NCBI RefSeq assembly: GCF_014204715.1
Contig: NZ_JACHLY010000001.1
Span: 1,457,001-1,521,000 of the forward strand
Direction of reading: 5' to 3'
Length of the DNA: 64,000 nt
Source of the DNA: Streptomonospora salina
GTDB taxonomy: Bacteria; Actinomycetota; Actinomycetes; Streptosporangiales; Streptosporangiaceae
Part shown: positions 1 through 64,000 of the stretch, in pieces
How positions within the stretch are numbered: the first letter of the stretch is position 1
How the letters are laid out: every line of letters starts with the position of its first letter
Program-made: the position numbers and the translations under genes
Notes under the pieces: model-generated
The model's input: only the letters and a program-made list of their open reading frames with translations
Told to the model about the DNA's origin: nothing
The model's database searches: none

Positions 1-321
1 GTGCCATGCTCACGACAGGGCCCTTTCGAGAGAAACGGGTGGATGCATCAGCCGATGCCGCGGGCGGGAGCGCGCCGCGGCGCGCGGTTCCCCTGCGGGT
101 GTGCGCGTCGGCCGCGGCCGACGCCGGTCGGAACCGGACGCGCGGCCGCGGCACCGCCACCGAGTCTAGATCCCGGCGGGGACCGCGCGTGCATCCGACG
201 CCCACTCGTCTCAGCTGTTGGGACGGCGTTTTCGGGGCGCCGCCCCGCCCCCGCGCACCGGGCGCACCGGGCCCGCCGCAGGACGGCCCCGCACGTGCCG
301 GACCGGCGCGCGGAGGCGGGA
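1..321. other. Region downstream of hom; possible next start codon at the edge
   Basis: No gene is supported here. On the minus strand it follows hom. At the very edge the minus strand reads GTG AGC ATG GCA (positions 13 to 2), so a following gene may start there. In Streptomyces hom is followed by thrC, which makes thrC the natural guess, but only two to four codons are visible and nothing can be recognised. Long open frames on the plus strand here are antisense to hom and lysA. Confidence 0.4.
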
Positions 322-1620
322 TCAGACGTCCTCGGAGAACGCCTCCACACGCATGAGACTGGCCACCGAACGCACCATGTCCAGCTCCCGCAGCCGCTCG
401 ACGGTCTCGGCCAGCGCGGAGTCGGGTGCGGGGTGGCTGACCAGCACCAGCTGGGCGTCCTCGCCCGAACCCTCCTGGCGGACGTTCTTGATGGAGACCC
501 CCATCTCCGCGAAGACCTCAGCGCAGCGGGCCAGCACACCGGGACGGTCGGCCACGTCCAAGGAGATGTGGTACCGGGTGACCGTGTGGCCCATGGAATG
601 CACAGGCAGCCCGGTGTCGTGGGCGCCCTCGCCCGCCGACGTGCCCGCCAACCGGTTGCGGGCCACGGCGACCAGGTCGCCCAGCACCGCGCTGGCCGTG
701 GGCCCACCCCCGGCGCCGGGGCCGTAGAACATCAGCCGCCCTGCGGACTCGGCCTCGACGAACACCGCGTTGTAAGCCTCGGTGACCGCGGCCAGCGGGT
801 GCCGGCGCGGCAGCATCACCGGGTGGACGCGCACGCCCACCGACGCGCCGTCCTCGGCGCGCTGGCAGATCGCCAGCAGCTTGACCACGCAGTCCATGGC
901 CTTCGCGCTGGCGATGTCGCCGGCGGAGACCTCGGTGATGCCTTCGCGGTGCACGTCGGCCGCCGTGACGTTCTGGGTGTGGAACGCGAGCCTGGCCAGG
1001 ATCGCGGCCTTGGCCGCGGCGTCGAAGCCCTCGACGTCGGCGGTGGGGTCGGCCTCGGCGTAGCCCAGGGTCTGGGCCTCCTCCAGCGACTCGGCGAAGC
1101 CGGCGCCCTGGGAGTCCATCCGGTCGAGGATGAAGTTCGTGGTGCCGTTGACGATACCCAGCACCCGCTGGACCCGGTCGCCGGCCAGCGACTCGCGCAG
1201 CGGGCGCAGCAGCGGGATCGCGCCGGCCACCGCGGCTTCGTAGTAGATGTCGACGTTGTTCTCACGCGCCGCGGCCAGCATCGTCGCGCCGTCCTCGGCC
1301 AACAGCGCCTTGTTGGCGGTGACGACGGACTTGCCCGCCTTGACCGCCTCCAGGATCAGCGACCGGGCGGGCTCGATGCCGCCGATGACCTCGACGACGA
1401 GGTCGATGTCGGGCCGTGTCACCAGCTCCGTGGCGTCGGTGGTGAACAGCCCGGGGTCGACGCCGGTGCCGCGCTCGCGCCCGAGGCGCCGGACGGCGAT
1501 GCCGCCGACCTCCAAGGGTGTTCCCACCCGTGCGGCGAGTTCGGACGCCTGCTGGTCGACCAGCTGCACCACTTCCGCACCCACAACGCCGCATCCCAGC
1601 AGCGCCACCTTCATCGCCAT
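322..1620 (-). CDS. hom: Homoserine dehydrogenase
   Basis: This enzyme reduces aspartate semialdehyde to homoserine with NAD(P)H, the branch point toward threonine and methionine, in the cytoplasm. The 432-residue length is normal for the actinobacterial form. Residues 5-14 carry the dinucleotide-binding motif (VALLGCGVVG), the middle holds the TANKALLAEDG segment and the NGTTNFIL block of the catalytic domain, and the last ~80 residues form an ACT domain (SLDVADRPGVLA), the usual site of threonine feedback control. The start is ATG at 1620; ATG two codons later (MKVALLG) is an alternative. It lies 79 bases after lysA on the same strand, the same order as in Streptomyces, so lysine and threonine branch genes are probably co-transcribed. 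Confidence is high from direct motif reading. Confidence 0.96.
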   Translation of the reverse strand: MAMKVALLGCGVVGAEVVQLVDQQASELAARVGTPLEVGGIAVRRLGRERGTGVDPGLFTTDATELVTRPDIDLVVEVIGGIEPARSLILEAVKAGKSVVTANKALLAEDGATMLAAARENNVDIYYEAAVAGAIPLLRPLRESLAGDRVQRVLGIVNGTTNFILDRMDSQGAGFAESLEEAQTLGYAEADPTADVEGFDAAAKAAILARLAFHTQNVTAADVHREGITEVSAGDIASAKAMDCVVKLLAICQRAEDGASVGVRVHPVMLPRRHPLAAVTEAYNAVFVEAESAGRLMFYGPGAGGGPTASAVLGDLVAVARNRLAGTSAGEGAHDTGLPVHSMGHTVTRYHISLDVADRPGVLARCAEVFAEMGVSIKNVRQEGSGEDAQLVLVSHPAPDSALAETVERLRELDMVRSVASLMRVEAFSEDV

Positions 1621-1699
1621 AGAGGGGTGACTCCCACTTCTGTCACGTCGTGTCCGTCCGATTCGTCCGCCGCCGGCCCGGCGCAGGTACCCGGCCCCG

Positions 1700-3097
1700 T
1701 CAGCCTACGTCCAAGCGGAGGAGGTCCTCTTCGGTCTCCCGGCGCACGAGCGTCCGCGGGACGCCGTCGCGCACCGCGACCAGGGCCGGGCGCGGAAGAT
1801 GGTTGTAGTTGCTGGCCATGGAGAAGCAGTAGGCACCGGTGGCGGCGACGGCGACCAGGTCGCCGGGGCGCACGTCGGCGGGCAGGTGCAGGTCGTGGAC
1901 GATGATGTCGCCGCTTTCGCAGTGCTTGCCGACCAGGCGGGACAGCACCGGCTCGGCGCCGCTGGTGCGCGAGGCCATCGTGCAGGTGTACTCCGCGCCG
2001 TACAGGGCGGTGCGGATGTTGTCGCTCATGCCGCCGTCGACGCTGACATAGGTGCGGATGCCCTCGACGTCCTTGACGGTGCCGACCTCGTAGACGGTGA
2101 TGCCGGCCGGCCCGGACAGGGCGCGGCCGGGCTCGACCGCGATGCGCGGCACGGCCAGCCCGTGGGCGTCGCACTCGCGCTGCACGATGGACAGCAGGCT
2201 TTTGGCGATGGTCCCGGGATCCAGCGGCGTGTCGTCGGAGACGTAGGCGATACCCAGTCCCCCGCCCAGGTCCAGCTCGGACAGCTCGACTCCGGTATCG
2301 CGGTGCACGCGGGTGAGGAACTCGGTGACGCGGCGCGCGGCCACCTCGAACCCGGCGGTGTCGAAGATCTGCGAACCGATGTGGGAGTGCAGACCGACGA
2401 GTTCGATGTGCTCGCAGGCCAGGACGCGCCGGACCGCCTCGGCGGCGGCGCCGGTGCTCAGCGCCAGACCGAACTTCTGGTCGTCGTGGGCGGTGGCGAC
2501 GAACTCGTGGGTGTGGGCCTCCACACCCGTGGTCACGCGCACCAGCGCCGAGGGGGTGCTGCCGCGCTCGGCGGCGATGCGCTCCAAGCGCTCGATCTCG
2601 TCGAAGGAGTCGACGATGATGCGGCCGACTCCGGCCTCGACGGCGCGGGCGAGCTCGGCCTCGGACTTGTTGTTGCCGTGCATGCAGATGCGCTCGGGCG
2701 GCATCCCCCCGGCCAGCGCCACGTTCAGCTCGCCGCCGCTGCTCACGTCGAGCTTGAGGCCCTCTTCGTGCACCCACCGGACGACGGCCTTGGTGAGCAG
2801 GGCCTTACCGGCGTAGTAGACGTCGGCTTCGGCGTCGCTGAAGGCCTCGCGGTAGCTGCGGGCGCGCCGGCGGAAGTCGTCTTCGTCGAGCACGAACAGC
2901 GGTGTGCCGTATTCGGCGGCGAGGCGGCGCACCCCCGCGCCGCCGACGGTCAGTTCGCCGTCGGTGTCGTCGCGCCGGGCGGTGGCGGGCCAGACGCGCG
3001 GGTCCAGCCCCATCAGGTCGCGCGGCGGGGTGGGAGGGTTCTCCTCGGGCAGCACCTCCGCGTGGCGCGGTCCGGCGGGGTGGGCGTAACGGCTCAT
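1700..3097 (-). CDS. lysA: Diaminopimelate decarboxylase
   Basis: This PLP enzyme decarboxylates meso-diaminopimelate to L-lysine, the last step of lysine synthesis. The 465-residue product is a fold-type III decarboxylase: the PLP-binding lysine is K98 in YYAGKALL, followed by HGNNKSEAE, HSHIGSQIFD, the glycine loop GGGLGIAY, the phosphate-binding EPGRAL and, near the C terminus, the substrate-binding CESGD. The N terminus carries about 45 extra residues before the TIM-barrel domain, as often seen in actinomycetes. ATG at 3097 is the first start in frame. It is preceded by nrtL (114-base gap) and followed by hom, all on one strand. Regulation is not visible; no lysine riboswitch was seen upstream. 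Confidence 0.96.
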   Translation of the reverse strand: MSRYAHPAGPRHAEVLPEENPPTPPRDLMGLDPRVWPATARRDDTDGELTVGGAGVRRLAAEYGTPLFVLDEDDFRRRARSYREAFSDAEADVYYAGKALLTKAVVRWVHEEGLKLDVSSGGELNVALAGGMPPERICMHGNNKSEAELARAVEAGVGRIIVDSFDEIERLERIAAERGSTPSALVRVTTGVEAHTHEFVATAHDDQKFGLALSTGAAAEAVRRVLACEHIELVGLHSHIGSQIFDTAGFEVAARRVTEFLTRVHRDTGVELSELDLGGGLGIAYVSDDTPLDPGTIAKSLLSIVQRECDAHGLAVPRIAVEPGRALSGPAGITVYEVGTVKDVEGIRTYVSVDGGMSDNIRTALYGAEYTCTMASRTSGAEPVLSRLVGKHCESGDIIVHDLHLPADVRPGDLVAVAATGAYCFSMASNYNHLPRPALVAVRDGVPRTLVRRETEEDLLRLDVG

Positions 3098-3211
3098 GGT
3101 GTCAGCGCTCTCGACGTGTCGGCGTTGTGGCGGCGTTCGTTCGGGGGGATCTCCGCGTCGACCGGGTTCCCGGGGTTTCCGGGACGCGCCGCGGCGCGCT
3201 CGCCGGAGTGC

Positions 3212-4465
3212 TCACAGCCTTGTGGGCGCGGGCACGCCGAGCAGGCGGAGTCCCGCGCGCAGGACACCGGCCGCGGCGGCGCACAGCCGCAGCCGACCGA
3301 GCTCCGACGCCGATCCCCCGCCCGCGGGTTCGCCGGCGGCCTCGACGGCGAGTCCGCTGGAACCCCGCCATTCATGGTAGGCAGCCGCCACACCTTCGAG
3401 GTATCTGACCAGCATATGGGGTTCGCCGCGCCGCCGGGCGGCGGCGAGGACCAGCGGACCGTCGTAGAGCGCACCCGCCAGGTCGGCGCCCGTCCCGTCC
3501 GGCTCCACCGCGGGACCGGGTGCGGCGGCCGCCGCTCCGGGGGCCGCCGCCTGCGCCTCGCGCGCCCAGCGCAGTGAGGAGACGGCGTGGGCATGGGCGT
3601 AGCGCAGCGCGAATGCGGGGTTGGCGCGGGTTCCCAGGGCCCAGGCGCCGGGGTGCTCGGCGGTGGGCACGGCGGGCAGTCCGGGGCCGGTGTCCTCTCC
3701 GGGGCGCGGGCGGTCGGCGGCCGCACGGCAGGAGGCCACGCGCGCGTCGGCCTCGCCGACGACCGCGAGCAGCCGCGCGGCGGGGGTGCCGCTCCCGGCG
3801 CCGTCGATGCGGGGATCGCGCCAGGAGACGTCGCCGGGAGCCGCACCGGAGGCGTCGGCGCCCGCGGCTGCGGCGGGCGCGTCGGGGACGGCCTGTATCC
3901 GGCGGCGCGCGTCCGCGCGCGCCAGCTGCCGGACCTCGTCGGCGGTGGCGGCGCCGTCCAACGGGGACAGGGCGGGGGCCGGCACGGGCGCGGTGCCCGC
4001 ACCGTCCGGCGCGCGGCCGGGTTCGGGGACGGAACCGGCCCCGTCCAGGCGGCCCAGGCTGCGCAGGTAGTCCAGATAGCCGCCCAGGTACGCGGAGCCG
4101 TCGGCGGCGGCCGTGCCCGTCATCGCCGCCCGGGCGTCCGCGGCGACGTCGATCGCGACGAACCCGCCGCGTTCGACCCGGGCGCCGTCGATGCGGGAGG
4201 CGCCGCGCAGGAGTGCGGCGGCGGCCTCGGCCACCTGGGGCGCGCCGGTACCGAGGCGCCCGGCCAGGCGCAGCGGCAGCGCCGTCGCGTAGCGGGCGGC
4301 GCCGGCGGGCGCGGAGGCGCGCCGGGGCTCGGCCGGGGGGACGGTTTCCAGCGGGCACTCGGCGGCCGCGGCCACGGCGCGGCGCAGCAGCGCGTCCACG
4401 CGCCGGGGAGTCGCGCCTTCGGCGCGCCACCAGCGGTCGGAGGGGTCGAAACCGTCGTCGGCCAC
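3212..4465 (-). CDS. nrtL: ArgS-related anticodon-binding protein (NrtL-type)
   Basis: The C-terminal ~150 residues resemble the DALR anticodon-binding domain of arginyl-tRNA synthetase: NPAFALRYAHAHAVSSLRWA, then LVRYLEGVAAAYHEW and the terminal LRLCAAAAGVLRAGLRLLG. The N-terminal ~250 residues are Ala/Gly-rich and contain no HIGH or KMSKS signature, so the protein cannot be a synthetase. This matches a family known from Streptomyces in the same place, between a response regulator and lysA. Its function is not established; tRNA-Arg binding is an inference from the domain and from the tRNA-Arg(CCG) gene about 500 bases upstream. The start is ATG at 4465, only three bases after the response-regulator stop, so the two are surely co-transcribed. 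No full argS is in the window. Confidence 0.8.
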   Translation of the reverse strand: MADDGFDPSDRWWRAEGATPRRVDALLRRAVAAAAECPLETVPPAEPRRASAPAGAARYATALPLRLAGRLGTGAPQVAEAAAALLRGASRIDGARVERGGFVAIDVAADARAAMTGTAAADGSAYLGGYLDYLRSLGRLDGAGSVPEPGRAPDGAGTAPVPAPALSPLDGAATADEVRQLARADARRRIQAVPDAPAAAAGADASGAAPGDVSWRDPRIDGAGSGTPAARLLAVVGEADARVASCRAAADRPRPGEDTGPGLPAVPTAEHPGAWALGTRANPAFALRYAHAHAVSSLRWAREAQAAAPGAAAAAPGPAVEPDGTGADLAGALYDGPLVLAAARRRGEPHMLVRYLEGVAAAYHEWRGSSGLAVEAAGEPAGGGSASELGRLRLCAAAAGVLRAGLRLLGVPAPTRL

Positions 4466-4468
4466 GGG

Positions 4469-4855
4469 TCAGCCGGCCTGTTCGGCCCGGCTGTTCTCCG
4501 CGAGCTCGCGGACCAGCCGGATGAGCTCGGTGGGGTCGAACGGCTTGGTCAGGTAGGCGTCGACGCCGAGTTCGCGTCCGCGCCGGATGTCGTCCTCCTG
4601 GGCGCGGGCGGTGATCAGCAGCACCCGCATCCCGCGGGTCGCGGGGTCTTCGCGCAGCCGCGAGGCCGCCACCCAGCCGTCGAGCCGGGGCATCATGATG
4701 TCCAGGGTGATCACATCCGGCCGGATCTCGCCCACGCGGGCGAGGCAGTCCTCGCCGTCAACAGCGGTGTGCACCTCGAAGCCTTCGAGCTGCAGGTTGA
4801 CGGAGATCAGCTGCCTGATCACCTCGTTGTCGTCGACCACCAGTACCCGTGCCAC
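4469..4855 (-). CDS. Single-domain response regulator
   Basis: A stand-alone receiver domain of 128 residues with no output domain. The acidic pocket is D8-D9 in VLVVDDNE, the phospho-acceptor is D52 in VITLDIMMP, the switch threonine is in LLITARAQ and the conserved lysine is in YLTKPFDP. GTG at 4855 gives the canonical beginning VARVLVVDD; longer readings upstream would add unconserved sequence and run toward the tRNA gene. It is the first gene of the leftward block regulator > nrtL > lysA > hom and lies about 120 bases from the divergent tRNA-Arg. No histidine kinase is adjacent, so its partner is unknown. Such lone receivers can act by protein contact or as phosphate sinks. Confidence 0.88.
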   Translation of the reverse strand: MARVLVVDDNEVIRQLISVNLQLEGFEVHTAVDGEDCLARVGEIRPDVITLDIMMPRLDGWVAASRLREDPATRGMRVLLITARAQEDDIRRGRELGVDAYLTKPFDPTELIRLVRELAENSRAEQAG

Positions 4856-4974
4856 ACCATCACCCACGTGCGCGAGACTAGCGCCCCCGCGCCCGCCTCC
4901 GCTGGCGATCGGCCAAGCCCGCGGCTGTTGCACGATCCACCCTGCCGCGCCTGCTAGTCTGGATTCCGCACAGC

Positions 4975-5046
4975 GCCCCCTTAGCTCAGGGGATAGAGCA
5001 ACGGCCTCCGGAGCCGTGTGCGGAGGTTCGAATCCTCCAGGGGGCA
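4975..5046 (+). tRNA. tRNA-Arg (anticodon CCG)
   Basis: A full cloverleaf can be read. The acceptor stem pairs GCCCCCT (4975-4981) with AGGGGGC (5039-5045), with discriminator A at 5046. The D arm is TAGCTCAGGGGATAGAGC. The anticodon stem ACGGC/GCCGT encloses the loop CTCCGGA, giving anticodon CCG for the CGG codon. The T arm is GGAGGTTCGAATCCTCC. The 3' CCA is not encoded (CCG follows). Confidence 0.97.
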
Positions 5047-5064
5047 CCGGCGCTTGCATCTTTC

Positions 5065-5101
5065 GACCAGCGGATTCGCTTATGCGGCCGCTGGTCTTTT
5101 C
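5065..5101 (+). terminator. Rho-independent terminator of the tRNA-Arg gene
   Basis: A 9-bp perfect stem, GACCAGCGG (5065-5073) with CCGCTGGTC (5088-5096), is followed directly by TTTTC. It is one of the few hairpins in the window with a classic T-tract and lies 18 bases after the tRNA. Confidence 0.85.
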
Positions 5102-5785
5102 ATGCCGTCCCGTGTCACCTGAGACCGGCTTTCGCGGATCTGTATGACCCCGCAGTGGACAGGACATTCGACGAAAATAACCGCGAATCGGGCGGAAATT
5201 CGACACGTTCCGCACCGCTTTTAGGTCAGCGACCTGTGGCGATTCGGGCAGATAGAACCCGAGACGCCCGGTTCGGACGTCCCGCTTCCGCGCCCGGCGC
5301 CGGCCGGCGGGGCGGACCGCGGCACCCGTGACGTCCGCGCGCTCCCGGATCGCAGCAGCCGACCCGACGCTCGCGCCGGGGACGACCGGCCGCCGCTGCG
5401 AACTCCCCGGCCGGTGCCGGCGGTACCGGACCGGTGCCGCGCACCCCAGCTCTCCGGTGTGGGCCACTCCTCCCGGCGGTGTGGCCAGGCTCTCGTACGC
5501 GCAGCGTGACTCTACACCTCACGTGAAAGTAGGCTTGCGGTCGCGCCGGATCCGCCGCGGCCTGTCGTACGCCGCCGCCCCCGACTCGCGGTCCGGCCGT
5601 GCTCGATCCCGCTCGTATACGGCAACGGTGCCGCTCACGGGCCCGCACCCGGTGCGGAGCCCCGGCGGGAGTCACGTCCCGACCCGCTATCGCATCCGAC
5701 CACCGCACCCCGCTGTGTGCACGGCACAGGGGCGCATGCCGCCCTGCGCCGGACACGTTGTGTGCGCCCAGCAGAGATTGGTTCC
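5102..5785. other. Intergenic region between tRNA-Arg and sulP
   Basis: About 680 bases with no supported gene. Short open frames exist on both strands (for example 5226-5756 minus), but their composition is Arg/Gly/Pro-rich and no domain is visible. The stretch 5140-5210 is less GC-rich than its surroundings (ACGAAAATAACCGCG) and could hold a promoter, but I cannot assign one. Confidence 0.4.
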
Positions 5786-7285
5786 ATGCCTGCCCAGCAG
5801 ACCCAGCGGACCGCCCGCATTCGCGGCGCGGCCCGGTCCCTGTCCGTGTCGCGACTGCGCACCGAGGTACTCGCGGGCCTCGTCGTCGCCCTCGCCCTGA
5901 TCCCCGAGGCCATCTCGTTCTCGATCATCGCCGGCGTCGACCCCCGCGTCGGACTCTTCGCCTCCTTCACCATGGCGGTCTCCATCGCCTTCCTCGGCGG
6001 GCGCCCGGCCATGATCTCGGCGGCGACCGGGGCCATGGCGCTGGTCGTCGCGCCGCTGGCGCAGGAGCACGGCGTCGACTACCTGCTCGCCGCCACCGTC
6101 CTGGCCGGCGTCTTCCAGGTGGTCCTGGGGCTCCTCGGGGTGGCCAAGCTGATGCGGTTCGTCCCGCCCAGCGTGATGACCGGGTTCGTCAACGCCCTGG
6201 CCATCCTCATCTTCATGGCCCAAGTGCCGCACTTCGCCGGGGAGGGCTGGCCGGTCTACGCCCTCATCGCGGGCGGGCTGGCGATCATCTTCCTGCTGCC
6301 GCGCCTGACCACGGCGATTCCGGCGCCGCTGGTCGCCATCGTCGTACTGACCGGCATCGCCGTCGCCTCCGGGGTGAAGGTGCCCACCGTCGGCGACATG
6401 GGCGAACTGCCCTCCAGCTTCCCGGTCCCGTTCCTGCCCGACGTGCCGCTGAGCATGGACACGCTGCGCATCGTCGCCCCGTACTCCCTGACCCTGGCGC
6501 TGGTGGGGCTGATGGAGTCCCTGATGACCGCCAAGCTGGTCGACGACATCACCGAGACCCGCTCACCCAAGGGCCGCGAGGCCCGCGGCCAGGGCCTGGC
6601 CAACATCATCACCGGCTTCTTCGGCGGCATGGCCTCCTGCGCGATGATCGGCCAGACCATGATCAACGTGCGCTCCGGCGCCCGCACCCGCCTGTCCACG
6701 CTCATGGCCGGCGTGTTCCTGCTGATCCTGGTGGTGGTGCTGGGCGACGTCGTCGCCGTCATCCCCATGGCCGCCCTGGTCGCGGTCATGGTGTTCGTGT
6801 CCATCGCCACCATGGACTGGCACAGCATCGCCCCCGCCACCCTGCGGCGCATGCCCTGGACCGAGACGGCGGTCATGGTGGTCACGGTGGCGGTCGTGGT
6901 GGCCACGCACAACCTCGCGATCGGCGTGGTCGTGGGCGTGCTGACCTCGACGGCGCTGTTCGCCCGGGGGGTGGCAGACCTGTCCGGCGTCACCAGCGTG
7001 CTCGACCCCGACGGCGGCGTGCGGGTCTACTCGGTGCGCGGCGACCTCTTCTTCGCCTCCAGCAACGATCTGACCGCGGAGTTCAACTACACCGAGCAGA
7101 ATGTGAACCGGGTGGTCATCGACCTCTCCCGCGCGCACATGTGGGACTCCTCGGCGGTGGCGGCGCTGGACCACGCGGTGGACAAGTTCGCCAAGCACGG
7201 CATCGACGCCGAGATCGCCGGACTGAACATCCCCAGCGAGGAACTGCACAAGGACCTGTCGGGCACGCTCAACTCCGCGCACTGA
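5786..7285 (+). CDS. SulP-family inorganic anion transporter with STAS domain
   Basis: An inner-membrane anion carrier of the SLC26/SulP family (sulfate, bicarbonate or similar; the substrate cannot be read from sequence). The 499 residues begin with the family motif VLAGLVVALALIPEAISFSI and PRVGLFASFTMA, followed by about ten to twelve hydrophobic spans to about residue 400. The C-terminal ~95 residues form a STAS domain (VRVYSVRGDLFFASS, VVIDLSRAHMWDSSAVAAL). ATG at 5786 is preferred because an upstream in-frame ATG at 5717 would add Arg/Cys-rich sequence unlike the family. It stands alone and meets the feruloyl-CoA ligase gene tail to tail across two perfect hairpins. Confidence 0.92.
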   Translation: MPAQQTQRTARIRGAARSLSVSRLRTEVLAGLVVALALIPEAISFSIIAGVDPRVGLFASFTMAVSIAFLGGRPAMISAATGAMALVVAPLAQEHGVDYLLAATVLAGVFQVVLGLLGVAKLMRFVPPSVMTGFVNALAILIFMAQVPHFAGEGWPVYALIAGGLAIIFLLPRLTTAIPAPLVAIVVLTGIAVASGVKVPTVGDMGELPSSFPVPFLPDVPLSMDTLRIVAPYSLTLALVGLMESLMTAKLVDDITETRSPKGREARGQGLANIITGFFGGMASCAMIGQTMINVRSGARTRLSTLMAGVFLLILVVVLGDVVAVIPMAALVAVMVFVSIATMDWHSIAPATLRRMPWTETAVMVVTVAVVVATHNLAIGVVVGVLTSTALFARGVADLSGVTSVLDPDGGVRVYSVRGDLFFASSNDLTAEFNYTEQNVNRVVIDLSRAHMWDSSAVAALDHAVDKFAKHGIDAEIAGLNIPSEELHKDLSGTLNSAH

Positions 7286-7290
7286 GGCGC

Positions 7291-7363
7291 GTGGTCGGCG
7301 CCGACCGCGGCGCCGACCACGGCACGCGTCCACGGCCGGGCTCCCCGCGGGGAGCCCGGCCGT
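7291..7363. terminator. Two tandem perfect hairpins between convergent genes
   Basis: The first stem is 12 bp, GTGGTCGGCGCC (7291-7302) with GGCGCCGACCAC (7309-7320). The second is 15 bp with a two-base centre, arms 7332-7346 and 7349-7363 (ACGGCCGGGCTCCCC and its complement). Neither has a T-tract. They lie just after the sulP stop and 50 bases before the ligase stop, so they are likely bidirectional terminators of the type common in GC-rich actinomycetes. Confidence 0.75.
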
Positions 7364-7416
7364 TCGCCGTCGGCCGGTCCCGCGACCGCGTGCGGAGACG
7401 GGACCGGCCCCCGGCA

Positions 7417-8955
7417 TCAGCCGGCGGCGGGCCCTCCGCCGCCCGCACGCGCATCGCCCATGCGGGAGCGCAGGGCCTGCTTGTCGATCTTGCCGACTCC
7501 GCTGCGCGGCAGCTCGCCGACGACGTCGATCCGCGCCGGGACCTTGTAGCGGGCGATCCGCTCTTCGAGGAAGCTGCGCAGCTCGTCGGCGCCGGGCGCG
7601 GCCCCGGGAACGGGCACCGCCACCGCCGCCCCGGCCTCGCCCCACACGTCGTCGGCGATACCGACCACGGCGCACTCGCGCACGGCGGGATGGGCGGCGA
7701 GGACGGCCTCGACCTCCGCCGGGTACACGTTCTCCCCACCGGTGATGTACATGTCCTTGACCCGGTCGACGATGCGGAAATAGCCGTCGCCGTCGACCTC
7801 GGCGGCGTCGCCGGTGTGCAGCCACCCTCCGCGCAGCGCCGCGGCGGTCTCGGCGGGGCGGCCGCGATAGCCCGGGGTGACATTGGGGCCCTCCACCAGC
7901 ACCTCGGCGGGGCCCGGTCCGGTTCCGGCGGTGCGCACGTCGGTGAAGAACGCCGCCACACCGGCGCTTCCGGCCTTGCTCCCGCAGTCGGCCACAGGCA
8001 GCATCAGCGCACCCGGGGCCGCCTCGGTCAGCCCGTAGCCCTGCACGAACGCGAGGCCGCGGGCCCGGTAGCGCTCGATGAGCGGCGGCGGCACCGGCGC
8101 CCCGCCGCACATCAGCAGGCGCAGGCCGGACAGGTCCGCGCCGCTCCAGTGGTCCGAGCGCGCGATGCTCTCGTACATGGTGGGAACCCCGAACATCACC
8201 GTCACGCCCGCGTGCTCGATGAGGTCGAGGCTGCGTTCGGCGTCGAACCGCTCCTCCAGCAGCAGGCGCCCGCCTTTGAGCAGCACGGGCAGGCACAGCA
8301 TGTTCAGCGCCGCCGTGTGGAACATCGGCGCACTGACCAGGGCGGTATCGGTACTGGCGAGGTCGGTGTCGACGACCGAGTTGACGCAGTTCCAGGTGAC
8401 GTTGCCGTGGGTGAGCACCACTCCTTTGGGCCGGCCGGTGGATCCGGAGGTGTAGAGCAGCAGGAACGGATCGTCGGCTCCCACGGGCCGGTCGATCTCC
8501 CCGTCCGGCGCCGCGGCCAGCTCCCGCTCCAGGTCCGCGTCGCCTCCTGCTTCCTCTCCGCCGCCGGCGAGGAGGACGTCGCCCACCGGCCCGGCGTCGG
8601 CGAGCGCCGCGGCGTCGCCCCTGCGATCGGCGTCGGCGACGAGCAGGGCGGGGGCGCTGTCGGCGGCCAGCGCCTCCAGCTCGGTGTAGGCCAGGCGGGT
8701 GTTGAAGGGGGTGAACACGGCTCCCAGCAGTGCGGCGCCGAACATCGTCTCCAGAAACTCCGGCCGGTTGGCGCCGAGGTAGGCGACGCGGTCGCCTCGG
8801 GCCACCCCGCGCCGCTCCAGCGCGCGGGCCGTGCGCCGGGAGCGTTCGGCGAGTTCCCTGTAGGCGGTCGTGCGGCCGTCGTGCACGACCGCGGTGCGCG
8901 CGCCGGCCGCACGGGCGCGCCGAGCGGGCCAGGATCCGATGCCGTGGTTGCGCAT
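7417..8955 (-). CDS. fcs: Feruloyl-CoA synthetase-like acyl-CoA ligase
   Basis: An ANL-superfamily ligase that would activate a hydroxycinnamic acid to its CoA thioester through an acyl-adenylate. The 512 residues contain the P-loop-like motif YTSGSTGRPKGVVLTHGN, the adenine-binding QGYGLTEAAPG, GWLHTGDAAEVDGDGYFRIVDRVKDMYITGGENVYP, and the C-terminal catalytic lysine in GVGKIDKQALR. The N terminus (MRNHGIGSWPARRARAAG) resembles feruloyl-CoA synthetases of Streptomyces and Amycolatopsis as I recall them. It is the last gene of the leftward run hydratase-lyase > MHS transporter > ligase, which strongly supports a role in ferulate/coumarate catabolism. Related acyl substrates cannot be excluded. 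Confidence 0.8.
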   Translation of the reverse strand: MRNHGIGSWPARRARAAGARTAVVHDGRTTAYRELAERSRRTARALERRGVARGDRVAYLGANRPEFLETMFGAALLGAVFTPFNTRLAYTELEALAADSAPALLVADADRRGDAAALADAGPVGDVLLAGGGEEAGGDADLERELAAAPDGEIDRPVGADDPFLLLYTSGSTGRPKGVVLTHGNVTWNCVNSVVDTDLASTDTALVSAPMFHTAALNMLCLPVLLKGGRLLLEERFDAERSLDLIEHAGVTVMFGVPTMYESIARSDHWSGADLSGLRLLMCGGAPVPPPLIERYRARGLAFVQGYGLTEAAPGALMLPVADCGSKAGSAGVAAFFTDVRTAGTGPGPAEVLVEGPNVTPGYRGRPAETAAALRGGWLHTGDAAEVDGDGYFRIVDRVKDMYITGGENVYPAEVEAVLAAHPAVRECAVVGIADDVWGEAGAAVAVPVPGAAPGADELRSFLEERIARYKVPARIDVVGELPRSGVGKIDKQALRSRMGDARAGGGGPAAG

Positions 8956-9025
8956 TGCGGTCTCCCCGGAACGTGGGTGGCGGGTGTCGCCAGAGGCGGG
9001 CGGGCGTCGGACGGCTACCGGCGGA

Positions 9026-10348
9026 TCACACCCGCCGGAGGTCGCGTTCGGAGGTCTCGGGGGTCAGCAGCACCGCCAGCGTCGCCAGCAGCGCCATCGC
9101 CGCGAGGTAGAGGCCCACGGCCGCCGAACCGCCCTGGGTCGCGAACAGGGCGGTGGCGACGATGGGCGCCAGTCCCCCGCCGAGCGCGTTGCCCACCTGG
9201 TAGCCGGTGGAGACGCCGCTGTAGCGGACGTGCGTGGGGAACAGCTCCGACAGCAGCGCGGACAGCGGGCCGTATTGGGCGGAGACGACGATGACGGCGA
9301 GGCTGCAGGCCAACAGCGCCCAGAGGAACGTCTCGCGCTCGAACATCGGGAAGAACAGCAGCACGAGCACGATCTGGGCGAATCCCCCGCCGATGAACAC
9401 GCGCCGCCTGCCGAGCTTGTCGCTGAGCGCCGACCACCCCAGGACGGCGGCCAGTTGGACGGCGCTGGCGAGGATCACCACGACCAGCAGCGCGTTGCGG
9501 GAGTAGCTCAACTCGGTGGTGCCGTAGGACAGCGTGTACACGAGGACGATGTAGCCCAGGCCCGTGGACGCGGCGGTCGCGAACGCGGCGCGTACGATGC
9601 CCAGCGGGTGGCGCAGCAGGAGCTCCGACAGCGGCGCGGACCGCGGAGCGTCCTCGTCCTGCCGGCGCTGGTGCCGGTCCTCCTCGAACAGCGGGCTCTC
9701 GTTGACGCTCCGGCGGATGACGTAGCCGACGGCGAGGAGCACGACGCTGGCGAGGAAACCGAGCCGCCACCCCCATTGGGCGAACGCGTCGGCGGCCGTG
9801 GTCGAAGCGACCAGCATGACGAGGTTGGCGGCGATCGCCCCGGCGGGCACGCCGAGCTGGGGTGCGGCACCGAAGAGTCCGCGCCGTCCGGGCGGCGCGT
9901 GTTCGACGGCCATGAGCGCGGCGCCGCCCCATTCGGCGCCCACACCCAGCCCTTGGGCAAGCCGCAGCACGACGAGCAGGATCGGCGCGGCGGCGCCGAT
10001 CTGGGCGTAGGTGGGAAGCAGCCCGATCAGGACCGTGGCCACACCCATGACCAGTAGCGACACCACGAGCATCCGCTTGCGTCCGAGGACCCGGTCGCCC
10101 AGGTGGCCGGCGACGATCCCGCCGATGGGCCGGGCGGCGAACCCGACGGCGAAGGAGGAGAGCGCGGCCAGTTGGCTGGCGAGTTCGTTGTCGGACGGGA
10201 AGAACTGGGGGCCGAAGACGAGGGCGGCCGCGGCGCCGTAGAGGAAGAAGTCGTACCACTCGATGCTGGTTCCGATGAAGCTGGCGAGCGCGATCTTGCG
10301 GGCCTCGCGGTGCCGAGTTGGGCTGTTTTCGGGAGGTGTGCTGGTCAC
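9026..10348 (-). CDS. MFS transporter, metabolite:H+ symporter (MHS) type
   Basis: A 440-residue, 12-span major facilitator. The opening FIGTSIEWYDFFLYGAAAALVF is the hallmark of the MHS branch (shikimate, dicarboxylate and aromatic acid symporters), and the loop 2-3 motif reads GGIVAGHLGDRVLGRKRML. It starts with GTG at 10348, about 100 bases after the hydratase-lyase stop, and precedes the ligase by 70 bases, so the three genes are probably one transcript. From that context I infer uptake of a hydroxycinnamate or related aromatic acid; the sequence alone does not fix the substrate. Confidence 0.85.
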   Translation of the reverse strand: MTSTPPENSPTRHREARKIALASFIGTSIEWYDFFLYGAAAALVFGPQFFPSDNELASQLAALSSFAVGFAARPIGGIVAGHLGDRVLGRKRMLVVSLLVMGVATVLIGLLPTYAQIGAAAPILLVVLRLAQGLGVGAEWGGAALMAVEHAPPGRRGLFGAAPQLGVPAGAIAANLVMLVASTTAADAFAQWGWRLGFLASVVLLAVGYVIRRSVNESPLFEEDRHQRRQDEDAPRSAPLSELLLRHPLGIVRAAFATAASTGLGYIVLVYTLSYGTTELSYSRNALLVVVILASAVQLAAVLGWSALSDKLGRRRVFIGGGFAQIVLVLLFFPMFERETFLWALLACSLAVIVVSAQYGPLSALLSELFPTHVRYSGVSTGYQVGNALGGGLAPIVATALFATQGGSAAVGLYLAAMALLATLAVLLTPETSERDLRRV

Positions 10349-10451
10349 GGCGTCTCCGTTCCAGACGGGGGGATGTGCCCCTGTGCGCGGGCCGATGCCG
10401 GGACGGAGGGCGGGGCGTGCCCTTTCGTCCCGGCGGCCGGATCCGCCGGGG

Positions 10452-11318
10452 TCAGCCGCGTGCGTAGCGGCCCAGGCCCGGACGGAAGGTCTTGTCGTCG
10501 AGGAACTGCTCCATGCCGTGGCTGCGCCCCTGTTCGGGGTCGCGGAACTGCGACTGCTCCAGCTTGGCGTAGAGGTAGTCCTCGGCCTGGTCCCAGTCCA
10601 TTCCGGCGGCGAGCCTGTAGCCGGTTTTGGCGGCCTGGAGGACGACGGGGTTCATTCCGGCCAGGTGCGCCGCGAGCTCGCGGGTCCGCTCGCGCAGGCG
10701 CTCCCCCGGCACGGCCTCGTTGACCAGGCGCATCCGCTCGGCCGCCCGGCCGTCGAAGGTCTCGCCGGTCATGATGTGGTACAGCGCGTCGCGCTGGGGG
10801 ACGACCGCCGCGAGCGCCCGGCTGACCACGCTGCCGGGCGGAATGCCCCAGTTGATCTCGGACAGGCCGAAGCCGGCGTCCTCGGCGGCCACGGCCAGGT
10901 CGCAGGCCACCAGCGGGGTGAACGCGCCGCCGAAGCACCAGCCGTTGACCATGGCCACGGTGGGCTTGGAGTACGTGGACAGCCGGCGCCACTGCCACTC
11001 CGCTGCGGTGCGCCGCACGCGCTTCTGCAGCGCGGGGTCGCCGGTGGCGTCGACGTCGCGGAAGTACTCCTTGAGGTCCATGCCGGCGCTCCAGGAGTCG
11101 CCCGCTCCGGTGAGGACCAGCACGCGGCAGCGCTCGTCGCCCTCCAGCGCGTCGAGGGTGGCGACCATCTCCTCGTTGAGGCGCGGGTTCATCGCGTTGC
11201 GCTTGTCGGGCCGATTGAGCGTCACCCAGGCGATGCCCGCGTCGAACTCGACGAGGACCGCCTCGCCCCAGGGCGGGGACGCGTCGCCGTTGTGGGCGGC
11301 CCGGTCCGCAGACTCCAT
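10452..11318 (-). CDS. ech: p-Hydroxycinnamoyl-CoA hydratase/lyase (feruloyl-CoA to vanillin)
   Basis: A crotonase-fold enzyme that hydrates feruloyl-, coumaroyl- or caffeoyl-CoA and cleaves it to the aromatic aldehyde plus acetyl-CoA. The 288 residues match Pseudomonas HCHL almost block for block as I remember it: LNRPDKRNAM, the oxyanion region WSAGMDLKEYF and WCFGGAF, LSEINWGIPPG with catalytic E154 (Pseudomonas E143) and EDYLYAKL with Y250 (Pseudomonas Y239), ending MEQFLDDKTFRPGL. The residue equivalent to S123 is threonine (T134). ATG at 11318 is chosen because AAGGAG lies six bases upstream; a longer reading to 11381 would run through the promoter. It heads the minus-strand operon and is divergent from marR. 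No vanillin dehydrogenase gene is visible. Confidence 0.92.
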   Translation of the reverse strand: MESADRAAHNGDASPPWGEAVLVEFDAGIAWVTLNRPDKRNAMNPRLNEEMVATLDALEGDERCRVLVLTGAGDSWSAGMDLKEYFRDVDATGDPALQKRVRRTAAEWQWRRLSTYSKPTVAMVNGWCFGGAFTPLVACDLAVAAEDAGFGLSEINWGIPPGSVVSRALAAVVPQRDALYHIMTGETFDGRAAERMRLVNEAVPGERLRERTRELAAHLAGMNPVVLQAAKTGYRLAAGMDWDQAEDYLYAKLEQSQFRDPEQGRSHGMEQFLDDKTFRPGLGRYARG

Positions 11319-11327
11319 GGCAAACTC

Positions 11328-11381
11328 CTTGATATAAGGGACCTTGAGATCTATGTAACAAGAACCTTGATACCGTGTCAA
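11328..11381. promoter_or_regulatory. Overlapping divergent promoters of ech and marR with MarR-type operator
   Basis: Minus strand (ech): -35 TTGACA (11376-11381), 18-base spacer, -10 TACATA (11352-11357). Plus strand (marR): -35 TTGATA (11329-11334), 17-base spacer, -10 TATGTA on the same six bases, 11352-11357. An inverted repeat CAAG-AAC-CTTG (11359-11369) lies in the ech spacer. The word CCTTGA occurs three times in the region (around 11327, 11342 and 11366), and CCTTGATATAAGG at 11327-11339 is a second near-palindrome. A MarR dimer bound here should block both promoters. Confidence 0.7.
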
Positions 11382-11383
11382 TC

Positions 11384-11866
11384 ATGATCGATTCCGCTCC
11401 TGCTCAGGTCACAGCCGAGGAATCCGAGCCGCGCATCATCTACCTGGTGAAAAGGATCGAGATGATCGCCCGGGCGCACCTGGACGGCGTCACCCGCGAG
11501 CAAGGGCTCACCACCCTGCAGTACACGGCCCTGAGCGTGCTGCGTGCCCAACCCGGGCTCTCGGCCGCGCAGCTGGCCCGGCGCTCCTTCGTCAGCCCTC
11601 AGGCCATGACCGAGATGGTCGGCGCACTGGAGGCCAAAGGCATGATCCGCCGCGAGCCCGACCCCGGAAACCGGCGCGTACTCCGCGCCTACCTGACCGA
11701 CACGAGCCGCACCGCCCTGCACGCCTGCGACCGCGGCGCCGACCTCCTGGAGGAGCACATGCTGGGCGGCGTTTCCGCACAGGAGCGGGCCGCCCTGCGC
11801 CGGACCCTCGCCGCCTGCGCCGCGGAGCTCGACACGTTCGCCGGGGCCCCGGCCGCGCCCACCTGA
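11384..11866 (+). CDS. MarR-family transcriptional regulator
   Basis: A 160-residue winged-helix regulator: the helix-turn-helix region is LTTLQYTALSVLRAQPGLSAAQLARRSFVSPQAMTEMVGALEAKGMI, with the wing RREPDPGNRRVLRAYLT and flanking dimerisation helices. It is divergent from ech with only 65 bases between, so it most likely represses the hydroxycinnamate operon and itself, with a CoA thioester or free acid as inducer, as is known for MarR proteins of ferulate and coumarate pathways (FerR, CouR). The start is uncertain: ATG 11384 is chosen, but GTG 11375 is in frame and no ribosome site precedes either. GTG 11375 would overlap the ech -35 box. Confidence 0.88.
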   Translation: MIDSAPAQVTAEESEPRIIYLVKRIEMIARAHLDGVTREQGLTTLQYTALSVLRAQPGLSAAQLARRSFVSPQAMTEMVGALEAKGMIRREPDPGNRRVLRAYLTDTSRTALHACDRGADLLEEHMLGGVSAQERAALRRTLAACAAELDTFAGAPAAPT

Positions 11867-12033
11867 CGCCGGGCCGCTCCCGGCCCGCGGCCCCGCCCGC
11901 CCGGCCGGCCGACCCCGCTGGGATCCGGCCGGGCGCGGACGTGCGCCGGTCTTGTCCCGAGTGCCGGGCGCGCCGTATTTTCGTGGCACCCGCGGTCCCG
12001 GGGAGTTCAGCCGCTGTCACGAGAGAAGACGAC

Positions 12034-13605
12034 ATGGAAACCGCCCTCACCCCGCTGGAGTTCGCCCGCCGCACGCGCCGGCTGCATCCGCGGCGCGAAG
12101 CGGTCGTCGACCAGAGCGTGCGGCTGACCTACGAGCAGTTCTTCGACCGGTGCGACCGGTGGTCGGCGGCCCTGGAGCGGATGGGCGTGGGCAAGGGCGA
12201 CCGCGTCGCCTACATCGCCCCCAACACCCACGCCCAGCTGGAGTCCTTCTACGCAGTCCCGCAGCTGGGCGCGGTGCTGGTGCCGATCAACTACCGGCTC
12301 TCCGCCGAGGACTTCGTCTACATCGTCAACCACTCCGGCGCCACGGTGCTGTGCGCCCACTCCGACCAACTCGCCGTGGTCGACGGCGTACGCGACCGGA
12401 TGCCCGGCGTCGAGCACTTCGTCGCGCTGGAGGGTTCCGGCGAGGGCTGGCAGGACTACGAATCGCTCGTCGCCGCCACGCGGCCGGAGTTCACCCGGCC
12501 CGAGATCGCCGAGACCGACCTGCTGACGATCAACTACACCAGCGGCACCACCGCGCGCCCCAAGGGCGTGATGATCACCCACCGCAACGCCTACATGAAC
12601 GTCGTCGGCACCCTGCTGCACCTGCGCATCGGGCTCGGCGAACGCTACCTGTGGACGCTGCCGATGTTCCACGCCAACGGGTGGACCTACACCTGGACGG
12701 TCACCGCCGCGGCCGCCGCGCACGTGTGCCTGCGCGCCATCGACCGCTCCCGCGTGTTCGAACTGGTCCGCGAGGAGGGGGTCACCTGGATGTGCGCCGC
12801 TCCCACGGTGCTGATCTTCCTGGCCAACACCCCCGAGGAGGAGCGCGGCGCGGTCCCGCCCGGCGTGCACGTCGTCACCGCCGGCGCCTCCCCCGCCGCC
12901 GACACCATCGAGCGGCTGGAGGGCACCTTCGGCTGGTCGGTCACCCACGTCTACGGGCTCACCGAGACCACGCCGTTCATCACCGTGTGCGAACCCCGGC
13001 CCGAGCACACCGGGCTGGACGTCGACGAGCGCGCCGCCGTCAAGGCCCGCCAGGGCGTCGAGCTGATCACCTCCGGTGAGCTCAAGGTCCTCTCCTCCGA
13101 CGGCGGCGAGGTCCCTTGGGACGGCGCCGCGGTCGGCGAGATCGCCGTGCGCGGCAACGTCGTAATGGCCGGCTACTACAAAGACCCCGAATCCACCGAG
13201 AAGGTCATGGGCGACGGCTGGTTCCGCACCGGCGACGCCGCGGTTACCCACCCCGACGGGTTCGTCGAGATCCAGGACCGCATCAAGGACGTCATCATCT
13301 CCGGAGGCGAGAACATCTCCTCGGTCGAGGTCGAAGGCGTCCTGCTGCGCCACCCGGCCGTTCAGGAGGCCGCGATCGTGGGCGTGCCGCACGAACGGTG
13401 GGGCGAGACGCCCAAGGCCTCGGTCGTCCTGCACGACGGGGCCGCGGCCACCGAGGAGGAGCTGATCGGCTTCGCCCGCGACCGTCTCGCGCACTTCAAG
13501 GCGCCCACGCGGGTGGAGTTCGTGGACCAGCTGCCCAAGACCGCCACCGGCAAGATCCAGAAGTACGTGCTGCGTGAGGGCGCATCTGCGGTCTCCCGCC
13601 AGTAG
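12034..13605 (+). CDS. AMP-dependent acyl-CoA synthetase (long- or medium-chain type)
   Basis: A second ANL-superfamily ligase, 523 residues. Motifs in order: NYTSGTTARPKGVMITHRNAY, the PMFHANGWTY substrate region, THVYGLTETTPF, GWFRTGDAAVTHPDGFVEIQDRIKDVIISGGENISSVEVE, and the catalytic lysine in TATGKIQKYVLRE. The GWTYTW and ISGGENISSVE wording is typical of the acyl-CoA synthetase branch near fatty-acid and aryl-propanoid ligases; the acid activated is unknown. ATG 12034 follows GAGAGAAGAC and gives a normal N terminus, while upstream codons are Arg/Cys-rich. It follows marR in the same direction after 167 bases, so it may belong to the aromatic-acid locus or be an independent fatty-acid ligase. 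Confidence 0.88.
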   Translation: METALTPLEFARRTRRLHPRREAVVDQSVRLTYEQFFDRCDRWSAALERMGVGKGDRVAYIAPNTHAQLESFYAVPQLGAVLVPINYRLSAEDFVYIVNHSGATVLCAHSDQLAVVDGVRDRMPGVEHFVALEGSGEGWQDYESLVAATRPEFTRPEIAETDLLTINYTSGTTARPKGVMITHRNAYMNVVGTLLHLRIGLGERYLWTLPMFHANGWTYTWTVTAAAAAHVCLRAIDRSRVFELVREEGVTWMCAAPTVLIFLANTPEEERGAVPPGVHVVTAGASPAADTIERLEGTFGWSVTHVYGLTETTPFITVCEPRPEHTGLDVDERAAVKARQGVELITSGELKVLSSDGGEVPWDGAAVGEIAVRGNVVMAGYYKDPESTEKVMGDGWFRTGDAAVTHPDGFVEIQDRIKDVIISGGENISSVEVEGVLLRHPAVQEAAIVGVPHERWGETPKASVVLHDGAAATEEELIGFARDRLAHFKAPTRVEFVDQLPKTATGKIQKYVLREGASAVSRQ

Positions 13606-13609
13606 TGCG

Positions 13610-13664
13610 CCGGGCCCGGCCGCGGCGGCCGGGCCCGGAACGACCGGTGCGGGCGGCCCGCACC
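13610..13664. terminator. Tandem perfect hairpins between convergent genes
   Basis: Four bases after the ligase stop begins a 12-bp stem, CCGGGCCCGGCC (13610-13621) with its complement 13627-13638, then a 9-bp stem GGTGCGGGC/GCCCGCACC (13646-13664). There is no T-tract. The position between tail-to-tail genes suggests bidirectional termination, as at 7291-7363. Confidence 0.7.
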
Positions 13665-13707
13665 CGCCCGCGGCCGCCGCACCGCACGGGTACGGCGGCC
13701 GCGCGGA

Positions 13708-14664
13708 TCAGGCCTCGCCGGCCACGTCGATCACCAGCTTTCCGGTGGTGCGGCCCGTCTCCCCGGCGCGGTGCGCGTCGGCCAGGCGGTCCAGCGGAAA
13801 GACCTCGCTGACGTGCGGCCGCAGCCGTCCCGACTCCGCGAGATCGGCCACGGCCGTCATCCCGGCGTGGTCGGACTCCACCAGCATGGGCGCGGCGCGC
13901 ACACCGCGCTTCTCGGCCTCGTCGAGGAGGCCTTCCGGCGGGATCGGCAGGATCGTCACCATCGTTCCGCCGCTGCGCAGCACACGCAGCGAGCCGAAGG
14001 CGGTGTCGCCGCCGATGGTGTCGAGCACGGCGTCGACCTCGCCGACCGCCTCGGTGAAGTCGGTCTCGCGGTAGTCGACGGGCTCGTCGACGCCGACCCC
14101 GCGCAGGAAGTCGTGCTTGCCGGAGCTGGCGGTGCCGAAGACGCGGGTGCCCAGGGCCGCGGCGATCTGCGTCGCGAAGTGGCCGACGCCGCCGGCGGCC
14201 GCGTGGACGAGCACGCTCTGGCCCTCCTCCAGGTGGGCGGTGTCGATCAGGGCCTGCAGGGCGGTCAGCGCCGCCAGCGGCATGGCGCCGGCCTCGACAT
14301 GGGTCAGCCCGTCGGGCTTGTGGGCGAAGGAGCGCGCGGGGCCGGTGACGTACTCGGCGAAGGAGCCCGCCCCGTGGGGGTAGGGCAGCATGCCGAAGAC
14401 TTCGTCTCCGGGCTCGAAGACGGTCACCCCGATACCGACGGCCTCCACCACGCCGGAGACGTCCCACCCCAGGACATAGGGCGGGTCGCCGAGGAACAGG
14501 CGGTCGGCCCGGTGCTTCCAGTCGGTGGGGTTGAGTCCGGCCGCGTGGACCCGCACCAGGATCTGCGAGGGGCCGGGCCGGGGGACGTCGAGTTCCACTT
14601 CGTGGAGCACGTCGGGTCCGCCGTGGGTTTTCTGGGACATTGCGCGCATGGTTGTGGCGGTCAT
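13708..14664 (-). CDS. NADP-dependent MDR/quinone oxidoreductase-like protein
   Basis: A zinc-independent medium-chain dehydrogenase/reductase of 318 residues. Residues 30-100 form the GroES-like fold (VPRPGPSQILVRVHAAGLNPTDWKHR, YVLGWDVSGVVEAVG, FEPGDEVFGM), followed by the nucleotide-binding motif SVLVHAAAGGVGHFATQIAAALGTRVFGTAS and the DAVLDTIGGDTAF segment. The four structural-zinc cysteines are absent, as in quinone reductases and reductases of activated double bonds. The start is ATG 14664, with ATG 14649 (MRAMSQ) as an alternative. It is convergent with the acyl-CoA ligase and has no same-strand neighbour, so its substrate is unknown. Confidence 0.88.
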   Translation of the reverse strand: MTATTMRAMSQKTHGGPDVLHEVELDVPRPGPSQILVRVHAAGLNPTDWKHRADRLFLGDPPYVLGWDVSGVVEAVGIGVTVFEPGDEVFGMLPYPHGAGSFAEYVTGPARSFAHKPDGLTHVEAGAMPLAALTALQALIDTAHLEEGQSVLVHAAAGGVGHFATQIAAALGTRVFGTASSGKHDFLRGVGVDEPVDYRETDFTEAVGEVDAVLDTIGGDTAFGSLRVLRSGGTMVTILPIPPEGLLDEAEKRGVRAAPMLVESDHAGMTAVADLAESGRLRPHVSEVFPLDRLADAHRAGETGRTTGKLVIDVAGEA

Positions 14665-15209
14665 TCGCTCAGCATCTCGTGCCCCGGCGCTGCGGCAAAA
14701 CGGCTGGGCCGCGGGCGTGCGCGTGTCGCAGGCGCGGACGGACGCACGACGGCTCCCGCAACCGGGCGCGACGGCGGCGGAAACGGCGCCCTGCCGGCGT
14801 CCGTTCCGGCCGCCGGCAGGGCCCGGCGAGCGGGGACCGGTCCGGTTCCCACCCGGACCCGCCCCCGTGTCTGGCGTCCGCTCGCCTCACCCCCGCGTCA
14901 CGGGGGCACGGCCGACGATAGATCCCCCCTGCGACATTCGGCGCCCGCATCCACAGAGCGGCCGTTTCGGGCGGGCGCGGCTCGGGGCGGGCGGCACCCG
15001 CCCGCCGCCGCGTGCATTCCTATCGCGCGGGCGTTCCGGTACCGTTCCACCGACCGGACCGGCCGCAGCACGGCGGTGTCCGGCACCGGAACGGCTGCGC
15101 AGGACGCCGCGGCGCGCCCGCTCGACTCCCGATGTTCGCTCGGGGTTGGCCCCCTGCTCATCCGCCGCCGGTACCTTCTGCGCGCAGTGCCTAGGGAGTG
15201 GAGTAATCG
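14665..15209. other. Intergenic region, divergent
   Basis: About 545 bases between two divergent genes with no supported gene. Open frames on both strands have shadow-like composition. I saw no RNA motif. Promoters for both neighbours should lie here but no confident -35/-10 pair stands out. Confidence 0.35.
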
Positions 15210-16301
15210 GTGGCAGAGCGGCTTGTCTTGCACATCGGAGTGCAGAAATCCGGAACGACCTATCTGCAGCAGATGATGCAGGACCGCACACAGGAGCTCG
15301 CCGCGCTCGGCGCGCTCTATCCGGTTCCGCCGCGGCGGCGAGCGGGCGCCACGCGGGTCAACTACCACGAGACCGCCACCTACGCGCTGCTGGGCGGCGA
15401 GTACTCCTGGGTGAGCGAGGAGCGCTCCGCCAAGGAGCGCGCGTGGTGGGAGAACCTGCAGAAGCAGGTGCGGTCGTGGGAGGGCACCGCGATCGTCTCC
15501 GCCGAGGCGCTGTCAGTGGTGCGCGCCGAGGCCGCCCGCACGACCGTCGACGCGCTGGGCGCCGCCGACACGCGGGTGTTCATCACCGCGCGCGGGCTGG
15601 GCAAACTGCTGCCGTCGGTGTGGCAGCAGCACATCCGCAACGGCAAGTCCAGCAGCTTCCATTCCTACCTGCGCCAACTGTCGCGCCAGCGCGACGCGGG
15701 CTGGGATCCGCTGGAGGAGGACCACTCCACCCACCTGTGGCGCGCGTTCGCGCTGGGGCGCCTCGCTCGGCGATGGGCCTCGATCGTGGGCACGGACAAG
15801 GTGACGGTCATCAGCAATCCCGGATCGCCCGCCGACCGGCTGTGGCACCGGTTCCTGGAGGCGGTCGAACTCGGCGACACCTCGGCGGTCCCCGCCCCCG
15901 ACGACGCCACGACCGTGCACAGCGGGATCACCGCCCCCGAGGCCGAAGTGCTGCGTACGCTCAACTCCAACCTCTCCGGGGCGGAGTGGTCGCCGGACGA
16001 CGCCCGGCGGCTCCGCGCCCGGATCATCGAGGGCTTCGCCCAGCGCTCCGAGCGCGGACCGCGGCTGGGCATCCCCGCACCGTTCCGCGCGTCGGTGGAG
16101 TCCTGGAGCCGCGCCGACATCGAAGATCTGCGCGAATCCGGGATCCGCGTCGTCGGCGACCTCGACGAGCTCGCCTACTCGGCCGACGCCGAGCCGCCCG
16201 AACCCGCCGCGAACGACGTCGCCGAGGCCGCCGGCAGCGCGGCGGCGACGGCCGCGGAATGGTCGCCGGGGCTGAAGAGTCCGCTGTCCAAGGCGGTTTG
16301 A
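15210..16301 (+). CDS. Sulfotransferase-like protein
   Basis: A 363-residue protein opening with LVLHIGVQKSGTTYLQQMM, which matches the phosphosulfate (PAPS) binding loop at the N terminus of sulfotransferases. A second cofactor region is suggested by KVTVISNPGSP (about residue 197). The rest aligns with no family I recognise. The last ~35 residues are Ala/Glu-rich and probably disordered. GTG at 15210 is used, with GGAGTGGAG about 9 bases upstream; it leaves a normal short lead before the loop. It stands alone, next to the decayed alpha-galactosidase. Transfer of sulfate to a carbohydrate or metabolite is an inference from the loop; the acceptor is unknown. Confidence 0.65.
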   Translation: MAERLVLHIGVQKSGTTYLQQMMQDRTQELAALGALYPVPPRRRAGATRVNYHETATYALLGGEYSWVSEERSAKERAWWENLQKQVRSWEGTAIVSAEALSVVRAEAARTTVDALGAADTRVFITARGLGKLLPSVWQQHIRNGKSSSFHSYLRQLSRQRDAGWDPLEEDHSTHLWRAFALGRLARRWASIVGTDKVTVISNPGSPADRLWHRFLEAVELGDTSAVPAPDDATTVHSGITAPEAEVLRTLNSNLSGAEWSPDDARRLRARIIEGFAQRSERGPRLGIPAPFRASVESWSRADIEDLRESGIRVVGDLDELAYSADAEPPEPAANDVAEAAGSAAATAAEWSPGLKSPLSKAV

Positions 16302-16344
16302 GGGCCGCCCGGCCCGCGCGGCCCCGACGGGCGCGTAGGTGCAC

Positions 16345-18149
16345 CTACTCTTCGGCGACGGCTTCGATCAGCACCGCTTGGGCCGGGAAGAGCCGGGGCA
16401 TCGGCACACCGAGGTACCGCAGGGCCGCTCCGGTCAGCACCGGGGCGGGGGTGTCGGCGTGCAGCCACGCGGGCGCGCCCGCGTGGCCTCCGGCGGGGTC
16501 GCCCAGTTCGGTTCGGTGGTGCAGGGTGTAGTGCCGCTGCGGGTCGAGGCCGGGCAGGGCGGTGCGGCCGGGCTGCTCGGCGGGCGCCGTCTCCAGGCGC
16601 GCGAAGCAGTAGAGGGCGCGCTCGCCCGTCTGCGAGACCACACCGTGCAGCAGGGCGCCGGGGTCGGTGTCGTCGCTGCGTACGGTACGGCCGGTGTGCA
16701 GCAGCGGCCGGAACTCGCGGACCAGGCCGGACCACGCGGTCAGCGTGGCCAGATCCGCGCTCGCGCACGATTCGAACTCCACGCGGGGGTGGCGCTCGCG
16801 CAGCGAGTCCAGCAGGGCGTAGAGGGCGCGGGTCTGGCGGTGCACGCCGGGGACCCGCCCGGGACCCTCCTGCGGGCCGCCCGCTCCCTCGGTTCCGCCC
16901 CGACCGGGTGCACGCCTTCGTACAGGTCACGGTTGTGGTCCCACTTCACGTACCGGACGGGATAGCGCTGCAGCAGCGCGTCGAGCCGGTCGCGGACGTG
17001 CTGCCAGGTGTCGGGGCGGGCGATGTTCAGCACGTACTGGTGGCGCCACGAGCGGCCGGACCCGCCCGCGGGGTGCAGCAGCCGGTCGGGGCCGCTGCGG
17101 ACGAGGTCGGAGTCGAGGTTGGCCATCTCCGGCTCCACCCACAGACCGAAGTCCATGCCCAGCGCCTGCACATGCTCCACGATCGGGTCCAGGCCCTGCG
17201 GCCAGGTGTCGGGGTCGACGCTCCAGTCGCCCAGGCCGCTGCGGTCGCTGCGCCGCCCCCGGAACCAGCCGTCGTCGAGCACGAAGCGCTCCACCCCCAC
17301 CGCGGCGGCGCGGTCGGCCAGTGCGCGCAGCCGGTCCAGGTCGTGGTCGAAGTAGACCGCCTCCCAGGACGGCCGCGTGGGCGCCGGCGCCCTCGGGCAG
17401 CCGCTCGACGAGGTACTCCTGGTCCCCGCTCCACGCGACGTGCACGGCCCAGACTTCGCCCGTGCCGAACCCGAATCCGCGGGTTCCGGCGGCCATCAGC
17501 AGCGGGCTGTCGTGGCCGGGGCGGCCGCGCAGGGCGCGCCGCAGCACCGTGCCGTCGGCCATGTCGCGGCGCTGCGGGCTGCGCTCGCGCACCCACCGGC
17601 CGGTGAGGTCGAGGACCTCGTCGGCGCGGGCCGGCAGCGGGAGCAGTACGCGCAGTCCGGCGAGGTCGTAGGGCTCGCCGGGGCGTTCGGGGGTGGGGGA
17701 GTCCGCGCCGGCCGGTGCGAGGTCGGCCGCGGCGGTGGCGGTGGCCCGCAGCACCCCGCAGTCGTCGAGGCGGTAGCGCATCTCCACCGCGAGGCCGGTG
17801 CGGGGATCGTGCAGGTCCAGGACGAGGGTGTCGGCGGACGGGTCGGATCCGGTGCGGTGGCCGCGCCCGCGCGGTGGCCGCCCAGCCCCGGGGTTCCGGC
17901 CCAGGCGTCGGCTTCGGTGGGCAGCACCGTGAACCCGCGCGGAGTGTCGGGGGCGCTGCCGGGCACCGCGGGCACGGAGGTGGTGCGCAGGTGCTCGGCC
18001 AGTCCGGGGGTCACCGGCCCGGGGTCGGCGCCCCAGCGCAGCACCTCGGGCAGCCCGCCGCCGGCCCTGGGTGCGAGGTCGACGACCAGTCCCGTCCCGG
18101 ACCGGCGCAGGACGGCCACAGGCTGGACCGGAGGACTCGAAGCGGTCAC
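16345..18149 (-). pseudogene. Decayed GH36 alpha-galactosidase
   Basis: Recognisable GH36 pieces lie in order but in changing frames. From GTG 18149 (GGAGG six bases upstream) the N-terminal domain reads to about 17870. The frame then shifts, giving LVLDLHDPRTGLAVEMRYRL to HVAWSGDQEYLVERLPEG until about 17375. It shifts again into SWEAVYFDHDLDR, GVERFVLDDGWF, LWVEPEMANLDSDL and YVKWDHNRD (nucleophile Asp near 16939), and again near 16895 into HRQTRALYALLDSLRERHP. About 50 residues seem missing at the second junction. About 80 are missing after FESCAS (near 16757), where the family carries its acid/base aspartate. With three shifts and two deletions the gene cannot make an active enzyme. Sequencing error could explain a single shift but not the deletions. 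Confidence 0.85.
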
Positions 18150-18285
18150 GATGCGCCTCCACACGGCGTCTGGGGAGCGGCGGGCCCGTACCCGACCCTA
18201 GACCAGCGCACCGCCCGGCGGGGCGGCGGGCGAAGCCGGGCCGGCCCTCGCGCGTCCCGACCGCACGTACCCGTTGCGCCGCGTC

Positions 18286-18951
18286 CTACGGTTCGATGAT
18301 CGCCGCTCCGCCGGATCCGTAGGGGGCCGAGCGCAGTTCCAGCGAGACGATGCCCGTGCCCTCCGGCATCTCGAAGACCACGTCGGTTTCCGCGGAACCG
18401 CCGGGATTCAGATCGTCGCTGCAGTACGTGTCGCATGCGGCCCACGCCGCGTCGGCGTCGTCGGCGTACTGGTTCCCGTCGGCGTCGTAGGCGTAGGAGC
18501 CGCCCCAGTCGAAGTAGGCCGGGGCCGAGGACTCGTTGGTGATCCGGACGTTGACGACCACGTACTCGCTGCCCTCGGCGGCCCGGTCGGTGGTTCCCGC
18601 ACCGTCGGTGATCACGCCGTCGTCGTCCACATAAGCTTCGTCGACGTGCATGGCGAAGACTCCGTCGTTTCCGGAGAGCCCGGCGAAGGCGTCCAGCGGC
18701 GGAGCGGATCCGGGCGGTGCCCCCTCCTCGCTCGGCGCGGCCCGCCCCCGGGGCCCAGGCTCCCCACCGGACTGGGGACCGGCTTCCGGAGGCGCCGACT
18801 CCGCAGGCGCCGGATCCGACCCGCCGCGCTCCGACTCGACCGCCGACGGCGAACCGGCCGCGGGCCTGGCCGCGTCGTCCCCCGCTGAACAGGCGGGCAC
18901 CCCGATCAGCGCCGCGGACATCGCAACGGCGGCGAGGAGTTTCGGGTCCAT
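18286..18951 (-). CDS. Secreted lipoprotein with DUF4352-like domain
   Basis: A 221-residue predicted lipoprotein. The signal MDPKLLAAVAMSAALIG ends in the lipobox VPAC, so the mature protein should be anchored at the cysteine on the outer face of the membrane. Residues ~25-75 are a Pro/Ser/Glu linker. The C-terminal ~140 residues form a beta-rich domain (SEYVVVNVRITNESS, YFDWGGSYAYDADGNQYADD, AETDVVFEMPEGT) that matches the DUF4352 pattern of immunoglobulin-like extracellular domains. Two cysteines (CDTYC) may form a disulfide. ATG 18951 gives the signal peptide at the correct place. The function is unknown and no operon partner is present. Confidence 0.8.
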   Translation of the reverse strand: MDPKLLAAVAMSAALIGVPACSAGDDAARPAAGSPSAVESERGGSDPAPAESAPPEAGPQSGGEPGPRGRAAPSEEGAPPGSAPPLDAFAGLSGNDGVFAMHVDEAYVDDDGVITDGAGTTDRAAEGSEYVVVNVRITNESSAPAYFDWGGSYAYDADGNQYADDADAAWAACDTYCSDDLNPGGSAETDVVFEMPEGTGIVSLELRSAPYGSGGAAIIEP

Positions 18952-19535
18952 GGTCGCTCCCCGAGCTCTCGAAGGCCGGGGACGGAAGTGGTGCCGGGTC
19001 TCGATGCAGGATCGCGGCCCGGCCCCGGTGCCCGCAGCGGGAGCGCGTCCGGCGCCCCGGGTACCCGAACGGAATCGGGGACGGAGACAGGCGCGAGCTT
19101 CGGCGTCCTCGGGCCGGTATTGAAGCCGGTGCTGCGGCGGCGTGTGGAAACCCGCCGCCGTGCGTGGCCGGTCGGTCCCTACGTAGTCGGGCTCCCGCGG
19201 GATCGCGGGGCCGAGCGGACCTTCGCCCCTCCCTTTCCCGCTCGGCCCCGGCCTGACACGGGCCGGGGGCCGTTTCGGGCGGGACCGCCCGTCGCTGTGC
19301 ACCGCCAGCGGGCACCGGAGCGGCCGACCGGGCCCGGTACGCGGCGCACCCCGGGGAGGGCGGTCCGCGCTCTGCCGCGCGGGCCAGGTAGCGTGCGGCG
19401 TGGTGACCGGCGCGGTGGGCGCTCCGCGGGCAGCGCCGCAGCGAAAGGCCGTGCCGGGCGCCCACGGGGAGGAGGCGCCGATCCCGGTGTCGGCCGCCTC
19501 GGCGCCACTACCGAAACACCGCGAGGAGGGTACGC
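18952..19535. other. Intergenic region with a long-stem hairpin
   Basis: 584 bases between divergent genes with no supported gene. A 13-bp perfect stem, CGGGGCCGAGCGG (19206-19218) with its complement at 19238-19250, lies in the middle, and GGCCCCGGCC/GGCCGGGG follows directly. Two strong structures in a divergent spacer are odd, because nothing visible needs terminating. They may mark a lost gene or lie in the ppa leader. Confidence 0.4.
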
Positions 19536-20081
19536 ATGGAACTCGACATGGTCGTCGAGATCCCGCAGGGGTCGCAGAACAAGTACGAGATGGACCACAA
19601 GCTGGGCCGCATCCGGCTCGACCGGACCCTGTTCACGTCGACGCAGTACCCCGCGGACTACGGCTACATCCCCGACACGCTGGCCGAGGACGGCGAGCCG
19701 CTGGACGCCATCGTGCCGCTGGAGAAGCGCTCCTTCCCCGGCTGCTACGTGCGGGTGCGCCCCGTCGCGGTGTTCTGGATGCAGGACGAGCGGGGCCCCG
19801 ACGCCAAGATCCTGTGCGTTCCGGTGGGCGACCCGCGCCAGGACCACATCCGCGACCTGCGCAACATGCCGGAGTTCCAGCTGCAGGAGATCACGCACTT
19901 CTTCGATATCTACAAGCGGCTGGAGCCGGGCAAGAGCTCGGAGGTCCGCGGTTGGCAGGACCGCGCCTCCGCCGAGGAGACGGTGGAGGCGGCTCAGCGC
20001 CGGGCCGAGGAGGCGGCGGGTGAAGCCGCCGCGTCCGCCGAGGCTCCCGCGAGCGCCGAAACCGAGGCGCCGCCGCTGTAA
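19536..20081 (+). CDS. ppa: Inorganic pyrophosphatase (family I)
   Basis: A soluble cytoplasmic enzyme that hydrolyses pyrophosphate and so pulls biosynthetic reactions forward. The 181 residues show IPQGSQNKYEMD, RIRLDRTLFTSTQYPADYGYIPDTL, the metal site EDGEPLDAIV, the RPVAVFWMQDERGPDAKILCVP block and HFFDIYKRLEPGK. The usual metal motif is DGDPLDA; here the middle aspartate (E. coli D67) is E54, a conservative change. The C-terminal ~25 residues are an Ala/Glu-rich tail, making the protein somewhat longer than relatives. ATG 19536 is preceded by GAGGAGG. It is monocistronic in this window. Confidence 0.95.
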   Translation: MELDMVVEIPQGSQNKYEMDHKLGRIRLDRTLFTSTQYPADYGYIPDTLAEDGEPLDAIVPLEKRSFPGCYVRVRPVAVFWMQDERGPDAKILCVPVGDPRQDHIRDLRNMPEFQLQEITHFFDIYKRLEPGKSSEVRGWQDRASAEETVEAAQRRAEEAAGEAAASAEAPASAETEAPPL

Positions 20082-20275
20082 GGGCGGCCCCGGATGAGGG
20101 GACCGGCCCTGCGGTGCGGCACCGGACGGTCCGCGCGGGCCCGTGCGCCCCCCGGCGCGCGGGCCCGCGGCGTGCGGCGACGCGACCGGTCGCGCGTAGC
20201 CCGCATGCCCGCTCGCCGCGACCCGCGCAGTGCTTCTCCCCCGCTGTTCCCGGAGGGGTTCCGAGGTTCCCGGTT

Positions 20276-21766
20276 CTAGTCGAGCACGCCGTCCCACAGG
20301 GGGCGGGTTCGGGCGCACGGGTCGTCGACGACCGTCGATTCGGGCGCGTCGAAGCGCATGAGGGGGCGCCGCCGCCGATCCCACCGGGGCCAGTCGAGCT
20401 CGCCGGTGGAGGCGAAGCGGACCCAGGCGCCGTGCATGTCGTCGGCGATCTGCTGCGGTGCGTCCGGGCCCGCGAGGTTGCCGCCGTCGGCCAGGTTGTC
20501 GAAGACGAACGGGATCTCCAGGGCGTGGCACGCGCCCAGTCGGCCGCCGAGCCGCGGAGAGGGCCAGGCGAACTCGTAGCCGTAGGTGCGCCCGCTGCCG
20601 CCGGAGGCGGCGCGCGCGTCCAGCAAGCGCGAGGCGGGCATCCGGAAGACGGCGTCGGTGCCGATTCGGGAGAGGGCGTCGCCGGGGGTCGGGGCACGCT
20701 GGATGTAGGCCTCCACGGCCTCGGCGGAGAGCCCGAGCCCCGCGGCCTGGGCGGCGACGTGCTCGGGGCGGATGTGGTCGATCAGGCCGGGCACGGCCAG
20801 ATAGAGCCGGTACTCCTCGGTGGTCGTTCCGATGAGGAGGTCCTTGTCGGCGGCTTCTCCCGCGCGCAGCGCGTCGATCGGGCGGGCGGTGAGCAGCTCG
20901 CCGTCGACGACCGGTGAGAACGGAAGCACGCCGAAGGCGGTCAGCCGCTCGCCCCAGAGCCCGGTGTCGGCGTCGCCGCGCAGCTCGGCGACGATGCGGG
21001 ACTGCTCCTCCTGCAGCCGCTTCACCGGCACGTCGGCCAGTTCGGCGCGTGCGGAGCCCGCTCCCAGGCGCTCGGCGAGGACCCGTGCCACGGTCCGGGC
21101 GTCCTCGGCGTGCAGCGTGTTGTGTCCGGCGCCGGATTGGGCGACGGCCCGGCGGAACAGCGCGCGGGCGCGGGGGACGGCCATCAGGGTGGCGACGCTC
21201 ATGGCGCCCGCGGACTCGCCGAAGATCGTGACCCGGTCGGGGTCGCCGCCGAACGCGGCGATGTTGTCGCGCACCCACTCCAGTGCGGCGATCTGGTCGA
21301 GTATCCCGCGGTTGGCGGGCGCGTCGTCGAACAGGGCGAACCCTTCCGCGCCCAACCGGTAGTTGACGGTGACCGCGACGACGCCGCTGCGGGCGAAGGC
21401 GCGCGCGTCGTAGCCGGGTTCGGCGCCGGAGCCGTTGGTGAACGCGCCGCCGTGGATCCACACCATGACCGGCAGTCCGCGCTCGCCGGTTCCGGGCGTC
21501 CACACGTTGAGGTTGAGGTACTCGTCACCGGGGATGCTGCGCTCGGGCAGCGCTTCGGCCATGCCGGACTCGTAGGGCGGGTGGGGCGCCGTCGGACCGT
21601 ATTCCACGGCCTCGCGCACTCCCGTCCACGGCTCGGGCGGGCGGGGCGCCGCGAACCGCGCCTCCCCCACCGGCGGCGCCGCGTAGGGGATGCCGCGGAA
21701 GGCGCTGATCCCGCCTTCGACGGCACCGCTGACGCGACCGGACGCGGTCGTGGCCAAGGCCTCCAT
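20276..21766 (-). CDS. Type-B carboxylesterase
   Basis: An alpha/beta-hydrolase of 496 residues, typical length for bacterial para-nitrobenzyl esterases. It carries the family marks FRGIPYAAPPVGEARF, EYLNLNVWTP, the oxyanion loop VMVWIHGGAFTNGSG, VTVNYRLGAEGF, the nucleophile elbow FGGDPDRVTIFGESAGAMSV (Ser in GESAG), a Glu in the IGTTTEEYRLYL region and the catalytic histidine in GACHALEIPFVF. There is no signal peptide, so it should be cytoplasmic. The start is ATG 21766. A TetR-like operator overlaps its promoter (21824-21853). The natural ester is unknown. Confidence 0.92.
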   Translation of the reverse strand: MEALATTASGRVSGAVEGGISAFRGIPYAAPPVGEARFAAPRPPEPWTGVREAVEYGPTAPHPPYESGMAEALPERSIPGDEYLNLNVWTPGTGERGLPVMVWIHGGAFTNGSGAEPGYDARAFARSGVVAVTVNYRLGAEGFALFDDAPANRGILDQIAALEWVRDNIAAFGGDPDRVTIFGESAGAMSVATLMAVPRARALFRRAVAQSGAGHNTLHAEDARTVARVLAERLGAGSARAELADVPVKRLQEEQSRIVAELRGDADTGLWGERLTAFGVLPFSPVVDGELLTARPIDALRAGEAADKDLLIGTTTEEYRLYLAVPGLIDHIRPEHVAAQAAGLGLSAEAVEAYIQRAPTPGDALSRIGTDAVFRMPASRLLDARAASGGSGRTYGYEFAWPSPRLGGRLGACHALEIPFVFDNLADGGNLAGPDAPQQIADDMHGAWVRFASTGELDWPRWDRRRRPLMRFDAPESTVVDDPCARTRPLWDGVLD

Positions 21767-21823
21767 GAGCGCTCCCCACTGCGGTTGCCGGGCGGGCCGA
21801 CGTCCGGCGCGCCCCCGTAGTCG

Positions 21824-21853
21824 TTCCTACGCAAACCGACCAGTCGGTGTCAA
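21824..21853 (-). promoter_or_regulatory. Carboxylesterase promoter with TetR-like operator
   Basis: On the minus strand: -35 TTGACA (21848-21853), 18-base spacer, -10 TAGGAA (21824-21829). The palindrome ACCGAC-CA-GTCGGT (21835-21848) fills the spacer and touches the -35 box, the usual layout for TetR-type repression. The rest of the 309-base spacer up to the plus-strand gene at 22076 shows no further feature. Confidence 0.65.
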
Positions 21854-22075
21854 CCGGGGCCGGGGGCGGGGTTTGCTCCCCTGGGGCGGGGTGACCCGCA
21901 CGCGGATCCGTGTCTAGCCTTGCGGTGCGATGCGGCTGCCGGAACCGCGGCCGGGAGCCGACGAACAGCCCCCTCTCCGTGCGCCCGACGACCGCCCCCG
22001 ACCGCCCCGGCCCGCGAACCGACGGGGCCGGCTGCGTGCGCACGCGTGCCCACCGATGCCACGAGGAGTACGCCG

Positions 22076-22954
22076 ATGCCCCACGACGCGCCGTCGACCG
22101 ACAACGCCCGCACAGCGTGGGCGGCTCTGGAGCCCGTCCACATCCTGGTGTACTTCGCCCCCGAAGCCCAGGCCCGCTACTCCGCCATCGGGCTGGAGGA
22201 TCGCGCGACGAACTACTTCGCCGCGCGATCGGCGGCCATGGGCGCCGTCGGCCCCGGAACGGTGGCGGCGACGTTCTACAACTTCAACCCCGCGGCGGTG
22301 CGCTCGGTCATCCCCCGCGCCTGGTCGACGGCCTCGCCCGAGACGGTACTGGAGGCCCGCAACGACGCCGTCGACCAGGCGCTGCGCCGTATCCTCGGCG
22401 ACGGGGCGGTGGCCTCGGAGGCGGTGCAGGAGGCCGCCGAGCTGGCCCGCACGGCGGCGCTGGCGGCCGCCGACCTCCCGCACGGCCGGCCGCTGTTCGC
22501 CGGCCACGCCGGCCTGGAGTGGCCCGGCGATCCGCACATGGTGCTGTGGCACGCCGCCACCCTGCTGCGGGAGTTCCGCGGCGACGGCCACATCGCGGCG
22601 CTCATCGACGCCGGGGTCAGCCCGCTGGACGCACTCGTGACGCACGCGGCCACAGGCGCGATCAAGCTCTCCTTCCTGCGCAAGAGCCGCGGCTGGAGCC
22701 GGGAGGACATGGACGCCGGCGTGCGCGGCGCCGTCGAGCGCGGCCTGGTCTCCGTCGACGAGGAGGGCACGCTGTCGCTGACCGACGCCGGCCGCACCCT
22801 GCGCAGCGCTCTGGAGGAGCGCACCGACGCCCTGTCGGTCGCGCCCTACGCCGCGATCGGGGCCACGGGCTGCGCGCGCCTCGCGGAGCTGGCCGAGTCC
22901 GTCGCGGAGCCGCTCAAGGCCGAGGGCATCCTGCCGGGTGCCCGGAAGGGATGA
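22076..22954 (+). CDS. SCO6745-like helix-rich protein of unknown function
   Basis: A 292-residue cytoplasmic protein with no known enzymatic motif. It resembles the family named after Streptomyces SCO6745: ALEPVHILVYFAPEAQARYSAIGLED, YFAARSAAMGAVGPGTVAATFYNFNP, HAGLEWPGDPHMVLWHAATLLREFRGDGHIAALI and, toward the C terminus, a winged-helix-like block LRKSRGWSREDMDAGVRGAVERGLVSVDEEGTLSLTDAGR. That block suggests a DNA-binding or MarR-like relation, but this is an inference. ATG 22076 has GAGGAG upstream; longer readings add unconserved sequence. It is divergent from the carboxylesterase, and whether it controls that gene cannot be told. Confidence 0.7.
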   Translation: MPHDAPSTDNARTAWAALEPVHILVYFAPEAQARYSAIGLEDRATNYFAARSAAMGAVGPGTVAATFYNFNPAAVRSVIPRAWSTASPETVLEARNDAVDQALRRILGDGAVASEAVQEAAELARTAALAAADLPHGRPLFAGHAGLEWPGDPHMVLWHAATLLREFRGDGHIAALIDAGVSPLDALVTHAATGAIKLSFLRKSRGWSREDMDAGVRGAVERGLVSVDEEGTLSLTDAGRTLRSALEERTDALSVAPYAAIGATGCARLAELAESVAEPLKAEGILPGARKG

Positions 22955-23167
22955 AGCTCAGGCGTGGGCGGACGTGCCCGGTCCGCCGGATCCGCCGGGT
23001 CCGGCTGAAAGCGATCTCGGGGTTTCCGCGTTCTCCGGCACTGCGCCGGTAACGACCCTGCGCCGGGCGGGACCGCCCTGTCGCCACCCGCGTACCCGAC
23101 AGGCGCCGCGGCGGAGGCGCCGGCGGGGGCCGGCCGCGCACGCGCGACCGGCCCCCGCCGGACCGTG

Positions 23168-23494
23168 TCAGCGCCGGGCCTCGCGGATGCCGTCCATGTG
23201 CTCCTCCCCCCATTCCCCCAGCGGCCGCAGCGCCCGGTCGAGCTGGGCCCCTTCGGCCGTGAGGCTGTAAACCACCCTGGGCGGTACCTCCTGGTGGATC
23301 TCGCGGTGCACGACGCCGTCGTTTTCGAGTTCGCGCAGCTGCTGGGTGAGCACCTTCTCGGAGACACCCGGCAATTCGCGCCGCAGCTCGCCGGTCCGGC
23401 GCGGCTCGACGCTGAGCGCCCAGAGGATGAGGGGCTTCCACTTGCCGCCGACGACGGTGACGGCGGCGTCGAGCCCGCAGAGGAATTCGGCCAT
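23168..23494 (-). CDS. HxlR-family transcriptional regulator
   Basis: A 108-residue winged-helix regulator, the usual size for the family. Residues 1-12 carry a cysteine (MAEFLCGLDAAV) close to the position where redox-sensing HxlR/YodB proteins have theirs. The core is GGKWKPLILWALS, RRTGELRRELPGVSEKVLTQQLRELENDGVVHREIHQEVPPRVVYSLT, ending LGEWGEEHMD. ATG 23494 is preferred over longer frames because it gives the canonical start and has GGAG upstream. It is divergent from an imine-reductase-like gene with a palindrome in the spacer, so it probably controls both. A response to electrophiles or oxidants is known in the family but not shown here. Confidence 0.9.
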   Translation of the reverse strand: MAEFLCGLDAAVTVVGGKWKPLILWALSVEPRRTGELRRELPGVSEKVLTQQLRELENDGVVHREIHQEVPPRVVYSLTAEGAQLDRALRPLGEWGEEHMDGIREARR

Positions 23495-23528
23495 GGGGCA
23501 CGCTCCCGGGTTGCACTGACCTGAAAGT

Positions 23529-23555
23529 AAGTACCGCACAAAATAGTGGGTACTT
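23529..23555. promoter_or_regulatory. Candidate HxlR operator
   Basis: A 7-bp perfect inverted repeat AAGTACC (23529-23535) and GGTACTT (23549-23555), spacer 13 bases, in the 95-base divergent spacer between the HxlR gene and the oxidoreductase. GTAC-containing half-sites are typical of HxlR-type binding sites. Confidence 0.6.
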
Positions 23556-23589
23556 GTCGCATGTGGTGTACCGCCCCGAGGCTTTCCGT

Positions 23590-24513
23590 ATGACGAATTC
23601 ACCTTCACCGCACACGCAGTCCCCGGCCGTTTCGGTGATCGGGCTGGGCCCGATGGGCTCGGCTCTGGCACGCGGGTTCCTCGCCGGCGGCGTGCCCACC
23701 ACGGTGTGGAACCGGACCCGCGCCAAGGCGGAGGCGCTGGCCCCGGAGGGCGCCGACGTGGCCGCCGACCCCGCCTCGGCGGCCCGTGCCGCCCACACGG
23801 TTGTCACGTGCCTGCGCGACCACGCGGCCACGCGCGAACTGCTCGCATCGCTTCCCGACGGGGCGCTTTCCGGGCGCACCGTGGTGGTACTCGCCTCCTC
23901 GACCCCCAACGAGGCCCGCGCGACCCGGGCCTGGGCCGACGCGCAGGGCGTCGACCTGCTCATCGGCGCGATCATGGTTCCGACCCCCCTGATCGGCACC
24001 GGGAACGCGCTGATCCTGTACAGCGGCGGACGGGATCTGCTGGACCGGAGCCGCCCCGTCCTGGAGACGGTCGCGCCCCGATCGGAGTACGTCGGCGACG
24101 ACCCCGGATCGGCCGCCCTGCTCGACACCGGCATGCTCGACGTGTTCTTCGCGGGGATGACCGGGTTCCTGCACGCGAGCGCGATGGCGGCTGCGCAGGG
24201 GTCGAGCGCCGCGGTGTTCGCGCCGTGGGCCAAAGAGATGCTCGCGATCCTGCCCGCCACCTTCGACGGCCTGGCCGCCGATGTCGACGCCGGGCACCAT
24301 CCCGGCCACCGGGACAACCTGGCCATGGAAGAGGCCGCGCTCGGCCACATCGTCCACACCAGCCGCGAGTCGGGACTGGACAGCCGGCTCCCCGAGCTCA
24401 TGCACGGGCTGGCGCGCACCGCGGTCGAGCGCGGACACGGAGCCGACGGCTGGTCGCGTGTCGTGGACGTACTGCGCGCGGCACCCGAGCGGGAAAGCGC
24501 GCAGGGCGGGTGA
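23590..24513 (+). CDS. NAD(P)-binding oxidoreductase, imine-reductase-like
   Basis: A 307-residue member of the 6-phosphogluconate dehydrogenase/beta-hydroxyacid dehydrogenase superfamily. The Rossmann motif is SVIGLGPMGSALARGFLAGG with WNRTRAKAEAL just after, where Arg after Asn points to NADPH. The segment LLIGAIMVPTPLIGTGNALILYSG and the long C-terminal helical part (LLDTGMLDVFFAGMTGFLHA) are characteristic of imine reductases rather than of hydroxyacid dehydrogenases, which would show DAPVSGG here. ATG 23590 is used; upstream codons overlap the operator. It is divergent from the HxlR gene. The natural substrate is unknown. Confidence 0.8.
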   Translation: MTNSPSPHTQSPAVSVIGLGPMGSALARGFLAGGVPTTVWNRTRAKAEALAPEGADVAADPASAARAAHTVVTCLRDHAATRELLASLPDGALSGRTVVVLASSTPNEARATRAWADAQGVDLLIGAIMVPTPLIGTGNALILYSGGRDLLDRSRPVLETVAPRSEYVGDDPGSAALLDTGMLDVFFAGMTGFLHASAMAAAQGSSAAVFAPWAKEMLAILPATFDGLAADVDAGHHPGHRDNLAMEEAALGHIVHTSRESGLDSRLPELMHGLARTAVERGHGADGWSRVVDVLRAAPERESAQGG

Positions 24514-24572
24514 CCGCCGGGCGCCCGGGGCGGTGCGGCACGCTCCGGTCGGGTTCCTCGTAGGCTGCTCGG

Positions 24573-25385
24573 GTGCGCATGAGTGCGGCGAGTGAGCAGG
24601 GGCTGGGGACGGCCAACGAGGACCGGGTGCGCACCGGCGACGCGTGGGCGCTGGTGGTCGACGGGGCGACCGCGGCGCCGGGGGTCGACACCGGGTGCCG
24701 GCACGGCGTCCCGTGGCTGGTGGACCGGCTGGCCGCAGCGCTGGCCGCGGAACTGTCCGCCGACGGTCCGGCGCCGCCGGCCGACTGCCTGGCGGCGGCC
24801 ATCGGCTCGGTCCGCCGCGCGCACGGCGGGGACTGCGATCTGGACAACCCCGACAGCCCGTCGGCCACGGTGGCCCTGGCCCGCCCCGAGCCGGCCGGTC
24901 CGGGCACTCCGCCCGGGCCGCGCCGGGTCGAGTACCTGGTCCTGGCCGACTGCACGGTGCTGCTGGCCGAGACCGACGGGGAGGTCGCCGCGGTCACCGA
25001 CGACCGCGTGGATCGCCTGCCCGGCGGCCGCCCCTACAGCGCCGAGCTGGTGCGCGCCCACCGCAACGCCGAGGGCGGCTTCTGGGTCGCGGGCGCTGTG
25101 CCCGCGGCGGCCTACCGGGCGGTCACCGGGGTGTCGCGCACCGCGGGGGCGCGCTTCGCGCTGATGACCGACGGGTGTGCGCGGCTCGCGGACGTCTTCG
25201 GCCACCCGTGGCCGCAGGTCTGGCGCTGCCTGGAGTCCGGCGGCCCCGGTGCCCTCGTCGCCCGGGTGCGCACCGAGGAGGAGCGCCGCGGAGTGCCCGG
25301 CGGCAAGCGCCACGACGATGCGACGGCGGTCGCCGGCGCGTTCGATCCGCAGGCCGCCGCCCCGGACGTCACGGCCGGCGGGTGA
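24573..25385 (+). CDS. PP2C-type protein phosphatase-like protein
   Basis: A 270-residue protein with the PP2C layout: GLGTANEDRV near the N terminus and WALVVDGATAAPG (first metal aspartate), then YLVLADCTVLLAE, RFALMTDGCARLADVF (second metal aspartate) and the terminal GKRHDDATAVAG with two further acidic ligands. All four acidic positions expected of the catalytic core seem present, so activity is plausible. There is no membrane segment and no sensor domain. GTG 24573 is used; ATG 24579 is equally possible. It follows the imine-reductase-like gene by 59 bases and may share its transcript. Its phosphoprotein target is unknown. Confidence 0.75.
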   Translation: MRMSAASEQGLGTANEDRVRTGDAWALVVDGATAAPGVDTGCRHGVPWLVDRLAAALAAELSADGPAPPADCLAAAIGSVRRAHGGDCDLDNPDSPSATVALARPEPAGPGTPPGPRRVEYLVLADCTVLLAETDGEVAAVTDDRVDRLPGGRPYSAELVRAHRNAEGGFWVAGAVPAAAYRAVTGVSRTAGARFALMTDGCARLADVFGHPWPQVWRCLESGGPGALVARVRTEEERRGVPGGKRHDDATAVAGAFDPQAAAPDVTAGG

Positions 25386-25405
25386 ACGGCCGGGGAACGC
25401 AGGAG

Positions 25406-26008
25406 TCAGGACTGCGCCGTGCGCAGCGCGGACGGGTTGTCCCAGCGGTCGACGGGATCGCCGGGCCCGGAGAATCCCGGCCGGCGCTTCTCCATGCCGG
25501 CGGTGTCGCACACGTCGGCGACGAAGCTGCGGAACTCCTCGCAGCCCTCGAAGTCGAGCGCGAGGACCTGGTAGCTGTCGGCGCGCCCGCAGACGGTCTC
25601 GATGCGCAGCTCGGGCAGACCGTGCCGGTCGTACCCGAACTCCAGCGACTGCGGTACGCCCGTGTGCGTGCGCAGCTGCACGCTGGCGATGTCGGCGAGC
25701 CGGTAGCACCGGGTCACCGCGCACTGTCCGCGCCGACCGCGCCGGTAGTGCAGCCCGGACTCGTCGAGGACGAAGCGCACGCGGCCGTAGGGGGCGCGGC
25801 CGCAGGGGGCGCGCGTGCGCCACGCGAGCAGGATCATCACGGCCAGGCTGGTGACGGCGGCCGCTGCGCTGCTCCATACGACCGCGTCACGGATCCCCCA
25901 CAGTGCGCATACGGCGAAGAGCGCGACGCCCCCGGCCGCCACCTTGCCCAGCTGCTGCCAGAACAGGCGCGTGTCGTCGGTGTAGGTCCGTGTGCGCGCA
26001 ACTCCCAC
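25406..26008 (-). CDS. Small membrane protein of unknown function
   Basis: A 200-residue protein with two predicted transmembrane helices near the N terminus (about residues 22-40 and 43-62) followed by a cytoplasmic-looking beta-rich domain containing VRFVLDESGLHYRRGRRGQ, ADIASVQLRTHTG and YQVLALDFEGCEEFRSFVADVCD. This layout (two helices, then a PH-like domain) is common among actinobacterial proteins of unknown role; I do not recognise the family with certainty. GTG 26008 has GGGAG upstream. It meets the PP2C gene tail to tail with only 20 bases between. Confidence 0.65.
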   Translation of the reverse strand: MGVARTRTYTDDTRLFWQQLGKVAAGGVALFAVCALWGIRDAVVWSSAAAAVTSLAVMILLAWRTRAPCGRAPYGRVRFVLDESGLHYRRGRRGQCAVTRCYRLADIASVQLRTHTGVPQSLEFGYDRHGLPELRIETVCGRADSYQVLALDFEGCEEFRSFVADVCDTAGMEKRRPGFSGPGDPVDRWDNPSALRTAQS

Positions 26009-26231
26009 GGGTCGGCTCCCTCACCGTGTTCCTCGTTCACGAGGCCGGTAGTACCAAGGGAAACGTACCTGATTTGCCCCTGTTGGGGGAGTACAGGACC
26101 TTCGCCGGACTTCGACCGCGCCGGACCGTAGGATCTGCCTACCGGCGAAGCGCGCCGGCCGCGCGATCCCGCCTCGCCGCATCCACCGCAGCGGGCGGAC
26201 ACCGCACACCGCACGGAGGGACACCGCCGCC

Positions 26232-27062
26232 ATGGCCGACGACAGTACGCATCCGACCGCGCCGCAGGACAGGGCCGCCGACGACGCACCGGTGCTCAGC
26301 GAACGCGACGGCAGCGGCGTCCTGCGGCTGACCCTCAACCGCCCCGAGCGGCTCAACGCTTGGACCCCGCAGATGGGAGAGCGGCTGTTCGCGCTGCTGC
26401 GCGAGGCCGACGCCGACCCGCAGGTGCGCGCGATCGTCGTCACCGGCGCCGGCCGCGCGTTCTGCGCCGGCGCCGACATGGAGGCGCTCAGCGGGATCAG
26501 CGGCACCCGTGTGGAGATCGACGGCCGATCGATGGCCCTGCCCGCCACGCTGGGCACTCCGGTCGTCGCCGCGCTCAACGGCCCCGCGGCCGGTGTCGGG
26601 CTGGCGCTGGCGCTGTTCTGCGACGTGCGCTTCGCCGCCGACGACGCCAAGCTCACCACGTCCTTCAGCCGGCGCGGCCTGGTGGCCGAGTACGGGGTCG
26701 CCTGGCAGCTCCCGCGCCTGGTGGGCCAGGGGCGGGCGATGGACCTGCTGCTGTCGTCCCGTGTCGTCCTCGGCGCGGAGGCCCGGAGCATGGGGATGGT
26801 GGACTTCAGCCTCCCCCGCGCAGACGTCGTCGCCGAGGCCCTGTCCTATGCGGGAACGCTGGCACAGGAGTGCTCGCCGCGCTCGATGGCGGCGATCAAG
26901 GGCCAGGTGCTGCGCGCCCAGAGCAGCGGGCTCGACGACGCCGCCGACGAGGCCGCCGGCATGATGGCCGACGCGTTCGCCTCCGAGGACTTCGCCGAGG
27001 GGATCGGCAGCTACCTGGAGAAGCGCCCCCCGCGGTTCCCCGGGCTCGGGGACCGGGAGTGA
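26232..27062 (+). CDS. Enoyl-CoA hydratase/isomerase family protein
   Basis: A 276-residue crotonase-fold protein. The key blocks are VLRLTLNRPERLNAWTPQM, VTGAGRAFCAGADMEAL (first oxyanion glycine), LNGPAAGVGLALALFCDVRFAADDAKLTTSFSRRGLVAEYGVAWQLPRLVG with a glutamate in the second catalytic position, and LSSRVVLGAEARSMGMVD. The exact reaction (hydration, isomerisation or thioesterase) is not fixed by these motifs. GGAGGG precedes ATG 26232. It is followed by an MDR oxidoreductase on the same strand 135 bases on. There is no clear link to the hydroxycinnamate locus 15 kb away. Confidence 0.88.
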   Translation: MADDSTHPTAPQDRAADDAPVLSERDGSGVLRLTLNRPERLNAWTPQMGERLFALLREADADPQVRAIVVTGAGRAFCAGADMEALSGISGTRVEIDGRSMALPATLGTPVVAALNGPAAGVGLALALFCDVRFAADDAKLTTSFSRRGLVAEYGVAWQLPRLVGQGRAMDLLLSSRVVLGAEARSMGMVDFSLPRADVVAEALSYAGTLAQECSPRSMAAIKGQVLRAQSSGLDDAADEAAGMMADAFASEDFAEGIGSYLEKRPPRFPGLGDRE

Positions 27063-27197
27063 GGCAGCCGACACGCCGCTGACCGCCCCGACACGCCGCA
27101 CCGGCCGCGGACGCCTTTAGGCTCGATGCATACCATCCGGTCGGTCTGCGGCGGTGCCGCCCCGTCCGGCAAGCCCACGTTGGGAGACAGCACCCCT

Positions 27198-28154
27198 ATG
27201 CGAGCCATCCAGATCACCGAGTTCGGCGGCCCGGAGGTCCTGAACCTCACCGAGCTCCCCGAACCGGAGCCCGGCCCCGGCGACCTGCTCGTCGAGGTCG
27301 AGCGCGCGGGCGTCAACTACGCCGACACCCACCGGGTCGAGGACACCTACCTCTCCAGCTCCGGTCTGCCGCTGGTCCCCGGCAGCGAGGTCGCCGGACG
27401 CACCTCGGACGGGCGCCGCGTGGTGGCCATGGTCGACAGCGGCGGCTACGCCGAGCGCGCCCTGGCCTCGCCGCACACGGCCTACGACATCCCCGAGGGT
27501 GTCGACGCCTCCACCGCCCTCGCCCTCCTCATCCAGGGCGCCACCGCCTGGGTGCTGCTGCGGCACAACGTGCACCTGGCCGAGGGCGAGTCCGTGGTCG
27601 TGCACGCCGGCGCGGGCGGCGTGGGCTCCTTGGCGGTGCAGCTGGCCAAGGCCTTCGGCGCCGGCCGGGTCGTCGCCACCGCCGGCAGCGAGGACAAGCG
27701 CGAACTGGCCCTGGAACTGGGCGCCGACGCGGTGGTGGACTCGCGCGCCGACGACATGACCGCCGCCCTCGTCGAGGCCAACGAGGGCCGCCGCGTGGAC
27801 ACGGTGCTGGACATGACCGGCGGGCGCGTCACCGACGAGAGCCTGCACGCGCTGGCGCCCTTCGGCCGGCTCGCCTTCTACGGCATGGCCTCCCGCGAGG
27901 CTCCCAAGCCGATCCAGCTGCCCAACCTGATGCGCCATTCGGCGACGGTCAGCGGAATGTGGCTGCCGCACGCCTTCCAGCTGCCGGGCAACGTCGTCGG
28001 CCGCGCGATGGCCGAGATGTTCGACCTGGTGCGCACCGGGCGGCTGCGCGCCGTGCTCGGCGGCGACTACCCGCTGGACCGGGCCCGCGCCGCCCACGAG
28101 GACCTGCGCTCGCGCGCCACGCAGGGCAAGCTGACGCTGGACCCGACCGCCTGA
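27198..28154 (+). CDS. Quinone oxidoreductase-like MDR protein
   Basis: A 318-residue zinc-free medium-chain reductase: MRAIQITEFGGPEVLNLTELPEPEPGPGDLLVEV, RAGVNYADTHRVEDTY, the GYAERALASP region, the cofactor motif SVVVHAGAGGVGSLAVQLAKAFGAGRVVATAGSEDKRELA, and DTVLDMTGGRVTDESLHAL. This pattern is typical of NADPH:quinone reductases. ATG 27198 is chosen as it opens the family's standard N terminus and GGGAG lies upstream; a 24-residue extension from 27126 is unlikely. It may share a transcript with the preceding crotonase gene. The substrate is unknown. Confidence 0.9.
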   Translation: MRAIQITEFGGPEVLNLTELPEPEPGPGDLLVEVERAGVNYADTHRVEDTYLSSSGLPLVPGSEVAGRTSDGRRVVAMVDSGGYAERALASPHTAYDIPEGVDASTALALLIQGATAWVLLRHNVHLAEGESVVVHAGAGGVGSLAVQLAKAFGAGRVVATAGSEDKRELALELGADAVVDSRADDMTAALVEANEGRRVDTVLDMTGGRVTDESLHALAPFGRLAFYGMASREAPKPIQLPNLMRHSATVSGMWLPHAFQLPGNVVGRAMAEMFDLVRTGRLRAVLGGDYPLDRARAAHEDLRSRATQGKLTLDPTA

Positions 28155-28310
28155 ACGGCCGCCGGGGGCCGGCCCTTCACCGTTCGGTCCCCTCCGGCGG
28201 GCTGAACGCTCCGTCTGCCGCGAGGTTTCCGCCCGGACCGGCGGGGCCGGTCCCCGGCGGCGGCCTCGCGGCGGATCACCCGATCCGGCCCCACCCGGGG
28301 CCACTGCCTT

Positions 28311-28346
28311 TTCACTCACCGGCGGCGACGCCGCACAATGGAGAAG
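28311..28346 (+). promoter_or_regulatory. Possible promoter of kdpD giving a leaderless start
   Basis: TTCACT (28311-28316), 17 bases, CACAAT (28334-28339), placing initiation at or beside GTG 28346. No usable ribosome site precedes that GTG (GGAG is only two bases away), which fits a leaderless transcript. The -10 match is poor, so this is only suggestive. Confidence 0.35.
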
Positions 28347-30991
28347 TGGCACGTGGCAAACTGCGCATCTATCTGGGCGCCGCCCCCGGCGTAGGCAAGA
28401 CCTTCGCCGCGCTGAGCGAAGCGCACCGGCGCCGCGACCGCGGCACCGACGTCGTGGTGGGGCTGGTCGAAACCCGCGACCGCCCCCGAACGGCCGAGCT
28501 CCTCGACGGCCTGGAGCGGCTGCCGCCGCCGGCCGGCGACTCCTCCCCCGGGGAATTCGACCCGGACGACCTGCTGCGGCGCGCCCCGCAGGTGGCCGTC
28601 GTCGACGACTTCGCCCACACCAACGCGCCCGGCACCCGAAACGCCAAGCGGTGGCAGGACGTCGACGAACTCCTCAACGCCGGCGTCGACGTCATCACCA
28701 CGCTCAACATCCAGCACGTCGAATCGCTCAACGACGTCGTCCAGCGGATCACCGGGGTGCGCCAGCACGAGACCATCCCCGACGAGATCGTCCGCCGCGC
28801 CGACCAGATCGAGCTGTGCGACATGTCGCCGCACTCGCTGCGGCGGCGGATGTCCCACGGCAACATCTATCCCGCGGAGAAGGTCGACGCCGCGCTGTCC
28901 AGCTACTTCCGCGAAGGCAACCTCACCGCCCTGCGCGAGCTCGCGCTGCTGTGGGTCGCCGACCGCGTCGACGAGGGCCTGACCCTCTACCGCGGCGAGC
29001 ACAAGATCCGCCAGACCTGGGAGGCCCGCGAACGGGTGGTGGTGGCTCTGACCGGCGGCCCCGAGGGCGAAACCCTGATCCGGCGCGCCGCCCGTGTGGC
29101 CGCGCGCTCACGCGGCGGCCGCCCGCAGCCCAGCCACCTCATGGCGGTGCACGTGGTCCCCGGCGACAACCTCGCCCACCCGCTGCCCGACGTCATCACC
29201 GAACAGCGCCGGCTGCTGGCCGAGCTGGGCGGCACCTACCACCAGGTCATCGGCGACGACGTCCCCACCGCGCTGCTGGAATTCGCCCGCGGCGTCAACG
29301 CCACCCAGATCGTTCTGGGCTCGTCGCGGCGGCGCGCCTGGCAGTACATCTTCGGCCCCGGTGTCGGGGCGACGGTCGCCCGCGAGTCCGGCGACATCGA
29401 CGTGCACATCGTCACCCACGAAGAGGTGGGCCGCGGGCGCAGCCTCCTGCCTCCCCTGGCGGCCAGTGTGAGCCGGGCCCGCCTGGTCTGGGGCTGGATC
29501 ATCGGCGTACTCGGCCCCGCGGTGCTGGCGGGTGCGCTGCATCTGCCGGCGACCGACGGCGTGGGGCCGACCACCCACGTGCTGCTGTTCCTGGTCTCCA
29601 CCATCGCCGCCGCCTTGGCGGGCGGGCTGTGGCCGGCGCTGATGTGCGCCGTGTGGAGCACCGTGCTGCTGGACCTGCTGTTCACACCGCCGCTGTACGC
29701 CCTGGGCATCGGCGGCCCCGGCGACCGCCTGGCGCTCGGGGCGTTCGTCCTGGTCGGGGTACTGGTGGCGTTCGTCGTGGACCTGTCCCGGCGCCGTGCG
29801 CTGCAGGCCAGCCGCTCCAAAGCCGAGGCCAGCACGCTGAGCCTGCTCGCCGGCAGCGTCATCGACGGCCAGGAGCCGCTGCCGGCCCTGCTGCGGCGGA
29901 TCCGCGAGACCTTCGGGCAGCACTCGGTCGCGCTGCTGCGCCAGGAGGACGACTCCGGCGAGTGGACCCGGCTGGAGTGCGTCGGCGAGGGCCCCTGCGA
30001 GTCGCCCGACCAGGCCGACGCCCTCGTCTCCGTCAGCGACTCCCTGGCGCTGGCGCTGCGCGGCCACATGCTGCCCGCCGCCGACCGCCGCATCCTCAGC
30101 GCCTTCGCCACGCACATCGGCATCGCACTGGAGCGCCAGCGCCTGGCCCACGACGCCGCCGAGGCCAAGCGCCAGGCCGCGCGCAACCGGATCCGCACGG
30201 CGCTGCTGGCGGCCGTCTCCCACGACCTGCGCACACCGCTGACCTCGATCAAGGCCAGCGTCTCCAGCCTGCGCTCGGTCGACATCGAACTCGACGCCCA
30301 GGACCGCGGCGAACTGCTGGAGAACATCGAGGAGTCCACCGACCGGCTCAACACCCTGGTCGACAACCTGCTGGACATGAGCCGGCTGCAGACCGACACC
30401 GTCCAGCCCAAGATCCGCGCCGTGGGCCTGGAAGAGGTCGTACCCGCCACGCTGATCGGCATCCCGCCGCACACCGTGGAGGTGGACGTACCCGACAACC
30501 TGCCGCGGTTGCGCGCCGACGCCGGCCTGCTGGAGCGGGCGGTGGCCAACGTGGTGCAGAACGCGGCGCGGCACAACCCGCCCGGACGCCCGCCCATCCG
30601 GGTGTCGGCCAGCGCCCTGGGCGACACCGTGGAGCTGCGGGTGGCCGACCACGGGCCCGGGGTGCCCGACGAGCACAAGGACCGCATATTCGAGGCCTTC
30701 CAACGGCTCGGCGACGCGCCGCAGGGCACCGGCATCGGGCTGGGCCTGGCTGTGGCGCGGGGATTCACCGAGGCGATGGACGGTACGCTGACCGCCGAAG
30801 ACACCCCGGGCGGGGGCCTGACCCTCGTGTTCATGCTGCACACCACCGCATCCGACCCCGCACTCGGCGGCGGGGCGCATCCGGCGGCGGACGCGGCCGC
30901 CGAGGGCGCGCCGGCTCCGGGGGCGCCGGAGGCCTCCTCCCCGGACGGCGCGACTCCCCGGACGGATCCCCGGACGACCGAAGACGACTAA
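28346..30991 (+). CDS. kdpD: Sensor histidine kinase KdpD
   Basis: The 881-residue membrane kinase that senses potassium or turgor limitation and phosphorylates KdpE. Domains in order: N-terminal KdpD domain with Walker A GAAPGVGKT (residues 11-19) and DDFAHTNAPG; a universal-stress-protein domain (about 225-370, ending GPGVGATVARESGDIDVHIV); four transmembrane helices (about 380-485, DUF4118); a GAF-like domain; the H box AAVSHDLRTPLTSIKA with H626; and the ATPase domain with NVVQNAARHNPPG, DHGPGVPDEH and GTGIGLGLAVARGF. GTG 28346 begins the standard VARGKLRIYLGAAPG. kdpE follows after 11 bases. The kdpFABC pump genes are not beside it, unlike in many bacteria. Confidence 0.95.
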   Translation: MARGKLRIYLGAAPGVGKTFAALSEAHRRRDRGTDVVVGLVETRDRPRTAELLDGLERLPPPAGDSSPGEFDPDDLLRRAPQVAVVDDFAHTNAPGTRNAKRWQDVDELLNAGVDVITTLNIQHVESLNDVVQRITGVRQHETIPDEIVRRADQIELCDMSPHSLRRRMSHGNIYPAEKVDAALSSYFREGNLTALRELALLWVADRVDEGLTLYRGEHKIRQTWEARERVVVALTGGPEGETLIRRAARVAARSRGGRPQPSHLMAVHVVPGDNLAHPLPDVITEQRRLLAELGGTYHQVIGDDVPTALLEFARGVNATQIVLGSSRRRAWQYIFGPGVGATVARESGDIDVHIVTHEEVGRGRSLLPPLAASVSRARLVWGWIIGVLGPAVLAGALHLPATDGVGPTTHVLLFLVSTIAAALAGGLWPALMCAVWSTVLLDLLFTPPLYALGIGGPGDRLALGAFVLVGVLVAFVVDLSRRRALQASRSKAEASTLSLLAGSVIDGQEPLPALLRRIRETFGQHSVALLRQEDDSGEWTRLECVGEGPCESPDQADALVSVSDSLALALRGHMLPAADRRILSAFATHIGIALERQRLAHDAAEAKRQAARNRIRTALLAAVSHDLRTPLTSIKASVSSLRSVDIELDAQDRGELLENIEESTDRLNTLVDNLLDMSRLQTDTVQPKIRAVGLEEVVPATLIGIPPHTVEVDVPDNLPRLRADAGLLERAVANVVQNAARHNPPGRPPIRVSASALGDTVELRVADHGPGVPDEHKDRIFEAFQRLGDAPQGTGIGLGLAVARGFTEAMDGTLTAEDTPGGGLTLVFMLHTTASDPALGGGAHPAADAAAEGAPAPGAPEASSPDGATPRTDPRTTEDD

Positions 30992-31002
30992 AAGGTGTGA
31001 CG

Positions 31003-31677
<675 letters not shown>

Positions 31678-31779
31678 CGCCGGAGGCGCGGCGCGGCGCC
31701 CGGATCCGCCCGGTGACGGTCGTCCCGTCGCCGGCCGGCGCGGAGCCCGGCCGCGGCTCCTGAACCGGCTACCGCCGCT

Positions 31780-32706
31780 TCACCTCGCGCCCAGCTCCAC
31801 GAGCATCGCGAAGTGGGCGGTGTGGACGCGCTTGCGGTTGGCCGCGGCGACGGCGAAGAGGGGGGCGAACGCCCGGCACCAGGCCATCAGCCGCTCGTGG
31901 GGGACGCCGATGCCCGCGGAGAGCACGGCCGCGCGCCGCTCCACCTCCTCCAGGCTCTCGGCCCGCCACACCGCCCACTCGACGGCGTCGGCGGCGCTGT
32001 CGCCGACGCAGGCCCGGGGGTCGACCGCGACCAGGCCGCGCTCCGGACCGCCGAGGAGGACGTTTCCGGGATGCAGGTCGCCGTGCAGCGGCACCGCGCT
32101 GTCGTCGTTGTCGCCGTAGGAGAGGTCGCGCGCGTGTGCGTGGCCCCGGTGCACCGCCGACGGCGGGATGACCTCGGCGGCCGGTCCGGTCCGGCGCTCG
32201 CGCTCCCACATGTCGAAGATGAAGTTGATCCGGCTGTTGAGCGGGTGCAGCTCGCCGAGGTCGTTGCACGGGACGTCCGCCGACTGCAGGTCGGCGATGA
32301 GCGCGGCGATGTCGGCCATGTCGGGGACCTCGCCGCTCAGCGCGACGGTACGGCCGGTGCCGACGGCCTCCAGCAGCAGGGCGCTGTGCTCGGCGTCGAC
32401 CTCCCAGACGGCCGGTACCCGGCCGGTGTCTTGCCACAACCGCAGCAGGCGCGCCTCGGGGGTGACCAGTCCGGGGTCGGGAGAGATCTTGAGTACGCCG
32501 CGCGCGCCGCCGGCCGTGCGGCAGAACAGCACCACCGACGTGCGTACGTGCGGCGCGGACCGCTCGACGGTGAGGCCCCACCGCCGTGCCAGTTCGTCGA
32601 CCCGTGCGGGCAGGCCGGCCAGCCAGTCGACGGCGCCGGTGCCGAACCTGCGGACCAGCCGCTCCGTCTGCTTCTCGTCGACCAGCTGCTGTGTGGCGTC
32701 GTTCAT
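31780..32706 (-). CDS. Aminoglycoside 6-phosphotransferase/hydroxyurea kinase-like protein
   Basis: A 308-residue kinase-fold protein of the APH(6) family (streptomycin 6-kinase and hydroxyurea phosphotransferase relatives). The catalytic loop is SAVPLHGDLHPGNVLLGG and the metal motif VAVDPRACVGDSAADAVEWAVW. The N-terminal lobe contains VVLFCRTAGGARGVLKISPDP with the ATP lysine, and LLRLWQDTGRVPAVWEVDAEHSALLLE. ATG 32706 has AAGGTGG upstream. It is convergent with kdpE. Whether it gives resistance is unknown: actinomycetes carry many such genes, and substrates differ widely. The match to the family is firm, the substrate is not. Confidence 0.82.
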   Translation of the reverse strand: MNDATQQLVDEKQTERLVRRFGTGAVDWLAGLPARVDELARRWGLTVERSAPHVRTSVVLFCRTAGGARGVLKISPDPGLVTPEARLLRLWQDTGRVPAVWEVDAEHSALLLEAVGTGRTVALSGEVPDMADIAALIADLQSADVPCNDLGELHPLNSRINFIFDMWERERRTGPAAEVIPPSAVHRGHAHARDLSYGDNDDSAVPLHGDLHPGNVLLGGPERGLVAVDPRACVGDSAADAVEWAVWRAESLEEVERRAAVLSAGIGVPHERLMAWCRAFAPLFAVAAANRKRVHTAHFAMLVELGAR

Positions 32707-33169
32707 GGGTCCACCTTGTGCATCGGCCCGGCTCTGGGGGTACGTACGCGTGGCCCGGCGTGGTCGCCCCGGTTCCGGGCGCGCGGCTGGAGCCGCCGCA
32801 CGCACCGGCCGGACCGGCCCGCAGACCCGGCCCCGCTCCCGTGCGGTCGAGGGATGTGCGCGCGGTGCACCCGTGCGGCGGCGACCGGCGGTCGCGGGAC
32901 CGGCCGGGATGTGCGGCCCCGCGGGACCGGGCGGCGCAACCGCGTACCGCGCACCATCGGACCGGTCACCTCCGCAGCGGTCGGGGTAGTCGGGGGTGGT
33001 AGGGCGCCGGGCGGCAGCGGGGAGCACCCGGAACGACCACGTTCGGCAGCGGGGCGATCACGTTACCGCATCAGCGTCGCCCCCGGCGGGCGGGTGCGGG
33101 GTCCGATCGGGCCTGACCGGCACCCGCGCCCGCCCGCCGAACGCCGTACCCGGACCGCGGGCGGCCGGC
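32707..33169. other. Intergenic region upstream of the APH(6)-like gene
   Basis: 463 bases with no supported gene. Frames on both strands are Arg/Pro-rich shadows. It must hold the promoter of the kinase gene, but no convincing boxes were found. Confidence 0.35.
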
Positions 33170-33850
33170 TCACGCGACCAGGCGCGCCTTGGCGGCACGG
33201 TGTTGGGCGAGCAGGCTGTCGACGACGATCTCGGAGGGCCACAGCGGGGCGGTGACCGAAGTCGCGCCCATCTCGTGGAGGCGGTCGTAGTCGCGCCCTT
33301 CGACCAGCCGCCAAGCGGCGACCGCGACGTTGTCGCGGCCGTTGCGCCGCAGGCGCTCGACGGCGTCGCCGACCGACGGCGCCCAGGAGTTCAGGTAGCC
33401 CACCTGCACGGGCGAGCCGAGGCGGCGGCTGAGCATGCGGGCGGCGTCGGTGACGACCCGGCGCTCGTCCTGGCCGGTGCTGCCGTCCGCGGCGAGCACC
33501 ACCCCGTCGCCGGAGACCCATCCGGTGTCGACGAGCCGGCCCGCGAGATCGCCCACGATCGAGGGGACGGCCCCCAGCGGCGGCGTGGGGCAGGCGTCGA
33601 ACCGGCCGTCGAGGTCGATTCCGGCGAATGTGCGGGAGCTGGCGAGGTCGCCGCCGGCGACGAAGGCGGGCACGACCACCATCGGGCCTTCGACCGAGTC
33701 GACGGCCCGGTGGACTTCGCTTCCGGATCCGAACGCCGGAACGACGGGGGCTTCGCCTCGCCGGGCGACGGCGTCGGCCAGCCCGCGGAGAGCCTCTTTG
33801 CGGCCGGTGTCCCGGGAATCGTCCGCGACGAGCACCATGGTCGGCACCAT
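33170..33850 (-). CDS. CbiX/sirohydrochlorin chelatase-like protein lacking metal-binding histidines
   Basis: A 226-residue two-lobed protein with the chelatase-superfamily plan: TMVLVADDSRD at the N terminus, VVVPAFVAGGDLASSRTF, then the second repeat GVVLAADGSTGQDERRVVTDAARMLSRRLG, VQVGYLNSWAPSVGDAVERLRRNG, VAVAAWRLVEGRDYDRLHEMGA and VTAPLWPSEIVVDSLLAQH. In CbiX the first motif is VGHGSR and the second carries another His; here those positions read ADDSR (D10) and GGDL. It is thus probably not a working chelatase. Start choice: AAGGAG touches ATG 33856 but lies six bases before ATG 33850, so 33850 is used. It is not in any cobalamin or siroheme cluster here. Confidence 0.75.
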   Translation of the reverse strand: MVPTMVLVADDSRDTGRKEALRGLADAVARRGEAPVVPAFGSGSEVHRAVDSVEGPMVVVPAFVAGGDLASSRTFAGIDLDGRFDACPTPPLGAVPSIVGDLAGRLVDTGWVSGDGVVLAADGSTGQDERRVVTDAARMLSRRLGSPVQVGYLNSWAPSVGDAVERLRRNGRDNVAVAAWRLVEGRDYDRLHEMGATSVTAPLWPSEIVVDSLLAQHRAAKARLVA

Positions 33851-34296
33851 ATCCATCTCCTTGAAATCGCCGAGAGCGCCGATCGGGGACGGATCCCCGG
33901 AGAACGGCGGTTTCGCCCGAATGACCTCGTGTAACGCAGGCGAAAACTGAGTACGGGGGCGCGGAGGAACTACCGAATTGAGGGGGGTGAAGTACGCAGC
34001 CGGATCTCCTTGCTTCGACGATTCGCCGCAGGACCGCTTCCGTACGGGCCTTGCATACGCTCGCACAACATAAGATGCTAACCGTTCGGGAAGCGCTTTT
34101 CCATAGACGGAACCGTCGCGCGCGTCACGTTGCTGCGCCGCACTTCGGCGGCGGGACCGGCGTGAATCACCGCCGCCCCTGGACACGAGCCCGGGAGTTC
34201 TCTACGGAAGTCGCCCGATCCGGGAATTGCGGACGACACCGCAAAGGAGAACCGACCGCGCCCTGCAGTCCCATTGACCGCACCGATACTTTTTGC

Positions 34297-34327
34297 GCCG
34301 ATGCAAATGCAAATGCAAACAATCGGC
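34297..34327. repeat. ATGCAA tandem repeat inside an inverted repeat
   Basis: GCCGAT (34297-34302) and ATCGGC (34322-34327) flank a 19-base loop holding three direct copies of the ATGCAA-type word. The composition is strikingly unlike the surroundings. It could be a protein-binding site or part of an old recombination site; no function can be shown. Confidence 0.5.
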
Positions 34328-34430
34328 CACCCAAGCGGGATTCCCGGGGATTCGGGGTCGCGCCGCAGGTGGGAGCCGGTTCCCGGGGGTCCGGCCTGCA
34401 GAATGGCCGGGCACCGGCGGAGCAGACCTC

Positions 34431-34510
34431 ATGGTGGAGGAACGCCTCGGCCACACGTCCGTCACCACCACCGAGCGCTACCCGCGATCGACCGATGCCG
34501 GGACCCGGCA
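34431..34510 (+). pseudogene. C-terminal remnant of a tyrosine recombinase
   Basis: The frame from 34431 reads MVEERLGHTSVTTTERY, then PRSTDA. This is the conserved end of phage-type integrases, with the LGH histidine motif and the nucleophile tyrosine at the usual spacing. Nothing before it in any frame shows the earlier Arg or His-x-x-Arg motifs, so only a tail remains. The motif is short, hence moderate confidence. Confidence 0.5.
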
Positions 34511-35084
34511 CGAATGCGTCGCGGGGCCTCCTGACGCCTGGACACCGGCAGGACGCACGTTCGCCACACCGGTTTCGCCGCAGCGGTGGCGGATTCGCGC
34601 GCACGCGTGTCCGGACTCGTCGATGGGATGGGGCCCGCGTCAGTGGCGGCCCCACCGTGCCGAGGGGAGGCCGCGTGGGCGACTCCCCGGCTCGGTCCCC
34701 CGGTCTGAGAGCACGGTCCAACCGTGTGCCCCGGCGATGAGCGGCGCCGCGCAAGGTGGGTGAAGCCTGCGACACGACTCCGCCGGCGACCGGTGCAGAC
34801 CGCCGGAGGCGTTGTGCCCGCACCCGGCTCCGGTTACCGTGTGCCGCGTTCCGGACCCCGCTCCGCAGCGGGTCCGTCCCTCATCGCCGTCTGACCGCCG
34901 AAACAGGCACACGTGCCCGGAGGATCGCGGGCAGGTTCCCTGTGTCCGCAGCGTGACCGGCGACGCCTCAAGCGGCCTCCGCTGTCGTGCGCGGGTGCTC
35001 GAGGGCAATACGGTAAGACGCGGGTGGAAGATCCGTTTTTGGCTACGTCCGCCGCGCGCCGCAGGTAATCGAACCGGGGGACCC

Positions 35085-35819
35085 TTGAACAACGATCCGG
35101 AGAACCTCTCCCACACCATCGAGCGCATGGCGCGCGACCTGCTGGACCAGGGCTCGGTGCAGACCACGGTCGGGGGCATCACCGAACTCGCGGTCTCCGA
35201 GATCGAGGGGACCGCCCACGCGAGCATCTCGCTGGTCCACAAGAGCGGCTCGATCACGACCCAGGCCGCCACCGACCCCGTGACCCACGAGATCGACCGG
35301 ATCCAGTACCACGTCGGGCAAGGCCCCTGCCTGGCGGCGATCTGGGAACACGACATCTTCACCATCGACGACATGGACACCGAGACCCGCTGGCCGGAGT
35401 TCGTGGAGGGGGCCCGCGGGCTGGGCGTGTGCAGCATGCTCGCCTTCCGCCTCTACACCCACCGCGACACCCTCGGGGCGCTGAACCTCTACGGCACCGA
35501 ACCGGCAGCCTTCACCGAATCCTCGCGCGAGACGGGCCAGCGGCTGGCCGCCCATGCGGCGGTGGCGCTGGCCGGCGCGCAGAAACAGGAGCACCTCACC
35601 ACCGCGCTGGGCAGTCGCCAATACATCGGGGAAGCCACCGGCATCCTGATGGAGCGCTACAAGGTCTCCAGTGATCAGGCCTTCGCGATGCTGGCCCACA
35701 TCTCCCAGAACCTCAACGTGAAGCTGCGCGATTTGGCCGAGGACCTGGTGCGCACCGGCGCGCTCCCCGAGCAGCAGACCGACCGCCCCAAAACGCGACG
35801 CGCCAAGCCCGGCACCTAG
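35085..35819 (+). CDS. GAF-ANTAR domain regulator (1 of 3)
   Basis: A 244-residue cytoplasmic protein with an N-terminal GAF domain (SISLVHKSGSITTQAATDP, IQYHVGQGPCLAAIWEHDIFTIDDM, RWPEFVEGARGLGVCSMLAFRLY) and a C-terminal ANTAR domain (SRQYIGEATGILMERYKVSSDQAFAMLAHISQNLNVKLRDLAEDLV). ANTAR domains bind dual-hairpin RNA and act as antiterminators; GAF would sense a small ligand or redox state. The start is uncertain: TTG 35085 after GGGGGA gives a fitting N terminus, as no ATG or GTG is near. It meets a second GAF-ANTAR gene tail to tail over an 18-bp hairpin. Confidence 0.85.
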   Translation: MNNDPENLSHTIERMARDLLDQGSVQTTVGGITELAVSEIEGTAHASISLVHKSGSITTQAATDPVTHEIDRIQYHVGQGPCLAAIWEHDIFTIDDMDTETRWPEFVEGARGLGVCSMLAFRLYTHRDTLGALNLYGTEPAAFTESSRETGQRLAAHAAVALAGAQKQEHLTTALGSRQYIGEATGILMERYKVSSDQAFAMLAHISQNLNVKLRDLAEDLVRTGALPEQQTDRPKTRRAKPGT

Positions 35820-35940
35820 CGTTCTCCCATGCCGTGCGCGTTCGCCGACGAGGCGCGTGAGAACGGCCCGCGGTACCTCCGGGTGCAACCCGGCCGGGAC
35901 CGCCGTGGCCACCTCGTCCGGGAACAGGTTGTCGGCCGCT

Positions 35941-35980
35941 CGCACGCCGGCAGGGGCCGGTCGGCCCCTGCCGGCGTGCG
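35941..35980. terminator. 18-bp perfect hairpin between convergent GAF-ANTAR genes
   Basis: CGCACGCCGGCAGGGGCC (35941-35958), loop GGTC, and the exact complement at 35963-35980. It sits between two tail-to-tail genes and has no T-tract; most likely a bidirectional terminator. Confidence 0.75.
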
Positions 35981-36014
35981 AAGTCCAGTGACACCAGCGA
36001 AGCACCGGTCGGCG

Positions 36015-36782
36015 TCAGCCGGCGATGGTGCCGACCCTTCTCAGGACCTCTCGCGGGTCCATACGGTCCTCGCCGACCAACCGGCGGGCCACTTCGGTCA
36101 GGTGCGCGTTGTGATCGCGCGCGTAGGCGCGCAGCGTCTGGAACGCCCGGTCCATGTCGAGGTCCCCGGCATGGGCGAGCACCCCTTTGGCCTGTTCGAT
36201 GGTGATACGGCCGTTGAGCGCACTCTGCAACTGCTCGGTGAGCACCTCGCCGCGGCGGATCGCGCGCTCCTGCAGGATGCCCATCGTGGCGACATCGGCC
36301 AGGGCCCGTGCGACGCGCGCATCGGCCTCACCCAGCGCCCCGGTCCGCCGGTTGAACAGGTTCAACGTCCCGATGGTCTGTCCGCGCAGGCGCAGCGGGA
36401 CCGCGTGCACCGCAGAGAACCCTTCCTGCCTCGCGTGGGGGACGAAGGCGGGCCACCGCTGTGCGGCATCGGACAGATCGGCCACGGTGACCGTCTCGCC
36501 GCTGCGGAAGGCCTCCAGGCACGGGCCCTCATCGGCCTGGAGCTGGAACAGCTCCAGCAGCCGTGTCTGCTCGGTGGAAGAGGCCAGCAGCTGCAGGCTG
36601 CCGCGCTGGTCGGTCAGCAGGATCCCGGCCGTCGAGGCCTCCAGCAACTCGACGCAGTGCCCGGCGAGCTGGTGCAGCATCTCGGGGATGTCGTAGTCGT
36701 CGACCAGCGTCGCGGTCACCTGGACGAACGCCTGCAGCAACCGCGATTCCCGCTGCTGGTGCGAGGGTGCTGCGCTGTTCAT
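36015..36782 (-). CDS. GAF-ANTAR domain regulator (2 of 3)
   Basis: A 255-residue protein: GAF domain (VTATLVDDYDIPEMLHQLAGHCVELLEASTAGILLTDQ, QLQADEGPCLEAFRSGETVTVADLSD, FSAVHAVPLRLRGQTIGTLNLF) followed by an ANTAR domain (LQSALNGRITIEQAKGVLAHAGDLDMDRAFQTLRAYARDHN, LTEVARRLVG). ATG 36782 has a perfect AAGGAGG four bases upstream. It lies downstream of regulator 3 (97 bases), same strand, so the pair may be an operon. The ANTAR part differs clearly from that of regulator 1, which argues against recent duplication. Confidence 0.9.
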   Translation of the reverse strand: MNSAAPSHQQRESRLLQAFVQVTATLVDDYDIPEMLHQLAGHCVELLEASTAGILLTDQRGSLQLLASSTEQTRLLELFQLQADEGPCLEAFRSGETVTVADLSDAAQRWPAFVPHARQEGFSAVHAVPLRLRGQTIGTLNLFNRRTGALGEADARVARALADVATMGILQERAIRRGEVLTEQLQSALNGRITIEQAKGVLAHAGDLDMDRAFQTLRAYARDHNAHLTEVARRLVGEDRMDPREVLRRVGTIAG

Positions 36783-36878
36783 TGGCCCTCCTTGGTGCGG
36801 CCGACGTCCGCTTCTCGAGAATAGCCGAGTGCCCGCCCGCCTCCCCATCCGCATTGCGGGGTCGGACCGTCTGCCGTC

Positions 36879-37646
36879 TCAGCTGTCGAGTTCGGTGGGT
36901 GCCAGGCGGCGGGCGACGATGTCGGCGGCGACCGATTCGAGGCCGCGCGCACGCGCGAAGGCGTAGGCCCGTAGCCGGTCGAGCGCGCTCGCGGCCGAGA
37001 CATCGAGCGCGGCCAGGACCATCCCGGTCGCCTGGTGCACCTGCTCGCGGTCGCGGCTCAGGGGCAGACCGGCGTTCTCGATCGTGTCCGGATCGGCCGA
37101 CATGCGTCCCAGGACCAGTGCCACGATGTCCACCAGATGCAGGGCGGTGGCCAGTTGCACCGACGCCAGCCATCCCGGCTGCACGCGGTACAGGTCCAGC
37201 GAGCCCAGGCTGATGGCACCGCTGAGTACGGGAAGAGCGAAGAGCGCGCCTACCTGCCGTTCGGCGATCTCGGCGGCGAAGACGGGCCAGGAAGCCGCCG
37301 CCGAGGCGGCCAGGTCGGGGGCGAGCACGGGCACGCGGCTTTCGAAGGCCTCATAGCAGGGCCCCTCGCCGAGGCCGAACTGCAGGGACTCGATCCAGGT
37401 GCTGACGTCGTCGCTGGCATACAGCATCTGGCGGCTGCGCGCACTGGCGACCACCGAGATCGAGGCGCCGTCGATGCCCAGCAGTTCCACACAGGCCCGC
37501 ACCACTACCGCGACGGCTTCGACGCCGCTGGCATCGTCCCGCAGCGCCGCGTCGACGTCGGTTCGCACACGGCTCAGCGATTCCGCGGGAACCCCGGTGC
37601 CGCTCACCGAGCGGCCGCCCGGGGGCGAGCGGCTGGCATCGGCCAC
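36879..37646 (-). CDS. GAF-ANTAR domain regulator (3 of 3)
   Basis: About 255 residues. GAF domain: VVVRACVELLGIDGASISVVAS, LQFGLGEGPCYEAFESRVPVLAPDLA, VGALFALPVLSGAISLGSLDLYRVQPG; ANTAR domain: LSRDREQVHQATGMVLAALDVSAASALDRLRAYAFARARGLESVAADIVARRL. The LGSLDLYR wording shows a GAF-like sensor. The start is uncertain: GTG 37646 is used and GTG 37607 is possible; ATG 37877 would add an Arg-rich segment. With the two preceding entries it forms a local set of three RNA-binding antiterminator-type regulators. Confidence 0.82.
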   Translation of the reverse strand: MADASRSPPGGRSVSGTGVPAESLSRVRTDVDAALRDDASGVEAVAVVVRACVELLGIDGASISVVASARSRQMLYASDDVSTWIESLQFGLGEGPCYEAFESRVPVLAPDLAASAAASWPVFAAEIAERQVGALFALPVLSGAISLGSLDLYRVQPGWLASVQLATALHLVDIVALVLGRMSADPDTIENAGLPLSRDREQVHQATGMVLAALDVSAASALDRLRAYAFARARGLESVAADIVARRLAPTELDS

Positions 37647-38492
37647 CTCCGCACTATCGAGGACGGCGTCGAGACTCCGCCGGGATCCGCCCCGACCGGT
37701 GCGTCGCAGCAGGAGCAGTCCGCTCCAGACTATGCGCCTTGCGGCGACCGGCCGCGCTTCGGCGACGCTTTGCCGCCTCCGACACCGCAGCCGGCCCGCC
37801 CGCGCCGCCTGCCGCCCCGCCGCCTGGTGTGAACGGCCGGGCCAGACGCCCCGCGCAGGGAAGCGATCGCACGGCACCGGCCATGAGCCGCGGGTCGTGG
37901 ACGGAGGTATCGCTCGACGCCTGTTGCCCCTCTAACCCGATGCAGGGCGGGGAACCGTCGCCTGCGCATCAGTGCCGATCGGGCCCCTCCTCCTCGGCTG
38001 CGCGGCCCAGGCCCGTGTACCGGGACCGGCCGGTACACGGTCGCGGGCGATCGTGCCGCGTGCCGGAGGCTCTCGCCGGCTGATCCCGCTGCCGGACCGG
38101 TGGCAGCCCGATCTCGTGACCTGGGTCTTGTCCGGTCTCAGCCCGCGCTCGCCAGTAAGCGGTCGCCTGCGCTTAACATGTCACGACTCCCCTGGCAAGG
38201 GACGTGGCACCACCGTTGGCGCTACCCCGTGCACCACCGCCGTGCGGGACACTGGGTGCGGATCCGGCAGCATGACTTGCCAGGAGCGCACACGCCTCTC
38301 AGAATGTGAAATCAGGGACGCGACCTGGTCATACGCTTCGTCCGGACCATGCGCGCCCCCGTAGTGCGGCCGCACGGCGGCGGCCGGATCCGGTCAGCGG
38401 CGACCGTCCGGCACACGGTCACCGGCGCTGCCGCGCGCACGACAACCGACGGCGCCCCCTCGCATCGCGCACGACCACGACTGGAGACCACA
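37647..38492. other. Long intergenic region with an 11-bp hairpin
   Basis: 846 bases between divergent genes with no supported gene. A perfect 11-bp stem CCGTGTACCGG (38013-38023) with its complement at 38030-38040, loop GACCGG, is the main feature. Short frames on both strands lack any recognisable domain. A small lost gene is possible. Confidence 0.4.
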
Positions 38493-39299
38493 ATGGCGAT
38501 CCACCCGCGCGTGCAGACCCTGGCCCAGGCCTTTCTGCGCAACGTGGACAGCGAAGCGCCTGGACTGGTCCAAGGCCTGTACCTGACCGGTTCGGTGGCA
38601 CTCGGCGACTTCCGCCTCCACGCCAGCGACGTCGACTTCGTCGTCGTCACCGCACGCCGCGCCACCGGCGCCGACACCGAGGCGCTGCGGCGGTCCCACG
38701 CGCGCACCCGCTCCGAGATCTCCGCGCCCCAGTTCAACGGCATCCACGTCACCTGGGAGGACCTCGCCGACGATCCCGCCGACTGCGGCCCTGTGGCCTC
38801 GGTGCTGGGCGGCCGGTTCCGGCCGCGCGCCGGCGCCGACGTCAATCCCGTGACCTGGCACGTGCTCTCCGAGCGCGGCGTCACCGTGCGCGGGCCGCTG
38901 CCGGTCGAGCTGGACGTGTGGGACAACCCCGCGAGCCTGCGCGCCTGGTCCTTCGGCAACCTCGACGAGCAGTGGCGGCGCTGGCGGGCCGCGGCCGGCC
39001 GCATCGTCAGCCCGCGCGGCCTCGCGGCGCTGGGGTCGCTCGCGCCGTCGTGGAGCGTCCTGAGCGTCAGTCGGCTGCACTTCACCCTGCGGACCGGCGA
39101 GATCACCTCCAAGTCGGCCGCGGGCATGTACGCCCTGCACGCGTTCCCCGAGCGGTGGCAGCGCATCGTCAACGAGTGCCTGCGCGTGCGGCGCGACACC
39201 CGGCTTCCGTCGCTGTACCAGAGCGCGCTGGACCGCAGGCGGGCGGCGCTGGACTACATCGAGATGGTTCTGGACGACGCCCTGCCGCAGCCGGCCTGA
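38493..39299 (+). CDS. Aminoglycoside adenylyltransferase (AadA)-like nucleotidyltransferase
   Basis: A 268-residue protein with the nucleotidyltransferase signature GLYLTGSVALGDFRLHASDVDFVVVTA (G-S then D-x-D for metal binding) and a C-terminal helical domain with LHFTLRTGEITSKSAAGMYALHAFPERWQRIVNECLRVRRD. This arrangement matches the AadA C-terminal (DUF4111) group, which includes streptomycin/spectinomycin adenylyltransferases, but many members have other or unknown substrates. ATG 38493 has GGAG nine bases upstream. It precedes def by 40 bases on the same strand. Confidence 0.82.
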   Translation: MAIHPRVQTLAQAFLRNVDSEAPGLVQGLYLTGSVALGDFRLHASDVDFVVVTARRATGADTEALRRSHARTRSEISAPQFNGIHVTWEDLADDPADCGPVASVLGGRFRPRAGADVNPVTWHVLSERGVTVRGPLPVELDVWDNPASLRAWSFGNLDEQWRRWRAAAGRIVSPRGLAALGSLAPSWSVLSVSRLHFTLRTGEITSKSAAGMYALHAFPERWQRIVNECLRVRRDTRLPSLYQSALDRRRAALDYIEMVLDDALPQPA

Positions 39300-39339
39300 C
39301 CGGAGCTTCCCGCCTCCGCGCCCGGATAACCTGGAGGCC

Positions 39340-39897
39340 ATGAGCAAGCGCCCCATCGTCCTGTTCGGCGATCCCGTTCTCGTGACCCCCACCACCCCCG
39401 TGACCACCTTCGGCAAACAGACCGAGGCACTGGTCCGCGACCTGCTCGACACCGTCGACGAACCCGGGCACGCCGGTGTCGCCGCCACCCAGATCGGGTC
39501 GGGGCTGCGGGCGTTCAGCTACAACGTCGACGAGCGGATCGGCTACGTCATCAACCCCGAGATCGCCGAGCTGTCCGAAGAGGTCCAGGAGGGCGAGGAG
39601 GGCTGCCTGTCGGTGCCCGAGCTGGGCTTTCCGACCCGCCGGGCGATGCACGCCGTCGTGACCGGCGTCGACCTGCGCAACGAGCCGGTCACCGTCGAGG
39701 GTGAGGGCCTGATGGCGCGCTGCCTGCAGCATGAGACCGATCACCTGGACGGCAAGCTCTACCTGGACCGCCTCGACCGCGACACCCGCCGCGAGGCCAT
39801 GCGCGCCGTGCGGCGCTCGGAGTGGTTCCTGGGCGCACAGCCGGATCCGCAGTCGGCCGCGCCGAAGCTGCCCAGCGGCCTCGGCGGAATCTCCTGA
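39340..39897 (+). CDS. def: Peptide deformylase
   Basis: A metalloenzyme that removes the formyl group from the N-terminal methionine of new proteins. The 185 residues contain motif 1 (AGVAATQIG, residues 45-53), motif 2 EGCLSV with metal-ligand C89, and motif 3 QHETDHLDG with H131 and H135 as ligands and E132 as catalyst. Motif 1 lacks the first glycine of the common GxGxAA form (His at that place), seen in some actinobacterial paralogues. ATG 39340 is a clean start. Actinomycetes often have more than one def, so this may be a secondary copy. Confidence 0.93.
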   Translation: MSKRPIVLFGDPVLVTPTTPVTTFGKQTEALVRDLLDTVDEPGHAGVAATQIGSGLRAFSYNVDERIGYVINPEIAELSEEVQEGEEGCLSVPELGFPTRRAMHAVVTGVDLRNEPVTVEGEGLMARCLQHETDHLDGKLYLDRLDRDTRREAMRAVRRSEWFLGAQPDPQSAAPKLPSGLGGIS

Positions 39898-40113
39898 CGT
39901 TCCGGCGGCGCTGCGGCGGGGCGAGCACGCCGCCGCGCGCGGGCTGCCGTACCCGCACGGGGTAAGGGCCGGGTAGGCTCAGCGCCACCCGCTCGTCAGT
40001 TCAGAAACGATCTCGTATCGTCTGCTCGGCATCGCGCGGCCCCCACCTCCACCCCCGCCGCGCGCCCCGTGTGCCCCGTACGGCCGGTCCGCGACCGACA
40101 TCAGGTGACTTCT

Positions 40114-41115
40114 ATGCGCAAATCAGCACTTCAGCGAAAACGCGGCGCCCTCCTGCTGCCCGGCCTCGCCGCCGGTGCCATCCTGCTGCTCCCCGCGACC
40201 ACGTCCTATGCCGAACCCGGCGACGACGATCCCAGCATCGACGAGCTCAACGAGCGCGCCGAATCCCTTGAGGAGGAGTACGACACCGAACTGCTGCAGT
40301 ACGAGGACGCCCAGGAAGACGCCGAGAAGGCGCAGCAGCGGCTCGGCGACGTCGAGGACGAACTCGGCGACTACCGCGAGAACGTCGCCGGTCTGGCGGC
40401 GGCCCAGTACATGGGCAGCGGGATCGACCCCGCGGTCGAGGTCGTCATGAGCAGCGCCCCCCAGGACATGCTCGACAACGCGGCGATCGCCGGCCAGGTC
40501 TCCGCCAACCACGGCGAACGGGTCGCCGACCTCGCCGAGATGAAGCAGAAGCGCCAGGACGCCGTCGACGAGGCCGACGCGAAGCTGGAGGACGCCGAGG
40601 AGCTCGTCGAAGAGCTGGAGTCCCAGCGCGAGAACGTCCTGGACAAGATCGAGAAGTACGAGGAAGAACAGGTCCCCGAGGCTCCCGATGAGGGGGCCTC
40701 CGGCGGCGGGGGCGGCTCGGGCGACGGCAGCATCCCCTCCAGCGCCATGGGTCCCGGCTGGGACGGCGCGACGCCGCGTATGGCCGCGATCCGCGACGAG
40801 ATCGTCCGCGAGTTCGGCGCGCCCTACCCGGTGGGCTGCCTGCGCCCCGGCGACTCCGGCGAGCACGGTTCCGGCCGCGCCTGCGACTTCATGATGAGCG
40901 CCGGCGGCGCGTCGCCGTCAGCGTCCGACCGGGGGCTCGGCCAGAGCATCGCCGACTACGCCCAGGCCAACGCCGACCGGCTGGGCGTCATGTACATCAT
41001 CTGGGAGCAGCGCATCTGGCACTCCGCCAACCCCGGCGCCGGCTGGGAGATGATGAACGACCGCGGCAGCGTCACCGCCAACCACTACGACCACGTGCAC
41101 ATCTCGTCGTACTAG
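40114..41115 (+). CDS. Secreted coiled-coil protein with a C-terminal peptidase-like domain
   Basis: A 333-residue exported protein. Signal peptide about residues 1-33 (MRKSALQRKRGALLLPGLAAG, ending TTSYA before EPGDDD). Residues ~40-205 are a long charged coiled coil (heptads such as LEEEYDTELLQYEDAQEDAEKAQQ is the beginning) as in NlpC/P60-type secreted hydrolases. A short Gly/Ser linker follows. The C-terminal ~100 residues (IRDEIVREFGAPYPVGCLRPGD, HGSGRACDFMMS, YIIWEQRIWHS, NHYDHVHISSY) match a domain of unknown catalytic role found in mycobacterial and streptomycete secreted proteins, with His/Asp/His positions that could bind zinc. ATG 40114 with AGGTGA upstream. A cell-wall role is inferred. 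Confidence 0.82.
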   Translation: MRKSALQRKRGALLLPGLAAGAILLLPATTSYAEPGDDDPSIDELNERAESLEEEYDTELLQYEDAQEDAEKAQQRLGDVEDELGDYRENVAGLAAAQYMGSGIDPAVEVVMSSAPQDMLDNAAIAGQVSANHGERVADLAEMKQKRQDAVDEADAKLEDAEELVEELESQRENVLDKIEKYEEEQVPEAPDEGASGGGGGSGDGSIPSSAMGPGWDGATPRMAAIRDEIVREFGAPYPVGCLRPGDSGEHGSGRACDFMMSAGGASPSASDRGLGQSIADYAQANADRLGVMYIIWEQRIWHSANPGAGWEMMNDRGSVTANHYDHVHISSY

Positions 41116-41237
41116 AACGCCGGACGTGCACCGGTCGGAGCCCCGGTCCGCACCGAGCGCGAGGGTTTCACCGGCACAGTGCTGGAAATCGGGTGGAACC
41201 CCGCGCTCGTTTTCGGCGAACCCGCCCCTGCGACGTG

Positions 41238-42572
41238 CTAGCCGCGTTCGCGGTCGGCCGGAGCGGGCCCACCGCCCCCTGATCGGCCGCGTACTCGGCG
41301 CGGGCGGCGGGCCAGGGCGACGGCGGCCGGGAGGCAGGCGGCCAGGACCGCCCCCATAGCGGCGAAAGCGGGGCCGTACCCGGCGGTCTGGATGACCACG
41401 CCCAGGATGAGCGATCCCAGCCCCGTCCCGGCGTCGTAGCCGATGTTCCATACCGCGCTCGCCGTGCCGTAGGCGCGGGATCCGGCCCGGCGGAACATGA
41501 TGACGATGGTGTCGTTCTGCACCGCGCCGAACCCCGCACCGAACAGGCCGGCGCCGGCGACGGCGGCGGCCGTCCCCAGCGGTCCGGGACCGGACCAGGC
41601 TCCGCCGGCCGGCCACAGCGCCGCGGCGGTGCAGGCGATACCGGCGACCGCGGCGACGCTGCCGTAGACCAGCAGGACCGGGCGCCGGTGGCGGTCGCTG
41701 AGGGTGCCCGCCGCCCACCGGCCGCACACCGCCAGGACGCCGAAGGCCAGCAGGGCCGTGAAGACCGTGGTGGAGGATTCGGACAGCGGGATCGACAGGA
41801 ACGTGACGATGGCGCTGGAGGCGACGGCCGGTACGAGCATGGCCACCAGCGGGACACCCAGCGCCGCGTAGAGCCGGAGTCCGGCGGGCGCCGCGCCGCC
41901 GGCGCCGTCGCGGTCCGCGGCCGGTGCCGCGGCGCCCGCCGTTTCGTCGCCGGCCGTTTCGTCGCGGGCCAGGATCCAGATGCCGGCTGCGGCCGCGGCG
42001 CCCAGCACCGGACCCGCGGCGGCGATCCAGAACACCGCCGCGAACCCGAGGTTGAGCGCCGCCCATACCCCGGTCGACAGGAAGAACACGTTGGGTACAC
42101 CCACCGCCAGGCCGTAGTAGCCGGTGGCGCGGCCCAGCTGCTCGGGCGGCACCAGCCGCGCCGCCAGCGCCGATCCGGCGACGGTGGCCATGCCGAAACC
42201 GATACCGCGCACGGCCGAAACTGCCAGCAGCGGTCCGATGTCGGCGGTCGCCAGCAGCAGCGGCGCGGGCACGCCCAGCAGCAGTGCGCCCACCGGGAAG
42301 GTCCAGCGGTAGCCGCCGTGGTCCAGCAGCCAGGGCATGGCGAGCTGGGTGAGCACCGTGGTGAGCATGAAGACGGACGTGGTGGCGCCGGCGCCCACTT
42401 CGCCCGCGCCGCCGCGTGCGGCCCACAGCGGAACGACGGGCAGCAGCAGCACGAAACCGGCGAACGTCAGCCCGGTCGCGAGGATGAGCAGGCGGAACGC
42501 CCATCCGTTCAGCCCGAGATGCGACCTCGGCGCGGTCGTATTCATCCGGACATCCGAGGAATGGTTCTGCAT
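41238..42572 (-). CDS. MFS transporter
   Basis: A 444-residue 12-helix major facilitator. The first span is LLILATGLTFAGFVLLLPVVPLW; the loop 2-3 motif is divergent (LDHGGYRW), the loop 8-9 motif reads WAAGTLSDRHRRPVLL. The central loop carries an acidic duplication ETAGDETAG. The overall pattern resembles drug/sugar efflux-type MFS proteins of actinomycetes, but the substrate is unknown. ATG 42572 is used because GAAGGA lies just upstream; ATG 42545 is the alternative. It precedes no obvious operon partner; the TetR/hydrolase pair upstream runs the same way. Confidence 0.85.
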   Translation of the reverse strand: MQNHSSDVRMNTTAPRSHLGLNGWAFRLLILATGLTFAGFVLLLPVVPLWAARGGAGEVGAGATTSVFMLTTVLTQLAMPWLLDHGGYRWTFPVGALLLGVPAPLLLATADIGPLLAVSAVRGIGFGMATVAGSALAARLVPPEQLGRATGYYGLAVGVPNVFFLSTGVWAALNLGFAAVFWIAAAGPVLGAAAAAGIWILARDETAGDETAGAAAPAADRDGAGGAAPAGLRLYAALGVPLVAMLVPAVASSAIVTFLSIPLSESSTTVFTALLAFGVLAVCGRWAAGTLSDRHRRPVLLVYGSVAAVAGIACTAAALWPAGGAWSGPGPLGTAAAVAGAGLFGAGFGAVQNDTIVIMFRRAGSRAYGTASAVWNIGYDAGTGLGSLILGVVIQTAGYGPAFAAMGAVLAACLPAAVALARRPRRVRGRSGGGGPAPADRERG

Positions 42573-42658
42573 CGCTTCCTTCTACCGCACACGCTGCGGC
42601 GCATCGGTTCGCTCCAGCTCGTCCGTTCGTTTCGCGCCCGGCCGGGCCCTGCGGCCGC

Positions 42659-43474
42659 TCAGCCGCCGCTACCCGCGCTGGGGGCGGTCTCCCCTCCCCC
42701 GGGCAGCCTGCGCGCGAGCCACTGCGCCAGACGCTCGGCCCGCTCGGGGGTCATCGCGCGTTCGGCGTGGCCCATGCCCGGTTCGATCCACAGGTCCTTG
42801 GGGCCGGGCGCGGCCGCGTGGATGCGCTCGGCGTGCTCGACGGGGAAGTAGGTATCGGCGTCGCCGTGCACCACCAGCAGCGGCGCCGCGAGGTCGGCGG
42901 CCATCTCGGTGGGGTCGGGCGGGACCGGGTCCCACTGGCTGTCGATGACCCGCACCTTGCGGGCCGCCCGCAGGAACCACCGGCCCAGTGCCCGTTCGAC
43001 GCCCAGGTGGAGCAGCCGCATCCGCCGGGTACCCCGGTAATACCACAGGCCGGGCCCGCTGACGGCGGCGACCGCGTCCACGCCGCCGAAGCCGGCGGCG
43101 TGGCGCACGACCACGGCCGCGCCCATGGAGAACCCGACCGAGGCGATGCGGGCATAGCCCTGTTCACGCAGGTGCGCGCATACGGCCTGCAGATCGTGCA
43201 CCTCCAGGTTGCCGACGGTGCACCTGCCGCCGGAGGAGCGGTGGCCGCGGAAGTCGAACCCCAGTACGTCGCCGACCGGCAGCAGCCGCTGGGCGATCAT
43301 CCGGTTGGCGGGATTGCGCCAGGTGCCGGTGAACCCGTTGGCGAGCACGACGGCCGTGGTGCGCTCGGCACCGCCGCGGATCAGGGCCGCGTCGAGTTCG
43401 ATCCCGTCGGAGGTGGTGATGCGCCGTCGTTGCGGTGCGGACGGCTGGTCGGAGCGGTCGATCGCGTCAGTCAC
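42659..43474 (-). CDS. Alpha/beta-hydrolase
   Basis: A 271-residue serine hydrolase. The order is clear: VVLANGFTGTWRNPAN (oxyanion), GDVLGFDFRGHRSSGG, the nucleophile elbow ASVGFSMGAAVVVRHAA (Ser in GFSMG), the acid VHGDADTYFPVEHAER and the histidine GMGHAERAM. This most resembles small monoglyceride-lipase or acyl-esterase-like hydrolases. GTG 43474 gives VTDAIDRSDQ; the frame is open further upstream but enters the TetR gene. It follows the TetR gene by 85 bases on the same strand, so TetR may control it. The substrate is unknown. Confidence 0.85.
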   Translation of the reverse strand: MTDAIDRSDQPSAPQRRRITTSDGIELDAALIRGGAERTTAVVLANGFTGTWRNPANRMIAQRLLPVGDVLGFDFRGHRSSGGRCTVGNLEVHDLQAVCAHLREQGYARIASVGFSMGAAVVVRHAAGFGGVDAVAAVSGPGLWYYRGTRRMRLLHLGVERALGRWFLRAARKVRVIDSQWDPVPPDPTEMAADLAAPLLVVHGDADTYFPVEHAERIHAAAPGPKDLWIEPGMGHAERAMTPERAERLAQWLARRLPGGGETAPSAGSGG

Positions 43475-43559
43475 CCGACCATCCTGCCCGACGCCGCCGA
43501 CCCGTGGCGGGGCGGCCTGCACGAATCCGCCGGGAGGCACGGGCCGTCCGGTCGCGCCC

Positions 43560-44159
43560 TCACCCGGACGGCCAGGCGGCCATCGCGGTGTCGGCGACGG
43601 CGTGCAGCTCTGCTCGGGAGGCGCCGTCGCACGCCTGCTGGGACATGCCCTGGATGACCGCCGAGTAGTACACGGCCACGGACCGGGGGTCGGCCGCCGC
43701 CGAAACGTCGCCCGCCTCCTGCCCGGCCGCGATGCACCGGGCCAGCGCCGCGGTGGTTTCGGCGCGGCGCCGGCGCAGGTCCTCCTGGACGTCGGCTTCG
43801 TCGGGACCGCAGTTGGCGGCGGCGGTGATGACCAGGCATCCGGGCGGGTGCGCGGGGTCGCCGTAGGCGTCGGCGGCGGCGGAGAGCACCGCGGCCACGG
43901 TCGCGCGCGCCCCGCCGCCTTCGGTGAGGGGCGCGGTGACCGCTGCTCCCTCGGTCTCCTGGTAGCGGTCGACCGCTTCCAGGAACAGGGCGCGCTTGGA
44001 GCCGAACGCCGTGTAGAGGCTCGGCGGCGTGATGCCCATCGCCTCCGTGAGGTCGCTGACCGAGGTGGCCGTGTAGCCCCGTCCCCAGAAGACCTCGACG
44101 GCACACCGCAGCGCGGCGTCGCGGTCGAAGGAGCGCGGGCGTCCTCGTCGTTCCGTCAT
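43560..44159 (-). CDS. TetR-family transcriptional repressor
   Basis: A 199-residue repressor. The N-terminal DNA-binding part reads RGRPRSFDRDAALRCAVEVFWGRGYTATSVSDLTEAMGITPPSLYTAFGSKRALFLEAVDRY, the standard TetR helix-turn-helix. The ligand domain (AAADAYGDPAHPPGCLVITAA, ending SVAVYYSAVIQGMSQQACDG) resembles the group that controls short-chain dehydrogenases and hydrolases. ATG 44159 is close to two operator-like palindromes shared with the divergent SDR gene. It likely represses itself, the SDR gene and perhaps the hydrolase downstream. Confidence 0.93.
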   Translation of the reverse strand: MTERRGRPRSFDRDAALRCAVEVFWGRGYTATSVSDLTEAMGITPPSLYTAFGSKRALFLEAVDRYQETEGAAVTAPLTEGGGARATVAAVLSAAADAYGDPAHPPGCLVITAAANCGPDEADVQEDLRRRRAETTAALARCIAAGQEAGDVSAAADPRSVAVYYSAVIQGMSQQACDGASRAELHAVADTAMAAWPSG

Positions 44160-44169
44160 GCCTTCATTC

Positions 44170-44214
44170 TATATCGCACGCTATGGTATTTTCTTTTTCA
44201 TAGCGCTCGATATA
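44170..44214. promoter_or_regulatory. Twin TetR operators in the divergent spacer
   Basis: Two near-palindromes of form ATAnCGnnCGnTAT: ATATCGCACGCTAT (44171-44184) and ATAGCGCTCGATAT (44200-44213). Together they make a larger inverted repeat, arms 44170-44185 and 44199-44214 (14 of 16 bases match), around a T-rich 13-base spacer. Centres are 29 bases apart, about three helical turns. A TATAAA at 44211-44216 could be the SDR gene's -10 box. Confidence 0.8.
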
Positions 44215-44239
44215 AAAATTGCCACCGAGGAGGTACGGC

Positions 44240-45010
44240 ATGAGTCAGGCACTCGGCACCCCGACGGCGCTGGTCACCGGCGCGAGCAAGGGGATCGGCC
44301 GCGGCATCGCCGAGCGGCTGGGGCACGACGGTGCGCTGGTGGCCGTCCACTACGGAACCGACGCCGCCGGAGCGGACGAGACGGTCGAAGCGATCCGCGC
44401 CGAAGGAGGGGACGCGTTCGCCGTCGGCGCCGACCTCGCCTCCCCCGGCGGCGACGCGGACCTGGCCGCGGGGCTCGCCGCGGGCCTGGACGAGGCCGGC
44501 GCCGACGGCGCGCTCGACGTCCTGGTGAACAACGCGGGGATCGGAGCATCCACGGGACTGGAGGACATCACCCCTGACGAGTTCGACCGGCTGTTCACGG
44601 TCAACGTGCGCGCTCCGCACTTCCTCACCCAGCGCCTGCTCCCGACGCTTCGGGACGGCGGGCGGATCGTCAACATCTCCTCCGGCGCCGCCCGCATCGC
44701 GATGCCCGAGATGCTCCCCTACGCCATGACCAAGGGGGCGCTGGAATCACTCACCCATCAGCTGGCGCAGCGCCTGGGCCCGCGGAGGATCACCGTGAAC
44801 GCCGTCGCGCCCGGGATCGTCGAAATCGACCGCACCCGCCGGCAGATGCGGGAGAACCCCGGCATGGAGGACTACGGGAAAACCGTGAGCGCGCTGGGGC
44901 GCCTGGGCACGCCGACCGACGTCGCGGGCGTCGTCGCCTTCCTCGCCTCCGCGGACTCGGGCTGGGTCACCGGACAGGTCCTCGACGCCACCGGCGGCTC
45001 CCATCTGTGA
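44240..45010 (+). CDS. SDR-family oxidoreductase
   Basis: A 256-residue classical short-chain dehydrogenase/reductase. The cofactor motif is ALVTGASKGIGRGIAERLG, the NNAGIG motif follows, the catalytic Ser is in IVNISSGAAR and the Tyr-x-x-x-Lys is in LPYAMTKGALESLTHQLA. The terminal region RLGTPTDVAGVVAFLASADSGWVTGQVLDATGG is standard. It resembles 3-oxoacyl-ACP reductase-like SDRs; the substrate is unknown. ATG 44240 has GAGGAGG upstream. Divergent from the TetR gene across twin operators, so it should be induced when TetR binds its ligand. Confidence 0.93.
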   Translation: MSQALGTPTALVTGASKGIGRGIAERLGHDGALVAVHYGTDAAGADETVEAIRAEGGDAFAVGADLASPGGDADLAAGLAAGLDEAGADGALDVLVNNAGIGASTGLEDITPDEFDRLFTVNVRAPHFLTQRLLPTLRDGGRIVNISSGAARIAMPEMLPYAMTKGALESLTHQLAQRLGPRRITVNAVAPGIVEIDRTRRQMRENPGMEDYGKTVSALGRLGTPTDVAGVVAFLASADSGWVTGQVLDATGGSHL

Positions 45011-45033
45011 GCCGCAGTCGCCGCCGCGCCCGC

Positions 45034-45795
45034 CTACAGCGCGCGGGCGCGGTGGCGGCGGCCGCTGCCGCTCAGCAGCAGCGACCGCAGCTCCAGGCCG
45101 ATGTGCAGGGCGATGGGAATCAGCAGGCTCCCGGTACCGAGGTAGACCACCATGAACAGCGCGCCGAGCAGGCCGGGGCCGACGAGGCCCCACCACCCCT
45201 GGTAGAGGTGGGCCAGCGCGAACAGCAGGCACGAACCCGCGGCCGCGACCCACACCGGCAAGCCCAGCGCGGCCCCGAAAGCCACGAGCAGTCCCCGGTA
45301 GAGCAGTTCCTCGCTCACTCCGGCCGTCACCGCGAGCGCTGCGGCGGTCAGCCGCTCGCGGCCGCCGCGCGGCGCGAGCACCGCCAGGCTCTGCGCGGGG
45401 TCGGGGATCGGCGGCAGCGGCGCGGGGGCCGGGGTGCCGGACGCCTTCCGATCCCGGGTGAGCAGCCGGATGATGATCAGTGCCGCGACGAACCCGACCA
45501 CGGCCGCCAGCAGCGGGAACCAGGCGACGGGCGCGCGCAGGCCCAGGTGGGCGCGGTCGATCCCGGGGTCCGACAGCACGATGGCGGCGATCGCCGCCAC
45601 CCCGGCCAGGTGGACGCCGATCGCCAGCCGGTAGAACCGGAGCAGGGCGCCGGGGTCGCGCTCGCGGGTGCGCCGCAGCCGGGCGAAGGAACGCCATCCC
45701 AGCAGGGGCTCGCCTACGGCGGCGTGTGCGACCAGCAGGAACGCCAGAGAGCCGGCGACGAGTCCGAACTGGGGAACGCTCTCGGTCCAAAGCAC
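45034..45795 (-). CDS. CPBP-family intramembrane metalloprotease
   Basis: A 253-residue membrane protein with about six to eight hydrophobic spans. The CPBP (Abi/Rce1) motifs are clear: GVSEELLYRGLLVAF (motif 1, EExxxR), FALAHLYQGWWGL (motif 2, His) and IPIALHIGLELRS (motif 3, His). Such proteases cut prenylated or membrane-bound peptides, and in bacteria some give immunity to bacteriocins; no substrate can be named here. GTG 45795 is used. It is convergent with the SDR gene (23 bases) and has no biosynthetic neighbours that would suggest bacteriocin immunity. Confidence 0.85.
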   Translation of the reverse strand: MLWTESVPQFGLVAGSLAFLLVAHAAVGEPLLGWRSFARLRRTRERDPGALLRFYRLAIGVHLAGVAAIAAIVLSDPGIDRAHLGLRAPVAWFPLLAAVVGFVAALIIIRLLTRDRKASGTPAPAPLPPIPDPAQSLAVLAPRGGRERLTAAALAVTAGVSEELLYRGLLVAFGAALGLPVWVAAAGSCLLFALAHLYQGWWGLVGPGLLGALFMVVYLGTGSLLIPIALHIGLELRSLLLSGSGRRHRARAL

Positions 45796-46132
45796 GCGTA
45801 CACACTAGGAGATCTCAGCGCAAATTCCGCATATTCCGGACTGCTTCTCCACAGGTCTGCGCACCGGCCGGCGGGCCGCGAGCGGCCCGCAGCCGCAGGC
45901 GTTCCCGCATCCCGGCCCTCCGCCCGCACCGCACCCCCGCCCCGGTGCACGCCGCGAACGCCCCTTGTGATATCGGCCGCGACGGGTGACGGTAGATGGT
46001 GTCCCGTGTCACATCGGCGCGGATTCGGCGTCTGATCCGCGCGGCCGCCCTGCGGTGCCGGACCCGCAGGGCGGCCGCGCGGCCCGGGCCGACGGGAACC
46101 GCGGTCCGGCCGAGGAAGGAAGGCGGCAGAGC
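45796..46132. other. Divergent spacer upstream of the EF-G2 gene
   Basis: 337 bases without a gene. It includes a 9-bp stem GCGGGCCGC/GCGGCCCGC (45871-45890) and the 19-bp hairpin listed separately. The AT-richer stretch 45795-45845 may hold the CPBP gene promoter, but no box is assigned. Confidence 0.4.
46037..46082 (+). promoter_or_regulatory. 19-bp perfect hairpin in the EF-G2 leader
   Basis: CCGCGCGGCCGCCCTGCGG (46037-46055), loop TGCCGGAC (46056-46063), and its exact complement (46064-46082). It ends 50 bases before ATG 46133. No plus-strand gene precedes it, so it is not an ordinary terminator; attenuation or translational control is the likely use. Confidence 0.6.
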
Positions 46133-48292
46133 ATGGCGGACAGATCCGGTCCAGCGACCACCGGCAGGGCTCCCAGGGCCGACCACCCGGCGCAGATTCG
46201 CAACGTCGTGCTGGTCGGCCCGTCCGGAGCCGGAAAAACCACCCTGATCGAGGCGCTCTTGCACGCCTCCGGCTCCACGTCGCGCATGGGGCGTGTCGAG
46301 GACGGCACCACCGTGAGCGACTACGACGGCGTCGAGGTGCGCCAGAAGCGCTCGGTCAACCTGTCCGTGGCGCCCGTCGTCTCCGCCGGAGCCAAAGTGA
46401 ACCTCCTGGACACGCCGGGCTACGCCGACTTCGTCGGCGACCTGCGCGCCGGTCTGCGCGCCGCCGACGCCGCGCTGTTCGTCGTCTCCGCGGTCGACGG
46501 CATCGACGGGCCCACCCGCCTGCTGTGGGAGGAGTGCGCCGCCATCGGCATCCCGCGCGCCGTCGCGGTCTCCAAGATCGACCACCACCGGGCCGACGTC
46601 GACGGCGTCGTCGAGCAGTGCCGCGAAGCCTTCGGCGACAGCGTCCTGCCCGCCTACGTACCCGAGTTCTCCGGGGACGGCGAGAACCGCACGGTACGGG
46701 GCCTGATGGGCCTCATCTCCGGCCGCTACCACGACTACTCCGCCGGCGCCCGCACCGAAGCCGAGCCGCCCCCGGGCCTGGCCGAGCGGGCGGCGCCGAT
46801 GCGCGACGCGCTGATCGAGGGGGTCATCCAGGAGAGCGAGGACGAATCCCTCATGGACCGCTACATGGCGGGCGAGGAACTCGACCCCGCCGTGCTGATC
46901 GCCGACCTGGAGTCCGCGGTCGCGCGGGCCGGCTTCTACCCGGTGCTCGCCGTCTCCGCGCTGCGCGGCGCAGGCGTGCCCGAACTGCTGGAGGAACTGC
47001 CGCGCGCGACTCCCGCACCCACCGAACTGCCGGTACCCGAGGTCGCCACGGCCGCGGGCGGCACGGCCGGCGGACTCTCCTGCGACCCGGACGGCACGCT
47101 GCTGGCCGAGGTCGTCAAGACGATCAGCGACCCGTACGTGGGCCGCGTCAGCCTGGTGCGGGTGTTCAGCGGAACACTGCGCCCGGACACCGTCGTGCAC
47201 GTGTGCGGGCAGGGCCTGGCCGACCGCGGGCACGAGGACCACGACGTCGACGAGCGCATCGGCGCGCTTCTGGCGCCCTCGGGCAAGCACAGCGAACCGG
47301 TGGGCGAGATCGTGGCCGGAGACGTGTGCGCCATCGCGAAACTGACCCGCGCCGAAACCGGCGACACGCTCTCGGACAAGGAGCGCCCGCTGCGCATGCC
47401 GCCGTGGATGTTCCCGGACCCGCTCCTGCCGGTGGCGCTGCGCGCGTCCTCCACATCCGACGAGGACAAGCTCGCCCAGGCGATCTCCCGCCTGGCCTCC
47501 GAAGACGTCACACTGCGCGTGGAGGTCAATCCCGAGACCCACCAGCTGGTGCTGTGGTGCATGGGCGAGGCGCACCTCGGCTCGGTGCTGGACCGGCTGT
47601 CCTCGCGCCACGGGGTCGCGGTGCAGACCGACGAGATACGGGTGCCCCTGCGCGAGACGTTCGCGGAACCGGCCGAGGGTACGGGCCGCAACGTCAAGCA
47701 GAGCGGCGGCCACGGCGAATACGGCGTGTGCCGCATCCGGGTGGAGCCGCTGCCGTCGGGCTCGGGCCTGGAGTTCGTCGACCGGATCGTGGGCGGGGTG
47801 GTGCCGCGCCAGTTCATCCCCTCGGTGGAGAAGGGCATCCGCGCGCAGATGGCCGGCGGTATGCAGTCGGGCTACCCGCTGGTCGACATCCGCGTGACGC
47901 TCTACGACGGCAAGGCGCACTCGGTGGACTCCTCCGACATGGCGTTCCAGAAAGCCGGGCGGCTCGCGCTGCGGGACGCCGCGGAGAAGTGCCGGATGTC
48001 CGTGCTGGAGCCGCTCGACGAACTGGCGGTGCTGGTCCCCGACGCGTACCTGGGTGCGGTGATGAGCGACCTGTCGGCGCGGCGCGGCCGGGTGATCGGC
48101 ACCGAGCCGATGGCCGACGGGCGCACGATGGTCCGTGCCGAGGTGCCGCAGCTGGGGGTCACCCGCTACGCGATCGACCTGCGTTCACTGTCGCACGGGA
48201 CCGGCACGTTCACCCGGTCCTACCTGCGCCACGAGGCACTGCCCGACCAGCTGGCCCGGAAGTACACCCGGGAGATGGCCGGCTCGGCCTGA
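46133..48292 (+). CDS. fusA2: EF-G2-type elongation factor G-like GTPase
   Basis: A 719-residue translational-GTPase homologue with the full EF-G domain order. G1 is VGPSGAGKTTL, G3 is DTPGYADFVGDLRAG, and G4 is VSKIDHH. In true EF-G these read GHIDAGKTT, DTPGHVDF and NKMD, so both the GTPase-activating His (here Tyr) and the G4 Asn (here Ser) are replaced. The DTPGYADF form is typical of actinobacterial EF-G2 (FusA2), a paralogue not essential for elongation and of uncertain role. Domain IV is present (GRNVKQSGGHGEYGVCRIRVEP, GGVVPRQFIPSVEKGI). ATG 46133 is chosen; upstream codons lie in the leader hairpin. Confidence 0.9.
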   Translation: MADRSGPATTGRAPRADHPAQIRNVVLVGPSGAGKTTLIEALLHASGSTSRMGRVEDGTTVSDYDGVEVRQKRSVNLSVAPVVSAGAKVNLLDTPGYADFVGDLRAGLRAADAALFVVSAVDGIDGPTRLLWEECAAIGIPRAVAVSKIDHHRADVDGVVEQCREAFGDSVLPAYVPEFSGDGENRTVRGLMGLISGRYHDYSAGARTEAEPPPGLAERAAPMRDALIEGVIQESEDESLMDRYMAGEELDPAVLIADLESAVARAGFYPVLAVSALRGAGVPELLEELPRATPAPTELPVPEVATAAGGTAGGLSCDPDGTLLAEVVKTISDPYVGRVSLVRVFSGTLRPDTVVHVCGQGLADRGHEDHDVDERIGALLAPSGKHSEPVGEIVAGDVCAIAKLTRAETGDTLSDKERPLRMPPWMFPDPLLPVALRASSTSDEDKLAQAISRLASEDVTLRVEVNPETHQLVLWCMGEAHLGSVLDRLSSRHGVAVQTDEIRVPLRETFAEPAEGTGRNVKQSGGHGEYGVCRIRVEPLPSGSGLEFVDRIVGGVVPRQFIPSVEKGIRAQMAGGMQSGYPLVDIRVTLYDGKAHSVDSSDMAFQKAGRLALRDAAEKCRMSVLEPLDELAVLVPDAYLGAVMSDLSARRGRVIGTEPMADGRTMVRAEVPQLGVTRYAIDLRSLSHGTGTFTRSYLRHEALPDQLARKYTREMAGSA

Positions 48293-48387
48293 GCGGCACC
48301 GGCCGTGCGGTCCGGGGCGGCCGGGGCGGTGCCGGCCCGGGCCGCCCGCAACCGCCGTGCATCCGGTGGGGGCGGTGGACGGCGCGC

Positions 48388-49236
48388 TCATAGCAGCCGG
48401 CCGGGCCGGGACCGGTCGGTGAGCGCGTGGAACCGCCAGGTGTTGACGGGGTGGCTGGACAGCAGGTTCACCAGCATCACGAACAGCCCCTGGTCGGTGT
48501 GGGCGCGCGCGGCGATCGCGCCGAAGTCCACCTCGCGGTAGAGGTACTTGCCGGCGGCGAGCACGCGCAGGCCCTCTTTGCCTTCGGGGCAGAACTCGAC
48601 GGCGTGGTTGTCGGCCGTGTACTCCTGGGCCCGGCTCAGGGTGGCGCCGAGCCCGGGGATGATGTCGGCGACCGAGATCCCGAACTGCCGCCAGTAGGAG
48701 ACGTGCCCGGCGGCGATGTGGCCGACCTCGTGGCCGATCACGAACCGCAGTGCCTCCGGGTCGGCCAGGCGCCCGCCCACCTCGAACAGGTCGCTGTAGA
48801 CGACCACGAAGCGGCGCGAGCCGTGCCCGGATGCGAAGGCGTTGATCTGCCCGTGGCCGGGAACGACGTAGGCGTCGGGAACCTGCGGCAGCTCGAACGC
48901 GCGCGCCGCGTCGACGACCATCCGGTGCGCCTCCGGGAACTGGGTCTCGGAGATCGGCACCCCGTTGACCCGTTGGCGCGCGTACAATTGCCCGCGTACG
49001 AAGAACACGAGGAGCGGAACGGCCAGCACGAGCAGCGGCTGCCCGGTGGATTCGCCGTCCACGGCCCGGTTGACCGCCCCCAGTACCGCCAGCGCGGTCA
49101 CCGCCAGGCACACCAGAAGCGCGGTGTTCTCCTTCGGGTGCCGCAGCGCGCGCGTTCGCCGCGGTTCGCCCCAGCGCATCAGCAGCATCCGGCGGTGCTG
49201 CGGCCACATCGTCCGCTTCTGCGGCAACAGCCCCAT
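48388..49236 (-). CDS. M48-family zinc metallopeptidase
   Basis: A 282-residue membrane protease. Two hydrophobic spans follow the basic N terminus (TALLVCLAVTALAVLGAV and PLLVLAVPLLVFFVRGQLY). The active site is FVIGHEVGHIAAGH with the second-shell Glu in RAQEYTADNHAVEF, the HtpX/M48 layout. AYVVPGHGQINAFASG is also a family mark. Such enzymes degrade misfolded membrane proteins or act on secreted peptides. ATG 49236 is used; GTG 49248 is in frame. Convergent with the EF-G2 gene; 50 bases downstream of the M20 gene stop in the same direction, so the two might be linked. Confidence 0.88.
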   Translation of the reverse strand: MGLLPQKRTMWPQHRRMLLMRWGEPRRTRALRHPKENTALLVCLAVTALAVLGAVNRAVDGESTGQPLLVLAVPLLVFFVRGQLYARQRVNGVPISETQFPEAHRMVVDAARAFELPQVPDAYVVPGHGQINAFASGHGSRRFVVVYSDLFEVGGRLADPEALRFVIGHEVGHIAAGHVSYWRQFGISVADIIPGLGATLSRAQEYTADNHAVEFCPEGKEGLRVLAAGKYLYREVDFGAIAARAHTDQGLFVMLVNLLSSHPVNTWRFHALTDRSRPGRLL

Positions 49237-49286
49237 GTGACTACGCACCGCCCAGCCGCCGACGCCCCCGGTCCCCGCGCCTTACG

Positions 49287-51473
49287 TTACAGCCGGTACG
49301 GCGGGTCCTGGGGCGGGTCGGAGTCCGCGTCGCCGGACGGGCCGTACGGATCGGGCCCGTCGGGCTGCTGGGCGTCGGGCCGCTGGGGATCGTAGGGACC
49401 GGGCGGATAGCCGCCGGAGGCGTGGTCGGCGGCCGGGGGATACCCCTCGCCGGCGTGGCCGCCCGCGACGTTCCCCTGACCGGGGGTGCCCTCCGCGGGG
49501 GTGCCGCCGGGGGGCGGGCCCGCAGGCGGGTAGGCCGGTCCCGGCGCATGGCCCTCGGGCGTGTAGCCGCCCGACGCGTAGCCGCCGGAGTCGGGGCCGC
49601 CCTCGGTGGAGTAGGGCACCGCCCCCGGCGGGGGCGGCGGAGCCGCGAGGGGCGGGCCCTGCGGCGGAGGCGCGGAGATGGGCGGGCCCTGCGGCGGCGG
49701 GGCCGAGGACGGCGGCATCGGCGCGCCCGCCGGGGGCGGCTCGGGCGGGCCGTAGTCCGACAGAGCGGGCGCGTCGTCGCCATCGCCCGGGTAGCGGTCC
49801 GTGCCGGCGTAGGCCGCGGACGCGCGCTCGTCGTCGCTCGGGGCCCCGGGGGCCTCCGCGCCGCCGGTCCCGGCGGCCGGAGCCGGCGGCGGGGCGGGCT
49901 CGCCCCCGAACGGCGCCGGCTCGCCCCCGAACGGCGCCGACTGGTGCGCGGTGGGTGCGACCGGTTCCGGCCCGACCGGCGCCGCGGGCCGGCCCTCGCC
50001 CTCGGGGTGCGCCGCGGCGAAGCCGTCGAAGCTGCCGGCGGCTGCCGGCGGCGGAAGCGCATCGGCGTGGTGGACGGGCTCCTCCGGTGCGCCCGAACCG
50101 CTGTAGGCGCCGCTCATGGAGGCCTGCCCGCCGGTCGCGCCTGCACCACCGCTCGACTCGGGTGTGCCCAGGTAGGTCAGCGCCCCCAGCGACAGCGCGG
50201 CCAGCCCCGCCCGCAGCGTCGACTCGCGGTCGGGGGCGAAGAACGCCGAGTGGGTGGCGGGAACCGCCATCATCTTCTCGTAGGGGGTCTCGCCGGGCGC
50301 GGCCTCCCACACGTCGTGCGGAGTGGAGCCCAGGAACCAGTAGACGTAGGGAACCGGTGCGGGGTCGCCGGGCAGTCCGTAGTTGGAGAAGTCCTCACTG
50401 GCGGTGACGGGCTCGGGCAGCTCGACGACGCGCTCTTCGCCGAAGTAGGCGCGGTGGACCGAGACCACCTCGCCGGTGGCGTCGGGATCGTTGGCGGTGA
50501 CTCCGGTGTCGCGGGCCACGGTGATCTCGGGGTCGCGCTGCGCGCCGGAGGCGGCCGCCTCGGCGCGGACGATGCGGTCGATCGCCTCGTGCAGGCGCTC
50601 GGACACGGCCGGGTTCAGCGCCCGGGTGTCGATCTCCAGGTAGGCGTCGTCGGGGATGACGTTGGTCGTGGTACCGGCGCGAAGCACACCCACCGTCACC
50701 ACCGCCATTTCGCTGGGGCTGATCTCGCGCGCCACGATCGTCTGCAGCCGGTTGACGATGTTGGCGGCGATCAGCACCGGATCGACCGTGCTCTCCGGGC
50801 GCGCGGCGTGCCCGCCGGCCCCGAACACCCGCACCCGCAGGTTGGTGGTGGCGGCCATGACCGTGCCCGCACGGTGGGCCACCATGCCCGCGGGCTGCGG
50901 ACCCAGGTGCTGGGCGAGGACGACGTCGGGGCGGCCGAAGCGGGTGTAGAGGCCGTCGCGCAGCATGGCGGTGGCGCCGTCGAGGGTCTCCTCGCCGGGC
51001 TGGGCCGCGATCATGAGCGTTCCGCGCCATTCGTCGCGGGCTTCGGCGAGCAGGTCGGCCGTGCCCACCAGGCAGGCGGTGTGGGCGTCGTGGCCGCAGG
51101 CGTGCATGATCGGTACGTCCTGGCCGTCGTCGTCACGGCCGCGGGCGGTGCTGGCGTAGGGCAGACCGGTCCGCTCCCGGACCGGCAGCGCGTCCATATC
51201 GCCGCGCAGCATGACCGTGGGGCCGTCGCCGTTGCGGAGGACGCCCACGACGCCGGTGCCGCCGACGCCGGTCTCGACCTCGAAGCCCGTGCGGGTCAGC
51301 CATTCGGCGACGGCTCCCGCCGTGCGGTGCTCCCGGTGCGAGAGTTCGGGATTCTTGTGCAGGTCGACGTAGAACCCCTCGACCAACGGGAAGACCTCGT
51401 CGACCAGCCGCATCGCCGCGCCTCCGTGCTCGGCGACGCGCTGGGGATCGACCGCGTGCGGCACCGCTTCCAC
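49287..51473 (-). CDS. M20-family amidohydrolase with a long Pro/Gly-rich C-terminal tail
   Basis: Residues ~20-430 are an M20D amidohydrolase (N-acyl amino acid or hippurate-hydrolase type): MLRGDMDALPVRE, IMHACGHDAHTACLVG, AAQPGEETLDGA, VVLAQHLGPQPAG, GAGGHAARPESTVDP and the late ATHSAFFAP, giving the usual metal ligands and catalytic Glu. Relatives end near residue 430. Here about 295 further residues in the same frame are Pro/Gly/Ala/Tyr-rich and low in complexity, with internal repeats (APFGGEPAPFGGEPAP, PPPQGPPISAPPPQGPP, SGGYASGGYTPEGH). The tail should be disordered. GTG 51473 with AAGAAGG upstream. There is no signal peptide, so the tail is probably cytoplasmic. Confidence 0.85.
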   Translation of the reverse strand: MEAVPHAVDPQRVAEHGGAAMRLVDEVFPLVEGFYVDLHKNPELSHREHRTAGAVAEWLTRTGFEVETGVGGTGVVGVLRNGDGPTVMLRGDMDALPVRERTGLPYASTARGRDDDGQDVPIMHACGHDAHTACLVGTADLLAEARDEWRGTLMIAAQPGEETLDGATAMLRDGLYTRFGRPDVVLAQHLGPQPAGMVAHRAGTVMAATTNLRVRVFGAGGHAARPESTVDPVLIAANIVNRLQTIVAREISPSEMAVVTVGVLRAGTTTNVIPDDAYLEIDTRALNPAVSERLHEAIDRIVRAEAAASGAQRDPEITVARDTGVTANDPDATGEVVSVHRAYFGEERVVELPEPVTASEDFSNYGLPGDPAPVPYVYWFLGSTPHDVWEAAPGETPYEKMMAVPATHSAFFAPDRESTLRAGLAALSLGALTYLGTPESSGGAGATGGQASMSGAYSGSGAPEEPVHHADALPPPAAAGSFDGFAAAHPEGEGRPAAPVGPEPVAPTAHQSAPFGGEPAPFGGEPAPPPAPAAGTGGAEAPGAPSDDERASAAYAGTDRYPGDGDDAPALSDYGPPEPPPAGAPMPPSSAPPPQGPPISAPPPQGPPLAAPPPPPGAVPYSTEGGPDSGGYASGGYTPEGHAPGPAYPPAGPPPGGTPAEGTPGQGNVAGGHAGEGYPPAADHASGGYPPGPYDPQRPDAQQPDGPDPYGPSGDADSDPPQDPPYRL

Positions 51474-51712
51474 CGCCTTCTTCGATGATGGACTGGGAGC
51501 GATCTCCCATCCGGCCTTGCCACCGGCGTGCGATCGCAGCGCCGATTGTCCCGCTCGCCCATACGAATCTCAAACCTCGTCCGACGGCGGGTACCTCCGG
51601 TCCCGAGCCTATCCGCGCCGGGAGCCGCCGTGGCTGGCCCGGTCCCCGGCGGCGCCGGTCATGCGGCGCCGCCGGGGCGCGGCGGGGCCCGCCGCACGGT
51701 GAGGCGGGTGGG

Positions 51713-52738
51713 TCAGCCCGCGCCGAGCCGGGACATCTCCGCGGCGAAATCGCGGGTGGCCAGCCACAGCTTGTAGACGATGAGCGCCTCGAAGGCCGCC
51801 AGCGCCGCGCAGGACAGCACGACCACGGGCACGACCAGGTCGGCCCCCGGAACCGCGGCCGAGGCCAGGGCCGTCAGCGGCGCGACGACACACACGAACA
51901 TCTCGAATTCGATGCCGCTGAACAGGTGCGGGCGCACCCGGCTGCGCAGCAGCGTCGAACGCAGCCGCCCGTACCAGCCGAACTTGCGGGTGAACCCCTG
52001 GTGCACGTCGATCACCCGGGCTCCGGACTCCGCCGAGCGCGCGTGCGCCTGCTCGTGGTCCAGCGCCGGGTTCTCGCGCAGCACCTCCTCGACGAAGACC
52101 ACGGGGGCGCCCGCGTCGTCGGTACCCGCGTCGGGGGCCTGCTCGCCCCGCTGCTCGGCGCCGGCCTCGGACCGGGCCTCGGTCTCGGTGTTCTCCGGGT
52201 CCTCCTCCGCCGGCTGGGCGCGCCCTTCGGCGGCGGCGCGCAGCCGGGTGCGCATGGTCTGGCGGGTCTTGCCGACCTGTGCGCCGTTCAGGTAGCGCAG
52301 CAGATCCAGGAACGTCACCACCGGTGCCAGCAGCAGGAACAGGACGTCGCCGGTGAGCGCCCACTGGCCGATCAGCAGGGCGAGCATGCAGCCGAAGAAG
52401 CGGATGCGGTCGAAGACGAAGTCGACCCACGAGCCGAATACCGAACCGGTGCCCTTCAACCGCGCGATCTTGCCGTCCATGCAGTCCAGCACGAAGCTCA
52501 GGTGGAACAGCAGTGCACCGGCGACGAGCCAGGGCCACGTGCCCAGGGCGAAGCACACCGCCGAGCCCGCGCCGAGGACCCCCGCACCGGCGGTGATCTG
52601 GTTGGGGGTGACCGAGGTGCGGTTCGCCGTCCACACCACGAGCCGCGCCGCCAGCGGGTCGACGAGGAAGACCGTCCACCAGGCGTCGCGGCGTTTGTAG
52701 GTGCGCTCGCGGACGTCCGCGAGGGTGAAACTCGTCAT
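51713..52738 (-). CDS. CDP-alcohol phosphatidyltransferase-family membrane protein
   Basis: A 341-residue membrane enzyme. The family motif D-x2-D-G-x2-A-R-x8-G-x3-D-x3-D is complete: D85, D88, G89, A92, R93, G102, D106 and D110 in LDCMDGKIARLKGTGSVFG and WVDFVFD. Six hydrophobic spans are visible. Between the motif and the last spans lies a ~75-residue acidic insert (EDPENTETEARSEAGAEQRG) and FTRKFGWYGRLRSTLL. It should join a CDP-linked alcohol to a second alcohol, but the substrates (inositol phosphate, glycerol phosphate or other) are unknown. ATG 52738; divergent from guaB1 across 250 bases. Confidence 0.87.
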   Translation of the reverse strand: MTSFTLADVRERTYKRRDAWWTVFLVDPLAARLVVWTANRTSVTPNQITAGAGVLGAGSAVCFALGTWPWLVAGALLFHLSFVLDCMDGKIARLKGTGSVFGSWVDFVFDRIRFFGCMLALLIGQWALTGDVLFLLLAPVVTFLDLLRYLNGAQVGKTRQTMRTRLRAAAEGRAQPAEEDPENTETEARSEAGAEQRGEQAPDAGTDDAGAPVVFVEEVLRENPALDHEQAHARSAESGARVIDVHQGFTRKFGWYGRLRSTLLRSRVRPHLFSGIEFEMFVCVVAPLTALASAAVPGADLVVPVVVLSCAALAAFEALIVYKLWLATRDFAAEMSRLGAG

Positions 52739-52907
52739 CTCAACTCCTGCTGGGCTTCCCGGCGGCGCCGCTGCGCGCGCCCGGTGCGCGGCTCTGGCTC
52801 GGTGTCATCGCGCGACCGGCCGGGAAGGGAGGGTGGGTCAGCCGCAGAATAATGGCATGCGGGCCCGTGCCCGGGCCAATCGGCACGGCGCCGGCGGTCA
52901 TAATTGA

Positions 52908-54431
<1,524 letters not shown>

Positions 54432-54829
54432 CGGCGCGCGCGAAAGCGAGTCGGGGGGCTGGAACGCGCCCTGCCCAGCCCCCCGGTCCCTGTGACCGGT
54501 CCCAGCGGCGTCCCCGTACGCACGCCGCTTCGACCGTGCCCAGTACGGTACGGGCGCGCCGGGGTGCCGGTCATCGGCCCGCAGGGGTATCCGGTCCTCC
54601 CCCGAACGAGGGTGGCGCCGTCCTCCGCTGGTCGTAGGAACGCGGCAGCGCCTCTACGCCGGCGCGCGGCCGCGGGCCGCGGGGCCGGACGCGTTCGGGC
54701 CGCTGCGCACCGGTTCCGCCCGGCGGGCGGGTCCGATACCGTATCGCCACCGCCACCGGGGGCGGGTCCCGGACCCGTGCACCGGCGCGTGCGCTCCTCC
54801 GGCGGCGCGGGACCGTCGCAGAACCGGGA
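54432..54829. other. Intergenic region after guaB1
   Basis: 398 bases with no supported gene. GC-rich inverted words near 54480-54520 (GGTCCCTGTGACCGGTCCC) might terminate guaB1. Nothing else stands out. Confidence 0.35.
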
Positions 54830-55240
54830 TTGGAACCGAACGTGGTCTACGTCTACCCCCTGCTGCCGATCGCCGCCGGATCGGCCATGCTCTGGTTCCT
54901 CTTCCGCCACCTGCGCTTCTCGGCTTTCCTGGCCGTCCACGGCGAACGCGCCGAGGGCGAGGTCGTCGGCTACCGGGAGACCAAGACCTCGGCGTCGATG
55001 ATCGTCCGCTTCAGCACCCCCGAGGGCCGCGAGGTGCACGCCGCCCATGAGAACACCGGGTGGACCGCTTCGCGCAGCGGCGACGCCGTCACCGTCTCCT
55101 ACGACCCGGCCGATCCCGAGCGCGCCCGCATCGTGGCGGCACCGTGGCTGACCAGCTGGGTTCTGGTCATGGTCGGAGTGCTGGGCTTCGCGCTGGTCCT
55201 CATCGGGCTGGTGCTGGCCTGGTTGGCCTGGTTCGCCTGA
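54830..55240 (+). CDS. Small membrane protein, DUF3592-like
   Basis: A 136-residue protein with one hydrophobic helix at each end (about residues 8-28 and 108-135) around a ~70-residue beta-rich domain: GEVVGYRETKTSASMIVRFSTPEGREVHA and GDAVTVSYDPADPERARI. This two-helix frame around a GxV..YDPxxP domain matches DUF3592, a family of unknown function. The start is either TTG 54830 or GTG 54842; neither has a strong ribosome site. It is convergent with the RDD/VanZ-like gene, only 25 bases apart. Confidence 0.75.
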   Translation: MEPNVVYVYPLLPIAAGSAMLWFLFRHLRFSAFLAVHGERAEGEVVGYRETKTSASMIVRFSTPEGREVHAAHENTGWTASRSGDAVTVSYDPADPERARIVAAPWLTSWVLVMVGVLGFALVLIGLVLAWLAWFA

Positions 55241-55265
55241 GCGTCCCCGCGGCCGGCGGCGGTGT

Positions 55266-56399
55266 TCAGCGCTGGACCGGGACCGCGCCGGCGGGCACCG
55301 GCGGCTCGGGGTCCGGGGGCGGAACGAAGCGCACGAGGTCGTCGGGCATGCCGCCGACGGCGGCCGAGCGGGTGGTCACCCGCGTACGGGCGAGCAGGTC
55401 GAACAGGCCGGCCCGGTCGCGGCGCACCAGCGCGCACGAGGCGTGCACAGCCCCGGCGGCCAGCGCCCACCAGCCCAGCCCCATAGCCAGCAGCACGGTG
55501 ACCGGCGCGTACAGCAGCGCGGTGCGCAGCAGGGTCCGCGGCCGCGACGCGGGGCGCGGCGCCCCGGCGGCGGCGAGCGCGAGGTAGGAGGCGGCCTGGC
55601 CCGGGGTGGCCCGGTCGCGGCGCAGCAGCGGCACGACGGCGCCCAGCGCGAGCGCCAGCACGATCAGCGCCGCTGCGCGCAGCCGCTCCTCGCCGCCGAA
55701 CTGGCCGCTCCAGGCCGTCTGCTCCAGTGCGGGCGCTGCGACGGCCGCGATCGTGGCGGCGCCGTACCAGCACACCGCGAGGTCCAGCAGCCGGGCCGCC
55801 AGGCGGCGGACCGCGCCGGGCGGCATGAGGTCGGGCACCGCGCTCGGCCAGGAGCGCGGGAGCCGCCGCTTGGCGGCGGCTCCCGCCAGCCAGCCGACCA
55901 GGCCGCCCGCGGCCCCCAGCAGCACGTCGCCGGCGGCAGCCACCCGGTAGGGGCAGGGATAGGCGCCCAGCAGGGCGGTGGACTGCAGCACTTCGACCCC
56001 CGCGGCGGCCAGGCCGCACAGCGCGACGGCGGCGAGCACGCCGCGGCGGTAGCGGTAGGCCAGCAGCAGTCCCAGAGGCAGCAGGGCTCCTGCGGCCGCT
56101 GCGGCGTGCTGCCACGGGCCGGGGCCGGCGAGGGCGCCGGACGTCTCGAACGGGAGGCGCATCGCGGTCTCGCCGCCCGTGCACGCCGCAGCGGCGCCGA
56201 CCGGAAGCGGATACACCGCGAAGGCCGACAGCCCCAGGCCGGTGGCCGCCACGCTCCAGGCCACACGGCCGGGCAGGCCGACGAAGCGGCCGAAGCGCCG
56301 GTGGTGGCGGCGCAGGAATCCCATGGCGCTCACGGCTGCGACGAGCGCGACGGCGAAGGCCGCGCTTGAGGCCGCGGCGTCGGTGTATACCCCTCCCAT
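55266..56399 (-). CDS. VanZ-like/RDD-domain membrane protein
   Basis: A 377-residue multi-span membrane protein. The N-terminal half (LLPLGLLLAYRYRRGVLAAVALCGLAAAGVEVLQS, then DVLLGAAGGLVGW) follows the VanZ pattern. The C-terminal half contains RDD-type spans beginning GAVRRLAARLLDLAVCWYG, with a long cytoplasmic proline-rich end. Fusion of VanZ-like and RDD-like regions is known in actinomycetes; the role is unknown and teicoplanin resistance should not be assumed. ATG/GTG near 56399 opens MGGVYTDAAAS. There is no operon partner. Confidence 0.75.
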   Translation of the reverse strand: MGGVYTDAAASSAAFAVALVAAVSAMGFLRRHHRRFGRFVGLPGRVAWSVAATGLGLSAFAVYPLPVGAAAACTGGETAMRLPFETSGALAGPGPWQHAAAAAGALLPLGLLLAYRYRRGVLAAVALCGLAAAGVEVLQSTALLGAYPCPYRVAAAGDVLLGAAGGLVGWLAGAAAKRRLPRSWPSAVPDLMPPGAVRRLAARLLDLAVCWYGAATIAAVAAPALEQTAWSGQFGGEERLRAAALIVLALALGAVVPLLRRDRATPGQAASYLALAAAGAPRPASRPRTLLRTALLYAPVTVLLAMGLGWWALAAGAVHASCALVRRDRAGLFDLLARTRVTTRSAAVGGMPDDLVRFVPPPDPEPPVPAGAVPVQR

Positions 56400-56892
56400 A
56401 GCTCCGCAAGGCTAGCGGGGAGCGGCGCTCGGGCGCAGCCGAACGCGGGGATCGCCATTCCCGAGCCCGGCCGCTCGGAACCGGGACCACCGCCCAGGCA
56501 ATACCACCCGAAACCATACAAACAACCAAAAAACGGACACCCATTGATAAACGCCGACAAACTGTGGCGAGTTGCCCGCACACGCCAGGAAAACCCCCGG
56601 AGGCGGATCGCCGAGCACGGAGACGACGCGCTATCGTGTTCGGGCAATTGCCACGTAGCGCTTGCCTGTGCGCAAAGCAGTACTGTGATCGCATTCTGCG
56701 TCTTAACGGGGAAGCAGACCGTGAATCCCGCCTGAGGCACGCGGAGGCCCGAGACCCTCCGCACTCCACTCGGATCCACGGCTCCCTCCAGACGCCGACC
56801 AGCGAAGGGCTGCGGACGCCCCTCCCGGCACGGCCGCCGAACCCGTGCGGCCCGCACCGCCGCCCCACCCCTGATTCGCCACTAGGAGTACC
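56400..56892. other. Intergenic region upstream of the conservon
   Basis: 493 bases without a supported gene. 56500-56580 is unusually A-rich for this window (ACCATACAAACAACCAAAAA) and probably holds regulatory sites for the conservon or the VanZ/RDD gene. Short frames in it have no recognisable content. Confidence 0.4.
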
Positions 56893-59676
56893 GTGCAGCC
56901 AGCGAAGAGTAAGCGGACGACGAGCATCCGCCGGCGTTCGCGCAGAGCGGTGCTGCTGCCGAGCGCCGCCTTCATCGCGCTGTGGCTCGCCATCAGCGGA
57001 TACCTCGGCTGGGAAGCGTTCGCGGCGTCGGCACAGGCCCAGGCCGCCGACGAGCTGTCGACGCCCGCCGCCGTCTCGCTGGCGGCCGTGATGGACGAGC
57101 GGTCCCGCACGGTGGCCTATCTGGAGCGCCCCGACGAGAACCGCGAACAGCTGGTGGAGGCGCGGCAGGCCTCCGACGAGCAGACCGGCACGGTCTTCGA
57201 CGGGTTCGAGAAGTACCGCGACTACGCCCCCGGCGCCGTCCAGGAGCGCATGGCCGAATTCGAGGCCCAGTACCGCTCCATCGACGACATCCGCTCCGAG
57301 GTCGACGAGGGAACGGCCTCGCGGTCCGAGGTCCTCACGGACTACAACCGGGTGATGACCGCGGCCGCCGACCTCTTCGGCACCCAGGCCCGCGACAGCC
57401 TCGAACCCGACTCGATCAGCTCGGGCGTCACCGCTACCGATACGTTCCGCGTGGTCGACCTGCTCTCCCAGAGCGACGCCCAGCTGACCCGCAGCTTCGC
57501 CAGCGGCGAGCTCACCCACGACGACCAGCAGGAGTTCACCCGCCTGACCAGCTCCTACCACTCCACGCTGGAGGACCTGCGCGGATTCCTCAGCCCCGAG
57601 CAGCGCACCGAGCTCGACACACTGCTGGAAAGCGACGACTACAAGCGGCTGGTCGCGATGGAGGGCCGCATCGTCGACCACGATCCGCAGATCCTCATGG
57701 ATCCCATCACCGGCGAGCACAGCCGCGACACCAGCGTGCCGATGGAGCAGGACGAGTGGGAGGCGGCGTACACGCCGGTCAAGGAGAAGCTGACCGAGAT
57801 CGGCGCGGCCGAAGCCAGCCACTCCGCCTCCGTCCAGTCCGGGACCGCCACACGCTCGCTGCTCATCGCGACCGTAGGCACGCTCGGCGTCGCGCTGGTG
57901 GGCTTCCTGGCGATCTCCACAGCGGTGGGCACCACCAACCGGGTCGTGAGCCGCCTGGTCCGGCTGCACGACGAGACCGACCACCGCGCCAACGAGCTGC
58001 TGCCCGACCTCGTCGAGCGGCTTCGCCGCAACGAGCCCGTGGACACCGCCGAGGCGATCCCCCCGCTGACCACCGGCACCGACGAGATCGGCGAAGTCGC
58101 CGAATCCTTCGACAAGGCGCAGCGCTTCGCCGTGGACGCCGCCGTGCGCCAGGCCGAGCTGGCCCACGGCATCAACCGGGTGTTCCTCAGCATCGCCCAC
58201 CGCAGCCAGACCCTCATCCACCGCCAGCTGCGGCTGCTGGACCGCATGGAGCGCGAGCAGGAGGACCCCCAGGAACTCACCGACCTGTTCAAGCTCGACC
58301 ACCTCGCCACGCGTTCCCGCCGCAACGCCGAGAACCTGCTCATCCTCGGCGGCGAGACGCCCGGACGGACCTTCCACAAACCGATGCCGCTGGTGGACGT
58401 GCTGCGCGGAGCCGTCTCGGAGTCCGGCGAGTACAGCCGCATCGAACGGCACCAGGTCGCGCAGGTGGCGCTGAAGGGACCGGCGATCGCCGACGTCATC
58501 CACCTGGTCGCCGAACTGCTCGACAACGCCACGACCTTCTCGCCGCCGCAGAGCAAGGTGCGCCTCAGCAGCGAGCAGGTACCCAACGGGGTGGTGGTCG
58601 AGATCGAGGACCGCGGCCTGGGCATGCAGGAGGACGAGCTGGCCGCGGCCAACGAGATCCTGGCCAACCCGCCCGAGTTCGACGTGATGCGGCTCAACGA
58701 GAAGATGCGCCTGGGCCTGTTCGTCGTCTCGCGGCTGGCCAAGCGCCACGAGATCGGCGTGCAGCTGCGGCCCTCCCCCTACGGGGGTGTGCAGGCGATC
58801 GTGCTGCTGCCCTCGGTGCTGATCCACGACGGGTCGCTGCCCGCCTCGGCGTTCGACACCACCGGAGAGCGGCCGCGCGTGGTGGCTCCCGAGCCCGCGC
58901 GCATCACCGGCGCCGCGACCGGATCCGGTTCCGGATCCGGCGGGGATCCCGCCGGCGATGCGCCCGTCGCGGACGAGCCCGGCGGCGACGGGGCCGACCT
59001 CCCTGCCCCCGCCCCCGCGGGGGACGCGCTCTCGCCGGATCCCTCCGCGTCCGCGCCCGACGGATCCGGCGACGCACCCGCCGACCGGGACGACCGCACT
59101 CCGTCCGGGCTCCCCCGCCGCGGCAGGACCCGCGCGGATGCCGGTGCACGGGCCGGTTCCGGGACCGGTGCGGTCGGCGGCGACGGCGCCGACGCGCCGA
59201 CCGGCCCGCCCGGAAACCCCGGCGATCCGGGCATCCCCGGCGATCCGGGCACCCCCGGCGACCCCGGCCCCGGTACGCACGCAGAACCGTCGGCGGCCCC
59301 CGCCGCCGAACCGCCGGCCGCGGAACCCTCCCCCGACGGCGGCGGCGACGCCCCCGGCACCCAGCCCGCCCCCGAACCCGCGCCCTCCCCCGACGGCGGG
59401 GCGGCCGATCCCGCAGAACCCGAGCGGGCAGCGGAACCGGCCACCGACGAGTACGGGCGCCCCCTGCTGCCCAAGCGCAGTCCCCAGACGAACCTGGCAC
59501 CGCAGCTGTACGAAACCCCCTCGGCCCCGGACTCGGGCGCCGCGCCGCAGCAGTCGGAGGGCGGTGAGGACCGCTCGACCCGGCTGCGCCAGAACATGTC
59601 GGCGTTCCAGCAGGGCACCCGCCGCGGGCGCCACGAGGGCCAGCAGCGCCAGAACGATACGGATAAGGATTCGTGA
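56893..59676 (+). CDS. cvnA: Conservon sensor histidine kinase (CvnA-type)
   Basis: A 927-residue membrane sensor. TM1 is near residues 20-45, an extracytoplasmic nitrate/nitrite-sensor-like helical domain follows (to ~315), TM2 is near 322-341 and then a HAMP-like linker. The kinase core has FLSIAHRSQTLIHRQLRLLDRMER and a GHKL ATPase (LVAELLDNATTFSPPQ, VVEIEDRGLGMQ, MRLGLFVVSRLAKRH). From about residue 660 to the end it is a disordered Pro/Gly/Asp-rich tail with a collagen-like run. GTG 56893 has AGGAG upstream. It is the first gene of a four-gene conservon, with cvnB overlapping its stop by four bases. In Streptomyces such modules tie sensing to a small GTPase and to development. Confidence 0.92.
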   Translation: MQPAKSKRTTSIRRRSRRAVLLPSAAFIALWLAISGYLGWEAFAASAQAQAADELSTPAAVSLAAVMDERSRTVAYLERPDENREQLVEARQASDEQTGTVFDGFEKYRDYAPGAVQERMAEFEAQYRSIDDIRSEVDEGTASRSEVLTDYNRVMTAAADLFGTQARDSLEPDSISSGVTATDTFRVVDLLSQSDAQLTRSFASGELTHDDQQEFTRLTSSYHSTLEDLRGFLSPEQRTELDTLLESDDYKRLVAMEGRIVDHDPQILMDPITGEHSRDTSVPMEQDEWEAAYTPVKEKLTEIGAAEASHSASVQSGTATRSLLIATVGTLGVALVGFLAISTAVGTTNRVVSRLVRLHDETDHRANELLPDLVERLRRNEPVDTAEAIPPLTTGTDEIGEVAESFDKAQRFAVDAAVRQAELAHGINRVFLSIAHRSQTLIHRQLRLLDRMEREQEDPQELTDLFKLDHLATRSRRNAENLLILGGETPGRTFHKPMPLVDVLRGAVSESGEYSRIERHQVAQVALKGPAIADVIHLVAELLDNATTFSPPQSKVRLSSEQVPNGVVVEIEDRGLGMQEDELAAANEILANPPEFDVMRLNEKMRLGLFVVSRLAKRHEIGVQLRPSPYGGVQAIVLLPSVLIHDGSLPASAFDTTGERPRVVAPEPARITGAATGSGSGSGGDPAGDAPVADEPGGDGADLPAPAPAGDALSPDPSASAPDGSGDAPADRDDRTPSGLPRRGRTRADAGARAGSGTGAVGGDGADAPTGPPGNPGDPGIPGDPGTPGDPGPGTHAEPSAAPAAEPPAAEPSPDGGGDAPGTQPAPEPAPSPDGGAADPAEPERAAEPATDEYGRPLLPKRSPQTNLAPQLYETPSAPDSGAAPQQSEGGEDRSTRLRQNMSAFQQGTRRGRHEGQQRQNDTDKDS
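59203..59274 (+). repeat. Collagen-like Gly-x-Pro repeat in cvnA
   Basis: Eight triplets GPP GNP GDP GIP GDP GTP GDP GPG (residues 771-794), built from about three 18-base units near GGCGATCCGGGCATCCCC. Tandem duplication at the DNA level is evident. Confidence 0.85.
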
Positions 59677-60116
59677 CCGTGACGAACAACGCCGCAAAGG
59701 ATCTGAACTGGCTGCTGGACGGACTCGTCGAACGAGCCGTCGGCGCCAGATACGCGATCGTCCTCTCCGCCGACGGGCTGCTCATGGGGAGCTCGGAGGG
59801 GCTGGGAACCGACGACGCCGAGCACCTGTCCGCAGTCGCCTCCGCCTTCCAGAGCCTGGCCCGGGGCACGGGCCGCCAGTTCAACGGGGGCGAGGTGCTG
59901 CAGACGGTCGTGGAGATGGAGAACGCCTACCTGTTCGTCAGCGGCTCCGGAAGCGGAGCCTGCCTCGCGGTCGTGGCCGAGGAGAGCTCGGACGTGGGGC
60001 TGGTCGCCTACGAGATGAACGTACTCGTCGAGCAGGTCGGCCGGTTCCTCGAAGCCTCGCCACGCGCCGAGTCGGCCGCCGGGCCGGGCGAACCCACCCC
60101 CGGCACCTCCGCCTGA
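59673..60116 (+). CDS. cvnB: Conservon roadblock/LC7 protein (CvnB-type)
   Basis: A 147-residue Roadblock/LC7 domain protein: LNWLLDGLVERAVGARYAIVLSADGLLMGSS, HLSAVASAFQSLARGTGRQF, and AYLFVSGSGSGACLAVVAEESSDVGLVAYEMN. Roadblock proteins act as adaptors or GTPase-activating partners for small GTPases, here presumably CvnD. GTG 59673 overlaps the cvnA stop (GTGA), showing translational coupling; GTG 59679 is an alternative. The last ~20 residues are a Pro/Gly tail. Confidence 0.92.
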   Translation: MTVTNNAAKDLNWLLDGLVERAVGARYAIVLSADGLLMGSSEGLGTDDAEHLSAVASAFQSLARGTGRQFNGGEVLQTVVEMENAYLFVSGSGSGACLAVVAEESSDVGLVAYEMNVLVEQVGRFLEASPRAESAAGPGEPTPGTSA

Positions 60117-60128
60117 GGAGCGGCGGCC

Positions 60129-60503
60129 ATGGCAGAGCATCCGGAACCGGGCAGCGACGGCGACGACGCGGAATCGCTGGTCCGGCCCTACGTCATCACC
60201 CAGGGCCGCGAGCACTCCGACGCGGTCCGACTGGACATGATCAGCGTGGTCATCGCGGCGCGCGCGGACGTGGACGAGATGGCGCTGGAACCCGAGCAGC
60301 TGCGCATCCTCGAACTGTGCGGACGCCCCCTGTCGGTCGCCGAAGTGGCGGCCCACCTGGACATGCCCGTCGCCGTCGTCAAGGTCCTGCTCGGCGACCT
60401 CATCGGCCGGGGATACGTCCTGGCCCGTGCCCCCTACACCCAGCAGAGCCCGGTACACCGGGACGTACTCCAGGCGGTACTCGATGGAATCCAACGACTC
60501 TGA
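60129..60503 (+). CDS. cvnC: Conservon DUF742 protein (CvnC-type)
   Basis: A 124-residue DUF742 protein: LVRPYVITQGREHSDAVRLDMISVV, LEPEQLRILELCGRPLSVAEVAAHLDMPVAVVKVLLGDLIGRGYVLARAP. The second block is a winged-helix-like fold. The RPY(V/I)xTxGR start and GxV end are the standard conservon pattern. It lies 12 bases after cvnB, and its 3' end overlaps cvnD by 20 bases. The role within the complex is not settled. Confidence 0.93.
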   Translation: MAEHPEPGSDGDDAESLVRPYVITQGREHSDAVRLDMISVVIAARADVDEMALEPEQLRILELCGRPLSVAEVAAHLDMPVAVVKVLLGDLIGRGYVLARAPYTQQSPVHRDVLQAVLDGIQRL

Positions 60504-61074
60504 TCGATCCGGCACCCCCATCATCCCCTCGGCGATCAAGATCCTCGTCGCGGGTGGTTTCGGCGCCGGCAAGACGACCCTCGTCGGTGCGGTCAGCGAG
60601 ATCGTCCCGCTGAGCACCGAGGAGGTGATGACCGAGGCCAGCGTGGGCGTCGACGACCTCGCCGGGGTCGAGCGCAAGCAGACCACGACCGTCGCCCTGG
60701 ACTTCGGCCGCATCACGATCAGCGACGATCTCGTGCTCTACCTGTTCGGCACCCCGGGCCAGCAGCGCTTCTGGTTCATGTGGGAAGAGCTGGCCCAGGG
60801 CGCGCTGGGCGCGGTGGTGCTGGCCGACACCCGCCGGCTGGACACCTGCTTCCCGTCCGTCGACTTCTTCGAGCGGCACGGGGTCCCGTTCGTGGTGGCG
60901 GTGAACTGCTTCGAGGGCGCCCACTACTACACCGAGCAGGAGGTCACCGAAGCGCTCACGCTGAACGAGCGGGTTCCGGTGCTGCTGTGCGACGCGCGCA
61001 CCCGCGCATCGGCCAAGGAGGTGCTGGAGACCCTCGTCCGCCACGTGGCAGCGACGGCGGCCGCGCCCGCCTGA
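60484..61074 (+). CDS. cvnD: Conservon small GTPase (CvnD-type)
   Basis: A 196-residue Ras-like GTPase of the MglA/CvnD group. The P-loop is ILVAGGFGAGKTTLVGAVSEI, the G2/effector region is VERKQTTTVALDFGRITI, the G3 motif is LFGTPGQQRFWFMWEELAQGA and the G5-like end is VPVLLCDARTRASAKEVLETLV. The G4 NKxD position reads VNCFEGAH (Asn present, Lys and Asp not), as is common in this group. ATG 60484 overlaps cvnC by 20 bases. It completes the operon and is followed by a hairpin terminator. Confidence 0.94.
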   Translation: MESNDSDRSGTPIIPSAIKILVAGGFGAGKTTLVGAVSEIVPLSTEEVMTEASVGVDDLAGVERKQTTTVALDFGRITISDDLVLYLFGTPGQQRFWFMWEELAQGALGAVVLADTRRLDTCFPSVDFFERHGVPFVVAVNCFEGAHYYTEQEVTEALTLNERVPVLLCDARTRASAKEVLETLVRHVAATAAAPA

Positions 61075-61111
61075 CCGGGCAGCCGCCGGCCGGTTCCACG
61101 ACCGCCGTGCG

Positions 61112-61145
61112 GGCCGCGCCGCGTCGACGTCGAGGCGGCGCGGCC
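61112..61145. terminator. Terminator between the conservon and the DUF1707 gene
   Basis: GGCCGCGCCGC (61112-61122) and its exact complement GCGGCGCGGCC (61135-61145), 12-base loop, followed by GGGGGCTTT. It lies between tail-to-tail genes and is probably bidirectional. Confidence 0.75.
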
Positions 61146-61152
61146 GGGGGCT

Positions 61153-61749
61153 TTAGCGCTTCTGCCCACGCCGGTAGCGGACACGCACGGCGCCGGCGTG
61201 GGTCTTGCCGCGGACCACGAAGTGCACGGCGCCGGATCGCGGTGTGGCCGGGACCGTCATGTACACGTTGGCGTACTTGGTCCGCAGGTCGTCCACGTTG
61301 GCGGTGGCCCCTACGGGCAGGGTGAGGACGGTGCCGGCGCCGTGGACCGAAAGCTCGATCTCCACGACCGGGTGCCGGATGGTCGCCCCGCTCATGTCCA
61401 GCCTGACGCCGCCGTAGCGCGAGGAGACGCGCAATCTGCGGGGCACCGCCCAGTCGCCGCGGCGGCGCAGCGTGGCCGTTTCGGTCGTCAGCTCCACCGC
61501 CTCGTCCTCCCCGGCGGCAGGCGGCGGGCGGTGCACCGGGGCCGCGCCCTCGCCCGGCGCGGGCAGATCGGTCACCAGCTCCCGCAGCTCGTCGTCGAAG
61601 ACGGCCTGGTAGGCGGCCGAGTTGCGGCGGTCGAACTCCGCCAAGTCGAGGCGTCCTTCGGCGTAGGCGTCGCCGAGGTGCGTGGCGACCTCATCGCGCT
61701 CGGCATCGGAGACGCGCTTGCGCGGACCGGGGGGCGGGGTCTGCTCCAT
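61153..61749 (-). CDS. DUF1707 domain protein with a LiaF-like C terminus
   Basis: A 198-residue soluble protein. Residues ~10-65 match DUF1707 (RVSDAERDEVATHLGDAYAEGRLDLAEFDRRNSAAYQAVFDDELRELVTDLP), a SHOCT-like actinobacterial domain. A proline-rich linker follows. The C-terminal ~100 residues (VPRRLRVSSRYGGVRLDMSGATIRHPVVEIELSVHGAGTVLTLP, TANVDDLRTKYANVYMTVP) form a beta-helix-like part as in LiaF-type cell-wall stress proteins. There is no membrane span. ATG 61749. The function is unknown, with a possible link to envelope stress. Confidence 0.82.
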   Translation of the reverse strand: MEQTPPPGPRKRVSDAERDEVATHLGDAYAEGRLDLAEFDRRNSAAYQAVFDDELRELVTDLPAPGEGAAPVHRPPPAAGEDEAVELTTETATLRRRGDWAVPRRLRVSSRYGGVRLDMSGATIRHPVVEIELSVHGAGTVLTLPVGATANVDDLRTKYANVYMTVPATPRSGAVHFVVRGKTHAGAVRVRYRRGQKR

Positions 61750-62130
61750 GGCCGGATCCTACTCGGTACCGCTCGGCGCCCGCCGCCGGGAACGGGACGA
61801 GGGCGCGCACAGGTCCGGGCGGACGCCGTCGAGCGGGCAGGCGCCGCCGGAGGCCGTGCGGAACAGGGCGAATGCGGCGGTGCTCCAGGCGAGGGAGCGG
61901 GGGCGGTGGGCACACCCGCCGTCCCCGGCGCGGCACACCAGCAGGTTCGTCCGCCGCTGCTCGGGGTGTGCCGCGCGCGGCGGTTCCCGTGCCGTACCGG
62001 GGCGGCGGCTGCGGGGGCGGCGTCCCGGCCGGGCTCCCGGGTGCGCGGGTTCCCGGCCGGGACGGTCGCGTCCGCCCTGCGGCGGGCGGCGGGGCCCGGA
62101 TCGCCCATCCGGCCGGCGGCCGCCGCGGCG
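61750..62130. other. Intergenic region downstream of the DUF3068 gene
   Basis: 381 bases without a supported gene. A 13-bp perfect stem CGTCCCGGCCGGG (62021-62033) with its complement at 62052-62064, 18-base loop, lies about 70 bases after the DUF3068 stop on the minus strand and is a likely terminator. Confidence 0.5.
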
Positions 62131-63066
62131 TCAGTGCGCCGTACGCGTGTTCCGCACGCCGGTGCCGATCAGCATCAGGCCGCCGGCGATGACGAACACC
62201 GCGCCGAAGACGACGCAGGCGAGCGGGATGACGGTGCGCAGCAGCGGCAGCATGATCATGCCCTGCGCGGCGCTCTCGATCTGGCCGTCGACGGTCTCGT
62301 CGTCCCAGACCAGGGTGCCGTCGAAGAGCACCAGGCGCTCTTCGCCGTCGACGACGAAGCCGCGGTGCTGGTCCTCGCTGAGGCCGATCGGCACGCCGGT
62401 GGTCGGCTCGATCCAGTAGGTGCGGGTGACGCTGTACATCTCGTCGCCGGTGACATCGCCGTCGGCGCCGTCCATGCCCTCCAGCAGGCTCGCCGGCAGG
62501 GTGCGCTCGCCGACCTTCTCGGATTCGACGACCTGCTCGAACCGGTAGGTGTCGATGCCGTTGTAGGCCTCTTCGCCTTCGAAGGCGATGGGGCGGGTGA
62601 GCCGGCTGGTGGTGTCGAAGAACCGGTAGTCGCGCTGCTCGGTCAGGAACGGGAACTTGAAGATCTGGCCCTTCTGCTCGACCTCCTCGTCGCCGACGGA
62701 GCTGTCGCAGCAGTCCACGCCCCGGCCGTCGACGCGGTCGTGGCCGGCGCGGCGGTAGGTGGAGGTGATCGCGGAGTCGCGCTCGACGTCCTTGACCCAG
62801 GTGAACTGGTCCCAGACCGCGGTGTCGGCGTCGCTGGCGGCGACGTCGCCGCGCACCGTCGTGTAGGCCTCCACGGTGGCGCCTTCGACCAGCTCGGTCT
62901 CCTCGGCGCTGAAGTAGGTGATGTCCTCACCGCGGTTGACGGTCTCGTTGTAGTAGTCCAGGGGAGCTTTCATCAAGCTCTCGGCCGTCCAGTACCGCAG
63001 CATGGGGGCGAGGACCAGCAGGCAGACTCCCAAGGCGATGAAGACGACCGCGGCGGTACGACGCAT
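62131..63066 (-). CDS. DUF3068 (PorA-family) membrane-anchored protein
   Basis: A 311-residue protein with one N-terminal helix (TAAVVFIALGVCLLVLAPML), a long extracytoplasmic domain and a C-terminal helix pair (TVIPLACVVFGAVFVIAGGLMLIG). The middle part shows family blocks: YFSAEETELVEGATVEAYTTVRGDV, VDCCDSSVGDEEVEQKGQIFKFPFLTEQRDYRFFD, EAYNGIDTYRFEQVV, YWIEPTTGVPIGLSEDQHRGFVVDGEERLVLFDGTLVWDDETVDGQI. These fit DUF3068, common in actinobacteria and of unknown function despite the porin-related family name. ATG 63066 has AGGAGG upstream; an upstream GTG is less likely. Confidence 0.88.
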   Translation of the reverse strand: MRRTAAVVFIALGVCLLVLAPMLRYWTAESLMKAPLDYYNETVNRGEDITYFSAEETELVEGATVEAYTTVRGDVAASDADTAVWDQFTWVKDVERDSAITSTYRRAGHDRVDGRGVDCCDSSVGDEEVEQKGQIFKFPFLTEQRDYRFFDTTSRLTRPIAFEGEEAYNGIDTYRFEQVVESEKVGERTLPASLLEGMDGADGDVTGDEMYSVTRTYWIEPTTGVPIGLSEDQHRGFVVDGEERLVLFDGTLVWDDETVDGQIESAAQGMIMLPLLRTVIPLACVVFGAVFVIAGGLMLIGTGVRNTRTAH

Positions 63067-63342
63067 GAGCCCTCCTGGGCGAGAACGGGCGGGGGTGGGC
63101 GGGGCGCTGGTCCGCAAGGGGACGCCGCAACTGGAACCCGGTTCAGTTTCGGGTAGAGTACTGCCCCACAGTGGGCTGCGTCACCAAGGCGTGGCCGAAT
63201 ATTTATAACCGGTTCTAGTATGGCGACGGGGACGTCGGGCGCCGCGCTGCGATCCGTTCACCCCGGCACCGCCGGGATCCGCAGCCCCCGGCCGCCGGCG
63301 TCCCGCCGCGGCTCCGAGCAGACGACACGGGAGGGTCGGCCA

Positions 63343-64000
63343 GTGAGCGGTGCCTCCGAGGAATCCCCCGCCTCCCCCGGACCCTCCGGGAGCGGTACGG
63401 GCGGCGCCACACCCCCGGACTCCCCGCACGGCGCTCCCGCCGCCTCCGCCGCGGACCCGTCCGACCCGCGGTGGCGCCTGCCCCAAGTGCGCGGGCACCT
63501 CGCCGGACTCGACGGCATCCGCGCCCTGGCGGCGCTGCTGGTGCTGGTCTTCCACGTGGGCATCGAGACCGGCGACGCCCTGGCCCCCGGCCTCTCCGGC
63601 GCCCTGCTGGCCGGCGGCGAGATGGCCGTTCCCCTGTTCTTCGCGCTGTCGGGGCTGCTGCTCTTCCGCCCGTGGGCGCGCGCCGCGCTCGACGGCACCG
63701 CCGCCCCGCCGGCCGGGTCCTACCTGCGGCGGCGGGCGCTGCGCGTGCTGCCCGCCTACTGGATCGTCGCCCTGGCCGCCCTGCTGCTGTGGTCGCGCGA
63801 CCACCTGGACTCGGTGTCGGCCTGGGTCGAGATCATGACGCTCACCTTCGTGTTCGAGACCGACCCGTGGTGGGTGGGCACCGGCCCCGCCGGCCTCGGA
63901 CAGATGTGGAGCCTGTCGGTGGAGGCGGCCTTCTACGCCGCCCTGCCGGTACTCGGGCTGCTGGCGGTGCGCACGGCCGGCCGCACCCGCGCCGCCGACA
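63343..64000 (+). CDS. Acyltransferase family 3 membrane protein (partial, 5' part)
   Basis: About 219 codons are seen; the gene runs off the window. After a ~45-residue Ser/Pro/Gly-rich N terminus come the acyltransferase-3 marks: HLAGLDGIRALAALLVLVFHVG with the catalytic His, AGGEMAVPLFFALSGLLLFRPW, SYLRRRALRVLPAYWIVALAALLLW, and the later GLGQMWSLSVEAAFYAALPVLGLL. Such proteins O-acetylate exported sugars, peptidoglycan or polyketides; the acceptor here is unknown. GTG 63343 with GGGAGGG upstream. The AT-richer block near 63195-63222 may hold its promoter. Confidence 0.88.
   Translation, partial: MSGASEESPASPGPSGSGTGGATPPDSPHGAPAASAADPSDPRWRLPQVRGHLAGLDGIRALAALLVLVFHVGIETGDALAPGLSGALLAGGEMAVPLFFALSGLLLFRPWARAALDGTAAPPAGSYLRRRALRVLPAYWIVALAALLLWSRDHLDSVSAWVEIMTLTFVFETDPWWVGTGPAGLGQMWSLSVEAAFYAALPVLGLLAVRTAGRTRAAD

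Follow-up and report, generated by a model that had tools for sequence, protein, structure and literature searches.

A conserved putative MarR operator in the divergent ech-marR control region of Streptomonospora salina and its relatives

The window, a stretch of 64,000 nucleotides from the 5.6-Mb genome of the actinomycete Streptomonospora salina, holds a set of hydroxycinnamoyl-CoA pathway genes that adjoin a gene of the marR family, with a control region of only 65 bases between the divergent ech and marR genes. The genes are:

7417 to 8955, minus strand: CoA-ligase gene (Pfam AMP-binding), a candidate hydroxycinnamoyl-CoA synthetase gene and the last gene of the probable operon
9026 to 10348, minus strand: MFS metabolite:H+ symporter gene (TIGR00883 at 413.6 bits, under the cut-off of 443; Pfam MFS_1), probably within the ech operon
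10452 to 11318, minus strand: ech, encoding p-hydroxycinnamoyl-CoA hydratase/lyase (NCBIfam NF006588 at 442 bits, cut-off 276; Pfam ECH_1), the predicted first gene of the controlled operon
11384 to 11866, plus strand: gene of a putative MarR-family repressor (Pfam MarR/MarR_2), with ATG at 11384 and a possible in-frame GTG at 11375

These matches bear out the identities that a sequence-only reading of this DNA had given to ech, through NF006588, and to marR, through Pfam at the level of the family. The MarR protein scores well over the gathering score of PF12802 and PF01047, the curated equivalog models give no match to it above cut-off, and its nearest solved structure is HcaR of Acinetobacter (E = 1.7e-20). 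HcaR from Acinetobacter baylyi ADP1 (PDB 3k0l, 4rgr, 5bmz) is a MarR-family regulator of hydroxycinnamate catabolism that aligns over residues 12-154; it originates from a different phylum, and the likeness was compared at the protein level alone.

The gene order around the gap is the same in Streptomonospora alba and Streptomonospora sp. PA3, the nearest relatives with the locus, and the divergent arrangement was seen in three genomes only. Within the genus the locus occurs patchily: three of six Streptomonospora-level genomes (G001, G003 and G004) lack a close ech and a close marR. Beyond marR, in the same orientation, comes another acyl-CoA ligase gene (12031-13605), separate from the one listed above and kept in both relatives at 90-93%; no exact CCTTGA word was found in the gap upstream of it. 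At another locus (L044), a ligase 52% identical to that of 7417-8955 is encoded directly 3' of ech. The ech homologues of two further genomes (G342 and G643, 55-56%) were set aside as too distant, and in the former no MarR homologue lies within the 12 kb covered at the ech homologue (L046).

On direct inspection, all strings quoted in the sequence-only reading are present at their positions. The elements to be considered in the gap are:

11325 to 11330, minus strand: ech ribosome-binding site AAGGAG, invariant in the three species
11329 to 11334, plus strand: TTGATA, claimed as marR -35 (5/6 consensus), invariant but within a 26-nt invariant block
11334 to 11348, no strand: putative operator O2, ATAAGG-GAC-CTTGAG, a weaker copy whose core ATAAGGGACCTTG is invariant in the three species
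11352 to 11357, minus strand: ech -10 candidate TACATA, the claimed shared -10 (3/6 here and in S. alba; TACACC, also 3/6, in PA3)
11357 to 11371, no strand: putative operator O1, AACAAG-AAC-CTTGAT, conserved in the three species and one mismatch from the clade-wide motif described below
11368 to 11376, plus strand: extended -10 TGATACCGT (TGATAnnGT), the alternative marR promoter, with the only plus-strand TANNNT of the gap, found in all three species
11376 to 11381, minus strand: ech -35 TTGACA, 6/6 consensus and invariant in the three species

On the minus strand, the ech -35 (11381-11376) and -10 (11357-11352) are separated by 18 bases, and on the plus strand the claimed marR -35 is followed after 17 bases by TATGTA (11352-11357). 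A CAAG-AAC-CTTG inverted repeat occupies 11359-11369, and CCTTGA words occur at 11327, 11342 and 11365. In 5000 dinucleotide shuffles of the 65-bp gap, CAAG-N3-CTTG was found in 0.16% and three CCTTGA words in none, so that we regard the repeats as real. The score of the whole two-promoter arrangement was matched by 0.1% of the shuffles, a value that rests mainly on two -35-like words, of which one is part of the CCTTGATA repeat. This word, TTGATA at 11329-11334, more likely belongs to the invariant CCTTGATA block beside the ech ribosome-binding site and O2 than to a promoter, and the same repeat makes up the right arm of O1.

The inverted repeat in the ech spacer had been proposed as a MarR operator, and this site was confirmed as a prediction by its conservation and by its match to a clade-wide motif, but the extent of the operator region had been underestimated, as a second site, O2, was missed. 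All three Streptomonospora genomes with the locus keep CAAG-N3-CTTG, which in S. alba and PA3 is perfectly palindromic over 11 bp (CAAGGACCTTG); as a putative MarR operator, O1 is thus well supported by sequence comparison. It sits between the ech -35 and -10 and touches the proposed marR -10, and the ech start, expected at about 11345, falls within O2; the centres of the two sites are 23 bp apart, near two helical turns. Palindromic putative operators that lie between divergent genes and overlap promoter elements are what is expected for a repressor of the HcaR/CouR type. We also considered TTGA-N7-TCAA (11367-11381) as an operator and rejected it: its middle differs from species to species, but the arms of CAAG-N3-CTTG stay the same and are met again in other genera.

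O1 might be the sole operator, with O2 and the third CCTTGA word as by-products of the ech ribosome-binding site and of chance. This is in line with the two mismatches that O2 carries to the motif in S. salina and with the overlap of the third CCTTGA with AAGGAG; the core of O2, however, is invariant in the three species, its S. alba version is a single mismatch from consensus, and homologous loci often have paired sites (L005, L006, L048, L058 and others), so that we consider a lone O1 possible but somewhat unlikely. Note that tandem operator copies in homologous MarR loci are exactly 15 bp apart with abutting palindromes (L005 1986-2015, L006 1382-1411, L008 2013-2042, L010 2017-2046, L059 1384-1413 and L071 1382-1411), compared with a spacing of 23 bp in the window.

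The motif matched by O1, ATCARG-N3-CYTGAT, was derived from the window together with a second genus of the family, and consequently only independent loci count as a test of it. In the three genomes of this second genus ech is 74-75% identical and the MarR homologues 47-53%. There marR lies 3' of ech in the same orientation, and ATCAGG-N3-CCTGAT is still found upstream of ech; two of these genomes, of 8.6 and 9.2 Mb, contain no other perfect match to the motif. In a fourth genome (G269) the motif is matched perfectly three times, each time within a single 15-kb cluster that holds marR, an acyl-CoA dehydrogenase gene, an IclR-type gene and ech. Outside the seed loci, the motif with at most one mismatch was present within 250 bp upstream of 17 of the 31 MarR homologues with at least 40% identity. 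For 359 permuted palindromes the mean was 0.09 of 31 loci and the best result 9, reached by near-identical motifs that are one-letter neighbours, and spacer lengths other than 3 bases gave 0-1 of 31. Among MarR homologues below 40% identity the motif was found in one of 13. Several motif-negative homologues keep a CAGG-N3-CCTG core, and the recognition-helix segment SFV(S/T)xQ(A/T)M is strongly conserved between the genera. When the S. salina genome itself was searched with CAAGRACCTTGATA, the known site was the only perfect match, and as matches with two mismatches occurred at control level we do not claim a wider regulon in this organism. Three genes that face motif-bearing MarR homologues (L071 3-1247, minus strand; L005 1957-2790, plus strand; L058 3-1421, minus strand) were identified as those of a secreted esterase of the PHB-depolymerase type that carries a cellulose-binding domain, of a crotonase and of an aldehyde dehydrogenase. 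The sequences suggest a clade of regulators for the release and breakdown of plant phenolics.

The most far-reaching claim of the sequence-only reading, that both promoters, of ech and of marR, take their -10 elements from one set of six bases (11352-11357), did not withstand comparison among the species. In the alignment the hexamer is TATGTA in the window and in S. alba and GGTGTA in PA3, so that its score as a marR element drops from 3/6 to 1/6 in PA3, while read for ech it stays at 3/6 (TACATA, TACATA, TACACC); no part of the gap varies more than the bases just to its left (AGATC, ATGAA, GTGAA). The element is thus not conserved where the arrangement is. Two -10 elements that start with T-A on opposite strands of the same six bases must both end in A instead of T, and on neither strand does the hexamer have a T at position 6. 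Few promoter positions are as well conserved as this T (-7). Moreover, the -35 elements are 41 bp apart, and any two -10 elements at a spacing of 16-19 bp must therefore overlap: with both -35 elements held fixed, a common hexamer scoring 3/6 or better on each strand arose in 20% of the shuffles.

In a true bidirectional promoter, ech and marR would share this -10 and the orientation of the polymerase would be the switch, with MarR acting on top. The spacing is acceptable for both -35/-10 pairs, the TATGTA hexamer recurs in S. alba, and the transcription starts would be about 19 bp apart; for bidirectional promoters in E. coli the commonest distance is 18 bp (PMC12825309), and divergent starts 7-25 bp apart are a mark of the class. 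Like the shared -10 promoters described by Warman and Grainger (PMC12825309, PMC10268837), the two promoters are opposed and overlapping and would be mutually exclusive. In the known class with starts 18 bp apart, however, -11A and -7T of the two promoters are reciprocally paired (PMC10268837), which requires TANNNTA, and the sequence at 11352-11358 is TATGTAA. Given this missing pairing, the loss of the hexamer in PA3, a score of 3/6 per strand with A in place of -7T on both, and the frequency of such hexamers in shuffles, we judge a true bidirectional promoter improbable; the shared -10 box is poorly supported and probably a coincidence. It is quite improbable that S. salina and S. alba truly share a -10 between two MarR operators, as a repressor-gated bidirectional promoter that was lost secondarily in PA3; if true, this would be an actinomycete promoter whose output is set jointly by polymerase orientation and MarR. 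The accompanying proposal that only one polymerase can be accommodated at a time is supported, as the two promoters overlap so closely, and mutual exclusion is likely from this overlap alone. In E. coli, one of the two directions has to be strongly active for such exclusion to have an effect (PMC12825309).

A better -10 for marR lies 19 bases downstream of the claimed one, inside the operator/-35 region. The TANNNT box at 11368-11376 is contained in TGATACCGT, TGATAATGT and TGATAACGT in the three species and ends 7 nt before the marR ATG, and no good ribosome-binding site precedes ATG 11384. In Streptomyces, TANNNT is the usual -10, with an N7 spacing for the relation of -10 and start (PMC4895711), and about 21-22% of mRNAs are leaderless (PMC4895711, PMC8780764). 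Taken together, these observations favor a leaderless marR mRNA and suggest that it would start from TGATACCGT. Note that TGATAnnGT shares bases with O1 as well as with the ech -35, from which its conservation could stem, so that conservation does not prove a promoter. The in-frame GTG at 11375, nine bases before the ATG, has AAGGA ahead of it in S. alba and PA3 but AAGAA in S. salina; translation could alternatively begin there, provided that the transcript starts upstream of 11358. We discarded TATAAG/TTGATAT near 11331-11338 as a plus-strand -10, since it has no suitable -35 and implies a leader of 40 nt. For ech, the weak point is a -10 without T at position 6 in all three species, and the minus strand of the gap contains no TANNNT in any of them; a sigma-70 scan of positions 9000-14000 with a scanner that demands this T returned no promoter-like site.

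We consider it probable that an HcaR/CouR-like repressor bound to O1 and O2 silences the ech-transporter-CoA-ligase operon as well as its own gene until an inducer binds. The region would then serve the divergent control of a catabolic operon for hydroxycinnamates of the ferulate/coumarate type and of its own MarR-family repressor. One MarR dimer would occupy O1 and a second one probably O2, about two helical turns away, and as O1 lies in the ech spacer and touches the marR -10 and O2 lies over the ech start, polymerase would be shut out of ech and marR would limit itself. A ligand from the pathway, by analogy with CouR probably a hydroxycinnamoyl-CoA, would free the repressor from the DNA, after which ech, the transporter and the CoA ligase would be transcribed leftward from TTGACA-18-TACATA and marR rightward, most likely leaderless from TGATACCGT. 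The two promoters would overlap and exclude each other, yet need no common -10 hexamer. That the MarR protein activates ech instead of repressing it is very improbable: some MarR proteins do activate, but a protein bound between -35 and -10, as at O1, or over the start, as at O2, normally blocks polymerase, and HcaR and CouR, the relatives that have been characterised, both act as repressors (PMC4737184, PMC5487221).

CouR from Rhodococcus jostii RHA1 represses p-hydroxycinnamate genes, uses a single operator for the divergent couN and couR promoters and is released from it by p-coumaroyl-CoA (PMC4737184). As a MarR repressor with an operator serving divergent promoters it is a functional parallel of the ech/marR switch, but CouR (6c28) is only a distant sequence match to the window protein (E = 4.9e-5). 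The CouR box, ATTGA-N5-TCAAT, extends over both -35 elements, whereas in the window it is the ech spacer that holds CAAG-N3-CTTG, and a second copy covers the start. The box by which a CouR orthologue would be recognised was not found, the conserved motif being CARG-N3-CYTG and the TTGA-N7-TCAA at 11367-11381 having another spacing.

The ech/marR control region is an ordinary gene switch of the usual kind. Its wider meaning lies in ATCARG-N3-CYTGAT, which predicts where a whole clade of HcaR-like MarR proteins from this actinomycete order would bind; several of these regulators face genes for crotonases, aldehyde dehydrogenases or secreted esterases of the PHB-depolymerase type. With the motif known, the regulons of this clade become directly searchable, and its members offer candidate sensors for lignin-derived phenolics.
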